DNA of 64,000 bases from Cyanobacteria bacterium FACHB-63 (lineage in GTDB: Bacteria > Cyanobacteriota > Cyanobacteriia > Leptolyngbyales > Leptolyngbyaceae), in contig JACJNX010000040.1 in NCBI GenBank assembly GCA_014695255.1, forward strand, positions 1 to 64,000, written 5' to 3'. Position numbers and translations under genes: made by a program. Below the pieces are notes generated by a model. That model was not told where the DNA came from. It saw only the letters and a program-made list of their open reading frames with translations, and made no database searches. Every line of letters begins with the position of its first letter. The stretch's first letter is position 1. Shown in pieces: positions 1 through 64,000 of the stretch.

Positions 1-103
1 TGCCAGACCAGCCGACGAAGACGAATCTGTCGCGTTTGAGCCAGTCGTCGAGGGCATCAAAGATGCCGCGTTGCGCTGGCGCGCGACCTACTGCGATGGT
101 CAT
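1..103 (-). CDS. psbD: Photosystem II D2 reaction-centre protein, 5' end only
   Basis: The complement of the first 103 bases starts with ATG and encodes the D2 N-terminus, including the family motifs MTIAVGRAP and [15 protein letters not shown]2 binds the PSII primary-charge-separation chlorophylls, pheophytin, QA and the non-haem iron together with D1 in the thylakoid membrane. Only about 34 codons are inside the window; the rest, and probably an overlapping psbC, would lie to the left. Recognition rests on this highly conserved N-terminus. The gene is divergent from ycf4 on its right. Confidence 0.93.
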
Positions 104-466
104 TTGAAAAATCCTCTAGCTATACGGAAAATTACGGACTGTCTAGAGTGAACGAGTTTATATGCTTATACATAATAGAAGAAATTAGAAAATTTACAAA
201 CCGATACGTGAAATCTCAGCTTACTTTTTTTGAACTTTCCTACGATCGCCAATCAAGTCAGGAGTTTTAGCAATTTCAATTCGGGTTTGATTCCTGAGAG
301 AGTTCAATTGTCAATAAGTATCTATACTTATGTTTACTTACGCTTACAAAGCGGTGTAGGGAGTATACTAGATAGGGTTGTTTTTAAGATTGTAGAACGC
401 TCTGGGCACGGTTTAGACCGCTTACAGAGTGGAAGTCTTGAAAGTTTTTTAGGTAGCACAAGCGCT
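104..466. promoter_or_regulatory. Divergent intergenic region between psbD and ycf4
   Basis: About 360 AT-rich bases with no convincing gene. It must hold the psbD promoter and leader (minus strand) and the ycf4 promoter (plus strand). An open frame runs into ycf4 from about 230, but its N-terminal residues do not resemble Ycf4. I could not assign specific -10/-35 boxes with confidence. Confidence 0.5.
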
Positions 467-1033
467 ATGGCGGCACAAACCACCTCTTCAGAAAATCTTG
501 TTTTGCGTCAGCCGGTCCTAGGGGCACGGCGATTTAGTAACTACTGGTGGGCGACGATCGTCTCGATCGGAGCCAGTGGATTTTTTCTTGCTGCAATTTC
601 GAGCTACACAAAAGTTAATTTGCTGCCGTTCTCCGATCCGACCGAGCTTTTGTTTGTTCCTCAAGGCTTGGCAATGGGCTTCTATGGCACGGCTGGATTA
701 TTGCTGGCGACTTACTTATGGTTGACAGTTGTCTGGAACTTGGGCGGCGGATACAACGAATTTAATAAGGAAACCGGAGAGGTTAAGATTTTTCGCTGGG
801 GGTTTCCCGGAAAAAATCGACGAGTAGAAGTTGATCTGAAAACCTCGGATGTGCAAGCGGTGAAAGCAGTGTTACGAGAAGGTGTGAACCCGCGACGCTC
901 TCTTTATCTCCGGGTAAAAGGAATGCGGGATATTCCCCTGACGCGAGTGGGGCAACCGTTAACACTCGCGGAATTAGAAAATGAAGCGGCAGGGTTAGCT
1001 CGATTCTTGGGTGTGCCGCTTGAAGGATTGTAA
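467..1033 (+). CDS. ycf4: Photosystem I assembly protein Ycf4
   Basis: A 188-aa protein, the usual Ycf4 length when the internal ATG at 467 is used. Ycf4 is a thylakoid membrane protein that assists assembly of the PSI complex. Two hydrophobic membrane segments lie at about residues 24-45 and 65-90. They are followed by the conserved soluble part with motifs GGGYNEF and FRWGFPGKNRR. The frame is open upstream to about 230, but that extension has no family match and was not used. The gene is divergent from psbD and is followed by a clear intrinsic terminator. Confidence 0.93.
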   Translation: MAAQTTSSENLVLRQPVLGARRFSNYWWATIVSIGASGFFLAAISSYTKVNLLPFSDPTELLFVPQGLAMGFYGTAGLLLATYLWLTVVWNLGGGYNEFNKETGEVKIFRWGFPGKNRRVEVDLKTSDVQAVKAVLREGVNPRRSLYLRVKGMRDIPLTRVGQPLTLAELENEAAGLARFLGVPLEGL

Positions 1034-1058
1034 ATGCTGATTTGTAGAGCAACGAAGA

Positions 1059-1091
1059 GGTTTGTAGAGTCGAGTTCTACAAACCTTTTTT
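1059..1091 (+). terminator. Intrinsic terminator after ycf4
   Basis: A perfect 10-bp stem (GGTTTGTAGA at 1059-1068, TCTACAAACC at 1076-1085) with a 7-nt loop is followed by six T residues at 1086-1091. It sits 26 bases after the ycf4 stop. Confidence 0.85.
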
Positions 1092-1155
1092 GTCGATTTA
1101 AGCTGATGGAATATGCGTAAGATGTTAGATGGTCTGTTGGGATAGGTGATTTAAA

Positions 1156-1977
1156 ATGCGGACAAAATTTCAAAACTGGGTTGTGTGTTCGTTGATCGTC
1201 GGGATGGTCACGCTGGCTGGATGTAATGGACAGCCACAGACCTCGGCTGCACCAACCGGATCACCGACTCCAAGTAGCCCTACTCCGACTGCAACTGCGA
1301 CTTCTTCTCCTCAAGCGGGTGGGCTACCCCGATTGCAGGGAAAAGCGACGGTCGTAATCACGGTGAAGGGTTCACCGATCACAATGGAGCTTGATGGAAC
1401 GAATGCGCCAATTACAGCAGGAAATTTTGTCGATTTGGTCAATCGCAAGGTTTACGACGGACTGGTCTTTCATCGTGTCGTGAGAGAGCCACAGCCGTTT
1501 GTAGTGCAGGGGGGCGATCCCCAAAGCAAGAATCCGAATGTGCCGCTAGATCGACTTGGAACAGGTGGATTTATTGACCCCGCGACGCAGCAACCCCGCA
1601 ATGTTCCCCTTGAGATTACGCCGCAGAAAGCGAATGAGCCAGTTTATAGCCGGACATTTGCTGAAGCGGGGATCGACGCTCCACCAAAGCTCAAGCATAC
1701 TCGTGGAGCAGTGGCGATGGCACGATCGCAGGCTCCCGATTCTGCCTCTTCTCAGTTCTACATCACGCTGGCTGATTTGCCGTTCTTGGATGGAAACTAT
1801 GCCGTGTTTGGGTATGTGACTCAGGGAATGGAAACCGTTGACAAGATTCAGCAGGGCGATCGTATTGAGTCGGCGAAAGTGACTCAAGGGTTAGAAAACC
1901 TAAAGATGAGTGGTACTGCAAGTCCTTCTCCGAATGCAACTGTGAGTCCTTCTCCGAGTCCGACGACTTCGCCTTAA
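1156..1977 (+). CDS. Cyclophilin-type peptidyl-prolyl cis-trans isomerase, lipoprotein
   Basis: A 273-aa protein with a lipoprotein signal peptide (lipobox LAGC, Cys23), so it is probably anchored on the periplasmic or luminal face of a membrane. A Ser/Thr/Pro-rich linker covers about residues 28-55. A cyclophilin domain follows, about residues 60-245, with VFHRVV, FVVQGGDP, AMARSQAPDSASSQFYI and FLDGNYAVFG. It should catalyse proline isomerisation in exported proteins. The C-terminus is a second Ser/Pro/Thr tail. The stop codon abuts the next ATG (TAAATG), so it is likely translationally coupled to the ketoacyl synthase gene. Confidence 0.88.
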   Translation: MRTKFQNWVVCSLIVGMVTLAGCNGQPQTSAAPTGSPTPSSPTPTATATSSPQAGGLPRLQGKATVVITVKGSPITMELDGTNAPITAGNFVDLVNRKVYDGLVFHRVVREPQPFVVQGGDPQSKNPNVPLDRLGTGGFIDPATQQPRNVPLEITPQKANEPVYSRTFAEAGIDAPPKLKHTRGAVAMARSQAPDSASSQFYITLADLPFLDGNYAVFGYVTQGMETVDKIQQGDRIESAKVTQGLENLKMSGTASPSPNATVSPSPSPTTSP

Positions 1978-3090
1978 ATGTCTGTTGTTGTGACTGGAAT
2001 GGGTTTAGCGTCAGCATTAGGAAATCTGACGCAGACTTGGGAAAGGCTGGTAGAAGGACGATCGGGTATTCAGTTCTACCAGCCTTTTTCGTCTTTAGAG
2101 CCACGACCGATCGCGCTGATTGGCAAGTATCCCGCTGAAATTCTGGGCTTAACGCGCCAAGTTGTTTTGGATGCTATGGACGATGCTGGATTAGCGGCAC
2201 CGTTGCGCGATTGCGGTATCGTCGTCGGATCGAGTCGGGGGAATCAGGCGGAGTGGGAAAAGTTAGCCGCAGGAGAAGGTGAGCCTTCAAACTGGTTGAA
2301 TACTTTGCCAAATGGAAGCGCGATTGCTACGGCTCAATGGGTTGGGTCTCAAGCGATCGTACTTGCGCCGATGGCGGCTTGTGCAACAGGACTTTGGGCG
2401 ATCGCACGGGGAGCAGAATTAGTTCGCAGTGGGCAATGTGAGCGCGTGATTTGTGGAGCGATCGAAGCTCCGATTACGCCGTTGACGCTGATCGGATTTC
2501 AGCGAATGGGGGCACTAGCAAAAGATGGCGCGTTTCCGTTTGATGTCGATCGGCAGGGCTTAGTGCTGGGTGAAGGCGGTGCAGTTTTTGTGCTGGAGTC
2601 AGAAGCGTTAGCACAGCGAAGAAATGCCAGAATTTATGGTCGAGTTTTGGGGTTTGGGCTGACGGCAGATGGCTATCATGTCAGTGCACCAGAGCCGGAG
2701 AGCCGAGCCGCGATCGCGGCTGTGAAACAGTGTCTTGAGCGGAGTTCTCTCAAAGCGCAAGAGATTGACTACATTCATGCACATGGAACGGCGACGCAGT
2801 TGAACGATCGCAACGAAGCTCAGTTGATTCAGCGCTGTTTTTCTGATTCGGTTTGGGTGAGTTCGACAAAAGGAGCGACAGGACATACACTCGGCGGCTC
2901 TGGGGCACTGGGAGCAGCGTTTTGTTTAATGGCGTTGAAACATCAGATTGTGCCGCCGAATGTAGGGATGAGAAACGGGGAATTTAAGCTAGCGATCGCG
3001 ACCTCATCTCAATCGGCAGAATTAAGGAATGTTTTGTGCTTCAGTTTTGGATTTGGAGGACAAAATGCGATCGTGGCATTTGGTCGATAA
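1978..3090 (+). CDS. Beta-ketoacyl-ACP synthase family protein (FabF-like)
   Basis: A 370-aa condensing-enzyme homologue, somewhat shorter than typical FabF (about 410 aa). The Cys-His-His triad is visible: Cys135 in MAACATG, His269 in HAHGTAT and His303 in STKGATGHTLGG. The family condenses malonyl-ACP with an acyl chain in fatty-acid or polyketide synthesis. Start ATG directly follows the stop of the cyclophilin gene. No acyl carrier protein or other fab gene is adjacent, so it is probably a KASII paralogue rather than the main fatty-acid enzyme. The substrate is unknown. Confidence 0.82.
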   Translation: MSVVVTGMGLASALGNLTQTWERLVEGRSGIQFYQPFSSLEPRPIALIGKYPAEILGLTRQVVLDAMDDAGLAAPLRDCGIVVGSSRGNQAEWEKLAAGEGEPSNWLNTLPNGSAIATAQWVGSQAIVLAPMAACATGLWAIARGAELVRSGQCERVICGAIEAPITPLTLIGFQRMGALAKDGAFPFDVDRQGLVLGEGGAVFVLESEALAQRRNARIYGRVLGFGLTADGYHVSAPEPESRAAIAAVKQCLERSSLKAQEIDYIHAHGTATQLNDRNEAQLIQRCFSDSVWVSSTKGATGHTLGGSGALGAAFCLMALKHQIVPPNVGMRNGEFKLAIATSSQSAELRNVLCFSFGFGGQNAIVAFGR

Positions 3091-3121
3091 TTTACGATAG
3101 AGACACGATCGCGGTAAACGA

Positions 3122-4666
3122 ATGTCAGTCACAGAAGAGATTTTAGCCAAGATTCCAGGAAATCCCTTGGAAGGATTACGTCGAGTCGATGCTTTATGGA
3201 AAGGGGTGCGAGAAGATTCGATGTCCGTTCCGCAGGTGGTTGAGGTGAAGGATCAGCCTTTGGGTTCGGTGGATTGGGATGTGGTAATTTGCGGCGGAAC
3301 GTTGGGGATCTTGCTTGGCGCAGCTTTGGTTCAAAAAGGTTGGCGAGTGACCCTAATCGAGCGAGGAGTTCTGAAGGGACGAGAGCAAGAATGGAACATT
3401 TCTCGTCAGGAATTAGGAGTGTTTGTAGAGTTAGGATTGCTGACTGAAACGGAGCTAGAAACCGCGATCGCAACTCAGTTTAACCCGGTTCGAGTCAGTT
3501 TTTCCGAGGACGCTGAAATCTTTGTTGAAGATGTTCTAAATATTGGAGTTGATCCGGTTTATCTACTAGAAACTCTGAAGAAATTTTTTCTTAAAAAGGG
3601 TGGCAATCTGATCGAGAATACGCCGTTTGAAAGTTTAGAAGTTCATCCAAACGGGGTGTGTATTAACCGATCAATCACAGCGCGTTTAATGCTTGATGCA
3701 ATGGGGCATTTTTCCCCTGTGGTTCGACAAGCTAGACAGGGGAAAAAGCCAGATGGAATCTGTCTGGTTGTTGGCACTTGTGCAAAGGGATTTGAGCAGA
3801 ATCAGATAGGCGATTTGATTACATCTTTTACGCCGATTCAAAAACAGTGTCAGTATTTCTGGGAAGCGTTTCCTGCAAAAGACGGGAGAACTACTTATCT
3901 ATTTACTTACTTAGATGCGGATCGCAATCGATTCTCATTAGAAACGCTATTTGATGATTACTTAAAACTTCTGCCTGAATACCAAAATATTGAACTTGAT
4001 CAGCTTGAATTTGTCAGGGCATTGTTTGGCATTTTCCCCTGTTATCGTGACAGTCCTCTCCGTCTAAAATGGGATCGGATTTTGCCGATCGGGGACAGCA
4101 GTGGCAGCCAATCACCCCTAAGCTTTGGTGGGTTTGGGGGAATGGTACGGCACCTGAAACGCTTAGCCAATGGGATTGATCAGGCGCTACGATGCGAAAG
4201 GCTCGATCGTTCATCTTTAGCGCTGCTGCAACCTTATCAGCCAAATCTCTCAGTCACTTGGCTATTTCAGCGATCGATGAGCGTTAGCATCAATCAAAAA
4301 GTGAACCCCGATCAAATCAATCAATTGCTGGTGGCAGTCTTTTCGGAGATGCAACAGTCTGGTGAACAAGTTTTGAAGCCTTTTTTACAAGATGTCGTTC
4401 AGTTTATCCCGCTTTCCCAAACCCTGATTAGAACGGCGATCGCTTATCCAGCATTGGTTCTGAGGATTATTCCCCACGTTGGCGTTTTAGCTCTGCTAGA
4501 TTGGATGTTGCACTATTTTAATTTGGCAATTTATACCGTCTTGTCTGCGATCGCGCCAAAGCTAAAACCTTGGATTGAAGCATTACCGCCCGCCCAGCAA
4601 TATGTTTGGAATCGGTGGGTGGATGCTTGGCAATACGGCTCAGGAAATGATTACGTAGGACATTAA
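3122..4666 (+). CDS. cruP: CruP-type lycopene cyclase paralogue, FAD-dependent
   Basis: A 514-aa flavoprotein. An N-terminal dinucleotide-binding fold begins at VVICGGTLGILLGA, and the C-terminal FAD region contains ILPIGDSSGSQSPLSFGGFG, characteristic of the CruA/CruP family. CruP is the paralogue shared by cyanobacteria and plants. CruA cyclises lycopene, whereas the role of CruP is less certain and has been linked to limiting carotenoid epoxide accumulation. The C-terminal 100 residues are hydrophobic and suggest membrane association. It lies 31 bases after the ketoacyl synthase gene and 3 bases before the SirB1-like gene, so it belongs to the same plus-strand operon. Confidence 0.8.
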   Translation: MSVTEEILAKIPGNPLEGLRRVDALWKGVREDSMSVPQVVEVKDQPLGSVDWDVVICGGTLGILLGAALVQKGWRVTLIERGVLKGREQEWNISRQELGVFVELGLLTETELETAIATQFNPVRVSFSEDAEIFVEDVLNIGVDPVYLLETLKKFFLKKGGNLIENTPFESLEVHPNGVCINRSITARLMLDAMGHFSPVVRQARQGKKPDGICLVVGTCAKGFEQNQIGDLITSFTPIQKQCQYFWEAFPAKDGRTTYLFTYLDADRNRFSLETLFDDYLKLLPEYQNIELDQLEFVRALFGIFPCYRDSPLRLKWDRILPIGDSSGSQSPLSFGGFGGMVRHLKRLANGIDQALRCERLDRSSLALLQPYQPNLSVTWLFQRSMSVSINQKVNPDQINQLLVAVFSEMQQSGEQVLKPFLQDVVQFIPLSQTLIRTAIAYPALVLRIIPHVGVLALLDWMLHYFNLAIYTVLSAIAPKLKPWIEALPPAQQYVWNRWVDAWQYGSGNDYVGH

Positions 4667-4669
4667 GGA

Positions 4670-5494
4670 ATGGAATTCTCGCTGGCTCGACAACGTTTTT
4701 ATCAGGAAGTGCGTCAGGATGATGAACAGATCAACCTAGAAAAAGCAGCCCTTTATATTGCACAAGAAGAGTATCCAGAATTAGAGGTTGATTACTATTT
4801 GAAAGCGCTCGACCAAATGGCAGCAGAGATTCAAGCTAGGCTTCCAGAGGAACCCTATCCGTTACGAGTTGTTCAAACCATTAATCAGTATTTGTATAAA
4901 GATTTAGGGTTTCATGGAAATTCTGAAGATTATTATGACCCTCGGAATAGCTTTTTGAATGATGTGATCGATCGCAGAACTGGCATTCCAATTTCATTAG
5001 CATTGCTGTATTTAGCGATCGCAAAGCGCATCAATTTTCCAATGGTGGGAATTGGGATGCCAGGGCATTTTCTTATTCGTCCTGCGGTGAATGAAGACAT
5101 GGAAATTTTTGTGGATGCGTTTCATGAAGGAGAAATTCTGTTTCCGCAAGATTGCCAAGAGCGATTGGATCAGCTTGCCGGACAGCCCGTTGAAATGCGT
5201 CCCAAGTTTCTAGAAGCAGTGACCGCGAAACAATTTTTGGCGCGAATGTTGACCAATCTAAAGGGCATTTATTTAAACCAGGGCAAAATTGGAAAATGCC
5301 TCACCATGATCGAAAGAATTTTGATTCTGTTTCCCGACGCGTCGTTTGAGCTGCGCGATCGCGGCATCATCTATTTTCAAACGCATCGCTGGATTGAAGC
5401 TCGACAAGACTTAGAAGCCTATCTTGATAGCGTTCCAAATGCGAACGATCGCGATGTGATTGAACAATTGCTCGATCGCATCGAAGGCAGTTAG
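4670..5494 (+). CDS. SirB1-family protein (transglutaminase-like fold plus TPR)
   Basis: A 274-aa protein of the SirB1 family. The N-terminal transglutaminase-like region carries the signatures FHGNSEDYYDPRNSFLNDV, RRTGIPISLALLY and GIGMPGHFL. The C-terminal 90 residues resemble TPR helices (GKIGKCLTMIERILILFPD). No catalytic activity is established for most members. The start is 3 bases after cruP, implying co-transcription. Its stop overlaps the stop of the convergent SRPBCC gene by four bases, with no terminator between them. Confidence 0.85.
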   Translation: MEFSLARQRFYQEVRQDDEQINLEKAALYIAQEEYPELEVDYYLKALDQMAAEIQARLPEEPYPLRVVQTINQYLYKDLGFHGNSEDYYDPRNSFLNDVIDRRTGIPISLALLYLAIAKRINFPMVGIGMPGHFLIRPAVNEDMEIFVDAFHEGEILFPQDCQERLDQLAGQPVEMRPKFLEAVTAKQFLARMLTNLKGIYLNQGKIGKCLTMIERILILFPDASFELRDRGIIYFQTHRWIEARQDLEAYLDSVPNANDRDVIEQLLDRIEGS

Positions 5495-5934
5495 CTTAAG
5501 CTTTCTGCCACTCGCTTTAATCGGCGCAATTGTGCCTGCATATCTTCTTGTGTCCACTTTGCCGCAAACTGGTTAAATCCAAATCGCACGATCGCGTTGG
5601 GAATCTCGAATTCAAATCGATTGAGCAGGCGCGTTCCTTTGGCTTCGGGATTGCATTCCCAGCGATCGCGCCCCTTAAAAAATCCCTCGAATTGCCACAC
5701 GACTAAACCGGGTTGCCGTTCCGCGACGACACTTTTAAGTGCGGGCTGTAACACCGGAATTTGAATCACAAACCGACTCTCGCTGCCAACTTCGGTAGAC
5801 CAATGATCGATCGGCTCGCAGCGCAATGCTGGATTCAGCCAACGGTGCATCAAATTTAAGTCAGTAAAGCAGCGCTCTACATTGGTTGCACTGGCTTGAA
5901 TTAAGATTGATTGCTCGAAAACTTGTGGCTCCAC
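5491..5934 (-). CDS. SRPBCC-superfamily protein (START/polyketide cyclase-like)
   Basis: A 147-aa protein with the pattern of the SRPBCC helix-grip fold: a beta strand FEQSILIQASATNVERCFTD, a turn, strands around RFVIQIPV and VVWQFEGFFKGRDRWEC, and a long C-terminal helix. Such proteins bind hydrophobic ligands, but nothing here identifies the ligand. It is convergent with the SirB1-like gene and overlaps it by four bases. It is transcribed from the 320-bp gap on its right. Confidence 0.7.
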   Translation of the reverse strand: MEPQVFEQSILIQASATNVERCFTDLNLMHRWLNPALRCEPIDHWSTEVGSESRFVIQIPVLQPALKSVVAERQPGLVVWQFEGFFKGRDRWECNPEAKGTRLLNRFEFEIPNAIVRFGFNQFAAKWTQEDMQAQLRRLKRVAESLS

Positions 5935-6370
5935 CGATTTCTCTCCTGCGATCGATTCCTTTTATTGTCTCTAAATTCGCACGTCTAACCCAGTCGTTCG
6001 ACATCTCTCTCTAGGCAGAAGAAAAAATAATTTAGGAAATGGGATACTCTGCGCTAACTTGTGCGCTTAAGCATTCTTGCAGGTCACGAGTTTAACAAAT
6101 CTGTATCGTCGATCGGCTATCTAGACACTTTATAGAAAATTCAAAAAAGTGTTTCCAGGAGCTTTTCTCTAAGGAGAGATACGAGTACGCTTATGATGCA
6201 ACCGCAACTTTAGGGAAAACCTGCTGAGCATCGAGCAACCAGTCCGCAGTTCTACGGTGGACAGCTCCAATATTCAGCGACCGATTTATCTTCCTCAGAG
6301 CAACGGTTGTCACAAATCAAAAGCGATCGATTCGGCGCTTTTTGAAAGCGAAAGGATTTATCAAAACATC
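5935..6370. promoter_or_regulatory. Divergent intergenic region, SRPBCC gene to MscS-like gene
   Basis: It should hold promoters for both flanking genes. A good Shine-Dalgarno-like AAGGAG (6171-6176) precedes a 6-codon ORF (ATG at 6193, stop ending at 6213), which could be chance or a leader peptide. An open frame from a GTG at 6257 continues into the membrane protein gene, but this 38-residue N-terminus has no ribosome site and was not used. Confidence 0.35.
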
Positions 6371-8044
6371 ATGAATCAGTTCTGGCAACATCTTGATCAG
6401 TTCAGCGAAATGCCGCGATTTGCGGGAAATTTTCAATTCGCCCAACTCCCTCCCGGAGAGGCACCCTTTGGCTACATCCAAGGAATTAACGTCGCTGAGT
6501 TAATCATTAAACTCGGCGGGGCGCTGCTTGTCCTGTTAATTGGGGCACTGGTCGCTGTCTTCGTGTCTAGTATTGTGCGCGGATTGCTGAAGCGAACCAC
6601 ACTCGACAATCGGCTCGCAGATTGGGTTTCTGGCGGACGGGGACGAGCAAATTTTAATGTCGAAGGCTTAATTTCGACGATCGTCTTCTGGATCATTATG
6701 ATCCTGGCTGTCGTCGCTGCTTTAAATGCGCTTGGGTTAAACACAGTTTCACAACCGCTCAATAATTTTCTCAATCAGATTTTCGCCTTTCTCCCTCAGT
6801 TGGGTGCGGCTGCACTTTTGATCGGATTGGCTTGGGTTGTGGCGACGCTTGCGAAAACGATCGTCGTTCGCACCTCGGAATCGTTTTCTCTAGATGAAAA
6901 GCTCTCTGAACCAAGTGACGATCCGTTAGCAGCTCCTCCCTTTCGGCTCAGTGAGACGTTAGGCAACGCGGTTTACTGGTTTGTTTTCCTATTTTTCTTG
7001 CCGCTCATTTTAGGCGTACTGAATTTGCAAGGTCCGCTCCAGCCTGTTCAGAACCTGCTGAATGATATCTTGAGCGCCCTTCCCAACATTATTAAAGCGT
7101 TAGCGATCGCGGTGATCGGCTGGTTTATTGCTCGAACGGTGCGGGGAATTGTCACAAACTTGCTGAGCGCGATCGGGACAGATCAAGTGGGAGCAAGAAT
7201 TGGACTAAACCGAGCTAGAGGCGGTCAATCGCTGTCCTGGATTTTGGGCACGATCGTTTATGTGCTAATTCTGATTCCAACTGCAACTGCCGCGCTCGAT
7301 GCACTCAGAATTCCAGCGATTTCCGGGCCTGCAACCGCAATGCTGAATCAGATTCTCAACGCATTGCCGCTAATCTTCACCGCAGCAGCAATTTTAGCGA
7401 TCGCGTATGTAGTTGGCAAGTTTGTTGCAGATTTAGTGTCCAGCATTCTCGCGAGTATTGGATTTGATAATCTCTTTTATTGGCTAGGACTGCAATCGGC
7501 ACCTTACACACCCACTGTTCCACCCGAACAGTACAGTACCGAGTTTCAGACCGGCGAAACGCTTCTACAGGTGAATCAACCCGTAGATCAACAAAAATTG
7601 GCAGTACGATCGCCGTCTGAGATCGCGGGCATCATCGTTTTGGTGGGAATTCTGCTGTTTGCGACCGTTGCGGCGGTGGATGTGCTGCAAATTCAAGCCT
7701 TAACTGCAATCATTTCTGGATTGCTTTACATTTTCGGGCGAATTTTGTCTGGGCTAGTCGTGTTTGCGGTTGGATTGTACTTCGCGAATTTGGCGTACAG
7801 CTTGATCACCAGTTCTGGGAGTCGGCAGTCGAAATTGCTGGGTCAGACAGCGCGAGTTGCGATTCTAGGATTTGTCGCAGCGTTGGCGCTTCAGCAAATC
7901 GGGATTGCACCCAATATTGTGAACTTGGCGTTCGGGCTGTTGCTGGGTGCGATCGCGGTGGCGATTGCGATCGCGTTTGGTCTCGGTGGTCGGGATGTCG
8001 CGGGTGAGCAGTTGCGCGAGTGGTTAAAAGACTTCAAACGTTAG
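6371..8044 (+). CDS. MscS-like mechanosensitive channel-family membrane protein with repeated TM helices
   Basis: A hydrophobic protein of 557 aa from the ATG at 6371 (595 aa from GTG 6257). It contains about ten membrane segments arranged as repeats of a conserved TM-helix unit. Each repeat has a pattern like GALLVLLIGALVAVFVSSIV followed by a hydrophilic helix and LNNFLNQIFAFLPQL. This repeated helix is the one found N-terminal to MscS channels in cyanobacteria. The cytoplasmic MscS beta domain is short or absent; the protein ends with GLGGRDVAGEQLREWL, close to the MscS pore-lining end. It may form a small channel or a scaffold. Ion conduction is inference. Confidence 0.68.
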   Translation: MNQFWQHLDQFSEMPRFAGNFQFAQLPPGEAPFGYIQGINVAELIIKLGGALLVLLIGALVAVFVSSIVRGLLKRTTLDNRLADWVSGGRGRANFNVEGLISTIVFWIIMILAVVAALNALGLNTVSQPLNNFLNQIFAFLPQLGAAALLIGLAWVVATLAKTIVVRTSESFSLDEKLSEPSDDPLAAPPFRLSETLGNAVYWFVFLFFLPLILGVLNLQGPLQPVQNLLNDILSALPNIIKALAIAVIGWFIARTVRGIVTNLLSAIGTDQVGARIGLNRARGGQSLSWILGTIVYVLILIPTATAALDALRIPAISGPATAMLNQILNALPLIFTAAAILAIAYVVGKFVADLVSSILASIGFDNLFYWLGLQSAPYTPTVPPEQYSTEFQTGETLLQVNQPVDQQKLAVRSPSEIAGIIVLVGILLFATVAAVDVLQIQALTAIISGLLYIFGRILSGLVVFAVGLYFANLAYSLITSSGSRQSKLLGQTARVAILGFVAALALQQIGIAPNIVNLAFGLLLGAIAVAIAIAFGLGGRDVAGEQLREWLKDFKR

Positions 8045-8071
8045 CATGTGAGGGCGACAGACAGAATTTAT

Positions 8072-8123
8072 TGATCGAGCTTACATCGGCACTCCCCTTG
8101 GGCTGCCAATGTAAGCTCGATCA
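8072..8123. terminator. Long hairpin, bidirectional terminator candidate
   Basis: A perfect 15-bp inverted repeat (8072-8086 and 8109-8123) with a GC-containing loop lies between the plus-strand membrane protein gene and the convergent minus-strand small ORF. There is no strong T-run on either side, so termination is inferred from stem length and position. Confidence 0.5.
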
Positions 8124-8175
8124 GCGACGAACTGTACTGCCTTAAACCGAGAGGTTGGGATGTGGCTGTAATCAT

Positions 8176-8445
8176 CTACAACCCTAACCAATCTCTCAAA
8201 GATTGCTCAAGCTGGTCAGCATTAACCTTAGTTAACTGCTCAATCGTTTTGATCACCAAACTTTCCTGCACTGTATACACGCCTCTTTTGACTGCGGTTG
8301 CTACATTCAATCCTGCCGCCGCCCACTCAGGCAACACCAATAAACAACCGGAATCGCCTGAAAAACAACCGAATCTTAGTACTATCGCACTAACTTTGCT
8401 ACCAGGAAAATACTGCGAAGATTCTTCAAGAGCCTTTGAAATCAA
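8176..8445 (-). CDS. Hypothetical protein, 89 aa
   Basis: I do not recognise this protein. It has a hydrophobic N-terminal half (VSAIVLRFGCFSG and LLVLPEWAAAGLNVA) and an amphipathic, helical C-terminus ending in QLEQSLRDWLGL. It starts 25 bases downstream of the tRNA-Gly gene on the same strand, so it could be read from the tRNA promoter. The opposite strand also has a 101-codon open frame, but its composition is rich in Ser/Thr/Pro as expected of an antisense shadow. Coding status is uncertain. Confidence 0.4.
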   Translation of the reverse strand: MISKALEESSQYFPGSKVSAIVLRFGCFSGDSGCLLVLPEWAAAGLNVATAVKRGVYTVQESLVIKTIEQLTKVNADQLEQSLRDWLGL

Positions 8446-8469
8446 AGCTCTGAAAGCCTTCTGTTAGAA

Positions 8470-8541
8470 AGCGGGTAACGCGATTCGAACGCGCGACATT
8501 CACCTTGGCAAGGTGACGCTCTACCACTGAGCTATACCCGC
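8470..8541 (-). tRNA. trnG: tRNA-Gly (anticodon GCC)
   Basis: The complement folds as a 72-nt cloverleaf. It has a 7-bp acceptor stem (GCGGGTA/TACCCGC), a D-loop region AGCTCAGTGGTAGAGC, an anticodon loop CTTGCCAA with anticodon GCC, and a T-arm containing GTTCGAATC. The CCA end is not encoded. It reads GGC and GGT glycine codons. Confidence 0.95.
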
Positions 8542-8757
8542 ATTTAGTACTTTATTAATATCGCAGACTAAATCGAGATTGTCAACATGAGCCAACAAAA
8601 AATTAGAAAATTGCCAACCAGGCGCGATTCAGTAGGCAAGCACGGTACATAAATAAGCGTTTCATAGAGATGGTTGCCCAAAACTGAGACGGTCAAATTT
8701 GGTCATCAGAGATAAGATTAGTATGAATATTCTTATTGTCAGTTCACGTCACATTCA

Positions 8758-9255
8758 ATGGTTCAATACACCCTCGCTCAAAGCCCCGAAATTATTCTCA
8801 CGGTTTCCGGCAAAGACTCGCCTAAAGCCCGTGAGAAGGCAATGGATCAACTGATGGAGTTGATGGATGAAGGTAAATTGCCAACCGATTTAGCTGATGG
8901 TTTTGGTCCGCAAAACTTTATTGAAGTCAAAGATCCGGGGAGCCAGCCCGCAAGTGATGAAGAAGCAATTAACCAGGCTGTGCAAACTCTCAGCAGCCTT
9001 GCGACACTGAAGCTGAAGGCGCAGGAATCTCGATCGGAAGCCTTACAAGTCCGCAAGCAAATCGATATTCTGTTTAATGATGAGCCTGTGACGGAAGAAG
9101 AAATTAACGGACTCAAGGAAGGCTTCAAAGTGCTGAAGAGCTATGCACAAACGAATCTGAGATACCGAGAAGCACGATCGCAAGCCGAAGAAGCGCGTAC
9201 CGTCCTCGATCGCGCCCTACAGGCTGCAGAACCCGAACCGAAGAAAAAGTCGTAG
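8758..9255 (+). CDS. Conserved hypothetical protein, 165 aa, coiled-coil rich
   Basis: An acidic, soluble protein. The N-terminal 60 residues look like a small alpha/beta region (EIILTVSGKDSPKAREKAMD) followed by a Pro-containing linker. Residues about 65-155 are almost entirely charged helix, likely coiled coil, and the C-terminus ends EPEPKKKS. I cannot name a function. Codon use and composition look genuine, and no competing frame is better. It stands alone between the tRNA and the alpha/beta hydrolase gene, with a 217-bp upstream region. Confidence 0.7.
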   Translation: MVQYTLAQSPEIILTVSGKDSPKAREKAMDQLMELMDEGKLPTDLADGFGPQNFIEVKDPGSQPASDEEAINQAVQTLSSLATLKLKAQESRSEALQVRKQIDILFNDEPVTEEEINGLKEGFKVLKSYAQTNLRYREARSQAEEARTVLDRALQAAEPEPKKKS

Positions 9256-9332
9256 CTTCCGAACAGTTGCGCCCTAGAACTTCATGGGTGACTCGTACTA
9301 TGATGGGATTAAGTTAACAAGTCTTTACAAAA

Positions 9333-10226
9333 ATGACGACGATTGAAGCAAAAGCACTCCTGACGCTGGAAAAGCTGACTTGGGATTGGCAAGGGCACTC
9401 GATTCAGTACACGGTGATGGGGGCAGGGCAACCCTTAGTTCTAGTGCATGGATTTGGAGCATCGATCGGTCACTGGCGGAAAAATATTCCCGTTTTGGCA
9501 CAAGCAGGCTATCAAGTCTTTGCGATCGATCTGCTTGGCTTTGGGGGTTCGGCAAAACCTGCTTTAGATTACACCGTTGATCTTTGGGTCGAATTGCTGC
9601 GAGATTTTTGGGCAGCGAACATTCAGCAGCCTGCGGTGTTTGTTGGTAATTCAATCGGGGGCTTGTTGTGCTTGATGGTGTTGGCGCATCATCCAGAAAT
9701 TGCAGCAGGTGGAATCTTACTCAATCCAGCAGGCGGATTGAATCACCGTCCAGAGGAACTGAATCCTCCCTTGCGATTAGTGATGGGTACATTCGCGAAG
9801 CTGGTCGGCTCCAAATGGTTCGGGCAGTGGATGTTTAATCAGGTGCGGCAAAAACACCGGATTCGGAACAGTTTGAGGCAGGTCTATCGCGATCGCGAAG
9901 CCATCACTGACGAACTGGTGGATTTACTGCATGAGCCTTCTTGTCATCCGGGCGCACAGCAAGTTTTTGCTTCGGTGCTGATGGCTCCGCCAGGACCAAA
10001 ACCAACAGACCTACTTCCTGAGATTCAAGTGCCGCTTTTAGTGATTTGGGGAGAAGCTGATCCTTGGACACCGATCGCAGGTTCTAAAGTTTATCAATCG
10101 CTGGTGGAAACGCATCCGGTCGAGTTCGTTGCGATTCCCGACACGGGACATTGCCCACACGACGAACGCCCAGAGGTGGTGAACGCGGCGATGATTCAGT
10201 GGCTCGATCAGCATCGTTCGAGTTAG
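9333..10226 (+). CDS. Alpha/beta-fold hydrolase, pheophytinase-like group
   Basis: A 297-aa single-domain hydrolase. It has the oxyanion motif LVHGFGAS, a nucleophile elbow GNSIGG, an acid in WGEADPWTP and a histidine in DTGHCPHDE, giving a complete Ser-Asp-His triad. The elbow and overall pattern resemble the plant pheophytinase/cyanobacterial hydrolase group, which acts on chlorophyll-type or other hydrophobic esters. The substrate here is not determined. Its last four bases overlap the end of the convergent SGNH hydrolase gene. Confidence 0.82.
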   Translation: MTTIEAKALLTLEKLTWDWQGHSIQYTVMGAGQPLVLVHGFGASIGHWRKNIPVLAQAGYQVFAIDLLGFGGSAKPALDYTVDLWVELLRDFWAANIQQPAVFVGNSIGGLLCLMVLAHHPEIAAGGILLNPAGGLNHRPEELNPPLRLVMGTFAKLVGSKWFGQWMFNQVRQKHRIRNSLRQVYRDREAITDELVDLLHEPSCHPGAQQVFASVLMAPPGPKPTDLLPEIQVPLLVIWGEADPWTPIAGSKVYQSLVETHPVEFVAIPDTGHCPHDERPEVVNAAMIQWLDQHRSS

Positions 10227-11125
10227 GAAGTTGGGCGCGATTTGACTGAGCGTAGTCCGATCGCGTCCTGCACCTGCTCAAATGCTAAATTCCCTAAGAC
10301 CTTGTGAGCGGCAGTTGTAGGATGAATGCCATCCCAGAATAAGAAGCGATCGCAGTTTGCAGAAGAACCGAGGCAAGCCGATGTGACATTCGTAAACCCG
10401 AACTGCTGCGGGTTTGTGATGGCGGTTTGGTAGATTTTGAACACATCGAGTTCTGTGATCGTTAACTCAGGCTTTTGTAAGCGATCAAGAATTGTTTTTA
10501 GGTCTTGATTGTACTCGATTGCGAAGTTGGTTAATTTGGTTGAAGTCTCAGTGGTACGAGTTGCAGGGAGTGTACCTAGATCCGGTAAATTTGCCACTAA
10601 AAGCCGTTTTGCACCAATTTGTAAGAGAGATTGCAGCGAACGATCGAGGTTTTTCATCGAAGTGATCGGCGTTTCGGTGCTGAAAAGGTAATCGTTTGAA
10701 CCTGCCCAAATGACAAAGAGCGCTTGTGGATCGATCTTTGGGTTAGATTGCACAAAGGTTTCAACTTGTGCCAGAACACCCGGAACGCGATTAAGACCGT
10801 TGATGCCTGTGGTTGCACCTCCCCAAGCGAAATTTTCTACACGATCGTCTGATAAGTTCAACTTCGCTGCTAGTTCCTCCACCCAGACCCGACCGTTTGA
10901 GTGTCGTCCCTGGAAATAAGGCGCGGCTGGCACCTGTCCGCCTGTTGCACGGAACACATTACCAACATCAGAGAGACTATCCCCGAAGATATAAAGCTGA
11001 TTGATGGGTTGAACGATTTTCTGGGGTTGCCGTAACTGAGGCGAGATTACCATAACGATCACTGCAATGATTGAAGCAGCAATGAGAAATAGGATTGTTT
11101 TAGACAGCCGAAACGATCGCTTCAT
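10223..11125 (-). CDS. SGNH/GDSL hydrolase (esterase-lipase), membrane anchored or secreted
   Basis: A 300-aa protein with an N-terminal hydrophobic segment (about residues 10-28) that acts as signal anchor or signal peptide. SGNH block I is GDSLSDVGN (nucleophile Ser), block III lies in WAGSNDYLF (Asn), and block V is DGIHPTTAAH (Asp, His). The expected reaction is ester hydrolysis outside the cytoplasm. It is convergent with the alpha/beta hydrolase gene and overlaps it by four bases. Confidence 0.85.
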   Translation of the reverse strand: MKRSFRLSKTILFLIAASIIAVIVMVISPQLRQPQKIVQPINQLYIFGDSLSDVGNVFRATGGQVPAAPYFQGRHSNGRVWVEELAAKLNLSDDRVENFAWGGATTGINGLNRVPGVLAQVETFVQSNPKIDPQALFVIWAGSNDYLFSTETPITSMKNLDRSLQSLLQIGAKRLLVANLPDLGTLPATRTTETSTKLTNFAIEYNQDLKTILDRLQKPELTITELDVFKIYQTAITNPQQFGFTNVTSACLGSSANCDRFLFWDGIHPTTAAHKVLGNLAFEQVQDAIGLRSVKSRPTS

Positions 11126-11159
11126 TTCTACTTACGCAACACCTTCTGAACAGATAGAA

Positions 11160-11186
11160 AGGAGTTCCTACAGAATAGGAACTCCT
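11160..11186. repeat. Hairpin upstream of the SGNH gene
   Basis: A perfect 11-bp inverted repeat (AGGAGTTCCTA, 5-nt loop, TAGGAACTCCT). It lies 35 bases upstream of the SGNH hydrolase start and on the downstream side of the NYN gene. It could end NYN transcripts or lie in the SGNH leader. A second hairpin (GGGTGTT/AACACCC, 11292-11312) sits next to the NYN stop, with a T-run only on the plus strand. Confidence 0.5.
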
Positions 11187-11327
11187 CTTAACAATATTTA
11201 GGAATTTGATTAAGGTAATCTCCCTTTGGACTAATGCAGCGCGTTCTGCCTTCTCATAGAGTGTAAGAGAACAATATGGGTCAGTAATCGGGGGTGTTGC
11301 AATGTAACACCCTTTTCTGTATCAATC

Positions 11328-11945
11328 TTAGGGAACAGAGTGGGCGCGGCTCTCAAGCTCATCGCGTTGAATTAGGCTCCTAATTTTTGCCAAATCGGTG
11401 TAGCGATCGACGGCATTCACCAAACTATCGCTCGTCATGGTCTGCAAACTGACGACTTCAACCTGCACTCCTCGATATGCAATCGTGTTCACGGCATAAG
11501 TCAGATCACCATCTCCGCTAAGCAGAATCATTGTGTTGCAGTATCGTGCTAGTTCTAGCATATCAACTGCAATCTCTACATCTAAATTTGCGTGTCTCGT
11601 CCCATCCGCGTTGTGTATCAATTCTTTCGTAACCACTCGATAGCCATGACGACGCATCCAGAGCAGAAAGCCCTGTTGTTTCTCATTATGTGGATCAACG
11701 CCTGTGTAGAAGTACGCTCGCAAGAGTCGCCGTCCGCCTACCAAATATCCTAGAAGTTTGGAGTAATCAATCTCCAAGCCAAGCTGCATCGCAGCGTAAA
11801 ACAAGTTTGAGCCATCAATAAAAATAGCAACACGATCGACGGTGGATTCTCGAATGGTCGCTGAGCGATCGGGAAAATGCAGTTCGTAGGCAGCTTGATC
11901 AATAAGGGAAGCTGCCCGACGTTGTGGACGGGGTACAAGTTGCAT
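11328..11945 (-). CDS. NYN-domain protein (LabA/DUF88-like, PIN-type nuclease fold)
   Basis: A 205-aa protein. The NYN domain is identified by VAIFIDGSNLFYAA near residue 40, DVEIAVDMLELA, and LLSGDGDLTYAV. These acidic positions form the predicted metal-dependent ribonuclease site of the PIN/NYN fold. The LabA group in cyanobacteria has been tied to circadian output repression, but this copy may be a different paralogue. The first 35 residues are basic and probably flexible. It is a single gene with the 393-bp gap upstream. Confidence 0.82.
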   Translation of the reverse strand: MQLVPRPQRRAASLIDQAAYELHFPDRSATIRESTVDRVAIFIDGSNLFYAAMQLGLEIDYSKLLGYLVGGRRLLRAYFYTGVDPHNEKQQGFLLWMRRHGYRVVTKELIHNADGTRHANLDVEIAVDMLELARYCNTMILLSGDGDLTYAVNTIAYRGVQVEVVSLQTMTSDSLVNAVDRYTDLAKIRSLIQRDELESRAHSVP

Positions 11946-12338
11946 TAGAAATTAAAGGGTAAGGGTGAGTTTATAAAAAGTCCGTTTTCGGGGGAATTTC
12001 AATCTCAAGCCCAGTCAGCTTGGCTTCGACCTTGCCAGAAGTTCACAGTATAGAAGACTGTAGGCTATATCTTGAGGTTGGTGAAAGACCGAGAAAACAC
12101 AAGACTATTTTTAGGTTTTATCGCATTTTTCCATTTGAAAGCAGATTATTACGCGATCCGATACGATTTTTTATGATTATTCTCTTTAATTTAGATCAGT
12201 TCTGATTGAGTGAGGTAGGGGTTCTTGTTTGGGTTAGAGAAAATCCGAGAATCCTCGATGCCGCGAGATCTAATAGAGTAGATCTTGTAGGACGTTTGGG
12301 TTTGTGCAAAGGTTTAGCACGATCGTTTGGGGGTTGAA
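11946..12338. other. Intergenic region upstream of NYN and site-2 protease genes
   Basis: A divergent gap of about 390 bases. A 61-codon plus-strand frame (12020-12205) is rich in Phe and Arg and looks random, so I did not call it. Presumably both neighbouring promoters are here; no operator or riboswitch was recognised. Confidence 0.4.
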
Positions 12339-13820
12339 ATGTTTACTGCGCTCACAATTGTTGTCGCACTAGGGATCTTAGCGTGGGGATTCAACCGCGC
12401 TCGTCCTTACGGAAAAATTGGCATTCTGGCTTGGTTACAGTCGGTGGTGCTAATGGCTCCGTGGATTTTGTTCTTTGGCTTATTTGCTGCCGGGATTTAT
12501 CTGAATCTGGCGGGAATGCTCCTGCTGTTTGTAGTGTCAACGGGGATTTATATCTGGATTGGACGACAGCTTCGCACCGAAGGACAAGAGTTATTAGCAA
12601 AACGGGCGGCGGCAAAAGTGGCGATCGAGTCTGCTTTATCCAATGTCGAGAGGTCAACTGAAGCCGCACCAACTCCACCGAGTTCAGTCCTTCCCCCGGC
12701 TGAGACAGTTTCGATTCCCGAAGCTGATTTGCAAACGATTAAAAGCATTTTTGGCATCGATACGTTTTTCTTGACGGAAACCATTCCGTATCAAGATGGC
12801 GTAATTTTTCGCGGCAACTTGCGAGGCGAGCCAGAAGCGACGCTAGCAAAACTAACTGAAAAGTTAACGGGACAGTTGGGCGATCGCTACCGGCTCTTTC
12901 TAATTGCCAACGAGGACGAGAAGCCCGTCGCCATCGTGCTGCCAAGCAAAAATGATCCAAAGCCGCTCACAGTTACACAAACTCTGTTATCAATCGTGCT
13001 GTTTGTGGCGACGATCGTGGCGAGTTTGGAAACTGGCGGAATTTTACTCGGATTTGATTTCTATAGTTCTCCGGAGCGGTATCTGGAAGTGTTGCCGTTT
13101 AGCTTAGGCATTTTGGGTGTTTTGCTGGCGCATGAGTTGGGTCATTGGATTGCGGCAAAACGGTATCAGGTTCGGTTAAATTTACCGTTTTTCATTCCGA
13201 CTTGGCAGATCGGATCGTTTGGGGCAATCACGCGATTTGCTTCGCTACTGCCAAACCGGACGGCACTGTTTGATATTGCAGTGGCAGGGCCGATAGCAGG
13301 CGGATTAGTGGCATTTGGAATGCTCATTGCAGGATTGCTGCTGTCGCACGAAGGTAGTGGGTTCAAAGTTCCAAGCCAGTTTTTTGAAGGCTCGATTCTA
13401 GTCGGAACCCTAGCGCGGGTGATTATGGGCACTGCAATTCAGCAATCGATCGTGGAAGTCAATCCGCTGGTGGTTCTTGGTTGGATTGGTTTGGTGGTGA
13501 CGGCGATTAATGTGATGCCTGCGGGACAGCTTGACGGCGGGCGAGTTGTGCAGGCGATTTACGGACGCAAGACTGCAAGCCGAGCTACGGTAGCAACGAT
13601 CGTTATTCTCGGTTTGGCTTCGCTGGTGAATCCGCTGGCACTGTATTGGGCGATCGTGATTGTAGTGCTGCAACGCAATCCCGAACGTCCGAGCCTGAAT
13701 GAATTGAGTGAACCGGATGATGCACGGGCTGCGATCGGGCTTTTGATATTGTTCTTGATGGTGACGATTCTGTTGCCGCTGACTCCGAGCCTTGCAGGTC
13801 GTTTGGGCATTGGCGGATAA
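12339..13820 (+). CDS. Site-2 protease family protein, EGY1-like
   Basis: A 493-aa intramembrane zinc metalloprotease. A hydrophobic N-terminus with two or three TM segments is followed by a soluble region containing GNLRG (about residues 159-163), the hallmark of plant EGY proteins. The M50 catalytic core has HELGH at about 265-269 and a second metal-ligand motif AGQLDGGRVVQA. It should cleave membrane-embedded regulatory or thylakoid proteins. ATG 12339 was preferred over an in-frame TTG at 12327 because the residues between them are not family-like. A 21-nt tandem duplication covers its stop codon. Confidence 0.88.
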   Translation: MFTALTIVVALGILAWGFNRARPYGKIGILAWLQSVVLMAPWILFFGLFAAGIYLNLAGMLLLFVVSTGIYIWIGRQLRTEGQELLAKRAAAKVAIESALSNVERSTEAAPTPPSSVLPPAETVSIPEADLQTIKSIFGIDTFFLTETIPYQDGVIFRGNLRGEPEATLAKLTEKLTGQLGDRYRLFLIANEDEKPVAIVLPSKNDPKPLTVTQTLLSIVLFVATIVASLETGGILLGFDFYSSPERYLEVLPFSLGILGVLLAHELGHWIAAKRYQVRLNLPFFIPTWQIGSFGAITRFASLLPNRTALFDIAVAGPIAGGLVAFGMLIAGLLLSHEGSGFKVPSQFFEGSILVGTLARVIMGTAIQQSIVEVNPLVVLGWIGLVVTAINVMPAGQLDGGRVVQAIYGRKTASRATVATIVILGLASLVNPLALYWAIVIVVLQRNPERPSLNELSEPDDARAAIGLLILFLMVTILLPLTPSLAGRLGIGG

Positions 13821-13851
13821 GCAACTCTCGTTGGCGGATAAGCAACTCTCG
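13810..13851. repeat. 21-nt tandem duplication across the protease stop codon
   Basis: Two identical 21-nt units, 13810-13830 and 13831-13851, lie head to tail. The first contains the stop TAA (13818-13820), so the protein end is unaffected. The exact identity implies a recent slippage or strand-invasion event. Confidence 0.95.
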
Positions 13852-13871
13852 ACAATTTAACCCAACTTTTG

Positions 13872-13910
13872 ACAGGCGCGACTTGATCTTAGAAATTAAG
13901 TCGCGCCTGT
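13872..13910. terminator. Bidirectional terminator between site-2 protease gene and dnaN
   Basis: A perfect 13-bp inverted repeat (13872-13884 and 13898-13910) lies between two convergent genes. The stem is GC-rich (CAGGCGCGACTT) and is followed by short T-rich tracts on both sides. Confidence 0.75.
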
Positions 13911-13947
13911 GCTTTATTCTGTAAATCAATTTCGGAAATAGGTGAGG

Positions 13948-15081
13948 TTAGGATCTTACCTGGACAGGCATCACCAAATAAGTCATCTTCAGATTTCCGA
14001 GCGGTGAAAGAACCACAGGACTGGTTGAAGTGTTCAACTGCATTTGAATTTCTGACGTGTTGATTGCTTTTAAGCCATCAAGCAAATATCGCACATTAAA
14101 TGCAATGTCCATGCCATCCCCAGAGATTTGTGCGGGAACTGCTTCGCGTCCGCTTCCCACATCTTGAGCATCAACCGCCAGCGTAAGTTGCTGATTTGTC
14201 GGATCAAGCTGCACTTTGACGATGTTGTTTTTCTGATCCGCAAGCACTGAGATGCGCTCTAAAGCACTCAGAAACGATCGACGATCCACCGTCATCTGAT
14301 GTGTAAACTGACGCGGTACAAGCTGACGATAGTTGGGATATTGCCCTTCTAGCAATCGGCTGGTCAGACGCTGATCCGTCCACTCAAAGATGACCTGTCC
14401 TTGATCAAACTGCACATTGATCGCGTTACCGTTCTGGCGATCGAGCATTTTCATCAATTCCTGCAACGCCTTGGCCGGAACCGTGACATCGAACTGAGAA
14501 TCTGCTTCTGGGGCATCCTCTTCGACTGTTGTGACCACCGCGAGGCGGTGCCCATCGGTTGCAGCAAACTCCAATCCATCCGGCTGCATGCTGACGTGAA
14601 CTCCGGTGAGTACCTGTTTCGTCTCATCGGCGCTCGCTGCAAACAGCGATCCTCGTAAACCATCCACCAAACGATCGGCAACTAACTGGGTTCGTTCTCC
14701 TTCCTCAATTTTGGGGAGTTCGGGAAACTCTTCAGCACCCATGCCGCGCACCTGATATCGACCAGAGGCAGAGGTGATTGTTGTGACATGATTGGATTCG
14801 ATATCGCTTTCGATCGTAATGTCGCCTTCGGGGAGTCGCGATATGATGTCGCCGAGCAGTTTTGCTGGGAGCGTCAGAACGCCGCTGGTTTCGACGTTCG
14901 CTGGAAAGCTGGTTTGAATCCCTAAGCTGAGATCGAAGGCGCTAAGAATGACGCGCTGAGTTGCAGCATCGGCCTTTAACAGAATGTTTGCGAGGATTGG
15001 ATGGGTCGGGCGCGAAGAAACCGCCCGACTAACCAGCGACAAGTGTGAATTGAGGTGAGTTTGAGCGCAGACCAGTTTCAT
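13948..15081 (-). CDS. dnaN: DNA polymerase III beta subunit (sliding clamp)
   Basis: A 377-aa protein of the normal length for the beta clamp, with the start MKLVCAQTHLNSHLSLVSRAV and the three-fold repeated clamp domain structure. It ends YLVMPVQVRS, the conserved end that contributes to the peptide-binding pocket. Dimers encircle DNA and tether polymerase III. The upstream 550 bases contain a cluster of DnaA boxes, the first 34 bases before the ATG, so dnaN may be regulated by DnaA as well as being adjacent to the origin. Confidence 0.97.
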   Translation of the reverse strand: MKLVCAQTHLNSHLSLVSRAVSSRPTHPILANILLKADAATQRVILSAFDLSLGIQTSFPANVETSGVLTLPAKLLGDIISRLPEGDITIESDIESNHVTTITSASGRYQVRGMGAEEFPELPKIEEGERTQLVADRLVDGLRGSLFAASADETKQVLTGVHVSMQPDGLEFAATDGHRLAVVTTVEEDAPEADSQFDVTVPAKALQELMKMLDRQNGNAINVQFDQGQVIFEWTDQRLTSRLLEGQYPNYRQLVPRQFTHQMTVDRRSFLSALERISVLADQKNNIVKVQLDPTNQQLTLAVDAQDVGSGREAVPAQISGDGMDIAFNVRYLLDGLKAINTSEIQMQLNTSTSPVVLSPLGNLKMTYLVMPVQVRS

Positions 15082-15470
15082 AGGAGTTGCCGGAATATGG
15101 AACAGAATGGGGGTTGTGGAAAAGTAAAGCGTACTCTATATAGGCGTAGCTCTAAAATCTGAGGGGCTATATCTAGCGTTTTAATCGATGTTTGAGCATA
15201 GTAACACCCTTCGCTAGATCGATCCACTCCCTCTTTAAACTAGGCGTGGAACTGGGAAGAAACAGTAATTATAAGTACTATTGTACGACCTGTGGAAATT
15301 GTGGAAAACGCAGCAGATCTCGATGTTTTCGGGCGAGTTGCGATCGCAGCCTGTGGAAAAGTCCAAATCAAGCGATCGCGGCTCTAGAGATTTCCGCAAC
15401 TAGATGGTATTTTTCCCACAGGTTTTCCACAGAAACCTAGAAGTTTTCCACAGTGAGGATTTGATAGATA
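15082..15470. other. oriC: Candidate chromosomal replication origin (oriC) with DnaA boxes
   Basis: The dnaN-petF gap contains five exact copies of the nonamer TTTTCCACA or its complement, at 15115-15123, 15300-15308, 15352-15360, 15423-15431 and 15444-15452. There is one near match (TGTGGAAAT, 15291-15299) directly abutting the box at 15300, and a weak one at 15412-15420. The four left boxes are in one orientation and the right ones in the other. In some freshwater cyanobacteria such as Synechococcus elongatus the origin is next to dnaN. There is no very AT-rich unwinding element, but 15263-15288 is the most AT-rich part. Confidence 0.72.
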
Positions 15471-15550
15471 GGAAAAAACTATGAATTGGCAAAGTAAGAT
15501 AATGTGAGGCTTTAACTGCGCCGTAATTCCCAACTCCCCTCAAATAACAA

Positions 15551-15578
15551 AGCAGAAACCCCGATCGAGGTTTCTGCT
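15551..15578 (-). terminator. Terminator after petF
   Basis: A perfect 10-bp inverted repeat (AGCAGAAACC / GGTTTCTGCT) with an 8-nt loop lies 55 bases downstream of the petF stop. On the minus strand it is followed by a T-rich stretch (TTGTTATTTG). Confidence 0.75.
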
Positions 15579-15632
15579 GTAAGAACGTTTCAAGACAGAG
15601 AGTGAGAAGCGAATCATCTCCCTGTCGGAGAA

Positions 15633-15932
15633 TTAATAGAGCGCGTCTTCCTGATGGGTCAGGATCGTGCAATTCGAGCGCGGGTAGGCCACACAAGTTA
15701 ACACATATCCAGCTTCAATCTGGTCATCATCCAAGAACGATTGATCGGACTGATCGATTTCGCCTTCAGTGATTTTACCTGCACAAGTCGAGCAAGCACC
15801 CGCACGACAGGAGTACGGCAAATCCAGACCTGCTTCTTCAGCCGCATCTAGAATGTACTCATCGTCGGGGACATCGATCGTCGTGTTCAACCCTTCGGCT
15901 TCGTTGATTAACGTGACCTTGTAAGTAGGCAT
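15633..15932 (-). CDS. petF: Plant-type [2Fe-2S] ferredoxin I
   Basis: A 99-aa soluble acidic protein of the exact size of photosynthetic ferredoxin. The cluster-binding cysteines are in [12 protein letters not shown] (three Cys) and VLTCVAYP (fourth Cys). It accepts electrons from PSI (FA/FB) and passes them to FNR and other reductases. The ATG is preceded by AGAGGAT, a reasonable ribosome site. A 255-bp upstream gap holds the promoter, and the gene has its own terminator. Confidence 0.97.
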
Positions 15933-16187
15933 TCGGTGATCCTCTCTAGTAGTAGAAGCGGCAAAACTGCCGGAAAATTTGAGACTTAAGTTTTCTCAAT
16001 CAATGCTGAGATGCCTAAGTTCTTTTCAATTCTGATACTACGGGAAAACTTAAACGTTAAATCCGCGATTTAGGGGGATCGGTGAACGCGATTCCTAATA
16101 AATCAACATGATTTAATCTACTTATACTTATAGGACGATCTATCGGGCACAATCGAGAGTTACAATCCGTTACCCTAATCATTTGCA

Positions 16188-17138
16188 TTAGCGATTTTCC
16201 CCAAATCTATCGGTAGCATCGACTAAGGCACTAAGAATTCCTGTCTCCATCATCGAGTGCCCTGCATCGGGAACGACGATAAATTCTGCCTTGGGTAACG
16301 CCTGATGTAAATCCCACGCTGAAGCCATTGGGCAAACGACATCGTAGCGTCCTTGCACAATTACGGTGGGAATGTGAGCGATGCGATCGCAGTTGTGCAG
16401 CAGTTGATCGTCGGTTTCAAAAAAGCCGCGATTGATAAAGTAGTGACACTCAATTCGCGCAAACGCTTCGGCAAATTGATCCTGACCAAACTTGCTTTGC
16501 AAATTTGGATCAACGATTAATCGACTGGTGCTGCCTTCCCAAACTGACCAGGCTTTAGCGGCGATCGCTCGGACTTCTGCATCAGCGCTGGTCAAACGGC
16601 GATAATATGCTGAAACCATGTCGTCGCGTTCTTCGGGTGGAATCGGGGCGAGATACTGTTCCCAAGCATCAGGAAAAATCCAGCTTGCGCCTTCTTGATA
16701 GAACCAGAGAATCTCTTTACGCCGCAGCAGGAAGATGCCGCGCAGGATTAAACCGAGACAACGATCGGGATGCGTTTGACTATACGCAAGCGATAACGTG
16801 CTGCCCCAACTGCCGCCGAAGACGACCCAGCGATCGATTTGCAGGTGCGATCGTAGTTTCTCAATGTCGCTGACGAGATCCCAAGTTGTATTTTCTCGCA
16901 GTTCAGCGTGGGGTGTGCTTTTTCCAGCTCCACGTTGATCAAACAGGATAATCCGCCATTTCTCCGGGTCAAAATACTGTCGGTAGGTTGAAATTGTGCC
17001 GCCGCCAGGCCCGCCATGCAGAAAGACAATAGGTTTTCCGTTGGGGTTGCCGCTTTGCTCATAGTAGATCGTATGCAAATCGGAAACGGGAAGCATCCCC
17101 GACTGGTAAGGCTCGATCGCAGGGTAAAGATGACGCAT
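16188..17138 (-). CDS. pip: Proline iminopeptidase (S33 family)
   Basis: A 316-aa alpha/beta hydrolase of typical length when the ATG at 17138 is used; an open frame extends 76 codons further upstream without family similarity. It has the oxyanion motif HGGPGGG, the motif FDQRGAGKS, a nucleophile elbow GGSWGS, an acid in GRYDVVCP and a histidine in DAGHSMME. The family removes N-terminal proline from peptides. It is divergent from the small membrane ORF at 17196. Confidence 0.92.
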   Translation of the reverse strand: MRHLYPAIEPYQSGMLPVSDLHTIYYEQSGNPNGKPIVFLHGGPGGGTISTYRQYFDPEKWRIILFDQRGAGKSTPHAELRENTTWDLVSDIEKLRSHLQIDRWVVFGGSWGSTLSLAYSQTHPDRCLGLILRGIFLLRRKEILWFYQEGASWIFPDAWEQYLAPIPPEERDDMVSAYYRRLTSADAEVRAIAAKAWSVWEGSTSRLIVDPNLQSKFGQDQFAEAFARIECHYFINRGFFETDDQLLHNCDRIAHIPTVIVQGRYDVVCPMASAWDLHQALPKAEFIVVPDAGHSMMETGILSALVDATDRFGENR

Positions 17139-17195
17139 TTTAATCTTTGGGATAACTAACTGTAGATCATGATAGTTTCCTGTAGTTTCAGCTTT

Positions 17196-17417
17196 ATGCG
17201 TAATAGAATTCCAGTCGGATTGGTGTTGATGCTCAGCGTTGTATTTATTGGGTTTGGCGATCAGATTTTGCCGCCTGAGATTGGGCGGTATAGCTTTCAG
17301 GCGAGAAGCACGATCGATCAACTCTTGGTGAATGCTTTTCCAACTTGGCAACCTAAAACAAACCCTCACCGTCGCACTGAAGAAGCGGTGAGGGATGTGA
17401 ATAAAGCTAGAGACTGA
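17196..17417 (+). CDS. Small protein with one TM segment, 73 aa, hypothetical
   Basis: The frame from ATG 17196 encodes a hydrophobic segment (IPVGLVLMLSVVFIGFG, about residues 4-20) followed by a polar region. The polar part contains ILPPEIGRYSFQARSTIDQ and a Pro/Arg-rich tail. The pattern looks like a small membrane protein, but I cannot name a family with confidence. Its 3' third overlaps the ilvC terminator on the other strand and its stop abuts the ilvC stop. It is divergent from the pip gene with a 57-bp gap. Confidence 0.5.
   Translation: MRNRIPVGLVLMLSVVFIGFGDQILPPEIGRYSFQARSTIDQLLVNAFPTWQPKTNPHRRTEEAVRDVNKARD
17363..17394 (-). terminator. ilvC intrinsic terminator
   Basis: The 9-bp stem CCCTCACCG / CGGTGAGGG (17363-17371 and 17386-17394) is followed on the minus strand by TTTGTTTTAGG. 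It is a convincing terminator for ilvC, and it lies inside the 73-aa ORF on the plus strand. Confidence 0.8.
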
Positions 17418-18413
17418 TTAGACCTTCTTCAGCCAGCTAAACATCGATCGCAGGTCTTTGCCGACTTCTTCGATCGGGTGTTCTGCTTCCCGTCGCCGCA
17501 TTGCTGTGAATCCAGCTTTACCAGACTGATTTTCCAGCACAAATTCCCGCGCAAACTGTCCGGTTTGGATCTCATTGAGAATTTTCTTCATCTCGGCGCG
17601 AGTGGAATCGTTGACAATCCGAGGGCCACGAGTGAGATCGCCGTATTCCGCCGTGTTAGAAATGCTGTCGCGCATTCCTGCCAATCCTTCTTCAACGATC
17701 AGATCGACGATTAGTTTGACTTCGTGCAGACACTCAAAGTAAGCAAGCTCCGGCTGATATCCAGCATCAACCAGCGTTTCAAATCCCGCTTTGATCAACG
17801 CGCTCAAGCCACCGCAGAGAACTACTTGTTCGCCGAACAAATCGGTTTCGGTTTCTTCGCGGAAAGTCGTTTCCAAGATGCCAGCGCGAGTACCGCCAAT
17901 ACCTTTTGCATATGCCATTGCGCGATCGCGAGCCTGTCCGGTTGCGTCTTGATACACCGCAAACAGAGCCGGAACGCCTTGACCTTGCTGGTAAGTGCGG
18001 CGCACGAGATGTCCTGGACCCTTCGGCGCAACCATCACCACATCAACATCAGCCGGAGGCACGACTTGACCAAAATGAATGTTAAAGCCGTGCGCGAATA
18101 GCAGCACATTTCCGGCGCTCAAGTTTGGCTCAATTTCGTTTTTGTAAACGCTTTTCTGCACTTCATCGGGGAGCAGAATCATGATCAGATCCGCAGCTTT
18201 CGCAGCATCTGCAACCGAATGAACCGTTAAGCCAGCGTCTTTCGCTTTGGTCGCAGACTTACTCCCTGGATACAGCCCGACGATGACGTTCATGCCGCTG
18301 TCTTTCAGGTTGAGGGCGTGTGCGTGTCCTTGAGAACCGTAACCGATAATTGCGATCGTTTTGCCCGCAAGTAAATCTAAGTTGGCATCAGCGTCATAAT
18401 ACATCCGAGCCAT
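17418..18413 (-). CDS. ilvC: Ketol-acid reductoisomerase (NADP+)
   Basis: A 331-aa class I (short form) enzyme. The N-terminal Rossmann domain has [17 protein letters not shown]. The C-terminal knotted domain has the metal and substrate residues in [20 protein letters not shown]-like [12 protein letters not shown], and [11 protein letters not shown]. It converts acetolactate or acetohydroxybutyrate to the dihydroxy acids of branched-chain amino-acid synthesis, using NADPH and Mg2+. It is a single-gene transcript with its own terminator; no other ilv gene is adjacent. Confidence 0.97.
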
Positions 18414-18483
18414 ATGAAAAGTCTCCTTCCAGCAAGTCGAGTTTTGAAGTGTCAGAACCGTTAATCTTATCAGAAAATGTGAA

Positions 18484-19962
18484 TTACCAATCGTCGTAAT
18501 TTGCTTCGCCTTCTGCGGCGCGTGGAACCACGGTGGGCGGGGCTGAGTAAGGCACTAATTCGAGTTGACGCACAGGCGATTTTGGTTTGGTTTTTTGTGT
18601 TGGGTTGCGTCGGCGGGAGACTCCTTCTTCGTTAGTGTCTTCTGCCACGACTTCATACAGGATTGCGAGTTTAGTTGGATCTTTGCTTTTTCGCAGAATG
18701 CGCCCCATGCGCTGAATGTATTCTCGCGCTGATCCGGTGCCTGACAGCACGATCGCGATACTGGCATCGGGGACATCTACGCCTTCATTAAGAACACGGG
18801 AAGCGACGAGCGATCGGTATTCCCCTTGCTTAAATTTAGTCAGAATCTCGTGACGTTCTTTTACCGGGGTTTGATGGGTGATCGCTGGAATCAAGAGATC
18901 CTGAGAAATCCGGTAAACGGTAGCGTTATCGTCGGTAAAAATTAAAGTACGCTCCGGGTAGTGGCGAGCGAGAAGGTCTGCTAGAACTCGTAATTTTCCT
19001 TCGGTTCCGAATGCGATCGATCTGGCTTCTCGGTGGGCTAGCATCGCTTTTCGTCCGGCGGTCGATCGCGCACTTGCCTGCACAAATCGTTGCCATCCTT
19101 GCGCGTTGCTGAGATAGATTTTCGATTCTTTTAGGAAGTCGTTGCGAATTTGAATCAGTTGATCGTAACGTTCGCGTTCGTGTTTAGACAGCGATACTTT
19201 AATCTGAATTGCTTCGTGTTTTGCGAGCGCTGAACCGGATAATTCTTCTGCTGTTTTTCTGTAGATTTCTTCACCGATTAACAGTTTTAGATCTTCGTGT
19301 TTCCCATCGGCTCGCTCAGGTGTTGCTGTTAGTCCTAGTCGATAGGGTGCGATCGCGTATTCTGCAATCACTCGATTAAAGCTACTCGGTAAATGATGGC
19401 ATTCATCAAAGACTAACAGTGCATATTGATTCCCTAGTGTTTCGGCGTTGATTGCCGCGCTATCGTAAGTTGCGATTAGGATTGGAGTACGATCGCGTGA
19501 TCCCCCTCCCAATAAGCCAATCTCAATATCGGGAAATGCCGCGCATAAGTTGGCGTACCACTGGTGCATCAAGTCCAGCGTTGGAACCATGATCAGGGTA
19601 CTGCGCTGCGTGGATTGAATCGCCAGTTGTGCGAGATAGGTTTTACCTGCGGCAGTCGGTAAGACAACGACTCCTAATCGTCCTGCATTTTTCCAGGCAG
19701 TGAGCGCTTCTTTTTGATGCGGATAAGGCTCCATTTCGACCGAGGGCACAAGCTCGATCGCGTCGAATCCTTTGGCGCGATCGTCGATTTCGGTTCCTTC
19801 CGATCGCAGTGCTAGCACTAATTCTCGATACTGATTTGCCGGAATGCGAAATTTCTCGATGCGATCGTCCCACACCGCAAATTCGACCCAGGCTTTACCT
19901 CTAGGCGGTGGATGCAGGATGAGTGTTCCGCGATCGTATGACAGACAAGGCGTTCTCGGCAT
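18484..19962 (-). CDS. Superfamily 2 DEAD/DEAH-box helicase, XPB/SSL2-like
   Basis: A 492-aa protein. An N-terminal domain of about 85 residues is followed by RecA-like domain 1, with motif I PTAAGKT, motif II DECH and motif III LTATPER. RecA-like domain 2 has motif V ([11 protein letters not shown]) and motif VI (QRMGRILR). This arrangement resembles bacterial XPB-like DNA helicases thought to act in repair. The C-terminal 60 residues are basic and probably disordered. No nuclease gene (such as a Bax1-type partner) or defence genes adjoin it, so a defence role is not supported. Confidence 0.85.
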
Positions 19963-20027
19963 GATTAGTACATCTGTCGCTTAACCCTATTGCTCATCCT
20001 ACCGAGTTCAGGACAAAAAACCAAATC

Positions 20028-21014
20028 TTACCCCCCAATCTGTGACATGGTGCGGAGATATTTTCCAGTCGTTCCAGATTGGCGCTGTTTGTAGTTAATC
20101 TCAGGCTTTAATCCGAGTAATTCGCTGACTTGTTGGCGTAGTTCCCTGGTTGAAACGCCCGATCGTAGTTGTGTTTTGAGATCAATTTGTCCGATTTCGT
20201 TCAGCAAGCAAGGACGGAGCCAGCCATCAGCCGATAACCGCATTCGATTGCAGCGATCGCAAAAGCATTCTGACATCTGACTAATAAATCCTAATGTTCC
20301 TTTCGCTCCTGGAATCTTAAATACATCTGCGGGTCCGTTTCCTCTGACGTTTGCTTCAGTGAGTCCCCAACGTTCCCGAATCTGTTGACGAATTTTCTCT
20401 GAATCAATCCAGCCTTGATCGTTAAATAATTCACCGTTTCCGATCGGCATAAATTCAATAAATCGAACGTGCCATTCACGATCGACACTCAATGCTGCCA
20501 AATCGAGCACTTCATGATCATTAATTCCTGGAATCACCACGACGTTTAATTTAAGTGGATTAAACCCAATCCGGTAAGCAGTTTGAATTCCGCTCCAAAC
20601 TTGTTGCCAGCGCGATCGACCACGATTGCCAATGATGCGATCGAAGGTTTCTGGCTCTAGCGAATCGAGACTGATATTAATTCGTCTCAAGCCAGCGTCA
20701 TAGAGATTTTGCGCCATCGAGTCGAGTAAAAACGCATTCGTCGTCATCGATAGATCCTGCGTTTCGGGAAATTGCGCGATCGTTCTTACAATGTCCACTA
20801 CTCCCGGACGAATCAGCGGTTCTCCTCCCGTCAATCGAAACCGAGTAAACCCAACCGGAATAAAAACTTCTCTCAGCAGCGTGGTTAATTCTGCTTGAGT
20901 GAGTAGGTCTTGCTGCAATACATATTCGAGATCGCTGCCTTCGGGCATGCAGTACAGACATCGAAAATTACAGCGATCGACTAGACTAATCCGCAAATAA
21001 TCCACTTGGTTCAT
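20028..21014 (-). CDS. moaA: GTP 3',8-cyclase (molybdenum cofactor synthesis)
   Basis: A 328-aa radical SAM enzyme. The N-terminal [4Fe-4S] motif is CNFRCLYC, and the C-terminal second cluster motif is CFCDRCN plus a Cys in WLRPCLL. The protein ends in the Gly-Gly tail (SQIGG) required by MoaA. It rearranges GTP in the first step of Moco synthesis. ATG 21014 ([11 protein letters not shown]) fits the family better than the in-frame TTG at 21041. moaE lies 3.6 kb away on the other strand, with a GST gene and psaB between them. Confidence 0.95.
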
Positions 21015-21100
21015 ATTTCCATTCTGCCGGATTCGCTCCAAAGTCTCAAAACTTTTCCGATAGAGTTTCTAGAATTTAGGCATTGATTACCGGAGTCATT

Positions 21101-21799
21101 ATGCTCGATCTTTATTATTGGACAACCCCGAACGGACACAAGATCACGATGTTCCTCGAAGAAGTGGGATTACCCTATAATCTTGTGCCCATCAACATTG
21201 GTAAAGGGGATCAGTTTCAGCCAGAGTTTCTTAAAATCTCGCCAAACAACCGGATTCCGGCGATCGTCGATCGCGATCCCGCAGGCGGCGGTGATCCAAT
21301 CTCGGTCTTTGAATCGGGCGCAATTTTGTTATATCTCGCTGAAAAAACAGGACAACTCGTTCCCTCAGATTTGCGGGGTCGGACTGAAGTGCTGCAATGG
21401 TTATTCTGGCAAATGGGCGGTTTGGGTCCAATGGCGGGACAAAATCATCACTTTAGCCAGTATGCACCAGAGAAAATTCCTTATGCAATCGATCGGTATG
21501 TGAATGAAACGGGGCGATTGTATGCGGTCTTAAATAAGCGATTGAGCGACCGGGAATATGTGGCGGGGGAGTATTCGATCGCAGATATTGCCTGTTATCC
21601 GTGGATTGTTCCGTATGAGCGGCAGGGACAGAAGCTCGAAGATTTTCCGAATTTGCAGCGTTGGTTTGAGGCGATTCGATCGCGTCCGGCAACGATTCGA
21701 GCCTATGAGAAAGCGGAAGCATTCAAGGCAGAACAAATTAGCCCGGATCAGGCGCGAGAATTATTGTTTAATCAATCGGCGGGAACCGTGAAACATTGA
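21101..21799 (+). CDS. Glutathione S-transferase family protein (YfcG/Ure2-like)
   Basis: A 232-aa protein with an N-terminal thioredoxin-like domain (LDLYYWTTPNGHKITMFLEE, PNNRIPAIVD, ESGAILLYLAEKTG) and an all-helical C-terminal domain. The TPNGHK stretch replaces the usual catalytic Ser/Tyr position, as in YfcG-type disulfide reductases. The function is probably disulfide reduction or stress response; the substrate is unknown. ATG 21101 was chosen over TTG 21083. A 16-nt tandem duplication spans its stop codon. Confidence 0.88.
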   Translation: MLDLYYWTTPNGHKITMFLEEVGLPYNLVPINIGKGDQFQPEFLKISPNNRIPAIVDRDPAGGGDPISVFESGAILLYLAEKTGQLVPSDLRGRTEVLQWLFWQMGGLGPMAGQNHHFSQYAPEKIPYAIDRYVNETGRLYAVLNKRLSDREYVAGEYSIADIACYPWIVPYERQGQKLEDFPNLQRWFEAIRSRPATIRAYEKAEAFKAEQISPDQARELLFNQSAGTVKH

Positions 21800-21818
21800 T
21801 TTCGTGAAACATTGATTT
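21787..21818. repeat. 16-nt tandem duplication across the GST stop codon
   Basis: Two identical copies of CGTGAAACATTGATTT are directly adjacent (21787-21802, 21803-21818). The first copy contains the stop codon. It is the second stop-spanning tandem duplication in this window. Confidence 0.95.
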
Positions 21819-21836
21819 ATTGTGCCCCAAAACCAT

Positions 21837-21864
21837 GTAGAGACGCGATTAATCGCGTCTCTAC
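21837..21864. repeat. 28-bp perfect palindrome, dispersed cyanobacterial repeat type
   Basis: A perfect 28-bp palindrome centred on GATTAATC, with outer arms GTAGAGACGCG / CGCGTCTCTAC. Its sequence matches a palindromic repeat widespread between genes of many cyanobacteria. It may also stop GST transcripts. Confidence 0.85.
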
Positions 21865-21978
21865 GTCGTCGGGTAAACCGATCGTCACCAATCGGATCAC
21901 GCCAATTTCAAAAACCGAATCATTTCCCACACATCCCCAAAAATTGCCCATCGGTAGACAATCGAACCACGATCGCGC

Positions 21979-22010
21979 AAAAGGATGAAGCCATCCGACT
22001 CCATCCTTTT
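21979..22010 (-). terminator. psaB terminator
   Basis: A 9-bp stem AAAAGGATG / CATCCTTTT with a 14-nt loop lies 34 bases beyond the psaB stop. On each strand the stem ends in T residues, so it can act in both directions. Confidence 0.7.
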
Positions 22011-22043
22011 CTTTAATATTTAGCCTCAGTCACTAGCAGCACA

Positions 22044-24260
22044 TCAAGCAAATTTACCTGTCGTTGCAGCAATCAAGAACGCCGCATACGTCAGAATATA
22101 ACCCACCGTGAAATGCACCAGACCCACTAACCAACCTTGAACGATCGACAGTGCCACAGGCTTGTCTTTGAATCGAATCAAGTTTGCCAGTGGTGTACGT
22201 TCGTGCGCCCACACCAGCGTCTCAATTAGCTCTTGCCAATATCCACGCCAGCTAATCAAGAACATAAAGCCCGTTGCCCAGACCAAGTGACCAAACAGGA
22301 ACATCCACGCCCAAACCGATAGATTGCTGGTTCCGTAGACGTTGTATCCGTTGATCAACGGTGCTGAATACTGCCAGAGATAATCCCGTAGCCATCCCAT
22401 CAGATAGGTTGAACTCTCATTGAACTGAGCGACGTTACCCGACCAGATCGCAAGATGCTTCCAGTGCCAGTAGAACGTCACCCAACCGATCGTATTCAGC
22501 ATCCAGAACGTAGCCAAATAGAAAGATTGTTCCCAAGAAGCAATTTGGCAAGTACCGCCACGACCCGGACCATCACACGGGAAGTTAAAGCCAAAGTCTT
22601 TCTTATCTGGCATCAACTTGCTACCGCGAGCATCCAGCGCACCCTTCAGACAGATCAGCGTTGTCACATGTAAACCAAGCGCGATCGCATGGTGTACCAA
22701 AAAGTCACCCGGACCAATAGTCAGGAACAATGAATTCGTACCACTGTTAATTGCGTCTAACCAACCTGGTAAGTAGGCTGCTCCCGGATTTGATGCAATA
22801 CTATCTGGGTTAGACAGCAGTGCATTAAAGCCATAGAGTGCTTTACCATGAGAGGCTTGCACAAATTGAGCAAACACAGGTTCGATCAGAATCTGCTTTT
22901 CTGGTGCGCCAAACGCAACTTGAACATCATTGTGAACATAGAGTCCAAGCGTGTGGAAGCCCAAGAATAGCGAAACCCAGCTCAAGTGCGAAATCAGTGC
23001 TTCTTTATGTCCCAGCAATCGAGCTAGAACGTTGTTTTCATTGTTGTCTGGATCGTAATCTCGTACCCAGAAGATTCCAGCATGAGCGAATGCACCCACC
23101 ATGAAAAATCCAGCTAGATATTGATGGTGCGTGTAAAGCGATGCTTGCGTTGTGAAATCTTTGGACATGAACGCATAAGGCGGCATCGCATACATATGCT
23201 GCGCTACCACTGAAAGCGCCGTTCCCAAAGCAGCAAGGTGAATCCCTAGCTGGAAGTGCAGCGAGTTGTTGTACGTGTCGTATAGCCCGGAGTGGGGTAG
23301 ATTACCTTGACCATTGATCCGACTACCAAAGAAGTTCTTCGCATTCAGAATATCTTTGATGCTGTGACCAATGCCAAAGTTCGTGCGGTACATATGACCC
23401 GCAATGATGAAAATCACGGCGATCGCTAAATGGTGATGCGCCATGTCAGTCAACCAAAGCGATTCAGTCTGTGGATGGAATCCACCCAAGAAGGTCAAGA
23501 TTGCAGAACCTGATCCTTGTGCCGTTCCAAAGATGTGATTTGCGGTATCTGGGTCTTGTGAGTAAACACTCCAGTTCCCGGTAAAGAACGGCTTTAAGCC
23601 TGCGGGGTGTGGCAGCGTAAACAGGAAGTTCTCCCAACCGACGTGCTGACCGCGAGATTCGGGGATCGCAACGTGAATTAAGTGACCTGCCCAAGCCAGA
23701 GAGCTAACACCAAACAATCCAGCCAAGTGGTGGTTTAAGCGAGATTCCGCATTTTTAAACCAAGCCAAACTCGGACGGAATTTCGGCTGGAGGTGGAGCC
23801 AACCTGCAAACAGGAACAATGCAGCGATCAAGAGCAGGAAGACTGCACCTTGATATAAGTCAGCATTCGTTCTCATACCGATCGTATACCACCAGTGATA
23901 CACGCCTGAATAAGCGATGTTCACTGGATAATCGGCTCCTCCTTGGGTATAAGCCTCGATCGCAGGCTTACCAAATTGAGGGTCCCAAATCGCATGAGCG
24001 ATCGGGCGGATGTGGAGTGGATCTTTGCTCCACTGAGGGAAATTGCCTTGCCATGCAACATGGAACAATAGGCTAGATGTCCAAAGAAAAATGATTGCAA
24101 CATGACCAAAGTGAGTCGCAAATATCTTTTGATACAGCTTCTCTTCGGTCATCCCATCGTGACTTTCAAAGTCGTGTGCGGTTGCAATCCCATACCAGAG
24201 TCGCCGTGTGGTTGGGTCTTGCGCGAGATCCTGGCTAAATTTTGGAAATTTAGTCGCCAT
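22044..24260 (-). CDS. psaB: Photosystem I P700 apoprotein A2 (PsaB), stand-alone copy
   Basis: A 738-aa, 11-TM-helix core protein of PSI. It has the FX-cluster cysteines in [12 protein letters not shown] (Cys562, Cys571), the P700 axial ligand His658 in [12 protein letters not shown], and the A0-region Met666, so the electron-transfer sites are intact. It is a few residues shorter than the usual 741 and differs from the common sequence in lumenal loops, for example near residues 490-495 where several residues are missing. The usual partner psaA is not upstream: the next gene is moaE on the other strand. It is probably an additional psaB (psaB2-like) used in a variant PSI, but a second psaA/psaB locus cannot be seen from here. 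Confidence 0.93.
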
Positions 24261-24613
24261 ATAAGTTGACTACTCGAATTTCATAAGTGGATCAGTTTAG
24301 ATTGAGTTGCCCGGAGATCAAATCGCTCGATCGTTCATTAGTTCAATAGATTAATGAAAGTTACACTCTCAGAGCTACGACCAAAGGTAGAGAATCTGTT
24401 TGTCAAATCTTGCATTTCTTATCGGAATTTCTGATTAAAGATTAATGAATCCTTGAAACATTGCGGTATGCCGCGAAGTGAATTTTTTCTGTTTTAGATA
24501 AAGATTTAAACTGCTTAATAATCAAAGTGATTACTGTTGGAGTAGGTAACTGCGGAGCAAGACTCACTGCAAAGCATCCCTTAGAATGTGAATGCAATGT
24601 TACATGAATTGCT
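24261..24613. promoter_or_regulatory. Divergent promoter region of psaB and moaE
   Basis: 353 AT-rich bases with no gene and no trace of psaA. It must contain the psaB promoter and its long leader. No defined operator was recognised. Confidence 0.5.
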
Positions 24614-25090
24614 ATGTTAGTTTCTCCGATCGGTGCTAAGTCGGTTCCTGTTCATCCGAATGATCAGCTTGTGATTACGATCGCGCCGTTGTCAGTCGAG
24701 GAAGTTTATAAGCAGGCAGATGATGCGGCGAATGGTGCGATCGTTCTAATGAGCGGTATGGTTCGCAATAATAGCGAGGGCTTTTCGGTGCTGCATCTGG
24801 AGTATCAAGCCTATGAACCGATGGCGATCGCGGTGTTCAGACAAATTGCAGCAGAGATTCGCCAAACTTGGACTGATGTGACTCATGTGGCAATTCATCA
24901 CCGAGTCGGACGGTTAGAGATTGGTGAGATTAGTGTGTTGATTGCTGTAGGTTGTCCACATCGCAAAGAAGCATTTGAGGCGTGTCAGTATGCGATCGAT
25001 ACGCTCAAGCATCGCGCCCCGATCTGGAAGAAGGAGTTTTACTACGGTAAAGCGGGCGAAGTGTGTTCGAGCTGGGTGAAATGCTGCTAG
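24614..25090 (+). CDS. moaE: Molybdopterin synthase catalytic subunit
   Basis: A 158-aa protein with the MoaE signatures GAIVLMSGMVRNN, LEYQAYEPMA, HRVGRLEIGE and the catalytic APIWKKE. With MoaD it transfers sulphur to precursor Z to form molybdopterin. No moaD is adjacent. The first 15 residues are an extension compared with E. coli MoaE. It is divergent from psaB. Confidence 0.94.
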   Translation: MLVSPIGAKSVPVHPNDQLVITIAPLSVEEVYKQADDAANGAIVLMSGMVRNNSEGFSVLHLEYQAYEPMAIAVFRQIAAEIRQTWTDVTHVAIHHRVGRLEIGEISVLIAVGCPHRKEAFEACQYAIDTLKHRAPIWKKEFYYGKAGEVCSSWVKCC

Positions 25091-25177
25091 AAGTTGCTTA
25101 CAATTCACAAACCCTGGATTGTCAACCGGCAAGAGCGATCTAAGATAGAAATTAAGTCGCGTTTGGCAAAGTAAGTT

Positions 25178-26863
25178 ATCGAAACAGTCTACGGAAACCT
25201 CAACGGTCTAAAATCAAGCCAGATTAAACAGCTACAACGGCTGTATCATCAGCGCTTACCTGGCGATCGCATCACTACGTCTGAGTTTGCTCAGCGTATC
25301 GCCGCAATTAGCTCCGAAATTAGTCAGCCTGTCTGTGCTTATGTGAATCGTCGCGGTCAAGTGATTCGCGTTGGAGTCGGGACGATGAGGCAAACTCAGA
25401 TCCCGATGCTGGAGCTTCCACGCTATGGGGCAGAGCGCTTGTGTGGGATTCGCTGTATTGCCACCCAGTTGAAGCAAGACCCGCCCGGAGAATCGATGCT
25501 GACGGTGATGGCGCTTCAGCGCTTGGATGTGTTTGTGGCGTTGACGCTGACGGGAGGCGGATTTGAGCGCAGAGGGGGCGGTGCGACTGGGTATGTAAGA
25601 AATGCGTATTTGGCGCATCTGGTGCCGCATCCGGAAGCAAATTGGACGATTTCGCCGCCGTTGAGCCTAGATGTAATCGCAGAGCAAGATTTTCTGGCGC
25701 TGGTTGAGGGGCTGGAAGAAGAGTTCCGGCGGGAGTATGTCGCGCAACAGGTCGATCGCGATCACGATCAAGTGCTCATTGTGGGACTGCAAACGGACGA
25801 ATACTCCCCGCAAGCCTTTAAAACTTCACTACAAGAACTGGCGCGGCTAGTAGAAACCGCAGGTGGCGAAGTGCTGCAAACGATGACGCAAAAACGCCCG
25901 CGTCCTCATCCTCAAACTGTTGTGGGAGAAGGAAAAGTTCAGGAAATCACCTTAGCGGCTCAAACAGTTGGAGCCAGTTTGATTGTGTTCGATCGCGATC
26001 TTTCACCGGCTCAAATTCGTAACTTAGAAATGCAAATTGGGCTGCGGATTGTCGATCGTACCGAAGTGATTTTAGATATTTTCGCTCAGCGCGCTCAGTC
26101 GGGAGCCGGAAAGCTTCAAGTTGAACTGGCGCAACTTGAATATATGTTGCCGAGGCTTACAGGACGCGGACAGGCGATGTCTCGACTTGGCGGTGGGATT
26201 GGGACAAGAGGCCCTGGAGAAACGAAGCTAGAGACTGAGCGCCGAGCGATTCAACGACGCATCACACGGCTCCAGCAGGAAGTAACCCAGCTTCAGGCGC
26301 ATCGTGCCCGATTAAGACAGCGAAGACAGCATGAAGAAGTGCCTTCGATCGCAGTGGTGGGTTATACGAATGCAGGTAAATCGACTTTGCTCAATGCTTT
26401 AACGAATGCAGAAGTTTACACCGCAGATCAATTATTTGCAACGCTTGATCCAACCACTCGGAGATTAACCGTAACAGATTCGGAAACTCATCAAAACACA
26501 CAAATTCTATTAACGGATACTGTTGGATTTATTCATGAGTTACCGCCCTCGCTGATGGATGCGTTTCGGGCAACGTTAGAAGAAGTTACCGAAGCGGATG
26601 CACTTCTGCATGTGGTTGATTTATCGCATCCAGCTTGGCAAAGTCAGATTCGAGCGGTGATGCAAATTCTGTCTGAAATGCCGATTACTCCGGGGCCTGC
26701 GCTTTTAGCCTTTAACAAAATCGATCAGGTGGATGCGGAACAATTGGCGATCGCGCGTGAGGAATTTCCGCAAGCGGCGTTTATTTCGGCGAATGAGCGG
26801 TTGGGGTTGGAGACGTTGAGACAGCGCTTATGTCAGCTGGTGCGCTATGCGCTGTCGAGTTAA
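25178..26863 (+). CDS. hflX: GTPase HflX, apparently starting at ATC
   Basis: A 561-aa protein if it starts at ATC 25178; only 506 aa from the first standard start, GTG 25343. HflX is a ribosome-splitting GTPase. Domains: an HflX N-terminal region, a glycine-rich stretch GGGIGTRGPGETKLETE, and the G domain with G1 GYTNAGKST, G3 DTVGF and G4 NKID. The 55 codons before the GTG encode a sequence (ETVYGNLNGLKSSQIKQL, and so on) that matches the N-terminus of cyanobacterial HflX, where the initiator Met aligns with this ATC. An in-frame stop lies two codons before. A sequencing error is the alternative. Confidence 0.85.
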   Translation: METVYGNLNGLKSSQIKQLQRLYHQRLPGDRITTSEFAQRIAAISSEISQPVCAYVNRRGQVIRVGVGTMRQTQIPMLELPRYGAERLCGIRCIATQLKQDPPGESMLTVMALQRLDVFVALTLTGGGFERRGGGATGYVRNAYLAHLVPHPEANWTISPPLSLDVIAEQDFLALVEGLEEEFRREYVAQQVDRDHDQVLIVGLQTDEYSPQAFKTSLQELARLVETAGGEVLQTMTQKRPRPHPQTVVGEGKVQEITLAAQTVGASLIVFDRDLSPAQIRNLEMQIGLRIVDRTEVILDIFAQRAQSGAGKLQVELAQLEYMLPRLTGRGQAMSRLGGGIGTRGPGETKLETERRAIQRRITRLQQEVTQLQAHRARLRQRRQHEEVPSIAVVGYTNAGKSTLLNALTNAEVYTADQLFATLDPTTRRLTVTDSETHQNTQILLTDTVGFIHELPPSLMDAFRATLEEVTEADALLHVVDLSHPAWQSQIRAVMQILSEMPITPGPALLAFNKIDQVDAEQLAIAREEFPQAAFISANERLGLETLRQRLCQLVRYALSS

Positions 26864-26886
26864 AAGCTGCCAAATCTCTTTCTAAA

Positions 26887-26926
26887 AATGCTGGGTTTTG
26901 CGTCAAAATGTCTCAGACCCAGCATT
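26887..26926 (+). terminator. Hairpin after hflX
   Basis: A 10-bp perfect inverted repeat AATGCTGGGT / ACCCAGCATT with a 20-nt loop, 24 bases after the hflX stop. It is followed by CTATTTG, a weak T-tract. It ends 11 bases before the ATG of the ion channel gene. Confidence 0.55.
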
Positions 26927-26936
26927 CTATTTGTGT

Positions 26937-27728
26937 ATGTTGCCCTTGCGCGAAAAAATTGCATTTTATCTCGAAGATATTGATACACCAATAGGAAAAG
27001 GAATTAATCTTTTCATTACGGGGCTGGTGTTAGTTTCTTCGGGGATTTTTGTTGCAGAAACATATAAAATTCCGGTTGAAGCTAGGCAAGTTTTGGATAC
27101 GATCGAACACTTAATTCTCGCAGTTTTCGTGATCGAGTACGGTCTAAGAGTTTGGTGCGCTGAGCGGAAACTGCAATTTATTTTTAGCTTATATTCGGTG
27201 GTCGATTTATTGTCGATCGCGCCTTTCCTAATCGGGACAAACGTAGGTTATTTAAGAATCTTCCGCTGGTTTCGGATTCTTAGATTAATCCGATTTATTC
27301 AAGGCAAGACAATTTTTGGCTATGTTAGCAACGAAGATGGCGCAATTTTTACGCGAATTATTTTTACGATTCTCTCGATTATTTTTGTTTTCTCAGGACT
27401 CATTTATCAAGTTGAACATACCGTAAATCCCAAGTTTGGAACATTCTTAGATGCGGTATATTTCTCTGTTTCTACGATTTCTACCGCAGGGCTGGGAGAT
27501 ATTACACCAATCTCAGAAATGGGGCGATTTCTCACGATTCTAATGGTATTGACCGGGATTGTATTAATCCCCTGGCAGCTTGGAGATTTGATCAAACGAT
27601 TGGTAAAAACGGCGGATCACATTCAAGTTTTGTGTTCAAAGTGTAATCTCGCGTTTCACGATTCTGATGCCTATTTTTGTAAAAACTGTGGAACCTGCTT
27701 AAACCGCAGTCAGCAAGCAGAGCAATAG
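26937..27728 (+). CDS. Voltage-gated-like ion channel with C-terminal zinc ribbon
   Basis: A 263-aa protein from ATG 26937. It has six TM segments: S1-S4 with an Arg-rich S4 ([12 protein letters not shown]), then a pore loop with filter-like TAGLGD, then S6. The fold is that of a potassium or related cation channel, but the filter differs from TVGYGD, so selectivity is uncertain. The C-terminus carries a zinc-ribbon pattern CSKCN followed by CKNCG about 17 residues later, which is unusual for a channel. The 3' end overlaps the cobS 3' end by 30 bases. Confidence 0.8.
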
Positions 27729-28421
27729 CGCCTCTGTCCATTCCACGATCGCTCCATAAGTATCTCCGGTTTGTCCGCCCAATTTCCAATTGAACCAAGC
27801 CCCGACTAGCACTGCGATCGCACCTCCTGCAATCATCCACGGACACACCACCCAACTGAGCGCGACCAACATCACGAGCGTCGGAACCGCTTCCCAAAGC
27901 GATCGAATTGCCTCTTTATGAAACGCCCCTTTTCCAGTTGGCTTAAGATACGGATATCGAGCGATCGCCACCAGTTGTCCCCAGCGTCCCCAGCCTGCCA
28001 CCCCCGCCAAAAGCCACACCCGATCCTGTCCTAAATCGCTGAGCGCGATCGTTTTGAGCAACAGCAAAATTACAGCCGTCATTGCCCCAAATGCCCCGGT
28101 TGCGCTATCTGCCATCACTTCTAAACGTCGCTCTGGACTCATCACCGCCAATCCATCGGCTGTATCCATTGCCCCATCGAGATGCAAGCCGCCCGTAATT
28201 GCTACCCAAACCGCCACCGCGATCGCACTTCGAGTTAAGATCGGAACACCGAGCCAAGCTAAACCCCAATCCAAAGCGCCTACGATCAAACCCACAATTA
28301 AGCCCATGATCGGCGCAAATCGAGCAATCCCCCGAAAGTCTAAATTTGCAGACGTGGGAAGCGGCAAACAGGTGTAAAACGTAAGCGCGGCAAGGCATTG
28401 ATTCAGGGCTTGGATAATCAT
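27699..28421 (-). CDS. cobS: Adenosylcobinamide-GDP ribazoletransferase (cobalamin synthase)
   Basis: A 240-aa polytopic membrane protein. It has the CobS motif [14 protein letters not shown] with acidic Mg2+ ligands, and further motifs DSATGAFG and [10 protein letters not shown]. It joins adenosylcobinamide-GDP to alpha-ribazole in the last part of cobalamin synthesis. No cobalamin riboswitch was recognised upstream. Its end overlaps the channel gene by 30 bases on the opposite strand. Confidence 0.93.
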
Positions 28422-28581
28422 TGTTTCCGATCAATTCACATAACGTAAACTTCTAATACCTTTAGTCAGGATCGCAATCCTGATTTGCAGCCATAATTGC
28501 GATAGGAAGCATCTAACTTGAGTCAGAACTTGAGCTAGGCTTGGTCTTAACTTCCGTCTACCCTTTGACTTTGCTTGTGTC

Positions 28582-29037
28582 ATGAGCCACGATTCATTTT
28601 CTCGCAATGCTCGAATTCCTGCCCCCTGCATTATTGACGATGGTATGGTCATCGACAAGCAAGACATGCAGCGCGTCTTAACCGATTTGAGCCGGGTTCG
28701 CTATATCCACACGCACGATGGCAGAACAACGAGCGAAGGAGAAGGCTGCATTCTTGAGGTGTTTGCTGATCCTCATCGAGCGACAATGGTGGCAAACCAG
28801 ACGCTTTATCTCAATGTCTACAGCTTTGATTACATTCAACTGAGCAAAACCGCAGACGGTTCGCAGTTTGATCTAATTCAGGACGATCGCCGCTTGCGCC
28901 TGATTCCCCTTACTAATCCAATGCAGAATCAAGTCGATCGGGGCATTAATGCGGCAGAGCTTGAGGCGATGGTGGCTGAAGTATTGTCCGCTAGTTTGGA
29001 TGTGCAGATTGACGACGAAGAAAATTTCTCGCTTTAG
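28582..29037 (+). CDS. Conserved hypothetical protein, 151 aa
   Basis: I do not recognise a named family. The protein is acidic and soluble, with a beta-rich middle part (CILEVFADP, QTLYLNVYSFDYIQL) and an acidic C-terminal helix ending DVQIDDEENFSL. The start ATG at 28582 follows a 160-bp gap from cobS on the other strand. Composition and codon use are normal for this genome, and the reverse frames are poor. It precedes the metal-binding lipoprotein gene by 63 bases and may share its transcript. Confidence 0.65.
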   Translation: MSHDSFSRNARIPAPCIIDDGMVIDKQDMQRVLTDLSRVRYIHTHDGRTTSEGEGCILEVFADPHRATMVANQTLYLNVYSFDYIQLSKTADGSQFDLIQDDRRLRLIPLTNPMQNQVDRGINAAELEAMVAEVLSASLDVQIDDEENFSL

Positions 29038-29100
29038 AGCGATCGATTGCTGAACGCTTCACGCTAAATTGGTTCCCGTCAGAGAAATCGGTGAGGAGCC

Positions 29101-30051
29101 ATGAGACAGGGGTTGAATCGGCGGCAGTTTGGGCAATTCATTGCTGGAGGTGCGATCGCGCTTTGGCTGCATGGCTGCGGACAACAAGAGCAATCGACGA
29201 ATCAGAAGCCGCAGGTGGTTTCGACCAGTACGATTTTGACGGATTTAGCCTCGACGATCGCAAGGGATTCGGTGCAGGTAATTGGCATTCTCAAGCCGGG
29301 AGCCGATCCACATACCTACGAACCTGTTCCGGCGGATACGGTCGCAATGGAAAAGGCGAATTTGATTTTGTATAACGGCTACAACTTAGAGCCCGGGTTG
29401 ATTCGCTTGATGAAGGCAGCCGGAGTGAATGCGCGTCAGGTTGCTGTAGGAGAAGTGATTACGCCGCTTCAGCTTGAAAAAGAGGGGCAAAAGGTTCCTG
29501 ATCCGCACGTTTGGGGAAATGTGCAAAATGTGGCAAAAATGACGATCGCGGTTCGGGATGCACTGATTCAACTGGTGCCGAACGATCGCGAGAAGATGAC
29601 GCAAGATGCCGATCGTCTAATTGCCGAGTTGAATCGCCTGGATAACTGGATTAAGCAGCAGGTTCAAACGATTCCTGCCGCGAATCGTCTCCTTGTCACG
29701 ACGCATGATGCGTTTCAGTATTACGGCAAGGCGTATCAATTGGCAATTATCGGGACGCTGATTGGAATTAGCACGGAGGAGCAGCCGAGCGCTCAGACGG
29801 TGCAGCGATTGGTGCAGTCGATTAAGGCGGCACGGGTTCCGGCGATTTTTGCAGAAACAACGATTAATCCAGCGTTGATTCAAACGGTGGCGCAAGAGGC
29901 GGGGGTGAAGTTAGCGCCTCAGCAGTTGTACTCGGATTCGATCGGTGCGCCGGGAAGTAGTGGGGAGACGTACATTAAGATGATGGCAGCGAATACAACG
30001 ACGATCGTTCAGGCGCTTGGTGGCAGGGTGACTCCGTTTGAGGCGGGATGA
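29101..30051 (+). CDS. Metal ABC transporter substrate-binding lipoprotein (MntC/ZnuA type)
   Basis: A 316-aa cluster A-I binding protein. The metal ligands are visible: His in DPHTYEP, His in DPHVWGN, Glu in FAETTINP and Asp in LYSDSIG, the set found in Mn-binding MntC. A lipobox LHGC places Cys26 as the lipid anchor. The signal begins NRRQFGQF, so Tat export is possible. The GGTGAGGAG sequence before ATG is a good ribosome site. No ATPase or permease gene is adjacent, so it is an isolated binding protein. Confidence 0.88.
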   Translation: MRQGLNRRQFGQFIAGGAIALWLHGCGQQEQSTNQKPQVVSTSTILTDLASTIARDSVQVIGILKPGADPHTYEPVPADTVAMEKANLILYNGYNLEPGLIRLMKAAGVNARQVAVGEVITPLQLEKEGQKVPDPHVWGNVQNVAKMTIAVRDALIQLVPNDREKMTQDADRLIAELNRLDNWIKQQVQTIPAANRLLVTTHDAFQYYGKAYQLAIIGTLIGISTEEQPSAQTVQRLVQSIKAARVPAIFAETTINPALIQTVAQEAGVKLAPQQLYSDSIGAPGSSGETYIKMMAANTTTIVQALGGRVTPFEAG

Positions 30052-30107
30052 GATGTCAAAATAATCGCGCTATTTTTGGGTGCTTGCTATAACTTGCAGA
30101 GGCTTAA

Positions 30108-30123
30108 GTCCCGACAACGGGAC
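30108..30123. repeat. Short hairpin GTCCCG-ACAA-CGGGAC
   Basis: A perfect 6-bp (7 with flanking A/T) stem and 4-nt loop, 56 bases after the metal-binding protein stop. It lacks a T-run. It sits at the edge of a 34-codon open stretch ending at 30212 that looks like a possible gene remnant. Confidence 0.45.
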
Positions 30124-30208
30124 TGGAACGCACAGCGATTGAAGAAAGGCAATTCTCACAAATTAAAAAGATGTTGACGCAACGCCTAGGCGGACGAAAG
30201 TATCAACC

Positions 30209-30688
30209 TTAAAACGATCGCAGCACATCTCGCACAACCTGACGCATCAACTCAAACGGTTGACCTCCAGGCGGCAGCAATCGCTCAGTTGAGAACACAT
30301 AATAAACCTCACCCGCATCACTCACCTCAAAATTCGCATCATACTCCCGCGCCCACACATCTAGATGCCGCTGTGCAATCTGAGGCTCCAACTGCGTCGC
30401 CCGCGAAAACTCAAGCACCGAAATCCGCCCCTGCCGCAAATGCAGCATCTGAAAGAAGCGATCGCGAACCGCCCGACGATGCGCCTTAGAACTCACATAA
30501 AGCAGCAATCCCCCGATCGCACTCGGAGCCAAACCAAAAAACACCAGCAAAATCGATAAAAGCGCCGAAGCCCACGCCGGAGGATGCAGCGCCAAGATTA
30601 ATAAAAACAGCGCGATCGAAACCACACCCCCAGCGCAAAGAAACACACTACCAAACGCCTTACTTGCCACGCTCCAAACCCGATTCAT
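30209..30688 (-). CDS. Hypothetical membrane protein, 159 aa
   Basis: From ATG 30688, which follows an AGGAG ribosome site. There are two TM segments (about residues 13-34 and 38-63), then a basic linker. A cytoplasmic domain of about 80 residues with a helix-turn-helix-like helical pattern (GRISVLEFSRATQLEPQIAQRHL) and a beta hairpin EVYYVFS follows. A DNA- or protein-binding function is possible, but I do not recognise a family. Upstream residues of the longer frame are not supported. Confidence 0.68.
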   Translation of the reverse strand: MNRVWSVASKAFGSVFLCAGGVVSIALFLLILALHPPAWASALLSILLVFFGLAPSAIGGLLLYVSSKAHRRAVRDRFFQMLHLRQGRISVLEFSRATQLEPQIAQRHLDVWAREYDANFEVSDAGEVYYVFSTERLLPPGGQPFELMRQVVRDVLRSF

Positions 30689-30843
30689 ACGGTGTCTCCT
30701 TCCCATCGCGTTATTCCTAGACTAACCTGTTTTCCTACGATCGCTTGGACGGTTATCCGAAACTTTCAATCGATGCAAACGAGTCCTCTTCCACCCCAGA
30801 GTAGATAGCTGAAACCATCGCGTTTACGCTACTTTAGGAGACA

Positions 30844-32529
30844 GTGCCCCGCCTTCACCCTATCCGGATTTCTTTCATGTTTTCTAGACTTGTCCAAACC
30901 AGTTCACGTCAAGGTGAAATCGTAGAAGTTGTCTTACGAAACGGGTGGGACTACATGCGGCGACTGCTCACGGGAGGCAAAGTCGATGAACCCAAACTGC
31001 CACCGCCCGCTGTACTTCGCAACATTCTGGTCGATTTAGGCCCCGTTTACGTCAAACTCGGACAACTCCTCAGCACCCGTCCCGATCTCCTGCCCGCCGA
31101 ATACATCGATGCCCTTTCCACGCTACAAGCCGAAGTGCCCCCGATCGACTGGGCAGAAGTCGAAGTCATGTTGCGAAAGCAGTTTAGCCAGCCGCTCGAA
31201 GAAATCTTCGCCTCAATTAATTACAAACCCGTCGCTGCCGGATCGATCGCTCAAACTCATCGCGCCGTTCTCAAAGATGGTCGTCCTGTTGCGCTGAAAG
31301 TCCAGCGTCCCGGACTCAGTGTGGTAGTCGAGCAAGATATCTCCCTGATTCGCTTCATCGCCCGATTGGTTGCTCAAACTGAATTTGGTCAGTATTACGA
31401 TATCGTCTCGATCGCAGAAGAGTTTGCCGAAGCGCTCAGATATGAACTTGATTTCACCCAAGAAGCTCGATATACCGATCAACTGCGGCACAACTTAAGC
31501 AATACGCGCTGGTTTGACTCTAAGCGGTTAGTCGTGCCGCAAATCTACTGGGAATACACCACCGATAAGCTGATTGCAATGGAATGGCTCGATGGAGTCG
31601 CAATCCTATCTGCGCTTCCACCGATCGGCTTTGATGGCACCACGGACTTGCAGGAGCGAGAAGAGATCTCCACGCTATTGCTCAGAGCCTTCTTTCAGCA
31701 GATCTGTTTAGATGGCTTCTTCCACGCTGATCCGCATCCTGGTAATGTTTTCTATCTCAATGATGGACGGGTCGCACTGCTCGACTGTGGAATGGTTGGG
31801 CGGCTTGATCCTCGCACTCAGCAATTGATTCTGGAATTAGTATTAGCGATCGTTAATCTGGATGCTCAGCGCTGCACTCAGTTAGTCTTACAGCTTGCGC
31901 CCCCCGTTCAGCCGATCAATCGCATTAAGCTCGAAACTGAATTCGATCGCCTATTGCGGCGCTACTATAGCTTGAACATTTCTCAAGTGAACTTCAGCAA
32001 GCTTGTCTATGAAGTGCTGCAAATTGTTCGAGATAACAAAGTGCGGGTTCCTGGAAACTTAGGACTTTGTGCAAAAGCAATCGCCAATCTAGAAGGCATT
32101 GCTCGATCGCTTGATCCAAACTTCAACATTCCGAACAAAATTCGCCCGATGATGACCGAAGTATTTCAGCGTCAGATTGTGGGTGAAGCGCCTTTAATTG
32201 CTTTATTGCGAACCGCCCTCGACGTGAAGAATCTCTCACTCCAGTCTCCGCGTCAAGTCGAACTCTTGCTCGATCGCGTGACTTCAGAAACTTTGCAGTG
32301 GAATCTTTCCATTCGAGAAGCAGAACCACTCCGACGCACGATCGATGCTTCTGCAAATCGGATGTCCTTTAGTATTGTGGTCGGATCATTGATTATGGGT
32401 GCAGCAATCATTTCTTCCAACACACAATTGAGTCAGGTGACTTGGGTGAGCGATGTTCTGTTTGCAGCAGCGAGCTTCCTGGGGCTGTGGTTGATTTTGA
32501 GCATTCTGCGCTCGGGAGCCCTCCGTTAG
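30844..32529 (+). CDS. ABC1/UbiB-family atypical protein kinase
   Basis: A 561-aa protein from GTG 30844 (AGGAG three bases before), or 550 aa from ATG 30877. The kinase-like core has the KxGQ motif VKLGQLLSTRPDLLP, the AAGSIAQTHRA loop, ALKVQRPG (Lys), and HADPHPGNVF (catalytic loop). Two hydrophobic segments are at the C-terminus. Members act in quinone or lipid metabolism; in cyanobacteria they are multi-copy and linked to plastoquinone/tocopherol storage. The specific substrate is unknown. Confidence 0.92.
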   Translation: MPRLHPIRISFMFSRLVQTSSRQGEIVEVVLRNGWDYMRRLLTGGKVDEPKLPPPAVLRNILVDLGPVYVKLGQLLSTRPDLLPAEYIDALSTLQAEVPPIDWAEVEVMLRKQFSQPLEEIFASINYKPVAAGSIAQTHRAVLKDGRPVALKVQRPGLSVVVEQDISLIRFIARLVAQTEFGQYYDIVSIAEEFAEALRYELDFTQEARYTDQLRHNLSNTRWFDSKRLVVPQIYWEYTTDKLIAMEWLDGVAILSALPPIGFDGTTDLQEREEISTLLLRAFFQQICLDGFFHADPHPGNVFYLNDGRVALLDCGMVGRLDPRTQQLILELVLAIVNLDAQRCTQLVLQLAPPVQPINRIKLETEFDRLLRRYYSLNISQVNFSKLVYEVLQIVRDNKVRVPGNLGLCAKAIANLEGIARSLDPNFNIPNKIRPMMTEVFQRQIVGEAPLIALLRTALDVKNLSLQSPRQVELLLDRVTSETLQWNLSIREAEPLRRTIDASANRMSFSIVVGSLIMGAAIISSNTQLSQVTWVSDVLFAAASFLGLWLILSILRSGALR

Positions 32530-32644
32530 CAGCAGAATGCGTTTGAGTCGCATTCAACCCGCAACCTAAGATTGCACCATTAAACACGATCGATCAAAAG
32601 CTCTACACAGATGAGAATCTCACGCTATAATGAGAAAACATCAT

Positions 32645-33031
32645 GGGGCTGTAACGGTTTCGACAGGTTGGCGAACGTTCCGTCGAGATGCAGGTCGAGA
32701 GGGAGTCCACTCTCGTAAATCTAGGCTCAAAACAATAGATGCAAACAACATCGTATCTTTCGCTCGTAAAACTGCACCTGTTGCAGCATAAAACACCTCT
32801 AATTCAGGTTCGAGCGCTTACAGTCTGACACCGTTAAAGGCAGTAAGCAAACCCCAACGGTTGCTCTAAATCTTCACCTCTGGTTGGCGATTTAGCTAAG
32901 ATAATACCAGAGCATCCCATTATCCGGGACAAAGGATAGTTCCCGCTTCGAGGATTAGAGAAGCTAAACCTGTGAACGATTGACAGAGCAAATACCCAGT
33001 TTGGACACGGGTTCGACTCCCGTCAGCTCCA
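32645..33031 (+). ncRNA. ssrA: Transfer-messenger RNA (tmRNA)
   Basis: The 387-nt gene starts GGGGCTGTAACGGTTTCGAC and ends GGTTCGACTCCCGTCAGCTCCA, with a tRNA-like acceptor stem (7 pairs including one G-U). CCA is not encoded. The tag reading frame begins at GCA 32741 and encodes ANNIVSFARKTAPVAA, then TAA at 32789-32791. It rescues stalled ribosomes and tags the product for degradation. Confidence 0.96.
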
Positions 33032-33063
33032 CTTTAGAAAACTGCGCCATACGTTTTGGCTGT

Positions 33064-33858
33064 TTATAAGGGTTTAAACAAGCTGCTAGGATCTAGCCTT
33101 ACTTGAAACTCAGAGAACGTCGCAAACGTACCGATCGCACTGACCCACCTCAAATAATTTTCTAAGCGATCGAGCATTTCCTGCCCCGATCGCGTTTTAA
33201 TGTATCCCGGTAATTGATATCCTCGAATATTCGTAAATTCCCAGGGATGAAAATATAAATTGATGTAAGAATCCCAATTCAATGTCATTCGAGAAGCGAG
33301 CTTGTAAAGCGGTAAAGGAAGATTCTTAAAGCTCAACCAGAACAACGGAAATCGAATGAACGGTGTCACCGAAACTGGAATATTTAATAAACGATCGGAA
33401 TGATAGGGAATTCGAGGTTTAGAAAGATTGTTGTAGCGACCCGGTAGATAAGTGGGATTCATTGAGGAGTTATATCGATATCCGGCTTGTTGGATCTCTC
33501 GATCGCTCACAGGTTGAAGCCGCGCCATTCTAAATCCAGCGACTTCTTGATGCGTAATTTCTTCTAGCGTTTGCTTCGATCGGGCTAAATCTTCCACACA
33601 AAACGAAGAATGATAAAACCCATGTGAGGCTATTTCATGCTTTTTTGCAATTTCGAGAATTGTTGAAGGATGGTGAATAGCGAAATTCGCAGTGATGAAA
33701 AACGTTGCTCGAATATTTAAGCGATCGAGCAGTTCCAAAACTTTCCCTAACCCTTCCGCCGAAACTTTGAATTTCACACTTTCCGGTAAAGTTTGACCAT
33801 ATTCCTCTGGTACATCAAACTCCTCCACATCGAAACTCAAAAGAATTAGCTTATCCAT
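33064..33858 (-). CDS. Polysaccharide deacetylase family protein
   Basis: A 264-aa protein from ATG 33858. The NodB-like fold shows the acidic pair in SFDVEEFD, the metal-binding HxxxH in SHGFYHSSF, and the arginine motif GFRMARL. A late histidine motif YFHPWEF is present. This subgroup deacetylates or remodels cell-surface polysaccharides. No signal peptide is seen. It overlaps the end of the GNAT gene by 8 bases, so the two are probably co-transcribed. Confidence 0.85.
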   Translation of the reverse strand: MDKLILLSFDVEEFDVPEEYGQTLPESVKFKVSAEGLGKVLELLDRLNIRATFFITANFAIHHPSTILEIAKKHEIASHGFYHSSFCVEDLARSKQTLEEITHQEVAGFRMARLQPVSDREIQQAGYRYNSSMNPTYLPGRYNNLSKPRIPYHSDRLLNIPVSVTPFIRFPLFWLSFKNLPLPLYKLASRMTLNWDSYINLYFHPWEFTNIRGYQLPGYIKTRSGQEMLDRLENYLRWVSAIGTFATFSEFQVRLDPSSLFKPL

Positions 33859-34372
33859 GCAAAGAGTGAAATTCATTCCTTGAGATAGCGTAATACACAA
33901 CGTCAGTTTTGTAATAGTGCGCGTTCTTCTCAAACGTCATTCCGACTTTTTGCATGACTCGCTGAGATGCAATATTCGCAGGTTGAGCAATGGCGACAAT
34001 TCTCTCTAATCCCATTTTCTCAAAGCCAAATCGCAGACAAGCGATCGATGCCTCTGTCGCCATCCCCCGATTCCAGTACGCTTTATCCAGCGCATATCCT
34101 AACTCGACTTCCGGCGTTCCATCTAGATAAATTAACCCACACCGACCTAGCAATGTTTGACTCGCTTTCTCAATGACGGCCCACATTCCAAACTCCTGAC
34201 ACTTCCATCGTTCAAGCATGGCGGGAAAAGCGGCTTCAAGTTCCGATCGCGTCTTCGTCCCCGACGCAATGAAGCGCATTACTTCAGGATCGCCAAAAAT
34301 TTCCGCCATTCGATCTAAATCTTCATACCTAAACTGCCGTAGCCACAGGTGTTCTGTCTCTAATTCCTGCAT
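33851..34372 (-). CDS. GNAT-family N-acetyltransferase (RimJ/RimL-like)
   Basis: A 173-aa protein from ATG 34372. It has the GNAT pattern: strand TEHLWLRQF, motif EVELGYALDKAYWNRGMATEA (acetyl-CoA pyrophosphate-binding loop), and ANIASQRVMQKVGM near the end. The RimJ/RimL subgroup acetylates protein N-termini or small amines; the substrate here is unknown. It is upstream of, and overlaps, the deacetylase gene. Confidence 0.9.
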   Translation of the reverse strand: MQELETEHLWLRQFRYEDLDRMAEIFGDPEVMRFIASGTKTRSELEAAFPAMLERWKCQEFGMWAVIEKASQTLLGRCGLIYLDGTPEVELGYALDKAYWNRGMATEASIACLRFGFEKMGLERIVAIAQPANIASQRVMQKVGMTFEKNAHYYKTDVVYYAISRNEFHSLHG

Positions 34373-34452
34373 TTGCGATCGCACTCTCCCCTAGCTCACA
34401 TCTCCTAATGCTGGCACAATGATCTGTACTCATTTCACGATGATGAAACATT

Positions 34453-35184
34453 ATGACTACGCTTCAAACTGCTCTCGCTCAGGGTCGCGCTCTCAAAGTC
34501 ATCAGCGGCTTGAACAACTTTGATACCAATAACGTTGCTGCGGTGATTAAAGCTGCCGATCGTGGCGGTGCTACTTTCGTTGATATCGCTGCTGATGCCA
34601 ACCTGATTCGGATGGCAAAACAACTGACCAGCTTACCCGTTTGCGTTTCTGCGATCGAGCCGGAACAATTTGTCATGGCGATCGAGTCTGGCGCAGATTT
34701 GATCGAAATCGGTAACTTCGATAGTTTCTACGCTCAAGGTCGTCGCTTTGAAGCTGAGGAAGTTTTAGCGCTGACTCAGGCAACTCGCGCCCTCCTGCCG
34801 CATGTCATGCTGTCTGTGACTGTGCCTCACATTTTGCCTTTGGATCAGCAAGTTCAACTGGCAGAGGACTTAGTGAAAGCGGGTGCAGACATGATTCAAA
34901 CCGAAGGCGGAACTTCTTCGAGTCCTGCACATTCCGGCACGTTGGGACTGATTGAAAAGGCGGCTCCGACTTTGGCAGCCGCTTACGAAATCTCAAGAGC
35001 GATCGACATTCCGGTTCTCTGTGCATCTGGTTTGTCGAGCGTAACGGCTCCGTTGGCGATCGCCGCTGGTGCTTCGGGCGTTGGAGTGGGAAGCGCCATT
35101 CACAAGCTCGATAGCGAAGTGGCAATGATTGCAGCAGTGAGATCGCTGGTTGAATCCCTCGATCGCGCTTCGGTCAACGTCTAA
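34453..35184 (+). CDS. ycf23: Ycf23/DUF561 family protein
   Basis: A 243-aa predicted TIM-barrel protein, the length of Ycf23, which is encoded in some algal chloroplast genomes. Typical stretches are ALKVISGLNNF, FVDIAADANLI, LPVCVSAIEPE, TEGGTSSSPAHSG and ASGVGVGSAIHKL. The last two look like phosphate-binding barrel loops. No enzyme function is established. A good promoter region is shared with the GNAT gene on the other strand. Confidence 0.9.
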   Translation: MTTLQTALAQGRALKVISGLNNFDTNNVAAVIKAADRGGATFVDIAADANLIRMAKQLTSLPVCVSAIEPEQFVMAIESGADLIEIGNFDSFYAQGRRFEAEEVLALTQATRALLPHVMLSVTVPHILPLDQQVQLAEDLVKAGADMIQTEGGTSSSPAHSGTLGLIEKAAPTLAAAYEISRAIDIPVLCASGLSSVTAPLAIAAGASGVGVGSAIHKLDSEVAMIAAVRSLVESLDRASVNV

Positions 35185-35193
35185 GCGCAAAAA

Positions 35194-35227
35194 CCCGTAA
35201 CGGTCAAAATTACACGACCGTTACGGG
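35194..35227. terminator. Bidirectional terminator between ycf23 and DUF4870 gene
   Basis: A 12-bp perfect stem CCCGTAACGGTC / GACCGTTACGGG with a 10-nt loop. A T-run (TTTTTG) follows on the minus strand, so it is best for the DUF4870 gene, but it also lies just after the ycf23 stop. Confidence 0.82.
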
Positions 35228-35250
35228 CTAATTAACAATTTCAGAAATCT

Positions 35251-35625
35251 CTAGAACAATCGGAAAATGAACGGATAGAGAAACGGCTCATCGGGCTTGG
35301 TGAAACAATGCGCCAGCGCCCAAATCGTTAATCCCCAATGCAGGAGAAAGCCAAATCCAATCACCGGGAAGAACAGCAATCCACCCAATCCGAAGGTTAA
35401 GAACGATAGAATTCCGATCGGAACACCAATCACCACTGCCCAAAACCAGACATTCAGGTGAAAGTTCATTGATTCTTTGGCGTTAGCTTTCACAACTGGA
35501 TCATCCGTCAGCAAATTGATTGCAAAAGGAACGCCGATCGAAAACAAGGTTGTACTAAAGAAAATTGCGCCATGACTTAAGCAGGATAACAATCGGCGCT
35601 TATCGGAGTCGAACGTGGTTTGCAT
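35251..35625 (-). CDS. DUF4870 domain-containing membrane protein
   Basis: A 124-aa protein with the typical DUF4870 pattern: a short N-terminus with a hydrophobic helix (LSCLSHGAIFFSTTLF), KANAKESMNFHLNVW before TM helix 2, and a third helix near the C-terminus ending in a Phe-rich tail. Function unknown. The gene is alone and is followed by a strong terminator. Confidence 0.85.
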   Translation of the reverse strand: MQTTFDSDKRRLLSCLSHGAIFFSTTLFSIGVPFAINLLTDDPVVKANAKESMNFHLNVWFWAVVIGVPIGILSFLTFGLGGLLFFPVIGFGFLLHWGLTIWALAHCFTKPDEPFLYPFIFRLF

Positions 35626-36135
35626 CCTGGATTTCTCCTATAGTGCTTTCTCTTTACAGCATCGATCGTATCGTTCTAACCAATGCCTGTAGTAGTGCAG
35701 TTTACCGTACTTAAAAATCTCGCTGCCTTTTCCTTCAGATAGATTAATAGATTAATTTCGACTTTTTTCACGATCTAAAAAATCAGAAATTTCCGCCAGA
35801 TTTCGCCAGCTACACTCGCGATAGAGGTAGAAATTTAGCAAAAAACTACGCAAGTAAGATACAGAGATTGCTACCAATTTCTAGCATTTACGCTAGAAAT
35901 TGAGCGCGATTTTCAGATTTCATTGAGAGGATGTTTGGAAAGTCTTCGTTCGTTGCCACACCCGCCCTGAAATGGAATTTCGGGCTAGTCGGCGAAAGTC
36001 CATTAGAAATGGACTCAGAACTCGAAACTTGCTTCCAGTCTACTAAAGTAGACTTTCCACGGTTAGCCCGAAATTTCATTTCAGGGCGAGATCGCAACGC
36101 GAGCGAAGAGACTTTCTATAGGTTTCAGACACTCT
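35626..36135. other. Intergenic region with hairpins and MITE-like repeat
   Basis: 510 bases without a credible gene. The left half is AT-rich and carries the promoter of the DUF4870 gene. A perfect 11-bp hairpin is at 35875-35902 (CAATTTCTAGC / GCTAGAAATTG). The right half holds the 124-bp repeat at 35964-36087. A 137-codon plus-strand frame crosses the repeat and is antisense to pgeF; I do not believe it. Confidence 0.6.
35964..36087. repeat. 124-bp MITE-like element with 24-bp terminal inverted repeats
   Basis: The arms 35964-35987 and 36064-36087 are inverted repeats of 24 bp with one mismatch, starting GCCCTGAAATG and ending CGGGCTA. Inside are two further perfect hairpins, GTCCATT-AGA-AATGGAC and AGTCTACT-AA-AGTAGACT. 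The layout of terminal inverted repeats and internal stems resembles non-coding dispersed repeats common in filamentous cyanobacteria. No target-site duplication was identified. Confidence 0.8.
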
Positions 36136-36921
36136 TCAAACTAAATTACGGCTCACAATGCCCGACCATTGAACCTTTTTCAGCTTCTCCCGCCGATACG
36201 AAAAGAAATTGGTTGGATCTTGATAAGTGCAATGAGGCGCGATCGCAATTTGTTCTGCCGTTATTCCCATTTGTTCTAATTGGATTGCAATCACACGGCG
36301 CACATCTAAACGCGATCGTCCTGCGGTTGAGTCTCTTAAAATAGGCGAATTCGGCAAGCTGATTAACTTCTCTACATCTGGACTCGGCTCGATCGTCGCT
36401 CCCACTTCTAACGCCACTTGATGCGAAACTTGGTAAACTTCGCCCGAAATCGCAGGTCCTAAAGCAATGCGTAAATCTTCAAGTCGGCTCCCTTGCGATC
36501 GCAGTTTCTCGATCGCCACAGGCACAATTTTTTGCGCCGTTCCCCGCCAGCCTGCATGAACCGCCGCGACATTCCCCGTTTCCACATCTCCAATCAAAGC
36601 AGGCGTACAATCCGCACTACACGCCCAAACTGCCTGCTGCGATCGCTCCGTCATTAATCCGTCTGCTTGGGAAAAATTCTCGCGAGAGCTTCGCTGCACG
36701 GAGTGTTCGTGCGGATTTTCTAACTCAGAAGGCGATAAAACCACATTGCCATGCACTTGATGAACACGGTAAACCTCAGCAGTCGGGTCAAGCACCTCGG
36801 TTAGTTCAAACGGCGATCGAGGCGAAAACTGCTGCGTAAAAAAGCCGTGCTGCCAAGGTTCCAGAAGGCTGCAAGTGAGATAAGGCAGATCGTTCCAGGT
36901 TTGCCAGTGCCAAGTGTGCAT
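36136..36921 (-). CDS. pgeF: Peptidoglycan editing factor PgeF (YfiH/DUF152, laccase-domain)
   Basis: A 261-aa protein from ATG 36921 (frames from 36951 or 36930 are also possible). The family motifs are HQVHGN, SADCTPALI with a metal Cys, and AVHAGWRGTA with a metal His. APHCTYQ and FFSYRRE near the C-terminus complete the site. YfiH-type proteins have been described as purine nucleoside phosphorylases/laccase-like enzymes and as removing L-Ser misincorporated in peptidoglycan. The repeat at 35964 lies just beyond its stop. Confidence 0.9.
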   Translation of the reverse strand: MHTWHWQTWNDLPYLTCSLLEPWQHGFFTQQFSPRSPFELTEVLDPTAEVYRVHQVHGNVVLSPSELENPHEHSVQRSSRENFSQADGLMTERSQQAVWACSADCTPALIGDVETGNVAAVHAGWRGTAQKIVPVAIEKLRSQGSRLEDLRIALGPAISGEVYQVSHQVALEVGATIEPSPDVEKLISLPNSPILRDSTAGRSRLDVRRVIAIQLEQMGITAEQIAIAPHCTYQDPTNFFSYRREKLKKVQWSGIVSRNLV

Positions 36922-36951
36922 GAGGGACATCCGCGAAATTCTGCTGTCCAT

Positions 36952-37388
36952 CGTAACGGTTTATTGAGGTGCTAGTGTAGTAGGCTCCGTCAAGATTAAA
37001 GTTTTTGTGAATTTACGACAGGTCGCGACTGAGCCAACTGCGGGAAATTACTGTACCTTCAAGCTGCAAAACTCTGCAAAATTCAGGGCTTTTACTCAGT
37101 GCCGAATCCTCTTTTATTTCAGAAAGGTGTTCTCACTCACGAGAAATCAGGCATGATAGCGGACGGAATTCCATAGCAGCGGACTTCGCAGTCAAATATG
37201 TGGATTCGGTAAAACTAAGCCTACCTCTCCGGACTTGCACCCAAAACCCGGTACTATGTCTCTGTGGATTTGGTTAATTAGTGTAAACGAATCGCCCGAC
37301 GTACCCACCGCGCAGAGATCGAGTGGAACTTAGTCAGAGTCATCATCGACGAATGAACACGAGCAAGCCTGAGAGAGGACATTACCGT
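36952..37388. other. Intergenic region between pgeF and M23 peptidase gene
   Basis: A divergent gap containing the promoters of both neighbours. An open frame begins at GTG 37323 and passes ATG 37353, both in frame with the peptidase, so its start is not certain. I see no other feature. Confidence 0.4.
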
Positions 37389-38489
37389 ATGACGCAGCGA
37401 CCCACCCCGATTCGACCCCTTCACAACCGCAAGCAATTATTAAGACGGCTCGGATGCCTGAGTAGTCTGGGGGTTTTTAGCAGTGGGATAACGCTGGCAC
37501 AAGCTGCTCCGACAACTTCGCCACAGGTCGTTTCGCCTTCTCCGATCGTTGTTGCACCGACGGCTGCGGACTTAATACCGGCTGCATCATCGCCTACAAC
37601 TCCTGCACCCGCCGCTCCGGAAAAAGCAGATCTTGATCCGACACCACCTGTTGAAATCGAAATTCCAAAGTCTTCTCCCATCTCGGAATCTCCCTTAATC
37701 AAGCCGCAGGCTCCAACGGAGAAGCCGACACCGAGCTACGTACCCCCTACCGAGATCGTGGTTGAAAAGCGCGATTCCGCTCCCAAAGTAACGACGGTAA
37801 AGCCTAAGACGACTGGAATTGCCAACGCTGTTTCCAAAGCAATCTCCGGAGTGATTCGTCCGAAGTTTAATCCGGCTCAGCCTGAAGCTGAGGCTGCCGC
37901 TCCTTCAACGGAAACCGCTTCAAGTTGGGCACCGCCCTCGATCGTGCCGCCTTCGTTTGTTCAGGACTACTTTAATCGCACAGTTCGTCCGCTCGGTCTT
38001 CCCGGTAACGGTGATGTCCGCTTACTCTTCCCGCTCTCGATTCCTAGTGCAATTACCTCTGTCTTTGGATGGCGCGTTCATCCGATCACAGGCGATCAGC
38101 GACTGCATACGGGAACAGATTTAGGCGCACCGATGGGAACTCCGGTACTGGCAGCGCTCACAGGTCGCGTGATTATGGCGGATTTCTTTGGGGGATATGG
38201 GTTAGCGATCGCGCTAGAACACACAAATGGATCGCAGCAAACGCTCTATGCTCACTTGTCGGAAATCTTTGTCAAGCCCGGAGATGTTGTGAAGCAAGGA
38301 ACGGTAATTGGTCGGGTCGGTAGCACCGGCAATTCGACGGGACCTCACTTGCATTTCGAGTTCCGTCAGCAAACTCCAGAAGGCGGCTGGGTGGCTCAAG
38401 ATGCAGGAGCCTCACTAGAACAGTCAGTCGCGCAACTTGTTAAGTCGATGCAGGTGACACAACAGAATACGCAAAACCCAGGTTCTTAG
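37389..38489 (+). CDS. M23-family (LytM-type) peptidase, exported
   Basis: A 366-aa protein from ATG 37389, which has GAGAGGA about 10 bases upstream. A signal peptide ends around AQAAP. A long Pro/Ala/Thr-rich linker follows, then a C-terminal LytM domain with HPITGDQRLHTGTDLG (zinc His and Asp) and GPHLHFEF (HxH). VIMADFFGGYGLAIALEH and TLYAHLSE complete the barrel. It should act on peptidoglycan cross-links in the periplasm. Its terminator region is shared with a convergent small ORF. Confidence 0.9.
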   Translation: MTQRPTPIRPLHNRKQLLRRLGCLSSLGVFSSGITLAQAAPTTSPQVVSPSPIVVAPTAADLIPAASSPTTPAPAAPEKADLDPTPPVEIEIPKSSPISESPLIKPQAPTEKPTPSYVPPTEIVVEKRDSAPKVTTVKPKTTGIANAVSKAISGVIRPKFNPAQPEAEAAAPSTETASSWAPPSIVPPSFVQDYFNRTVRPLGLPGNGDVRLLFPLSIPSAITSVFGWRVHPITGDQRLHTGTDLGAPMGTPVLAALTGRVIMADFFGGYGLAIALEHTNGSQQTLYAHLSEIFVKPGDVVKQGTVIGRVGSTGNSTGPHLHFEFRQQTPEGGWVAQDAGASLEQSVAQLVKSMQVTQQNTQNPGS

Positions 38490-38495
38490 TTAAAA

Positions 38496-38512
38496 AAAGC
38501 CCCACGCGGGGG
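38496..38512 (-). terminator. Minus-strand terminator
   Basis: A 6-bp stem AGCCCC / GGGGCT with a 5-nt loop, followed on the minus strand by TTTTTT. It lies 41 bases beyond the stop of the 47-aa ORF and supports a minus-strand transcript there (or read-through from recG). Confidence 0.8.
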
Positions 38513-38526
38513 CTAGAAGAAGTTGT

Positions 38527-38564
38527 TGACCTCACAATCTAACAGTGTGGGGTCACATTTTTTT
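38527..38564 (+). terminator. Plus-strand terminator after the M23 peptidase gene
   Basis: A 10-pair stem TGACCTCACA / TGTGGGGTCA with one G-T wobble and a 9-nt loop, followed by CATTTTTTTA. It overlaps the last codons of the convergent 47-aa ORF. Confidence 0.8.
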
Positions 38565-38696
38565 ACCGATCAACCAGAGAAGTCCAGCATCGATGAAGGT
38601 GAAGGGACTGTCCAGTGTTCCAGCCAGAAGGCTGAGAAAAAGGAAATAACCGAGCGAAGCGACTGCGACGAATTTGATTAAAACGAAGGTTGCCAT
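38553..38696 (-). CDS. Small membrane protein, 47 aa, hypothetical
   Basis: A 47-codon frame with an ATG at 38696. It encodes two hydrophobic segments (FVAVASLGYFLFLSLLAG and FIDAGLLWLIG) joined by TLDSPFT, ending GKKM. The charge and hydrophobicity are those of a tiny membrane protein, as for many photosystem or cytochrome subunits, but it does not match any I know. Support: a coherent TM pattern and an intrinsic terminator 41 bases downstream on the same strand. Against: no clear Shine-Dalgarno sequence. Confidence 0.5.
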   Translation of the reverse strand: MATFVLIKFVAVASLGYFLFLSLLAGTLDSPFTFIDAGLLWLIGKKM

Positions 38697-38956
38697 AGCA
38701 GTTGAAGAGAAAACTAGGTGGATGTAGAATAATGCGCCTAAGCTAGTTTTTGGCTAAGCCTTAACAGAATAGATCAAAGCCTATAAGTTTTATAAAGATA
38801 CAACACATTTTAATAATTATCACTGAGCAATTCCTCCTACTCAGTTCCGAGAAGTCGGATAGATAGACTCTACCTAAAGACATACCGCAGACGAAGACAG
38901 AAAACCGGAAGCTGCAAAAATCCGCAACGATCGCAAAAAATTGCTGAACCGTAGCA

Positions 38957-41425
38957 CTAGGTCAAAATCGCGCCGCCCATGAGTCTGCGGTAACGATAGT
39001 CGAGTTCGGCTTTCATGGCGTTCCACCGCTCGATCGTTGGATCTTTCTGTATGGTTCTTTCTGCGGCATCTCGCGCCATTTCCAGCACTTCTTGATCTTC
39101 GACTAAACTCGCCAGCGCAAAATCCGGTAAGCCCGATTGTCGCGTTCCAAGCACTGCGCCCGGCCCTCGAAATCGCATATCCATTTCAGAGATGAAGAAG
39201 CCATCTTGCGACTGTTCAAGGACTTTTAATCGCTGTCGTGCAGTCTCACTCTTAGAACTGCTCATCAGCAAGCAGAAGGACTGAGATCCGCCGCGTCCGA
39301 CTCGACCCCGAAGCTGATGCAGTTGTGAGAGTCCAAACCGCTCTGCGTGTTCAATCATCATGACGGTGGCATTCGGGACATCGACCCCAACTTCGACAAC
39401 CGTAGTGGATACGAGAATTTGAGTTTTGTTATCGCGAAATTCGGTGATGGCTTCGTCTTTTTCGGCGGAAGTCATGCGACCGTGGAGTAAACCAACGTTG
39501 AAATCTGGAAAGATATCGTCTCTGAGGTGTTGGTGTTCGTCGATCGCAGATTTCAGATCCAGTTTCTCTGACTCTTCAACCAGAGGTAGAACAATGTAAA
39601 TCTGTCGTCCTTGAGCAATTTCGCGCTTCATCAGGTCGTGAGCTGAGGCGCGATCACGCCCAGTTAATACGGTTGTTTGAATCGGCTTACGTCCGGGTGG
39701 CAGTTCATCGATCTGGCTGACATCTAGATCTCCATGCAGCGTTAACGCCAGAGTACGCGGAATCGGCGTTGCGGTCATGGTGAGAACGTGAGGATGTTCG
39801 CCCTTTTGCTGAAGTCGGGCACGCTGCTCGACTCCGAAGCGGTGCTGCTCATCGATTACGACTAAGCCTAAGCGATCGAAGCTGACCGTATCCTGAATTA
39901 AGGCATGAGTTCCGACCAGTAGCGGCAGTTCCCCGGTTTGTAAGCCGTTGTGAATTTCGCGACGTTTAGCGGCTTTGGTTGATCCGGTCAGCAGTTCGAC
40001 CGGGAGATGCAGTTGATTAAACCAGCCGACTAATTTGCGGTAGTGCTGCTCTGCAAGAACTTCGGTAGGAGCCATAAACGCCGCTTGATAGCCGGATTGA
40101 ATTGCTGCCAGAATCGTGATCACAGCGACAACGGTTTTTCCTGATCCGACATCGCCTTGCACTAAGCGATTCATCGGGATCGGTCGTTGCAGATCGTTGA
40201 GAATATCATTGACCACTCGTTCCTGAGCGTTGGTTAGCTTAAACGGTAGCAGTTTGTAAAAATCGTCAATTAGTTTCCCAGTCGGTGCAAGAACGGCACT
40301 GGCTTGGGTTTGTCGTTGTTCATATCGACGTTTGAGCAAACCCAGCTGGAGATAAAAGAATTCATCGAAGACTAACCGACGACGCGCCAACTCCAGCGCC
40401 TCAGAATCCGTGGGAAAGTGAATATTTGCGATCGCCGCTTGAATTCCAGTCAAGCTGTATTCAGTTAAAAGTCCTTTGGGGATCGGTTCGTGCAGATTCG
40501 CGATCGCGGGTAGAGAAGCCGTCACCGCTCGACGCACTAGATCGGCTCCTACTCCTTCGGTTAAGGGATAGACCGGAACAATTCGCCCCACCGTCGGAGA
40601 AGTGAGCGAATCACCAGAATCATCCAGCACTTCGATATCGGGATCTTCGAGGCTGACTCCGAATTTTGTTTGCTTCACTAAGCCGGAGGCTGCGATCGTT
40701 GCGCCTTTTGGGTAAAGCCGTTTTTGCTGTTCTTGCCATCCCCGACTGGCAAATCGACTGCCCATGTAAAAGCGGCTAATTTTCATCTGTCCGCTTGAGT
40801 CTTGAATCGTCAACTCTAAAATCGTGAGCTTGCTGTTTCGCGGACTGGTGAAGCAGTTGCAGTTTTTAACCGTAGCCACGATCGTCACCGTTTCCCCGAC
40901 TTCAAGTTCGCGGATATGCACTTGGCGGGCGTAGTCGATGTAATCGCGTGGATAGTAGTACAAGACATCTCGAACATAATAGAGTCCGAGCTTGGCAAGT
41001 TTTTCAGCGCTTTTCGAGCCGATTCCAGGGAGGTAAGTTACCGCTTGCGTCAGCGGAATATCGCGGGTCGGGGCTTCTGGGGTGGGAGCAACAGCAACCA
41101 CAGCAGGACGCGGAGCAATTTTCTTTTCCTCGGTTTTAGGTGCCGACTTTTCGGCTACCTTCTCTTCAAATTTTTTAACTTGGTAAAGAAAGCGGCGAGT
41201 CTCAGCGACGAGATGCTGGCGCTGTGAAAACTCAAGTTCTGGATATTTGGCGAATTGACTCGCGATCGTTCGACACCGTTCTTTTTCCGATTTGGGCAGT
41301 TCGTTCGTCGATTCACTCAGAATCAGATGCAAAAATTCGCTGAAGCGGTACTGGTTCCCCTCCAGATCATTGAATCCGCGATCGGCTTCCACCGATAACG
41401 CCTTTTGTAGCCGCGCCAAATCCAT
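38957..41425 (-). CDS. recG: ATP-dependent DNA helicase RecG
   Basis: An 822-aa protein. A cyanobacterial N-terminal extension of about 125 residues precedes the wedge OB-fold (YLPGIGSKSAEKLAKLG, YYPRDYIDY). Helicase motifs follow: Walker A QGDVGSGKT, DEQH, TATPIPRTLAL and QLRGRVGRG. RecG remodels stalled forks and Holliday junctions. It is 24 bases downstream of the Nudix gene on the same strand, so they may be co-transcribed. Confidence 0.97.
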   Translation of the reverse strand: MDLARLQKALSVEADRGFNDLEGNQYRFSEFLHLILSESTNELPKSEKERCRTIASQFAKYPELEFSQRQHLVAETRRFLYQVKKFEEKVAEKSAPKTEEKKIAPRPAVVAVAPTPEAPTRDIPLTQAVTYLPGIGSKSAEKLAKLGLYYVRDVLYYYPRDYIDYARQVHIRELEVGETVTIVATVKNCNCFTSPRNSKLTILELTIQDSSGQMKISRFYMGSRFASRGWQEQQKRLYPKGATIAASGLVKQTKFGVSLEDPDIEVLDDSGDSLTSPTVGRIVPVYPLTEGVGADLVRRAVTASLPAIANLHEPIPKGLLTEYSLTGIQAAIANIHFPTDSEALELARRRLVFDEFFYLQLGLLKRRYEQRQTQASAVLAPTGKLIDDFYKLLPFKLTNAQERVVNDILNDLQRPIPMNRLVQGDVGSGKTVVAVITILAAIQSGYQAAFMAPTEVLAEQHYRKLVGWFNQLHLPVELLTGSTKAAKRREIHNGLQTGELPLLVGTHALIQDTVSFDRLGLVVIDEQHRFGVEQRARLQQKGEHPHVLTMTATPIPRTLALTLHGDLDVSQIDELPPGRKPIQTTVLTGRDRASAHDLMKREIAQGRQIYIVLPLVEESEKLDLKSAIDEHQHLRDDIFPDFNVGLLHGRMTSAEKDEAITEFRDNKTQILVSTTVVEVGVDVPNATVMMIEHAERFGLSQLHQLRGRVGRGGSQSFCLLMSSSKSETARQRLKVLEQSQDGFFISEMDMRFRGPGAVLGTRQSGLPDFALASLVEDQEVLEMARDAAERTIQKDPTIERWNAMKAELDYRYRRLMGGAILT

Positions 41426-41449
41426 AAAACTTAGTCAGATGAAGCGATC

Positions 41450-41893
41450 TCACCCGTTTTTCTTGATGAAGTCTAGCAAAATTTGCTGATGAATTGCGCC
41501 AAGCGGTCGGATTTGGTTCGCTCGATCGCTGAATCGTTCCCCCTGCTCGACTTGCGATCGCGTAAATAATCCCAAATCCCACCCTTCTAATAAAGTAAGT
41601 TCATTGATCCCCACCGTCAGAGGAGCCGCAAAGACATAACGAATGGCGCGATCGTCCTCGTAAATGCCAAACCTGACAGCATTCGGCGGTGAATAGCAGA
41701 TTTCCTCTTGCAACTCACGCACCAGTGCGATCTCCGGGGTTTCATCTTGCTCGATATGTCCCCCAAACAAGCCCCAATGTCCCGGATAAGCAATGTTCGG
41801 AATGTTATCGCGCAATTGTAAAAGGAATTGATTTTGCTGGTGCAAGATTGCAATGCTTACAACAGGCTTCGCATGTGCAACGACGGGTTTCAT
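41450..41893 (-). CDS. Nudix hydrolase
   Basis: A 147-aa protein with the Nudix box GGHIEQDETPEIALVRELQEE. Pattern GX5EX7REUXEEXGU is met except that the residues after EE read ICY. It hydrolyses a nucleoside diphosphate linked to another moiety; the substrate is unknown. The start overlaps the stop of the upstream lipoprotein gene by four bases (ATGA), and recG follows, giving a probable three-gene unit. Confidence 0.9.
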   Translation of the reverse strand: MKPVVAHAKPVVSIAILHQQNQFLLQLRDNIPNIAYPGHWGLFGGHIEQDETPEIALVRELQEEICYSPPNAVRFGIYEDDRAIRYVFAAPLTVGINELTLLEGWDLGLFTRSQVEQGERFSDRANQIRPLGAIHQQILLDFIKKNG

Positions 41894-42273
41894 TGTTGCT
41901 CGATGTAAAGGGCGCTTTGATCCTGTCCAGCTAAATCGATCTTTTGCAGGCGTACCTTACCTTGAGCACTCACTTGGCTTCCGATCGCGGGAACTGGCTG
42001 ATTGGTCACAATCCAAACGCTCCCGGTGTCGTCTTGCACCTCATACGCTCGCTGCCCACCCATTAACGGCGCTTGGGCTTTGATCTTGCCTTCAACCTGC
42101 ACCGTACGATCGCGCTTTGAACCCAGATCGCGCACCTTCACCCGCTCCCCAGGTTGCACCAGCGACAGCACATTATTTGATGCCACAGGTAAATCTGAAG
42201 AAGCACTACAACCGATCGCGAAGCACGACAACCCTAACCCAACTGCCACTAACCCAACGTTTGAGAACCGCAT
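41890..42273 (-). CDS. Lipoprotein, OB-fold-like, 127 aa
   Basis: A signal peptide with lipobox AIGC (Cys22), then a 100-residue beta-rich region with VRDLGSKRDRTVQVEGKIKA and DDTGSVWIVT. These suggest an OB-like or nucleic-acid/oligomer-binding fold. No named family is certain. It is the first gene of a possible Nudix/recG transcript. It is divergent from folD, with a 196-bp shared promoter region. Confidence 0.7.
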   Translation of the reverse strand: MRFSNVGLVAVGLGLSCFAIGCSASSDLPVASNNVLSLVQPGERVKVRDLGSKRDRTVQVEGKIKAQAPLMGGQRAYEVQDDTGSVWIVTNQPVPAIGSQVSAQGKVRLQKIDLAGQDQSALYIEQQ

Positions 42274-42469
42274 AACTCTAGCCTCAGCACATCGTCAAAA
42301 TCCGTTGCAGTTCACGCAACATGGCGCGAATCTGCCAAACTATAAAGGTCAATCTTCAAGAATGCAAAAGAGCGCAACCGACAACCGGAAAAATTCATCA
42401 ATCTTGGTTCACATTTTGAACTATCTTTTCCAGTTTTGGTGACTAAATTTTGCATCGAATTCAGTTCCT

Positions 42470-43345
42470 ATGTCTTCGATCGCTCAACTCCTCGACGGAA
42501 AAGCGCTTGCCCAGAAAATGCAAGCCGCACTCACCGAAAAAGTTCAAGCCCTGACTGCTAAAAATGGTCGCCCTCCGGGTCTCGCTGTCCTCATGGTCGG
42601 GGACAATCCAGCCAGTGCAGCTTATGTCCGCAATAAAGAGAAAGCTTGCGCCGCTGTGGGCATCGCGTCTTACGGCAAACATTTCCCGACCGAAACCACC
42701 CAAGCCGAACTCGCCGAGACGATCGCTCAATTAAACGAAGACGATCGCGTGGATGGCATTCTCGTACAGCTCCCCTTACCGGATCATTTAGACAGCGTTG
42801 CGCTTCTGAATCAAATCCATCCCAACAAAGACGCAGACGGCTTACACCCGACCAATCTAGGGCGTTTAGTCAGAACAGAACCCGGATTGAGAAGCTGTAC
42901 GCCCTACGGTGTGATGCGACTTTTAGAAGAATACAAGCTTGATCCCAGCGGGAAAAAAGCCGTCGTCGTCGGACGCAGTATTCTTGTTGGAAAACCGATC
43001 GCGCTGATGCTGCTCGATGCCAATGCAACCGTGACGATCGCTCACTCTCGCACGCCTGACCTAGCAGAAGTCACCCGCAGCGCGGACATTCTGGTCGCGG
43101 CGGTAGGTCGTCCGAATTTAATTACGGCAGATATGGTAAAACCTGGCGCGATCGTCGTCGATGTTGGAATTAACCGAGTGACCGATGACACGGGAAAAAG
43201 TCGCCTCGTCGGAGATGTCGATTTCAACGCAGTACAGTCGGTTGCGAGCTACCTTACCCCAGTTCCCGGTGGAGTTGGTGCGATGACTGTGACCATGCTG
43301 TTGCACAATACAGTATGGAGCTATGAACAACGCTTCCAGCATTAA
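42470..43345 (+). CDS. folD: Bifunctional methylene-tetrahydrofolate dehydrogenase/cyclohydrolase
   Basis: A 291-aa protein of typical length. Conserved motifs include [26 protein letters not shown], and the NADP-binding [17 protein letters not shown]. The C-terminal [11 protein letters not shown] is the FolD signature. It interconverts methylene-, methenyl- and formyl-THF. crtE follows after 47 bases and DUF212 after that, a gene order often found in cyanobacteria. Confidence 0.97.
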
Positions 43346-43392
43346 GCTAACTTTACAAGAATCGCGTAGTGGAAACGAAGGAGGATACCGGA

Positions 43393-44316
43393 ATGGTCGT
43401 GACAGGACAGACGCAATCAAATCAAGCCTCCCAATTTGATTTGAAAGGCTATTTAGCGGCAAAACAGCAGCAAGTTGAAACCGCCCTCGATCGAGCATTT
43501 CCGGTGGTCTATCCCGACAAAATCTATGAAGCGATGCGCTATTCGCTGTTTGCAGGCGGAAAAAGATTGCGTCCGGTGCTTTGTCTTGCCACCTGTGATC
43601 TACTCGGTGGTACGACTGAAATGGCAATGCCGACCGCCTGCGCTCTGGAAATGATTCACACGATGTCGCTCATTCACGATGATCTCCCCGCGATGGATAA
43701 CGACGATTACCGACGCGGGAAACTCACCAATCACAAGGTCTTTGGGGAAGCTGTGGCAATTCTTGCCGGAGATGGCTTGTTAGCGTATGCGTTTGAGCAT
43801 ATTGTTGAGGAAACGAAAAATGTACCGAGCGATCGTCTGATCAAAGTGGTGTCTCGTCTGGGTCGGGCAGTCGGAGCAGCTGGGCTGGTTGGCGGTCAAG
43901 TCGTGGATCTCGATTGCGAAGGCAAGAAAGATGTCAGTCTCGATACGCTGAATTTCATTCACACCCACAAAACAGCGGCACTGCTTGAAGCTTCGGTGGT
44001 GAGCGGTGGCATTCTAGCGGGTGGTTCAGAGTCAGATATTCAACGATTATCGCGCTATGCTCAAGCGATCGGGCTTGCGTTCCAAATTGTCGATGACCTA
44101 CTTGATATCACCTCCACGCAAGAAGAACTCGGCAAGAGTATCGGCAAGGATATGAATGTTGAGAAAGCCACCTATCCGCGCCTTTTGGGGATGGAAGAAT
44201 CGCGCCGTCAAGCGGAGCAACTGGTCGAAAGCGCGAAAGCCGAAGTCGCTGGATTTGGTGAAGTGGCATTCCCGTTAATGGCGATCGCAGAATACATTAC
44301 TGCCCGCAAAAACTAA
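43393..44316 (+). CDS. crtE: Geranylgeranyl diphosphate synthase
   Basis: A 307-aa isoprenyl diphosphate synthase from ATG 43393, which has a strong AAGGAGG eight bases before. The first Asp-rich motif is [12 protein letters not shown] and the second is [14 protein letters not shown] binds the diphosphate. The product C20-PP feeds carotenoids, chlorophyll phytyl chains and quinones. It sits between folD and the DUF212 gene. An in-frame GTG at 43369 is a poorer start. Confidence 0.95.
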
Positions 44317-44326
44317 ACAGAACGTA

Positions 44327-44375
44327 GGGAGTAGAGCCTTCTTTTTACTCCCCACCCCCTACTCCCCACTCTTAT
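44327..44375. repeat. GTAGGGAGTA / TACTCCCC-type repeat between crtE and DUF212
   Basis: GGGAGTA (44327-44333) and TACTCCC (44346-44352) form a 7-bp hairpin with T-run inside the loop. A second CTACTCCCC copy follows. The sequence is of the short GGGGAGTAGGG family often seen in cyanobacterial spacers and also present at 52764. Confidence 0.6.
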
Positions 44376-44394
44376 CTCTCTACCTCGTAAACGA

Positions 44395-44895
44395 ATGCAG
44401 GACTTTGGTCACATTATCGATAACAGAGTGCTGCTCCTAGCCCTCATTGCCTGTTTGATTGCTCAAGCCACAAAGCTCGTGGTCGAACTGATTGTGCATC
44501 GCAAAATAAATTTTCGGGTTCTCGTTGAGACTGGCGGAATGCCCAGTTCCCATTCGGCACTCGTAACCGCGCTGGCAACGGGGGTCGGCATTACCGACGG
44601 TTGGGACAGTACCCAATTTGCGATCGCTACAGTCGTTGCCTTTATCGTCATGTACGATTCGCAAGGGGTACGGCAAGCAGCAGGCAAGCAAGCGAAAATC
44701 TTGAACCAAATTATCGATGAGTTTTTTACAGGCGATCATCATTTCAACGAAGCTCGCTTGAAAGAACTGCTCGGACACACCCCAGTTCAGGTGATCGTTG
44801 GCTCTTTATTAGGCGTTGTAGTTTGTGTGGCAGGAGATTGGTGGCTGGGTGGCAATTGGCGATCGCTGTTTGGGCAGATTGCAGGCGTTCATTAG
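44395..44895 (+). CDS. Divergent PAP2 family protein (DUF212)
   Basis: A 166-aa membrane protein with four or five TM helices and the family motif GGMPSSHSALVTALATG, corresponding to the PAP2 phosphatase active-site pattern. The adjacent MYDSQGVRQAAGKQA is also conserved. Members may dephosphorylate isoprenoid or lipid phosphates, which fits its position directly after crtE, but no activity is shown. Confidence 0.9.
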   Translation: MQDFGHIIDNRVLLLALIACLIAQATKLVVELIVHRKINFRVLVETGGMPSSHSALVTALATGVGITDGWDSTQFAIATVVAFIVMYDSQGVRQAAGKQAKILNQIIDEFFTGDHHFNEARLKELLGHTPVQVIVGSLLGVVVCVAGDWWLGGNWRSLFGQIAGVH

Positions 44896-44959
44896 TTCTT
44901 TAGGCTCAGGCTGACCGATATCTTCTGCGTTAAAACCAGAAGAGCGTTCATATCAATCT

Positions 44960-45376
44960 ATGTCTCAGTCGATCGTCTACTCCGAAGACCGTGAAGTACA
45001 GCTCCAGCATTGCGATGTGCAAGATCACTTGAACAATGTGGTTTATGTACAGTGGATTCAGGATATTGCGATCGCTGACTACCGTTCCAAGGGCTATTCT
45101 CGCGAATTCGATGAGAACAATTACATCATCTGGTTCGTTCGGCGGCACGAAATTGACTATTTATCGCCTGCGTTTGTGGGAGAGGTGATTCGATTAAAGA
45201 CTTGGGTGGAGGGCGGTACGTTATCAACGTTTTTCCGTCGGGTTGAATTTGTGCGGGTTTCGGATCAGAAGGTGTTATGTCGATCGCTCACCGAGTGGTG
45301 CTACTTTGATGCCAAACGCAACCGACCTGCAAAAATTCCAAGCGAAATCAAAGCTGTTTTTCTTCCAAATTATTGA
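44960..45376 (+). CDS. Acyl-CoA thioesterase of the 4HBT hot-dog family
   Basis: A 138-aa single hot-dog domain. The active-site region reads HCDVQDHLNNVVYVQW, with the family Asp and Asn-Asn. The C-terminal strands include WCYFDAKRNRPAKIP. Substrates of such proteins include acyl-CoA and 1,4-dihydroxynaphthoyl-CoA. In cyanobacteria a phylloquinone-pathway role is known for one member, but this copy cannot be assigned. Confidence 0.85.
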   Translation: MSQSIVYSEDREVQLQHCDVQDHLNNVVYVQWIQDIAIADYRSKGYSREFDENNYIIWFVRRHEIDYLSPAFVGEVIRLKTWVEGGTLSTFFRRVEFVRVSDQKVLCRSLTEWCYFDAKRNRPAKIPSEIKAVFLPNY

Positions 45377-45433
45377 CCTCTTACGAACCGCGGCTCTCGA
45401 TCGTGCAAAATCTGCTATCTATCTGCTGAAGCG

Positions 45434-45928
45434 TTAGGCGCGGTGATGGTGGATAACATTGAAGCCTTCATCGTCCGAAGGTTCCTGAAAATACTTCGTA
45501 ATCGCATCAAACTCAGTCTCACTCGTAAACGCTGAACCTTCAGGAAGTTCCTTGCTCCGCTCTCGTAGCTGTCGCTTGCACAACTCGTCCGGCACATCGA
45601 CATAATGTAACTCATGATTGACATTCGCAGCTTCAAACAACTCTCGAAACCAAGCCCGCTGCGTTCTCGTGTTGCCAGGAAAATCAAGCACAACCGATAA
45701 ACCCTGTGAGAGCAGAGCAGAAATATGCGCTGTAAGCACACTTCGTAGCCTGGATGAGTATTTAACGAAACCAGGAATGTCTGTAATTTCGCCTGGAAAC
45801 AACTGATCTAGCCACTCATCCTGCACCATCAGAACGGCATTCTCTCGCTGCGCGATCTCCCTTGCAAGGGTAGATTTTCCCGCCGCCATCTTTCCACAAA
45901 AGAAGAAAAGCTTTCCTGACTGCTTCAT
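45434..45928 (-). CDS. P-loop AAA-family kinase-like protein
   Basis: A 164-aa protein with Walker A GKMAAGKST and an Asp-containing strand VVLDFPGNT, of the small P-loop kinase type (zeta-toxin or shikimate-kinase-like fold). Lid-like helix PDELCKRQLRERS is present. It could phosphorylate a small molecule or sugar, but there is no antitoxin gene, so a toxin role is not supported. Confidence 0.8.
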   Translation of the reverse strand: MKQSGKLFFFCGKMAAGKSTLAREIAQRENAVLMVQDEWLDQLFPGEITDIPGFVKYSSRLRSVLTAHISALLSQGLSVVLDFPGNTRTQRAWFRELFEAANVNHELHYVDVPDELCKRQLRERSKELPEGSAFTSETEFDAITKYFQEPSDDEGFNVIHHHRA

Positions 45929-45950
45929 ATCCTTTGCCTCTTAGAACATT

Positions 45951-46634
45951 TTACTGTCCATCCATTCCAAGATCAGTTTGCACAACGGGTGTAAGTAATG
46001 TCACCCGATCGCTCCTCACTAGCATCGCCTCAAACCCGCGATCGCTTAATCGCCGCAAAATTTCAGTGGCAGTCGCACGATTGTTGGTATTGATCGCTAG
46101 GAGATAAGGACGCTGCTCAAAGGAAGCCAGCCCAATATTGCGATTTAGCGCTCGTTGAATTTGTGCAGCAACTTCAGGACGATTATTGTGATCGACAATC
46201 ACAGCAAAACCCCCGCGCAACCGTTGTGGATTAAAGGCTTGAGCAGGAGTAGATCGATTAGTTGGCTGCGATCGTGGCGCTTCGGGTTGAGCGGCGATCG
46301 CACTGCCGGGGGGAACTGCCACGAATGCTCTGACACGCTCTGTATCATTGAGATAATTCACCCAAGATTGTGCGGTGTCAGCATCTCGGTAGCCGCCTAC
46401 CCGCGTAACGGTCTGACCAAGATAATTGCACACTGTGACTTCAGTATTGCGAGAGACGACGCGACGAATGCGGGCTTGGGAGTCTGGAGTCGGAGTAACA
46501 ATCAGAAGCAGGAATTCGTTCGATCGTGGCGCTCGACAGTTCGGGAGTTGGGCTTGAGCAGAAGAAATTCCGGTCAGCGTTAAAGCAAGTCCAGCGAGTC
46601 CTGTAAAAACCGATTGAAGCGTCGTCTTGGGCAT
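45951..46634 (-). CDS. Exported hypothetical protein, 227 aa
   Basis: A clear signal peptide with cleavage after SAQA (residue about 28). Two similar alpha/beta segments follow: residues 38-110 (FLLLIVTPTPDSQARIRRV and TRVGGYRDADTAQSWVNYL) and 140-215 (FAVIVDHNNRPEVAAQIQRAL and LLAINTNNRATATEILRRL). These look like two SPOR-like halves linked by a Ser/Pro/Thr region. SPOR domains bind denuded peptidoglycan, but the match is only by pattern. Confidence 0.65.
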   Translation of the reverse strand: MPKTTLQSVFTGLAGLALTLTGISSAQAQLPNCRAPRSNEFLLLIVTPTPDSQARIRRVVSRNTEVTVCNYLGQTVTRVGGYRDADTAQSWVNYLNDTERVRAFVAVPPGSAIAAQPEAPRSQPTNRSTPAQAFNPQRLRGGFAVIVDHNNRPEVAAQIQRALNRNIGLASFEQRPYLLAINTNNRATATEILRRLSDRGFEAMLVRSDRVTLLTPVVQTDLGMDGQ

Positions 46635-46647
46635 AGAAGTTTAGGAA

Positions 46648-46974
46648 CTAGGAAACAGGTTCCAGAGATCCAAGCGGGTTCGGAATTGTGTCCGACTGCT
46701 GGTACTCTCCGGTGATGACATATTCTAGACGCAGCTTCAGCCAAGTAATAAATTGTTTGTTGGTGGAGACGATCGCCACGCAGGGACGCGGACATTTTGC
46801 TTTGATTTCTGCCATTTCTGGCGCTTCTAAGAAAGCAGGTTCTTTGATCACCCAGAAATCAATCTCTCTTTTCTTTTCTTCGTAGTCGCGATAGCGTTCC
46901 CGTAGAACCTCGTCCATCGGTTCTTCTTCCAGCAAAAATTTCTGGCTTGCCAAAACGTAGTAGTAAGTTGTCAT
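46648..46974 (-). CDS. ycf54: Ycf54, Mg-protoporphyrin monomethyl-ester cyclase subunit
   Basis: A 108-aa protein with the Ycf54 pattern TYYYVLASQKFLLEEEP, EIDFWVIKEPAFLEAPEM and FITWLKLRLEYVITGE. Ycf54 is needed for the oxidative cyclase reaction that closes the fifth ring of chlorophyll (with AcsF). It ends 13 bases before the start of the downstream exported-protein gene, and pdxJ ends 45 bases beyond that region on the same strand. Confidence 0.95.
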   Translation of the reverse strand: MTTYYYVLASQKFLLEEEPMDEVLRERYRDYEEKKREIDFWVIKEPAFLEAPEMAEIKAKCPRPCVAIVSTNKQFITWLKLRLEYVITGEYQQSDTIPNPLGSLEPVS

Positions 46975-47019
46975 GGGGTCTTCCTATGTGATCAGTCTTT
47001 GAGTGAAAAATCCGGAGCG

Positions 47020-47742
47020 TTAGAGTTCGCCGCGAATGGCTTGTTTCATTTCTCGCACCGCTCGTTCCAGTCCAACAAGAACGGCGCGACTAATGATCGT
47101 ATGTCCAATATTCAATTCTTCCATGCCGGGGAGTCGGGCGATCGGTTGAACATTCCAATAGGTCAAGCCGTGCCCAGCGTTGATGCGGAGCCCAGCAGCA
47201 ATCGCAATTTCGCAGCCCTGTGCCAGAATTTCTAATTCTTTGGCTTGTCCTTCTTCGGAATATGATCCGGCATACTGTCCGGTGTGCAGCTCGATGAATT
47301 TTGCACCCGTGGCGGCAGAAGCGTCGATTTGTTCAGGGTCAGCGTCGATAAACAAACTGACCGGAATTCCTGCACTTTGTAAGGTGCTAACAACTTCGGT
47401 CATGCGATCGAGCACTCCTACAATATCGAGTCCGCCTTCGGTGGTGACTTCCTCACGCTTTTCGGGAACGAGCGTGACGTAATCGGGTTTGAGATCGAGC
47501 GCGATCGACACCATTTCATCGGTCGCTGCCATTTCTAAGTTCAGATGTGTCCGAACGGTTTGCCGCAGCAATCGAACATCGTGATCCTGAATATGACGGC
47601 GATCTTCGCGCAGGTGAACGGTAATGCCATCGGCTCCAGCGAGTTCAGCGAGAACCGCAGCAGCGACGGGATCAGGTTCGATCGTGCGTCGGGCTTGACG
47701 GATAGTTGCGATGTGGTCAATATTGACACCAAGAGTAGGCAA
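47020..47742 (-). CDS. pdxJ: Pyridoxine 5'-phosphate synthase
   Basis: A 240-aa TIM-barrel enzyme. Signatures are [16 protein letters not shown] at the N-terminus, [26 protein letters not shown] and [27 protein letters not shown] precedes the C-terminal INIGH-like segment ELNIGHTI. It condenses deoxyxylulose phosphate with 3-amino-1-hydroxyacetone phosphate to form vitamin B6. Confidence 0.96.
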
Positions 47743-47951
47743 GGTCTTGTTCCCAAAGCTTCAGCCAATCATTTTACCCTGTTCGTTTGAGGTTCTGCGT
47801 TTAGACAGAGACCGAAGCGATCAAGAATGCGTAATCTGAGAGCAAGTTGCAATTCTTAATTCGTTCGATTAGAAATCATTTCCGAACGTAAAGCGATTCA
47901 TTAAGATTTTCTTAATGGAAGCAAATAATCTACTCACCACAGAGCCTTGTC

Positions 47952-48638
47952 ATGCTTAATCCTGCTTTCATTCTGCGACGGCTATCGACGATTCTCGCCG
48001 TTGCCATCCTTACCCTCACGCTAGTGGGTGTCATTTCTGGAATCTTGCTTGCGTTCTATTACGTCCCGACAGCGGGTGGAGCATACGACTCGCTGCAACA
48101 GATTGATCAGGATGTGCCTTACGGTTGGCTGGTTCATACGCTGCATAATTTGGCGGGTAACTTTGTCATCGTGTTGGGTCTGGTGCAGATTGTCGTGATG
48201 TTTCTGGGTGAGCGGTTCCGTCGTAGTTGGTTGACGGCATGGATTAGCGGCATTTTATTTACCTTGAGCGCGATCGGTTTAAGCTGGACGGCGATGATTC
48301 TTAACTGGAATCAACTCGGTTTCTGGCGGCTGAAGATTGAGTTGGGAACGATCGAAGCAATCCCCTTTATCGGTGCAACGCTGCGCGACATTCTTACAGG
48401 CGGATCGGTGGGAACGCAGACAGTAGCTCATTTGTATACGCTGCACAGCTACGTGGTTTCGTTGGCTGCGGTTGGGTTGTCGATCGTGCATTTAGGTGGT
48501 CTGCTGTTTCAAGAGAAAGAACTGCAAGCTGAGCGCATGGCCGCACCTGTAGCAAAGCCTGTTCCGCCAGCTCAGGTCGAGCAACCTCAAATCGAGCAGC
48601 CCACAATGGCAGATTCAGAAGCTCAATTTCCAGCGTAA
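47952..48638 (+). CDS. Cytochrome b6-like protein (cytochrome b N-terminal domain)
   Basis: A 228-aa membrane protein that aligns with the N-terminal, four-helix half of cytochrome b6: FYYVPTAGGAYDSL, VPYGWLVHTLHNLAGN, NWNQLGFWRLKIELGTIEAIPFIG and LYTLHSYV. His65 and His165 match one haem-b ligand pair. The second pair is broken: His180 is present but its partner position is Gln79. There is no Cys anywhere, so the covalent haem c_n of b6f is not possible. A Pro/Gln-rich C-terminal tail follows. It may be a single-haem electron carrier. Confidence 0.78.
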   Translation: MLNPAFILRRLSTILAVAILTLTLVGVISGILLAFYYVPTAGGAYDSLQQIDQDVPYGWLVHTLHNLAGNFVIVLGLVQIVVMFLGERFRRSWLTAWISGILFTLSAIGLSWTAMILNWNQLGFWRLKIELGTIEAIPFIGATLRDILTGGSVGTQTVAHLYTLHSYVVSLAAVGLSIVHLGGLLFQEKELQAERMAAPVAKPVPPAQVEQPQIEQPTMADSEAQFPA

Positions 48639-48701
48639 AACTCGTTTAATAACTTAACTCTCGGTTACGATCGATCTTGCATCTTCCTTAGAAGCCTCCT
48701 C

Positions 48702-51314
48702 ATGTGGCAACCGAGATTTAGACTGAGTGCGGTTTCACCCAAGCAACTTGCGGTTTTTGAAGCTTGCCTAATTGGATTTGTATCGGGACTCGCAGCGGTT
48801 GCCCTGAAGCGAGGAGTGGGTTGGCTGAGTCAAGAGCGACTTCAAATCGCAACGGTTCATCCCGCCTGGGTTGTGCTGCCTGCAATCGGGATTGTGGCGG
48901 GACTGTTGGCAGGTAGCATTATTGAACGACTAGCACCGGAAGCCGCAGGAAGCGGCATTCCACAGGTGAAAGCAGCTTTGGGCGGGGTGACGAGTGCGCT
49001 CAATCTGCGAGTTGCGATCGCAAAACTTACAACAACCTTGCTTGTCTTGGGATCAGGATTAAGCATCGGGCGGCAAGGACCTACGGTTCAGATTGGGGCT
49101 GCGATCGCGGCTCAGTTGAGCGATTGGGTTCCGACTTCTCCGATTCATCGTCGGCAGTTAATTGCAGCAGGAGCAGCAGCGGGATTAGCTGCCGGATTTA
49201 ACGCGCCGATCGCAGGCGTTTTATTTGTTGTTGAAGAACTGTTACAGGATGTTTCTGGCTTGACGCTGGGAACGGCAATTTTGGCATCGTTTGTGGGTGC
49301 TGTTGTGTCTCGTCTGTTGGGAGGAGAGGGACTAAACGGCAGGACAAACTCGTTGGAGATTATGACGAGTTTTAACCTGGAAGCGATTCCGGTCTTTTTA
49401 ATAGTCGGCGTTGCATCAGGCTTGCTTGGCTCTTTGTTCGTGCGTGGAGTTTTGTTCAGCCTGAAATTTAATAACAATGTGATGAAGTGGAGTTTGCCGC
49501 TGCGGATTGCTTTTGCAGGGGGAATTTCAGGAGCCGCGATCGCAATTCTTCCCGACGCGCTCCGGGGAAATGCGAGCTTACAAGAAGTTTGGATTACCAG
49601 TGAATTTGGCTGGCGGATTACAGCAATTATTTTCGTTACGAAGTTTGTGTTAACCCTGGTGGCATTCGGGTCTGGTGCGCCGGGGGGATTGTTCGCGCCG
49701 TCGCTGATTCTGGGGTCAGCGCTTGGGTACCTGATTAGTTTTGCGGCTCAAAGCATCGAAAATGCAGGAGTGCCATTGGGGTTAGATTTGAGCGCGTCGC
49801 TTACGACGACCGCAGCTTTAACCGGGATGGGAGCATTTTTTAGTGCGGTCACTCGCGGTCCGATTACAGCGATCGTCATCGTATTCGAGATGACCACAGA
49901 CTTTAACATCGTGCTGCCTCTAATGATCGGGTCTGTAACGGCTTACTTAGTGGCAGAAAGTTTGTTTAGCGGATCGATCTATAAGCATCTACTTGCATCC
50001 AGAGGCATCCATCTGCAATCGAATCCAGACTTAGAAACGCGGTTGGCTGGCTTGACTGCTGCGGATTTGATGCAGCCACGAGTGGAAACTTTATCAAGTC
50101 AGATGCGCTTGGATGATGCGATTCAAGCGTTTTCACGATCGCATCATCGCGGCTTTCCAGTAGTTGATAACGGCAGATTAATTGGAATTGTCACACAAAC
50201 AGATTTAGGGCACATCACAGAACGGCAGCTAGAACACAGCCAGCCGCTCAGCGAGATTATGACTCCTCGTCCTGTAGCAGTCCATCCCGATGATCCACTC
50301 AGCCAGGTTTTGTATTTATTAAACCGCTATAAGATTAGTCGATTGCCAGTGGTGGATCGTCGGAAGTTAGTCGGGATTATCACAAGAGCAGACATTATTC
50401 GAGCGGAATCCGACAAACTCAGCGATACTGCAAAAGTCGGACCGCGATCGGAACCGTCGTTTGTGGTGTATCAAACTCGTGCCCCCGAAACTGGCAAAGG
50501 TCGGGTGCTGGTACCGATCGCAAATCCTCGAACGGCTGGGCGACTCCTCCAGATGGCAGCCGCGATCGCGCACGATCGAGATTATGAACTGGAATGTTTA
50601 CAGGTGATTCCGATCGCCCGTCATCGTACTCCTGCTGAAACTGGAGTTTCAACTACGATCAGCCGCAAACTCTTAAAGCAAGCGGTCTACTTAGGCAAGC
50701 AATGGAATATTTCAGTGCATACTCAAGTGCGGGTGACGCATGACGTTGCTCAAGCCATTCTAGAAACCGTTAAAGAACGGCACATCGATCTAATGATTAT
50801 GGGCTGGAACGGCGAAACTTCTACATCGGGTCGAATCTTTGGCAGCATTGTCGATACGATGATTCGGCAAGCAAGCTGTGATGTTGTTCTTGTGAAACTT
50901 GGGGCTGATAAAGGAATGACACTCGATCGCTGGCTAGTTCCCACAGCAGGTGGTCCTAATTCCCGGCAAGCGATTCGGTTGATGCCTGCTTTGGCGCAAC
51001 TTTCCAAGGCTCCAGAAGTTTGCCTCTGCCAGATTCATCAGCCGCAGCGCCATCTTCCTGATTCCACCTCACTGAATGAAGCGATGCAATTTTTAAACGA
51101 TCGTCTCGCCTGTCCGATTGCTCTTATGCCTGTTTGCGCCGATTCTGTATCCGATGCCGTGATTGATTTGGCGCAGCAGGGTCGGTGCGATGTGATTGTG
51201 TTAGGAGCGACCCGTGAAGGGTTTCTCCAACAGGTGATTCAGGGCAATATTCCAGAAGCCATTGCGCGGGGCTGTGACTGTACCGTAGTTTTGATGCGGG
51301 GAGCGATCAAGTAA
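48702..51314 (+). CDS. ClC-type chloride transporter with CBS and universal-stress-protein domains
   Basis: An 870-aa fusion. ClC membrane domain about 1-430: GSGIPQVK, GRQGPTVQIG and VVEE. Two CBS domains follow (about 450-580: VETLSSQMRLDDAIQ, GIVTQTDLG and LVGIITRADI). Two USP-like halves come after (about 600-730 and 740-870, with LMIMGWNGETSTSGRIFGS and VIVLGATREG). The usual gating Glu in GREGP is Gln125 here, while the internal Glu178/179 are retained. It may be channel-like or have altered coupling. It is 63 bases after the cytochrome b6-like gene. Confidence 0.88.
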   Translation: MWQPRFRLSAVSPKQLAVFEACLIGFVSGLAAVALKRGVGWLSQERLQIATVHPAWVVLPAIGIVAGLLAGSIIERLAPEAAGSGIPQVKAALGGVTSALNLRVAIAKLTTTLLVLGSGLSIGRQGPTVQIGAAIAAQLSDWVPTSPIHRRQLIAAGAAAGLAAGFNAPIAGVLFVVEELLQDVSGLTLGTAILASFVGAVVSRLLGGEGLNGRTNSLEIMTSFNLEAIPVFLIVGVASGLLGSLFVRGVLFSLKFNNNVMKWSLPLRIAFAGGISGAAIAILPDALRGNASLQEVWITSEFGWRITAIIFVTKFVLTLVAFGSGAPGGLFAPSLILGSALGYLISFAAQSIENAGVPLGLDLSASLTTTAALTGMGAFFSAVTRGPITAIVIVFEMTTDFNIVLPLMIGSVTAYLVAESLFSGSIYKHLLASRGIHLQSNPDLETRLAGLTAADLMQPRVETLSSQMRLDDAIQAFSRSHHRGFPVVDNGRLIGIVTQTDLGHITERQLEHSQPLSEIMTPRPVAVHPDDPLSQVLYLLNRYKISRLPVVDRRKLVGIITRADIIRAESDKLSDTAKVGPRSEPSFVVYQTRAPETGKGRVLVPIANPRTAGRLLQMAAAIAHDRDYELECLQVIPIARHRTPAETGVSTTISRKLLKQAVYLGKQWNISVHTQVRVTHDVAQAILETVKERHIDLMIMGWNGETSTSGRIFGSIVDTMIRQASCDVVLVKLGADKGMTLDRWLVPTAGGPNSRQAIRLMPALAQLSKAPEVCLCQIHQPQRHLPDSTSLNEAMQFLNDRLACPIALMPVCADSVSDAVIDLAQQGRCDVIVLGATREGFLQQVIQGNIPEAIARGCDCTVVLMRGAIK

Positions 51315-51488
51315 AGAAAAAACGACGTTAAAAATTCCTGCAATTCCTGTGAGATTTAGTAATTCTTGATAATTTGATGTGGCTTGGAATACATTTTACG
51401 ATCGCCCGAATTCGCAATAATGCGATCGTCAGAACCCGATTTGGCTTCGCTCCCACACCTCACCTTTTTGTTTTAGTTTGTACAAAAT

Positions 51489-52733
51489 ATGACACAGTAT
51501 TGGCTTTCTAGATTTCTCCGACAAGCCGGATTTGCGATGGCATTAGGCTCGATCGTGGGAGCTTGTGGTACAGGCGGCACTTCCAATCAAAATCAAACAG
51601 CAGCTTCTCCAAATGCGGCGGGTGGTGGCGATTATGTGGTCGGCATGGTGTTAGTCGGACCCAAAAACGACGCAGGATGGAATCAGACGCATTTTGAAGG
51701 GATTGAAGGTGCAATCAAAAACGTGCCTGGAACGAAGTTGGAATTCGTCGATAAGGTCAATCCTGCCGATCGTCCCAACGTTAAAGGCTCTCAAGTTGCA
51801 GATGACCTGATTGCGAAGGGCGCAAAGCTTGTGATCTTTAACTCGGATGACTTCAAAGACGACGCACTCGAAACCGCGAAGAAGCATCCGGACGTGAAAG
51901 TGATTCACGCTTCTGGTGACTATGCTTGGAAAGAAGGGCAAAACTTCAAAAATCAAGCGAACCTGACCAACATCATGGGTCGGATGGAATACGGCAAAAT
52001 GATGGCAGGTTGTGCGGCAGCGTTGGGCACAGAAACCGGGAAGATCGGTTATTTAGGTCCATTGATCAATGATGAAACTCGGCGCTACACCTCTGCGGCG
52101 TTCCTGGGTGCAAAATACTGCTGGGAGAACTATCGTAAAAAGCCTGCTGCGGATTTGGATTTCAAAGTGACCTGGATTGGATTTTGGTTCAACATTCCCG
52201 GCAAGACGCTTGACCCGACCAAAGTGGCAGATGACTACTACAACGGTGGCTATGATGTGGTGATGAGCGGCATTGATACACCAGAAGCAGCCGTACAGGG
52301 CAAGAAAGCGGCAGAGGCAGGTAAAAAGGTGAAGTATGTTCACTATGACCTGGAAACAGGCTGTTCGCTGGCTCCGAACATTTGTCTGGGTGTGCCATTC
52401 TACCGTTGGTCGCTGCCCTACACAGATGCGCTGAAAAAAGCAAAATCCGGCAACTATCCGAGCGAGTTTGTTTGGTCGGGACCTGACTACCAAAACCTCT
52501 CTGCACCTTCAAGCGGAATGATTGGTTTCAACGTGGGGCAAGCCCTCGGAGACAATAAGAAGTTTCTCGATGAGTTTGCTAAGGGCATGGCAGACGGCAG
52601 CATCAATCTGTACAAAGGTTCGATTAAATTCCAGGATGGCTCGGACTTTGTCAAAGCTGGTGCAACAGCAACCGATCAGCAAATCTGGTACATGCCGCAA
52701 TTATTGGCAGGGATGGAAGGTCCGAGTAAATAA
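51489..52733 (+). CDS. BMP-family ABC transporter substrate-binding lipoprotein
   Basis: A 414-aa periplasmic binding protein. A lipobox VGAC gives Cys26, followed by a Gln/Asn/Ala linker. The BMP (PnrA/Med) domain has VVGMVLVGPKNDAGWNQTHFEG, LVIFNSDDF, ASGDYAWKEG and VVMSGIDTPEAA. Family members bind nucleosides or other purine-like ligands. It begins a three-gene transporter, followed by a double ATPase and one permease. Confidence 0.92.
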   Translation: MTQYWLSRFLRQAGFAMALGSIVGACGTGGTSNQNQTAASPNAAGGGDYVVGMVLVGPKNDAGWNQTHFEGIEGAIKNVPGTKLEFVDKVNPADRPNVKGSQVADDLIAKGAKLVIFNSDDFKDDALETAKKHPDVKVIHASGDYAWKEGQNFKNQANLTNIMGRMEYGKMMAGCAAALGTETGKIGYLGPLINDETRRYTSAAFLGAKYCWENYRKKPAADLDFKVTWIGFWFNIPGKTLDPTKVADDYYNGGYDVVMSGIDTPEAAVQGKKAAEAGKKVKYVHYDLETGCSLAPNICLGVPFYRWSLPYTDALKKAKSGNYPSEFVWSGPDYQNLSAPSSGMIGFNVGQALGDNKKFLDEFAKGMADGSINLYKGSIKFQDGSDFVKAGATATDQQIWYMPQLLAGMEGPSK

Positions 52734-52763
52734 AGCGGTTCGTGTAGAGATTGAATTCTCTAA

Positions 52764-52848
52764 GGGTGGGGAGTAGGGAGTGGCGCTTCGCCAGATTAGC
52801 AAAACTATTCCAACTATTTCTCCCCATCCCCTACTCCCTCCCTTTTTT
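52764..52848 (+). repeat. GGGAGTAGGG inverted repeat with T-run inside the transporter operon
   Basis: The stem GGGAGTAGGG (52769-52778) pairs with CCCTACTCCC (52829-52838), and CCTTTTTT follows. It resembles the dispersed cyanobacterial repeat also seen at 44327. Its position between the binding-protein and ATPase genes could lower expression of the downstream genes. Confidence 0.7.
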
Positions 52849-52868
52849 ACTGCTGTGTGAAATAGCTT

Positions 52869-54380
52869 ATGAAAATCGAACTTCAACAGATAACAAAGCG
52901 GTTTGGACAAGTTTTAGCAAACGATCAGGTGTCGATGACGGTGGAAGCGGGGAGCATTCACGGTCTATTGGGTGAAAACGGAGCAGGGAAAAGCACGATC
53001 GTTAAGGTTCTGAGCGGCTTTATCAGTCGAGATTCCGGGACGGTTTTATTCAATGGAAAACCCACCAGCGTAAAAACTCCAGCAGATGCGATCCGATCGG
53101 GTGTGGGAATGCTGCACCAAGATCCGCTAGATTTCCCACCGTTGACGGTGCTGGATAACTTTATGGTCGGTCGGGGTGAGGTGCTATCGAAGGGGATTTT
53201 TTCAGGCTTAAAGTTTGTGAATCCCGATCGCGCTCGCCAAGAATTTCTGCGTCTCACCGAAACCTTTAACTTTTCGCTCAGTCCCAACAGCCGCGTTTCT
53301 GATCTCACCGTCGGAGAGCGGCAACAGCTTGAAATCATTCGGTTACTCTCGCTTGGTGTGAAGACTCTGATTCTGGATGAGCCGACCACCGGAATCTCTG
53401 CGGATCAAAAAATAGCTTTGTTTAATGCAGCAAGACAGCTTGCTTCAGAAGGCAAATCAGTGATCTTTGTCTCGCACAAGCTAGAAGATGTGGAGGAATT
53501 GTGCGATCGTGTCACCGTCATGCGAGCCGGAAAAGTGGTCGGCAATGTTCAGATTCCTTGTTCTGATTCGGTACTGATTGATCTCATCTTCGGTAAAGAG
53601 CTGGCGCTGCCGATGAAACCTGTGACCCGGCAAGCTGAACCGATGCTGGAGTTGCACAATGTCTCGGTCAAAGACGATCGCCTCGCTTTGAAGATGGGTA
53701 ACTTCACCGCCTATAAAGGGGAAGTGATTGGACTTGCAGGACTTGAAGGCAGTGGACAGCAATTATTGTTATTACTCTGTGCGGGATTGATCCGAGCGGC
53801 GACGGGAACTATGGCGATCGATCAGGTCGATATGACCCAAAAGCCTTATGCAATGTATCTTAGGCATGGAATTGGCTATTCTCCCGCCGATCGACTGAAA
53901 GATGGATTAATTCGAGGTCTGTCGATTCATGAGCATGTGATTTTGCGGAGTCAATCACGGCGATTGATGATCGATTGGAAAGGAACCCATCAACAAGCAA
54001 CCGACGCGATCGCAACCTTCAATATTCGAGGTAAACCGCACTCTCAGGTTGAACGGCTTTCCGGTGGAAATCAACAGCGCACACAGCTTGCATTGTTACC
54101 TGTGCCATTGAATTTATTGTTAATGGAACATCCCACACGCGGACTTGATATTGAATCAACCTTGTGGGTGTGGAAGCAGTTGATTGCCAGATGTCAGACC
54201 GGAACAACGATTCTATTTATGTCTTCGGACTTGGATGAAATTATGCAGTATAGCGATCGAGTTCTAGTCTTTAGTGGGGGTCAGGTGTCTGCGCCGATTG
54301 AAGCCTCAAAACTAACCGCTGAAAAGCTCGGACAGATGATCGGGGGGCGATTTGTTGAAGTAGAACCTGCCAGTATTTAG
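52869..54380 (+). CDS. BMP-type ABC transporter ATP-binding protein (tandem ABC domains)
   Basis: A 503-aa protein with two ABC domains. Domain 1: Walker A GENGAGKST (35-43), Q-loop, signature LTVGERQQLEI and Walker B LILDEPT. Domain 2: a degenerate Walker A GLEGSGQQ, signature LSGGNQQRTQLA, and NLLLMEHPTRGLD instead of the usual LIL(D/E)EP. This type drives nucleoside or BMP importers. It is followed 5 bases later by the permease. Confidence 0.92.
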   Translation: MKIELQQITKRFGQVLANDQVSMTVEAGSIHGLLGENGAGKSTIVKVLSGFISRDSGTVLFNGKPTSVKTPADAIRSGVGMLHQDPLDFPPLTVLDNFMVGRGEVLSKGIFSGLKFVNPDRARQEFLRLTETFNFSLSPNSRVSDLTVGERQQLEIIRLLSLGVKTLILDEPTTGISADQKIALFNAARQLASEGKSVIFVSHKLEDVEELCDRVTVMRAGKVVGNVQIPCSDSVLIDLIFGKELALPMKPVTRQAEPMLELHNVSVKDDRLALKMGNFTAYKGEVIGLAGLEGSGQQLLLLLCAGLIRAATGTMAIDQVDMTQKPYAMYLRHGIGYSPADRLKDGLIRGLSIHEHVILRSQSRRLMIDWKGTHQQATDAIATFNIRGKPHSQVERLSGGNQQRTQLALLPVPLNLLLMEHPTRGLDIESTLWVWKQLIARCQTGTTILFMSSDLDEIMQYSDRVLVFSGGQVSAPIEASKLTAEKLGQMIGGRFVEVEPASI

Positions 54381-54385
54381 GAACC

Positions 54386-55420
54386 ATGACACTAAACAGA
54401 ACGCTGACTTATCAAATTGGCGCGATCGTGATGGCACTTGTGGTTACGATGATCATCATTTTGCTTGCAGGAGCATCACCGATCGCAGTCTTCGCTGAGA
54501 TTGTTTCGGGTGCATTTGGTACACCCGGACAGTTTGCGCGAGTGATTGCAACCTTAGCACCTCTATTGATTATTTCCTGTGGATTGCTGTTCACCTTTAC
54601 TGCTGGATTGTATAACTTAGGGATTGAAGGACAAATTGCGTTCGGTGGGATTGCCACAACGTTTATGCTGCGGCTGACCCAAGATAGCTTTCCGCCTGCG
54701 ATCGCGCTGACTTTAGCAATTTTGGCGGGTGGAGTCGGTGGAATGCTCTGGGGAGTGCTCGCAGGAGTGCTAAACATCTATGGACGCATCAATGAGATCT
54801 TTGCGGGATTGGGATTGAACTTTCTCGCAGATGGTGTGGCATTGTACTTGGTGTTTGGTCCTTGGAAGCGTCCGGGGGTAGCTTCAATGAGTGGAACGGA
54901 ACAATTTCCAGAATCATTATGGCTGCCAACTTTTGGAAATACGGATGCAAGCCCGATCGCGCTGTTAATTGCACTGTTGGCGATTGCAACGACGATCGTC
55001 GTTCTAGGGAGAACGCACTTTGGTTTGAAGCTTCGAGCGGTGGGACAAAATCTTCGCGCCTCTTATGTGTTAGGCATTCCCTCGGTGCGTCAGCTTCTCA
55101 GTTCGTTTGCAATTTGTGGAGCATTTGCCGGGGTTGCCGGGGCGCTGCAAGTGGTGGCAGTGTTTCACCGATTGATTCCGAACATTTCGAGCGGATTGGG
55201 GTTTCTGGCGCTGCTGGTGACGCTATTAGCGGGAATGAATGCTTGGTTATTGTTGCCGATCGCGTTCTTTTTCAGTGCGCTAAACATTGGGAGCCTACAG
55301 CTACCATTAGATCTGAATTTAGAATCCTCCTTGGCAGGCGTGATTCAAGGAACACTGGTGCTGTTTGTAATTTTGGGAAAAGGATTTAGCGAGTGGAAGC
55401 GCGGGACGGTAGCACGATAA
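54386..55420 (+). CDS. BMP-type ABC transporter permease
   Basis: A 344-aa protein with eight to ten TM segments and the branched-chain/ribose-type motif LKLRAVGQNLRASYVLGI. It fits the first of the two permeases usual in these operons. The second permease is not present: the next gene is dacB on the opposite strand, with a terminator-like hairpin between them. Confidence 0.9.
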   Translation: MTLNRTLTYQIGAIVMALVVTMIIILLAGASPIAVFAEIVSGAFGTPGQFARVIATLAPLLIISCGLLFTFTAGLYNLGIEGQIAFGGIATTFMLRLTQDSFPPAIALTLAILAGGVGGMLWGVLAGVLNIYGRINEIFAGLGLNFLADGVALYLVFGPWKRPGVASMSGTEQFPESLWLPTFGNTDASPIALLIALLAIATTIVVLGRTHFGLKLRAVGQNLRASYVLGIPSVRQLLSSFAICGAFAGVAGALQVVAVFHRLIPNISSGLGFLALLVTLLAGMNAWLLLPIAFFFSALNIGSLQLPLDLNLESSLAGVIQGTLVLFVILGKGFSEWKRGTVAR

Positions 55421-55428
55421 TTTGTATT

Positions 55429-55458
55429 GATGCGATCGCAGCTACCCACGATCGCATC
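55429..55458. terminator. Hairpin between permease and dacB genes
   Basis: A perfect 10-bp stem GATGCGATCG / CGATCGCATC with a 10-nt loop, between two convergent genes. It has no T-run. Confidence 0.5.
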
Positions 55459-55467
55459 CCTCAGCGA

Positions 55468-56817
55468 CTAACAATTCCGTAATCGAGTTAAAGCAACGAC
55501 CAGACTATCCACCGAAGCTCGAACCGTTGCAGGAGAATTATTCGAGTTGACAATGATACTAAAGACGATCGGTGAATAGTTCGGCGGTGTCACATAGCCC
55601 GAAAGCGCCACCACGCCGGAAATAGTTCCAGTTTTCGCAAACACAATTCCTTGTGCCGGGGTATTCCGAAATCGATTGCTTAAGGTTCCACTTACACCGC
55701 CGACCGGGAGCGATCGCCGAAATAGATCTATATCTGGGCGTTGTGCCATTGCTTGCAAGGTCTGTACTAACGCTTCAGCACTGGCGCGATTGCGACTGGA
55801 AAGCCCGGAACCATCGACCATACTGAACCGATTTGAATTGACTCCTAACTCAGTCAGAATCGATCGGATTGCCGCGACTCCGCTGGTTGTCGAGTCTGAA
55901 CTATTTGGGTCTTGCAACCGCCCCAGTGTCTTCAACAGCGCTTCTGCATAAGCGTTATCGCTGTCTTGATTAGTTGTAAAGATTAAACGCGATAGGGGAG
56001 GAGAAATCACTGATGCGAGTTCAACTTCTCCGGGGGGTGCGGGTGTCCGTTTTACCAACGTTGAACTTTTAACTTGAACGCCTGCACCCGTTAATCGTTG
56101 GCGAAACTCACCGACAAAGTAGTTGCCGGGATTAGGAACTGCACTTTCACCGACCACATTTTGATTCAACATTAAGCCGTTGACTGGAGGGGCATACGCT
56201 TCGCCGCGATCGTCAGCATCCCAAAAAGGATTGAATTCGGCTCCCCGAAAAACGGTATCGTCTCCGATTAACTGTTGCACTTGACGCACTCCGCGCTGGC
56301 GTAACTGTTGCGTCAGTGAGTTTAGCTGTGCTGTCCCAAAGCTTGGATCGCCTTGACCAATCACCCGCAGTGTGACCAGATCGGGACTATTAGTATTGCC
56401 AAAAACTGGAGTGCGAATTTGATGCTGTGCGCCTAATCTTGCGAGGGCTGCTGCGGTTGTAAAAATCTTGTTGTTAGAAGCGGGAACGAGTTGCGTAAAC
56501 GGATTACGAGCATAAAGATTCTGGCGCGTACCGCGTGGCGCTTGGGTCTGCACCAACACACCCCAGTTGGCAGGTAAGCGATTGATAATTCCGTCTAAGG
56601 TTCCCCCTAACTGAGCCGGACAGATGCCACCATTGACCGGAGCCTGAACTGGGCGTGTTGGGGCTGGAGTTTGAGGCGGCTGAGGGAGCGGTCTGGGCTG
56701 TGTGGAAGGCGGAAATAGGGGGGCTTGAGCGCGGACAGGTGCGGTTAAACTTTCCAGTGAGACAGACAGGGCAAGCGTTGCACAAAAAATTCCGTGAGGC
56801 AACAGCGCGAACTTCAT
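55468..56817 (-). CDS. dacB: D-alanyl-D-alanine carboxypeptidase/endopeptidase (PBP4, family S13)
   Basis: A 449-aa exported protein from ATG 56817 (56850 is also in frame). After a signal peptide and a Pro-rich linker, the S13 motifs are: SNNK (catalytic Ser, PASNNKIF), SRN (SGLSSRN) and KTG (AKTGTISG). It trims or cleaves peptidoglycan cross-links in the periplasm. It is co-directional with nadA, but a terminator lies between. Confidence 0.92.
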   Translation of the reverse strand: MKFALLPHGIFCATLALSVSLESLTAPVRAQAPLFPPSTQPRPLPQPPQTPAPTRPVQAPVNGGICPAQLGGTLDGIINRLPANWGVLVQTQAPRGTRQNLYARNPFTQLVPASNNKIFTTAAALARLGAQHQIRTPVFGNTNSPDLVTLRVIGQGDPSFGTAQLNSLTQQLRQRGVRQVQQLIGDDTVFRGAEFNPFWDADDRGEAYAPPVNGLMLNQNVVGESAVPNPGNYFVGEFRQRLTGAGVQVKSSTLVKRTPAPPGEVELASVISPPLSRLIFTTNQDSDNAYAEALLKTLGRLQDPNSSDSTTSGVAAIRSILTELGVNSNRFSMVDGSGLSSRNRASAEALVQTLQAMAQRPDIDLFRRSLPVGGVSGTLSNRFRNTPAQGIVFAKTGTISGVVALSGYVTPPNYSPIVFSIIVNSNNSPATVRASVDSLVVALTRLRNC

Positions 56818-56868
56818 AGAGCCATTTCCGGGTAACATCTCCATCGGCATTGACTAGAACGCCGAGGA

Positions 56869-56919
56869 ATTTGTTGCACGATCGATTACAGTTGTTGACT
56901 CATCGATCGTGCAACAAAT
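56869..56919 (-). terminator. Terminator after nadA
   Basis: A perfect 18-bp inverted repeat (56869-56886 and 56902-56919) with a 15-nt loop, 9 bases beyond the nadA stop. It is very stable but without a clear T-run. Confidence 0.7.
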
Positions 56920-56927
56920 CGCTGCTA

Positions 56928-57887
56928 TTATACGCTCATCGCCAGCATTTTCTCGATCGGGCGTAACGCAGCGATTCGAGTCGGTTCCGGCAAGGTGATT
57001 TCAGGCGTTTTGTGTTTCATGGCTAGGTAAAGTTTTTCCAGCGTGTTTAGCCGCATATGCGGACATTCGTTACACGCACAGTTGTTGAGCGGGGGAGCCG
57101 GAATAAAGTGCTTATCGGGTGCGGCTTTCTGCATTTGGTGAATGATGCCGGGTTCGGTGACGACGATAAACGAGGTGCGATCGCTCTTCTGGCAGTATTT
57201 CAACAAGGCTGTCGTTGATCCAATGTAATCGGCATGACGCAGAACCGCTTCTTCACATTCCGGGTGAGCAATCACTTCGGCTTCTGGGTGTTGCATCTTT
57301 AACTGCACCATCTTCTTTTCAGAGAAGGTTTCATGCACCATGCAGCTTCCTTGCCACAGCACCATCTCGCGTCCGGTCTGTTCCATCACGTATTTACCGA
57401 GATTGCGATCGGGGGCAAAGATAATCGGCTGATCTGCCGGGATTTGATTGACGATCTTCACGGCATTGGCGCTCGTGCAGATGATGTCGCTCATTGCCTT
57501 GATTTCTGCGGTGCAATTTATGTAGGAAATCACCAAATGGTCGGGATATTTTGCTTTGAATTGAGCGAATTGATCCGGTGGGCAACTATCTGCAAGGGAA
57601 CATCCTGCATTCAGATCCGGGAGCAGCACCAACTTATTGGGATTGAGAATTTTGGCGGTTTCTGCCATGAAGTGAACGCCTGCAAATACAATCACATCTG
57701 CATCGGTTTGGGCGGCTTGCTGTGAGAGTCCAAGCGAATCTCCCAGATAATCTGCGACATCTTGAATATCTGGATCTTGGTAATAGTGCGCCAGAATCAC
57801 GGCATTCATTTCGCGTTTGAGATCCGCGATCGCACCAAATAAGTCACGCGGCAGGGAAGGTTTAGTCGGAGCAACGGTCGTAAACAT
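56928..57887 (-). CDS. nadA: Quinolinate synthase
   Basis: A 319-aa protein, the usual NadA length. It has three repeated alpha/beta modules with the signatures [27 protein letters not shown]-type [15 protein letters not shown] and CACNECPHM. Three of these Cys ligate the [4Fe-4S] cluster. It condenses iminoaspartate with DHAP in NAD synthesis. A 122-bp gap upstream separates it from the lipase gene. Confidence 0.97.
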
Positions 57888-57977
57888 AGCGCGATCGTCC
57901 GGTAGTGAGTTCTGATAATTATAGTCTAAATCACCAAAAACAAAATTACCATTTTAGCTGAATCTACCAAGATCGAT

Positions 57978-58001
57978 GGGGCACGATCGCGATCGTGCCC
58001 C
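57978..58001. repeat. 24-bp perfect palindrome
   Basis: A perfect palindrome centred on GATCGC/GCGATC, with GGGGCACG / CGTGCCCC ends. It is 8 bases beyond the stop of the lipase-like gene and may terminate it. It lacks a T-run. Confidence 0.6.
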
Positions 58002-58009
58002 GCTTAAAT

Positions 58010-59620
58010 TTAACGATTACTGGATGAGATCACCGAAGTGAGGGGTGTTGGCGTTCCCGTTTCGGGGATGCGATCGAACTCAATTCGATAGGTGCCAGTG
58101 AATCCTGTGCCGATCACATCAAATTCCCACCCGCCCGGAACTTGGCGCATTGGAGTCGCATTCCGCATCGGATCATCGCTGGCAAACTCTTCGCTGTTGT
58201 ACAAATACAGTTCCAATGAAGGCTGCGAAACAGCACGAATATAGTATTGCTTTGCGAACACAATATTGTCAGAAAAACCCACCCCAAAGAGATCCCGTTC
58301 ACCGACATAAAACTCTAGTCGCATCACCAAATCAGTTTGCGACAGACTCGCCTTCATGTTGAGATAGCCTTCCCAAACCAGTTTTTGATCATCCGCCCAG
58401 GGAAACGACAAATCCGTATCGCTAAAGTCTCCGGTACGGAACGGCCCGTAACAGTTCTCAGCCTCTCTACTTTGGTGGAACAATTCAAAATCAACCCCTC
58501 GCGGCTTCACCGACACCCCGAAGAAAAACTCACTCTTGCCGAAGAAGTCAAAGCCTCGTTTTACTTGTGCCCGTACCTGGCGCAGCCGAGTTCGCACATC
58601 TCCGTAAAAGAAGCGTGTCGCAATCTCAAACGATTCCCGTGACGTAATAATCGAATCAAACCCGCCATGCGACTTATGAATAAACGTGCGAGGCGCACCG
58701 TCGATCTGGGCGCAGCTTTGTTTGACTAAACCATCGCTCCGGTTGAAATTCATTCCCATTTCACCCGCGATCGGCGACAGTCGATTCAGCAATGACGCTG
58801 CTTGATTGTTGTAAGCCCGATGATTTGTGCCCACCACACAAAGCATCCGATCGAGCGGAAAATATCGCGCAAAGTTCACGGCTGAAGTGGGATTGTTGGG
58901 ATCAGCTTGGTTGTCTGGGTTGAAGTGTTCCAGCTCGTTGGCAGACTCGATCGGCAACCAGCGCAAATCTTTCAGCAGTTGGAACGACACACCCTTATGC
59001 GGCGTTCCGAGCGTCACAATTTTATTAATCGCTTCATCGGCAGCGGTGGCACTGCGTTGTGGATAAGTGCGCTGAATCGCTTCCCGCACCACTAAACCAC
59101 CCATTGAATGCGCGATGATATTGACTTTGGGCTTTGCGCCTTGAGATTTAAGCGCACAGAGCGATCGAATAAAATCAATTAACCGCACCAGCGCTTCACC
59201 ATAAACCGGAAAGGTACGATCGCACAGATCGTAATAGCGAAATACCCACAAACTCTTCCACGGCTCATCCGATCGCAAAAAGTGCAGCGCCATTGCCGGA
59301 TCGATAATGATGCGACCGCTAAAGAAATCTGGATCAAAGACCTTGAGTTCCTCTGGAATCACAGGCGGCGTTGCCATTTGGCTCGGATAGTAGCCGACTA
59401 CATTAGTTGCATCGTTATAGCGCCAATCCGATTTGATAAACCGCAGAACCATTCCTTCGTAGATGTAGTTTTCACCCCGTTTCTGTGGATAGACACTGCC
59501 ATCATTGAATCCCTGATAAGTTAATCGCCGTTCGTCTGCACTATCCCCCGCCGCAAACCCACGAATCATAATGATCGGCAAAGGTTGACGAGTTGGATCA
59601 GACCACATCACATTAGACAT
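58010..59620 (-). CDS. Alpha/beta-hydrolase, lipase-like, 536 aa
   Basis: ATG 59620 was chosen. The first 300 residues form a lipase-type fold: IIMIRGFAAG at the oxyanion region, nucleophile elbow IIAHSMGGL, and GTPHKGV. A His that could complete the triad is in FIHKSHGGFDS. The C-terminal about 190 residues are a beta-rich region without a recognised name. It has no signal peptide and is cytoplasmic. Probably hydrolyses a lipid or ester; the substrate is unknown. It stands alone on the minus strand. Confidence 0.78.
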   Translation of the reverse strand: MSNVMWSDPTRQPLPIIMIRGFAAGDSADERRLTYQGFNDGSVYPQKRGENYIYEGMVLRFIKSDWRYNDATNVVGYYPSQMATPPVIPEELKVFDPDFFSGRIIIDPAMALHFLRSDEPWKSLWVFRYYDLCDRTFPVYGEALVRLIDFIRSLCALKSQGAKPKVNIIAHSMGGLVVREAIQRTYPQRSATAADEAINKIVTLGTPHKGVSFQLLKDLRWLPIESANELEHFNPDNQADPNNPTSAVNFARYFPLDRMLCVVGTNHRAYNNQAASLLNRLSPIAGEMGMNFNRSDGLVKQSCAQIDGAPRTFIHKSHGGFDSIITSRESFEIATRFFYGDVRTRLRQVRAQVKRGFDFFGKSEFFFGVSVKPRGVDFELFHQSREAENCYGPFRTGDFSDTDLSFPWADDQKLVWEGYLNMKASLSQTDLVMRLEFYVGERDLFGVGFSDNIVFAKQYYIRAVSQPSLELYLYNSEEFASDDPMRNATPMRQVPGGWEFDVIGTGFTGTYRIEFDRIPETGTPTPLTSVISSSNR

Positions 59621-59733
59621 CACAATCAATTTGCCCTCTTCTAACTATGGGGAAAAGCCTGTGATAGTTATGTCTTATCTTGCAGGTTTTGCACCCCTTT
59701 AATTCAGAGGAATCTACAAGCAAGGGCGATCGA

Positions 59734-62700
59734 TTACGGATTCTGGTCGCACAGCGAGCGATTCGATTTGTTAAGAGCAGTATTCGTAGCGAGGTAGTTC
59801 GCCAACCAGTGACAAGCCGCGATCGAGGGCTGCGTGTTTAAAACCTGCTCAAAGTTCCAAAGAATGACCGTGTGATCGCGACTTCCAGACGCTAACAGCG
59901 TTCCGTCTGGGTTAAATGCAACGCTGTGAACGCCGTCGATATGACCGCTCAAGGTTGTAATCAATTCGCCTGTGTGTTTCCAGAGTTTGATCGTCTTATC
60001 TAAACTGGCTGAAGCGATCAGAGTTCCATCCGGGCTAAATGCAAGACTAGAAACTTGATCTTGATGTCCTGTTAGCGTTTTGATTAGAGTGCCATCGAGT
60101 CTCCAAAGTTTAATCGTGCGATCGAGTCCACCCGTTGCCACGATCGAGTCTGAAAACGCGATCGCTCTGACTTCTCCATCATGTCCAACGAATGAGGTTA
60201 GAAATTTTCCAGTGTCGGTTTCCCAGAGTTTGACGGTTCCATCCAGGCTCGAAGATGCGATCGACCGACCATCCCGGTTAAAGACAACCTTTTGGATCGG
60301 TGCATCATGCGCCAACCAAGATCTCGCTACTGCCCTTTGCAGATTCCAAACCCGCAAGCGTTTATCCTGTCCGGCGATCACAAGAAGCGTACCAAGCGGA
60401 TGAAAGTCTAAGCCCTGAATTGCACCAATTCCTGGCTTTATGGTGGGTTCAATCGGTGTGCCATCAAGCCCCCAACGCTCCACGGCTCCACCTAATCCAG
60501 TCGCGGCAATATGTCCATCTAATGGGCTAAATCTTGCGTCGGTTTTCCAACCGTTATTCCCCTTCAAATCGCGAATAAAGTTGCCGCTTTGCGACCAGAG
60601 CTTAATCGATCGATCTTTACTTGCAGACACCAACCATTCACCATTCGGGCTAAAGGCAACCTGATTCACATCGCTACGGTGTCCTTCTAATCGGGTCATT
60701 AAGCCATTGTTCAGTTGCCAAATTCTTGCCGTTCTATCCGCACTGCCCGTCACGATCGTTTGTCCGTTCGGGTGAAAGGCTGCCGCCCAAATTCCATTTT
60801 CGTGTCCTTGCAGCGTTCGCACTAATGTTCCATTGCGGTGCCACAGTTTTAGGGTTTTATCAAATCCAACAGACGCAAGCGTTTGCTGATTCGGATTCCA
60901 CACGACACAATTAACACCATCGCTTTGCGCCTCAATTTTACGAATCAGGCTTCCCGATCGACTCCATAGCCCGATCGTATCGTCGAGGCTCGCTGATGCA
61001 ATTTCGCTTCCGTCTGGGCTAAAGGCAACCGATTGAACAGCATCTTCATGCTCAGACAAGGTTTTGATCAGGCGACCTGTGCGCGTCCAGAGTTTGACCG
61101 TGCGATCGGCGCTGGCAGTTGCAATCAACTCGCCATCTGGACTAAACGTCACCGCATTCACCGCCTGTTGATGCCCTCTCAGTGTCCGAATCAGTTGACC
61201 CTGACGCGACCAGAGTTTCACGGTACGATCGGCGCTGGCAGTTGCGATCGTGCGATGATCGGGACTAAATGCGACTCCATAAATTGTGTCCTCATGTCCG
61301 CTCAGCCGCTGTATTTGCCAACCATCGTGGCTCCACAACTGCACAATATTATCTGCACCCCCAGTTGCGATCAGTTTCCCATCAGGACTAAACGCGATCG
61401 TAAACACACTTCCGGTATGCTGCTTTAGGGTTGTAACCGACGATCCATCTTCGCGCCAGAGCTTGACGGTTTGATCTTCAGATGCCGTCGCAATAAAATC
61501 TCCATCAGGACTAAAGCTCACGGCGCGAATTCCCCCGGTATGACCCGACAGCCGATTCGACTCAGCCGCCGTGTAAACGGCTTGCCCCAACACGCGATCG
61601 ACTTGCGCTAGGACTCCACGATCTTGAATGTACGATTCTTGCGCGATCGCACGGGCACGGAGCGCTTCGATCAGGGCATCCAACCCATGCCCTAGCGCGT
61701 AAAGCAACTCGGAATTGCTGGTAATCGCGATGATGCTGCTGCGATTTGCCTGCTGATACTGCACAGACGCAATCGACCCCAGTGCGATCGCGATACCCAA
61801 TACCACGCTCAGCAACACTAAAAGCTGGCGCTGGAGCTTTGTATTTCTGCGCTCTAGTGCCAGTCGCGCTGCGATCACCTGAGCGCGATCGGCTTCAAGA
61901 TCGCGCAGCGTGGTCTGCTCTTGCAGCGTTTGACTGGCAGAGAGAAAGCGGTAATCGTCGTCGCTGAGTTGCTTTGCGATCGACCAGTTTCGCGCATCGA
62001 TTAGCGCTTGTCCCCGCAGTAATCGCGATTCATCTTCATAACCAGAATTTTTCCACTGGGTCAGTGCCTCGGAATACGGGCGCAATTTGGCAAATTGTCG
62101 ATCAATCCAGCTAAGGTTAAACACCGCCTCATACACGGGATTTTTAACGCGGAGATATCCGTCCGATCGCTCGACTAATCCAGACAGCAGTAAGGCGATT
62201 TGTTCGACGCTGTTATCGATTTCAATGCCTTGGTGGCGTTGCTGAAACAAAGGATAGTTTCGATCAACAGCGAGCTTAGGCGATCGTAGAATTTGCTGAT
62301 ACAACTCTAATAGCCGCCCAACTCGGGATTGATCAACAACAATGCGATCGCGAATCGTTTTCAGATGTTCGGGACGATCTTGCGCTTCCCAATTGTCGAT
62401 TACGCGCAGTTGAAACCAATACTCCAACGTCAGTGGGGAAATCGCGACAGTTTCGTCTGTTTCTGCGAATCGCTCGGTAGCCTCACGCACCACAATCTCA
62501 CAGAATTTTTGAGTCAGAAGCGGCTGTCCTCCTGTCCAATTTAGAATCTGTTGCAGCACCGATTCTGGATTTTTCACCACTCGCCTTAAGCCTTCGATTA
62601 AAGGAGCCGCTTCAGAAAACTGAAATCCTGCTAGCCCGATCGCTCTGCCAATATTAAACGGCGTTCTTTGTTTGTCGCTAATCAGTTCGGCAGGCGTTGT

Positions 62701-63255
62701 CACTCCAAACAGCGCAAAACTCAACCGTCGAAACGCAGGATTTTCCGATCTCTGGTGATAACAAGAGCGAATCAACGCAAAGAAATCATCAGCGGGAAAC
62801 TTGAGTGCCAGCACACTATCAATTTCATCGACCAAAATTGCAATGTTTTGCTGAATTTGTGCGAGTAAAACCGTCTCTAAAAATTGTTCTAACCGCTTCA
62901 CAAACGTCAAATGAGCGCGATCGCGCCACCACTGCCCAAGCTTAATCTCTAAGTCAAAACTATTGACTAGCGCCGCCGCGATCGAGGCATACCACTGCTC
63001 TGCGCTCACTTGCTGCACCCCAATTCCACTCATATCGATCGTGCAGCACTGTAACCCTGCTTGCCGTAGTCGCTGCACCGATCGCACCCGCAAGCTCGAC
63101 TTTCCCATCTGCCGCGAATTAAACACGTAGCAGAATTCACCCGCAAGCAGCGCTTGATATAACTCCTCATCGGCTTGGCGCTCGACATAACAGGCAGCAT
63201 CCGGCGGCAAACTGCCCCCCACCTGATAGCGCGAATTCGAGCCTTGAGCAGTCAC
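59734..63255 (-). CDS. AAA-like ATPase domain plus TM segment plus 14 WD40 repeats
   Basis: A 1173-aa protein. Residues 1-330: AAA-like domain with a degenerate Walker [10 protein letters not shown] and Walker [11 protein letters not shown] helical region and a TM segment at about residues 475-500 follow. From about residue 570 there are 14 WD40 units, enough for two seven-bladed propellers, each with a GH..V..VAFSPDG..IATAS pattern. Two adjacent repeats (around 61090-61250) are almost identical at the DNA level. It may be a STAND-like sensor or a scaffold. Its ATG overlaps the stop of the upstream AAA gene (63252-63255). Confidence 0.85.
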
Positions 63256-64000
63256 GATGTCGAAAGTGCTTGCTGAAAGAATTGACGATACAGTTCACAG
63301 CTTGGCGAAATCAGAGAATTCCTCATTCGCACTAGCCCTTTGCTCTGAAGCTTAAATGCTTGAATTGGTTCCACTTCGACTGGCGCGTCCGAGAACACCA
63401 CCCGTCTCAATGCTGCCATTAACTCCGGGTATTTTTGCAGATCCCACAAGAGATTCCGTAAATGATTGCCATATACGCCATCACTGGTAGTCGATCGTAA
63501 GAGTGCCTCAATGCTAACGCTCTGAAGGCTCAAGTGATGCAGACCCACCTGCACCAAATAAGGATTGCCGCCGGTTAAGTTCAATAGTGCCTCTGCCGCA
63601 GTTTCGAGATCCTCAAAGCCATAGCGCTGCGCCAAATCCAGCACCTGCTCTGTATTTAGCGTCGGTAGCTCAACGAGCAATCCTGCATTAAACGGCGATT
63701 GATTGAGATGCAGCGGGACATAGACTTCAATGGAGTGAATCAGCACCAGCCGTAGTTTCTGCCAGAGTTCACTTTTCGCATCGCCATAGCGCGATTTTTC
63801 ATACCATGCCCGTAACATGCCAAAAAAATCAGCCGCGATTTCTGGATGCTCAAACACGCTATCCACTTCATCGAGCGCCAGCACGATCGGATCGGTAATC
63901 TCTGTGAGAATGTAGTTTTCAAAGTAGTTCGTGCAGTTGTAGCTGTTGCCAAACAAATCATCCCAATGGCGATCGAGTTGATTGGGTAAGCCGAAACTTT
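63252..64000 (-). CDS. AAA-like ATPase domain protein, 3' part (runs off the window)
   Basis: The frame is open to the right edge, so only the C-terminal 248 or so residues are seen. They include Walker [13 protein letters not shown], a helical lid ([19 protein letters not shown]) and a winged-helix-like end. The visible residues [13 protein letters not shown] match this AAA-like family, so the upstream part is genuine coding. The Walker A lies outside the window. Its stop overlaps the start of the next AAA-WD40 gene by four bases (ATGA), so the two are translated together. Confidence 0.85.

Follow-up and report, generated by a model that had tools for sequence, protein, structure and literature searches.

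An orphan psaB3 gene in the cyanobacterium FACHB-63 and an apparently mosaic photosystem I core subunit

The psaB3 locus

The window, a 64,000-nt stretch of the genome of Cyanobacteria bacterium FACHB-63, exhibits an intact ORF (ATG start, 738 aa, no internal stops) corresponding to the photosystem I (PSI) core subunit PsaB (Table 1). The protein scores 1488.5 bits against the NCBIfam psaB equivalog TIGR01336 (cut-off 921.65), and 649.2 bits against the psaA model TIGR01335, which is under the cut-off of that model (862.55). The residues C562, C571, H658 and M666 are all kept, as an earlier note on this DNA had stated; by the alignment offset we take them to be C565, C574, H660 and M668 of 1JB0. 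The cysteines are the FX ligands, the histidine the ligand of P700 and the methionine that of A0. The gene stands alone between moaA and moaE, behind a 353-base upstream gap, both as the note had described, and one further ORF (glutathione-S-transferase-like) separates it from moaA. A terminator-like hairpin downstream of the gene suggests that psaB3 is transcribed by itself; the consensus scan that found it gave five sites over both strands of 21800-24700, against a mean of 2.5 (sd 1.6) in shuffled sequences.

Table 1. Features of the psaB3 locus in window coordinates (residue changes are given in 1JB0 numbering, followed by the residue of the window protein)
Feature	Position	Strand	Basis or remark
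MoaA	20028-21041	-	neighbour of psaB3
Glutathione-S-transferase-like ORF	21083-21799	+	between moaA and psaB3
Terminator-like hairpin, 12 pairs, 7 G-C	21837..21864	-	consensus scan; downstream of psaB3
psaB3, orphan variant PSI core subunit PsaB, 738 aa	22044..24260	-	ORF, psaB model score, Gln-insertion pattern match
R712 to Trp, residue 710	22131..22133	-	residue comparison
His658-Met666 including Thr663 and Gly664	22263..22289	-	residue comparison; visible-light, not far-red, residues
D580 to Glu plus inserted Gln, residues 577-578	22527..22532	-	residue comparison
D575 to Gln, residue 572	22545..22547	-	residue comparison
FX-binding loop Cys562-Cys571 (1JB0 Cys565, Cys574)	22548..22577	-	alignment
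Tyr561 to Phe, residue 558	22587..22589	-	residue comparison
Leu540 to Cys, residue 537	22650..22652	-	residue comparison
5' leader of psaB3	24261..24613	-	proximal ~190 bases (about 24261-24450) conserved in 6/8 genus genomes
MoaE-like	24614-25090	+	best model scores under own curated cut-off
HflX	25343-26863	+	neighbour beyond MoaE-like

The conserved leader is present in the source genome (G000) and in G018, G019, G020, G021 and G023, and is absent from G017 and G022. The same six of the eight genus members share the neighbourhood on the moaA side, and five of them (all except G023) share that on the moaE side. No such moa-locus neighbours occur within about 5-6 kb of psaB3 in G017, G022, G027 and G028. 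The moa genes therefore mark a place and not a function, and a molybdenum link for psaB3, which we had considered, is rejected on this ground.

Beside psaB3 of the genus members G017 and G022, and of G172, a genome of another family, lies a regulator of the PAS-CRP family (about 385 aa; L200:4288-5448(+), L205:4786-5943(+) and L211:8152-9309(-)); that of G172 is 38-39% identical. It was found beside no other psaB3 in any of the fetched loci. Each of the 42 family genomes that were searched contains relatives of some degree, the best match in the source genome lying on contig C165, away from psaB3. Since such relatives are common, a functional link with psaB3 is unproven, and a dedicated psaB3 regulator is one possible reading of this protein.

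The genome-wide search for psaA and psaB that the earlier note had called for gives three PF00223 matches in the source genome (7.2 Mb, 99.98% complete; the window lies on contig C115): the orphan psaB3 and a canonical psaA-psaB pair on contig C2 (40949-45306, 23 nt between the genes). The window protein was said to be shorter than usual, but at 738 aa it is longer than the canonical PsaB (733 aa) of its own genome, to which it is 86.8% identical over residues 1-520 and 90.3% identical from 521 on. The two share the FX cysteines, His658, Met666 and a short lumenal loop. They differ in L540C, Y561F, D575Q, D580E, an additional Gln and R712W, and the window copy does not stand behind a psaA and has a much weaker codon bias.

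The lumenal loop had been singled out as divergent near residues 490-495. The loop (near 487-494) is indeed short in the window protein; it is equally short in the canonical PsaB of the same genome, so the feature is not specific to the window copy. In all 15 genomes compared, loop length agrees between both PsaB copies (7 short, 8 long). Loop length thus tracks the genome and not the isoform, and was rejected as a hallmark.

Residues that characterize PsaB3

We compared 149 distinct PsaB sequences, of which 46 carry the insertion (PsaB3), 96 are canonical and seven were taken as far-red (FaRLiP) copies since each adjoins a second psaA-like match; the named rows come from the best 80 of 577 loci ranked by nearness to the window protein, and the set is accordingly not a random sample. 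Positions were called diagnostic when a residue reached at least 75% in one type and at most 15% in the other (PsaB3 against canonical). Six positions satisfy this definition: 537 C, 558 F, 572 Q, 577 E/Q, the inserted 578 Q and 710 W, or L540C, Y561F, D575Q, D580E/Q, +Q and R712W when numbered via the alignment with 1JB0. All lie within residues 537-710, in the reaction-centre half, and there is no diagnostic position in residues 1-536 between the 46 PsaB3 and the 96 canonical sequences.

Residues 572, 578 and 710 are invariant in PsaB3. Position 572 is Gln in 46/46 PsaB3 and Asp (94) or Glu (2) in the 96 canonical sequences; position 710 is Trp in 46/46 and Arg in 94/96, respectively. The Gln at 578, the motif by which the PsaB3 and canonical groups were sorted, is present in 46/46 PsaB3 and faces a gap in all 96 canonical and all seven FaRLiP-type rows. 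The preceding residue 577 is Glu (38) or Gln (8) in PsaB3 and Asp in every canonical sequence, position 558 is Phe in 44/46 PsaB3 (canonical: 89 Tyr, 7 Phe), and position 537 is Cys in 44/46 PsaB3 and Leu in 96/96 canonical. The PsaA of the source genome carries the PsaB3-type residue at D575 (Gln) and at Y561 (Phe), and at none of the other diagnostic positions. An AlphaFold2 model of the window protein (mean pLDDT 35.5) was left out of the evidence.

PsaB3, first named PsaB2 in Nostoc punctiforme, is defined in the literature by a Gln insertion and other changes beside FX and a phylloquinone (PMC10694217; PMC4582080), and its occurrence in Leptolyngbyales and in Leptolyngbya ohadii has already been noted (PMC10694217). 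The insertion beside FX being the published mark of PsaB3, the window gene is identified as psaB3, and this orphan adds one more to a type already described. The earlier note had suggested that the window copy might differ in type from the extra copies of heterocystous strains. This is not borne out: it exhibits the same Gln insertion and FX-pocket changes and falls in the same reaction-centre clade; like N. punctiforme PsaB2, the third PsaB paralogue of PMC10694217, it is extra to a canonical psaA-psaB, has no second psaA and is unrelated to FaRLiP. It differs in that its loop length and a large share of its residue background are those of its own genus, and in its position between moa genes, seen only in part of that genus.

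Two variations were seen at the second FX cysteine: three PsaB3 from Anabaena/Trichormus (L052, L061 and L096) have GGSC, not GGTC, before it, and the PsaB3 of L209 has GRSG at the same place. A different kind of PsaB duplication, with psaA followed by two tandem canonical psaB genes, occurs in L050, L064 (Rhizonema) and L068 (Nostocales HT-58-2).

Selection and codon usage

In six within-genus comparisons the dN/dS of psaB3 is 0.009-0.031, indicating purifying selection, with the reservation that dS exceeds 1 in five of the six and the ratio is rough there. For psaB1, the canonical gene, dN/dS is 0.023-0.042 in five pairs. The dS of psaB3 is 2.4-3.0 times that of psaB1 in four of five strain pairs and equal to it in the closest pair. 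At the level of the sequence, the idea of an extra PsaB for a variant PSI is hence supported: a second, conserved PsaB under purifying selection exists besides a complete psaA-psaB operon.

The effective number of codons (ENC) is 55.2 for the window psaB3 against 46.8 for psaB1 of the same genome, and the same difference is found in three other genus members. Codon adaptation is 0.608 for psaB3 against 0.745 for psaB1, which belongs to the reference, and ranges from 0.503 to 0.67 in eight neighbouring genes. This codon bias suggests that psaB3 is a minor isoform in the source strain. In L. ohadii and Chlorogloeopsis, PsaB3 is reported to be produced and incorporated into PSI (PMC10694217), and psaB3 transcripts of Chlorogloeopsis to rise about 2.5-fold in far-red light (PMC6424891).

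Alternative explanations

A psaB that lies alone between moaA and moaE might merely have been relocated, the operon being split with psaA elsewhere and the window copy the sole psaB, as the earlier note recognized when it named this case as fatal to its proposal. The complete pair on C2 of the same genome, its genes only 23 nt apart, leaves this explanation virtually no chance. As an extra PsaB the gene could also be the far-red (FaRLiP) PsaB2, likewise an alternative PsaB of some cyanobacteria, or another chlorophyll f/d isoform, and seven FaRLiP-type psaB genes do occur elsewhere in the family, each beside a second psaA-like match. However, the single psaA of the source genome does not adjoin the window gene, and the Gln insertion is absent from all seven FaRLiP-type copies. 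Residues T663, G664 and S670 of the window protein are those of its own canonical PsaB, whereas two FaRLiP-type copies have V/I, S and T; the far-red PsaB2 reference residues given in PMC10694217 are Val/Ile666, Ser667 and Thr673. With no second psaA and with visible-light residues, a far-red isoform is exceedingly improbable.

The gene could be a redundant or decaying spare with no function of its own, in keeping with its weaker codon bias and with a dS above that of psaB1 in four of five strain pairs, but such a copy would hardly exhibit a dN/dS of 0.009-0.031, be kept in 8/8 genus members and conserve Gln572, Gln578 and Trp710 in 46/46 relatives; we regard decay as very unlikely. A more serious candidate is an isoform for nitrogen fixation or microoxic growth, with an altered acceptor side that is efficient, and safe only at low O2. 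Such a role was proposed for N. punctiforme PsaB2 (PMC4582080), the source strain has nifD, and D575Q renders the B side PsaA-like at that position. The distribution of the genes argues otherwise. The insertion pattern is found in at least 28 of 388 genomes of the class, a lower bound since at least three Anabaena/Trichormus copies, which have GGSC, escape it, and in 18 of 160 genera; nifD over the cut-off is found in 117 of the 388. No association between the two is seen, nifD being present in 9/28 PsaB3 genomes versus 108/360 others (Fisher p 0.83, a rough test as related genomes are not independent). Within the genus the pattern is present in all eight genomes and nifD over the cut-off in three, the other five bearing PsaB3 without it, and PsaB3 is the sole PsaB found in eight assemblies that have photosystem II (PSII) genes (see below). 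The missing association weakens an anaerobic role at the genome level and speaks against its simplest form; we consider it doubtful, though the least improbable of these alternatives. Most probably, then, the window gene is psaB3 in the sense of a second visible-light PsaB isoform, used in a minority of PSI to tune the acceptor side and not to harvest far-red light.

Genomes with PsaB3 as the only PsaB found

In eight assemblies PF00223 detects psaA and only an insertion-type psaB, with no canonical psaB found; several of these are metagenome-assembled genomes (MAGs) that may miss a second psaB, and the claim is carried by G075 (one contig) and by Microcoleus sp. FACHB-1515 (G101, identical to G046), which is not labelled a MAG. 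The others are G089, G102, G286 (identical to G043; 74% complete, with psaA broken into two matches), Chroococcidiopsidaceae YX2bin18 (G044), Scytonema hyalinum (G045) and Spirirestis rafaelensis (G042), the last with a second, orphan PsaB3. In the seven assemblies with a whole psaA, the gap between psaA and psaB3 is 24-222 nt. Genes of the PSII D1/D2 family are present in seven of the eight, and genes of the CP43/CP47 family in the eighth, FACHB-1515, where PF00124 gives no match; that absence may be a gap of assembly or search, which is unproven. Where computed, a sole psaB3 is strongly biased in its codon usage (ENC 43.3 in G075 and 42.3 in FACHB-1515), as psaB1 is.

There appear, then, to be relatives in which PsaB3 is the only PsaB, and as such it would not be confined to special conditions everywhere. 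In such natural strains PSI should consist of PsaB3-PSI alone, which would allow A1/FX kinetics, recombination and oxygen damage to be studied on an unmixed preparation. In the open-access literature searched, as far as its text was available, we found no description of PsaB3-only genomes or PsaB3 mosaics; these and the lack of a nitrogenase association were not found in print, the window gene itself being of the known PsaB3 type. In G070 and G004, partial psaB matches stop at contig ends.

Apparent mosaic evolution of PsaB3

The two halves of the protein yield different trees. For the antenna half (residues 1-520) the 46 PsaB3 split into 11 groups, several of which are placed next to the canonical PsaB from the same genome: G099 (support 0.92), G113 (0.989) and G163 together with the PsaB3 of G240 (0.939). 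With 62 chosen rows this half requires 10 changes of type, and a single PsaB3 clade is rejected (log-likelihood difference 287, p-AU 8e-44). For the reaction-centre half PsaB3 forms one clade (46/46, support 0.988), and in a second tree all 27 PsaB3 again fall in one clade (support 98) with one change of type. When the six diagnostic columns are removed, this half gives six changes and PsaB3 is not one clade, a single clade being not rejected (p-AU 0.139). Since the antenna half rejects the common clade that the reaction-centre half supports, PsaB3 looks mosaic.

G240 (L224-L226) has eight PsaA/PsaB matches: two canonical psaB at contig ends, each accompanied by the tail of a psaA, front parts of psaA on other contigs, and a PsaB3. 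A psaA-psaB duplication that was fragmented in the assembly may account for this.

A 60-residue profile over 17 two-copy genomes places PsaB3 on average nearer to the canonical PsaB of its own genome than to the PsaB3 of other groups, except in segments 511-570, 541-600 and 661-720, with 571-630 even. The window gene fits this average only in part. It is nearer to other PsaB3 in 271-360 (70 vs 80 and 60 vs 73, own canonical PsaB first), slightly nearer to its own canonical PsaB in 541-600 (87 vs 85) and 661-720 (95 vs 93), and about even in 511-570. Its antenna half groups with the PsaB3 of its genus, of G027, of the PsaB3-only G075, G089 and G102, and of G043 (0.974), which indicates that the window copy has not been overwritten by its own psaB1. 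Nor was recent gene conversion with psaB1 seen in the source genome (longest identical codon run 8, p 0.28).

The conversion test gave p<0.01 in three of 24 same-genome pairs (G027, G113 and T09) versus five of 120 cross-genome pairs, and among the same-genome pairs that pass, conversion is compelling only in G113 (47 codons, residues 24-73). There, psaB3 and psaB1 (L189/L176) share 152 identical bases at about these residues, a recent gene-conversion tract, and four-fold sites are 74% identical in the first half vs 47% in the second. Recombination is thus shown in this one genome, and elsewhere we infer it; alternatively, the mosaic pattern may have arisen as both copies adapted in parallel to the same partner subunits.

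Our judgement is evenly divided on a wider proposal, namely that PsaB3 would be less a gene lineage than a small group of residues that surround FX and the B-side quinone and can be selected as a set, kept linked while the rest is homogenized with the host PsaB by recombination. In several families this set would have entered or captured the psaA-psaB operon; all oxygenic photosynthesis there would then depend on a PSI with a neutral, PsaA-like residue 575 and a rebuilt FX pocket. If this is true, nature can dispense with an acidic residue that is credited with helping to make the two PSI branches unequal. The mosaic pattern points to a few residues apparently under selection and thereby names the mutants worth making.

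A possible role at the acceptor side

The PsaB3 changes are located in the FX loop and around R712/Trp710. We take D580 and R712 to be a salt-bridge pair between stromal loops. D575 lies with W673 in a network of waters close to the quinones; by calculation, protonating D575 changes the potential of the A-side quinone by about 80 mV (PMC8575901). The estimated difference between A1A and A1B (-531/-686 mV) has been proposed to protect against singlet oxygen (PMC5857716).

PsaB3 would replace PsaB in a minority of PSI complexes, paired with the ordinary PsaA. Acting together with the Gln insertion and with the D580E/R712W pair, the exchange of D575 for a neutral Gln as in PsaA would then shift the A1/FX reduction potentials and coupling. 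Because the published calculation on D575 concerns the A-side quinone, it is our own reading that the two branches would become less different, giving a retuned, more symmetric acceptor side. The frequency with which electrons go on to FX versus back to P700+ would be altered. The likely use would be to fine-tune the acceptor side of PSI under low oxygen or a shortage of acceptors, and not to harvest far-red light.

On the PsaA side, the helix after the FX loop is diverged in L037, L039, L040, L041 and L104, being FNTIAIAVYHFSW-like and not YNSLSIVIFHFSW; the partners of these PsaA include canonical PsaB as well as PsaB3.
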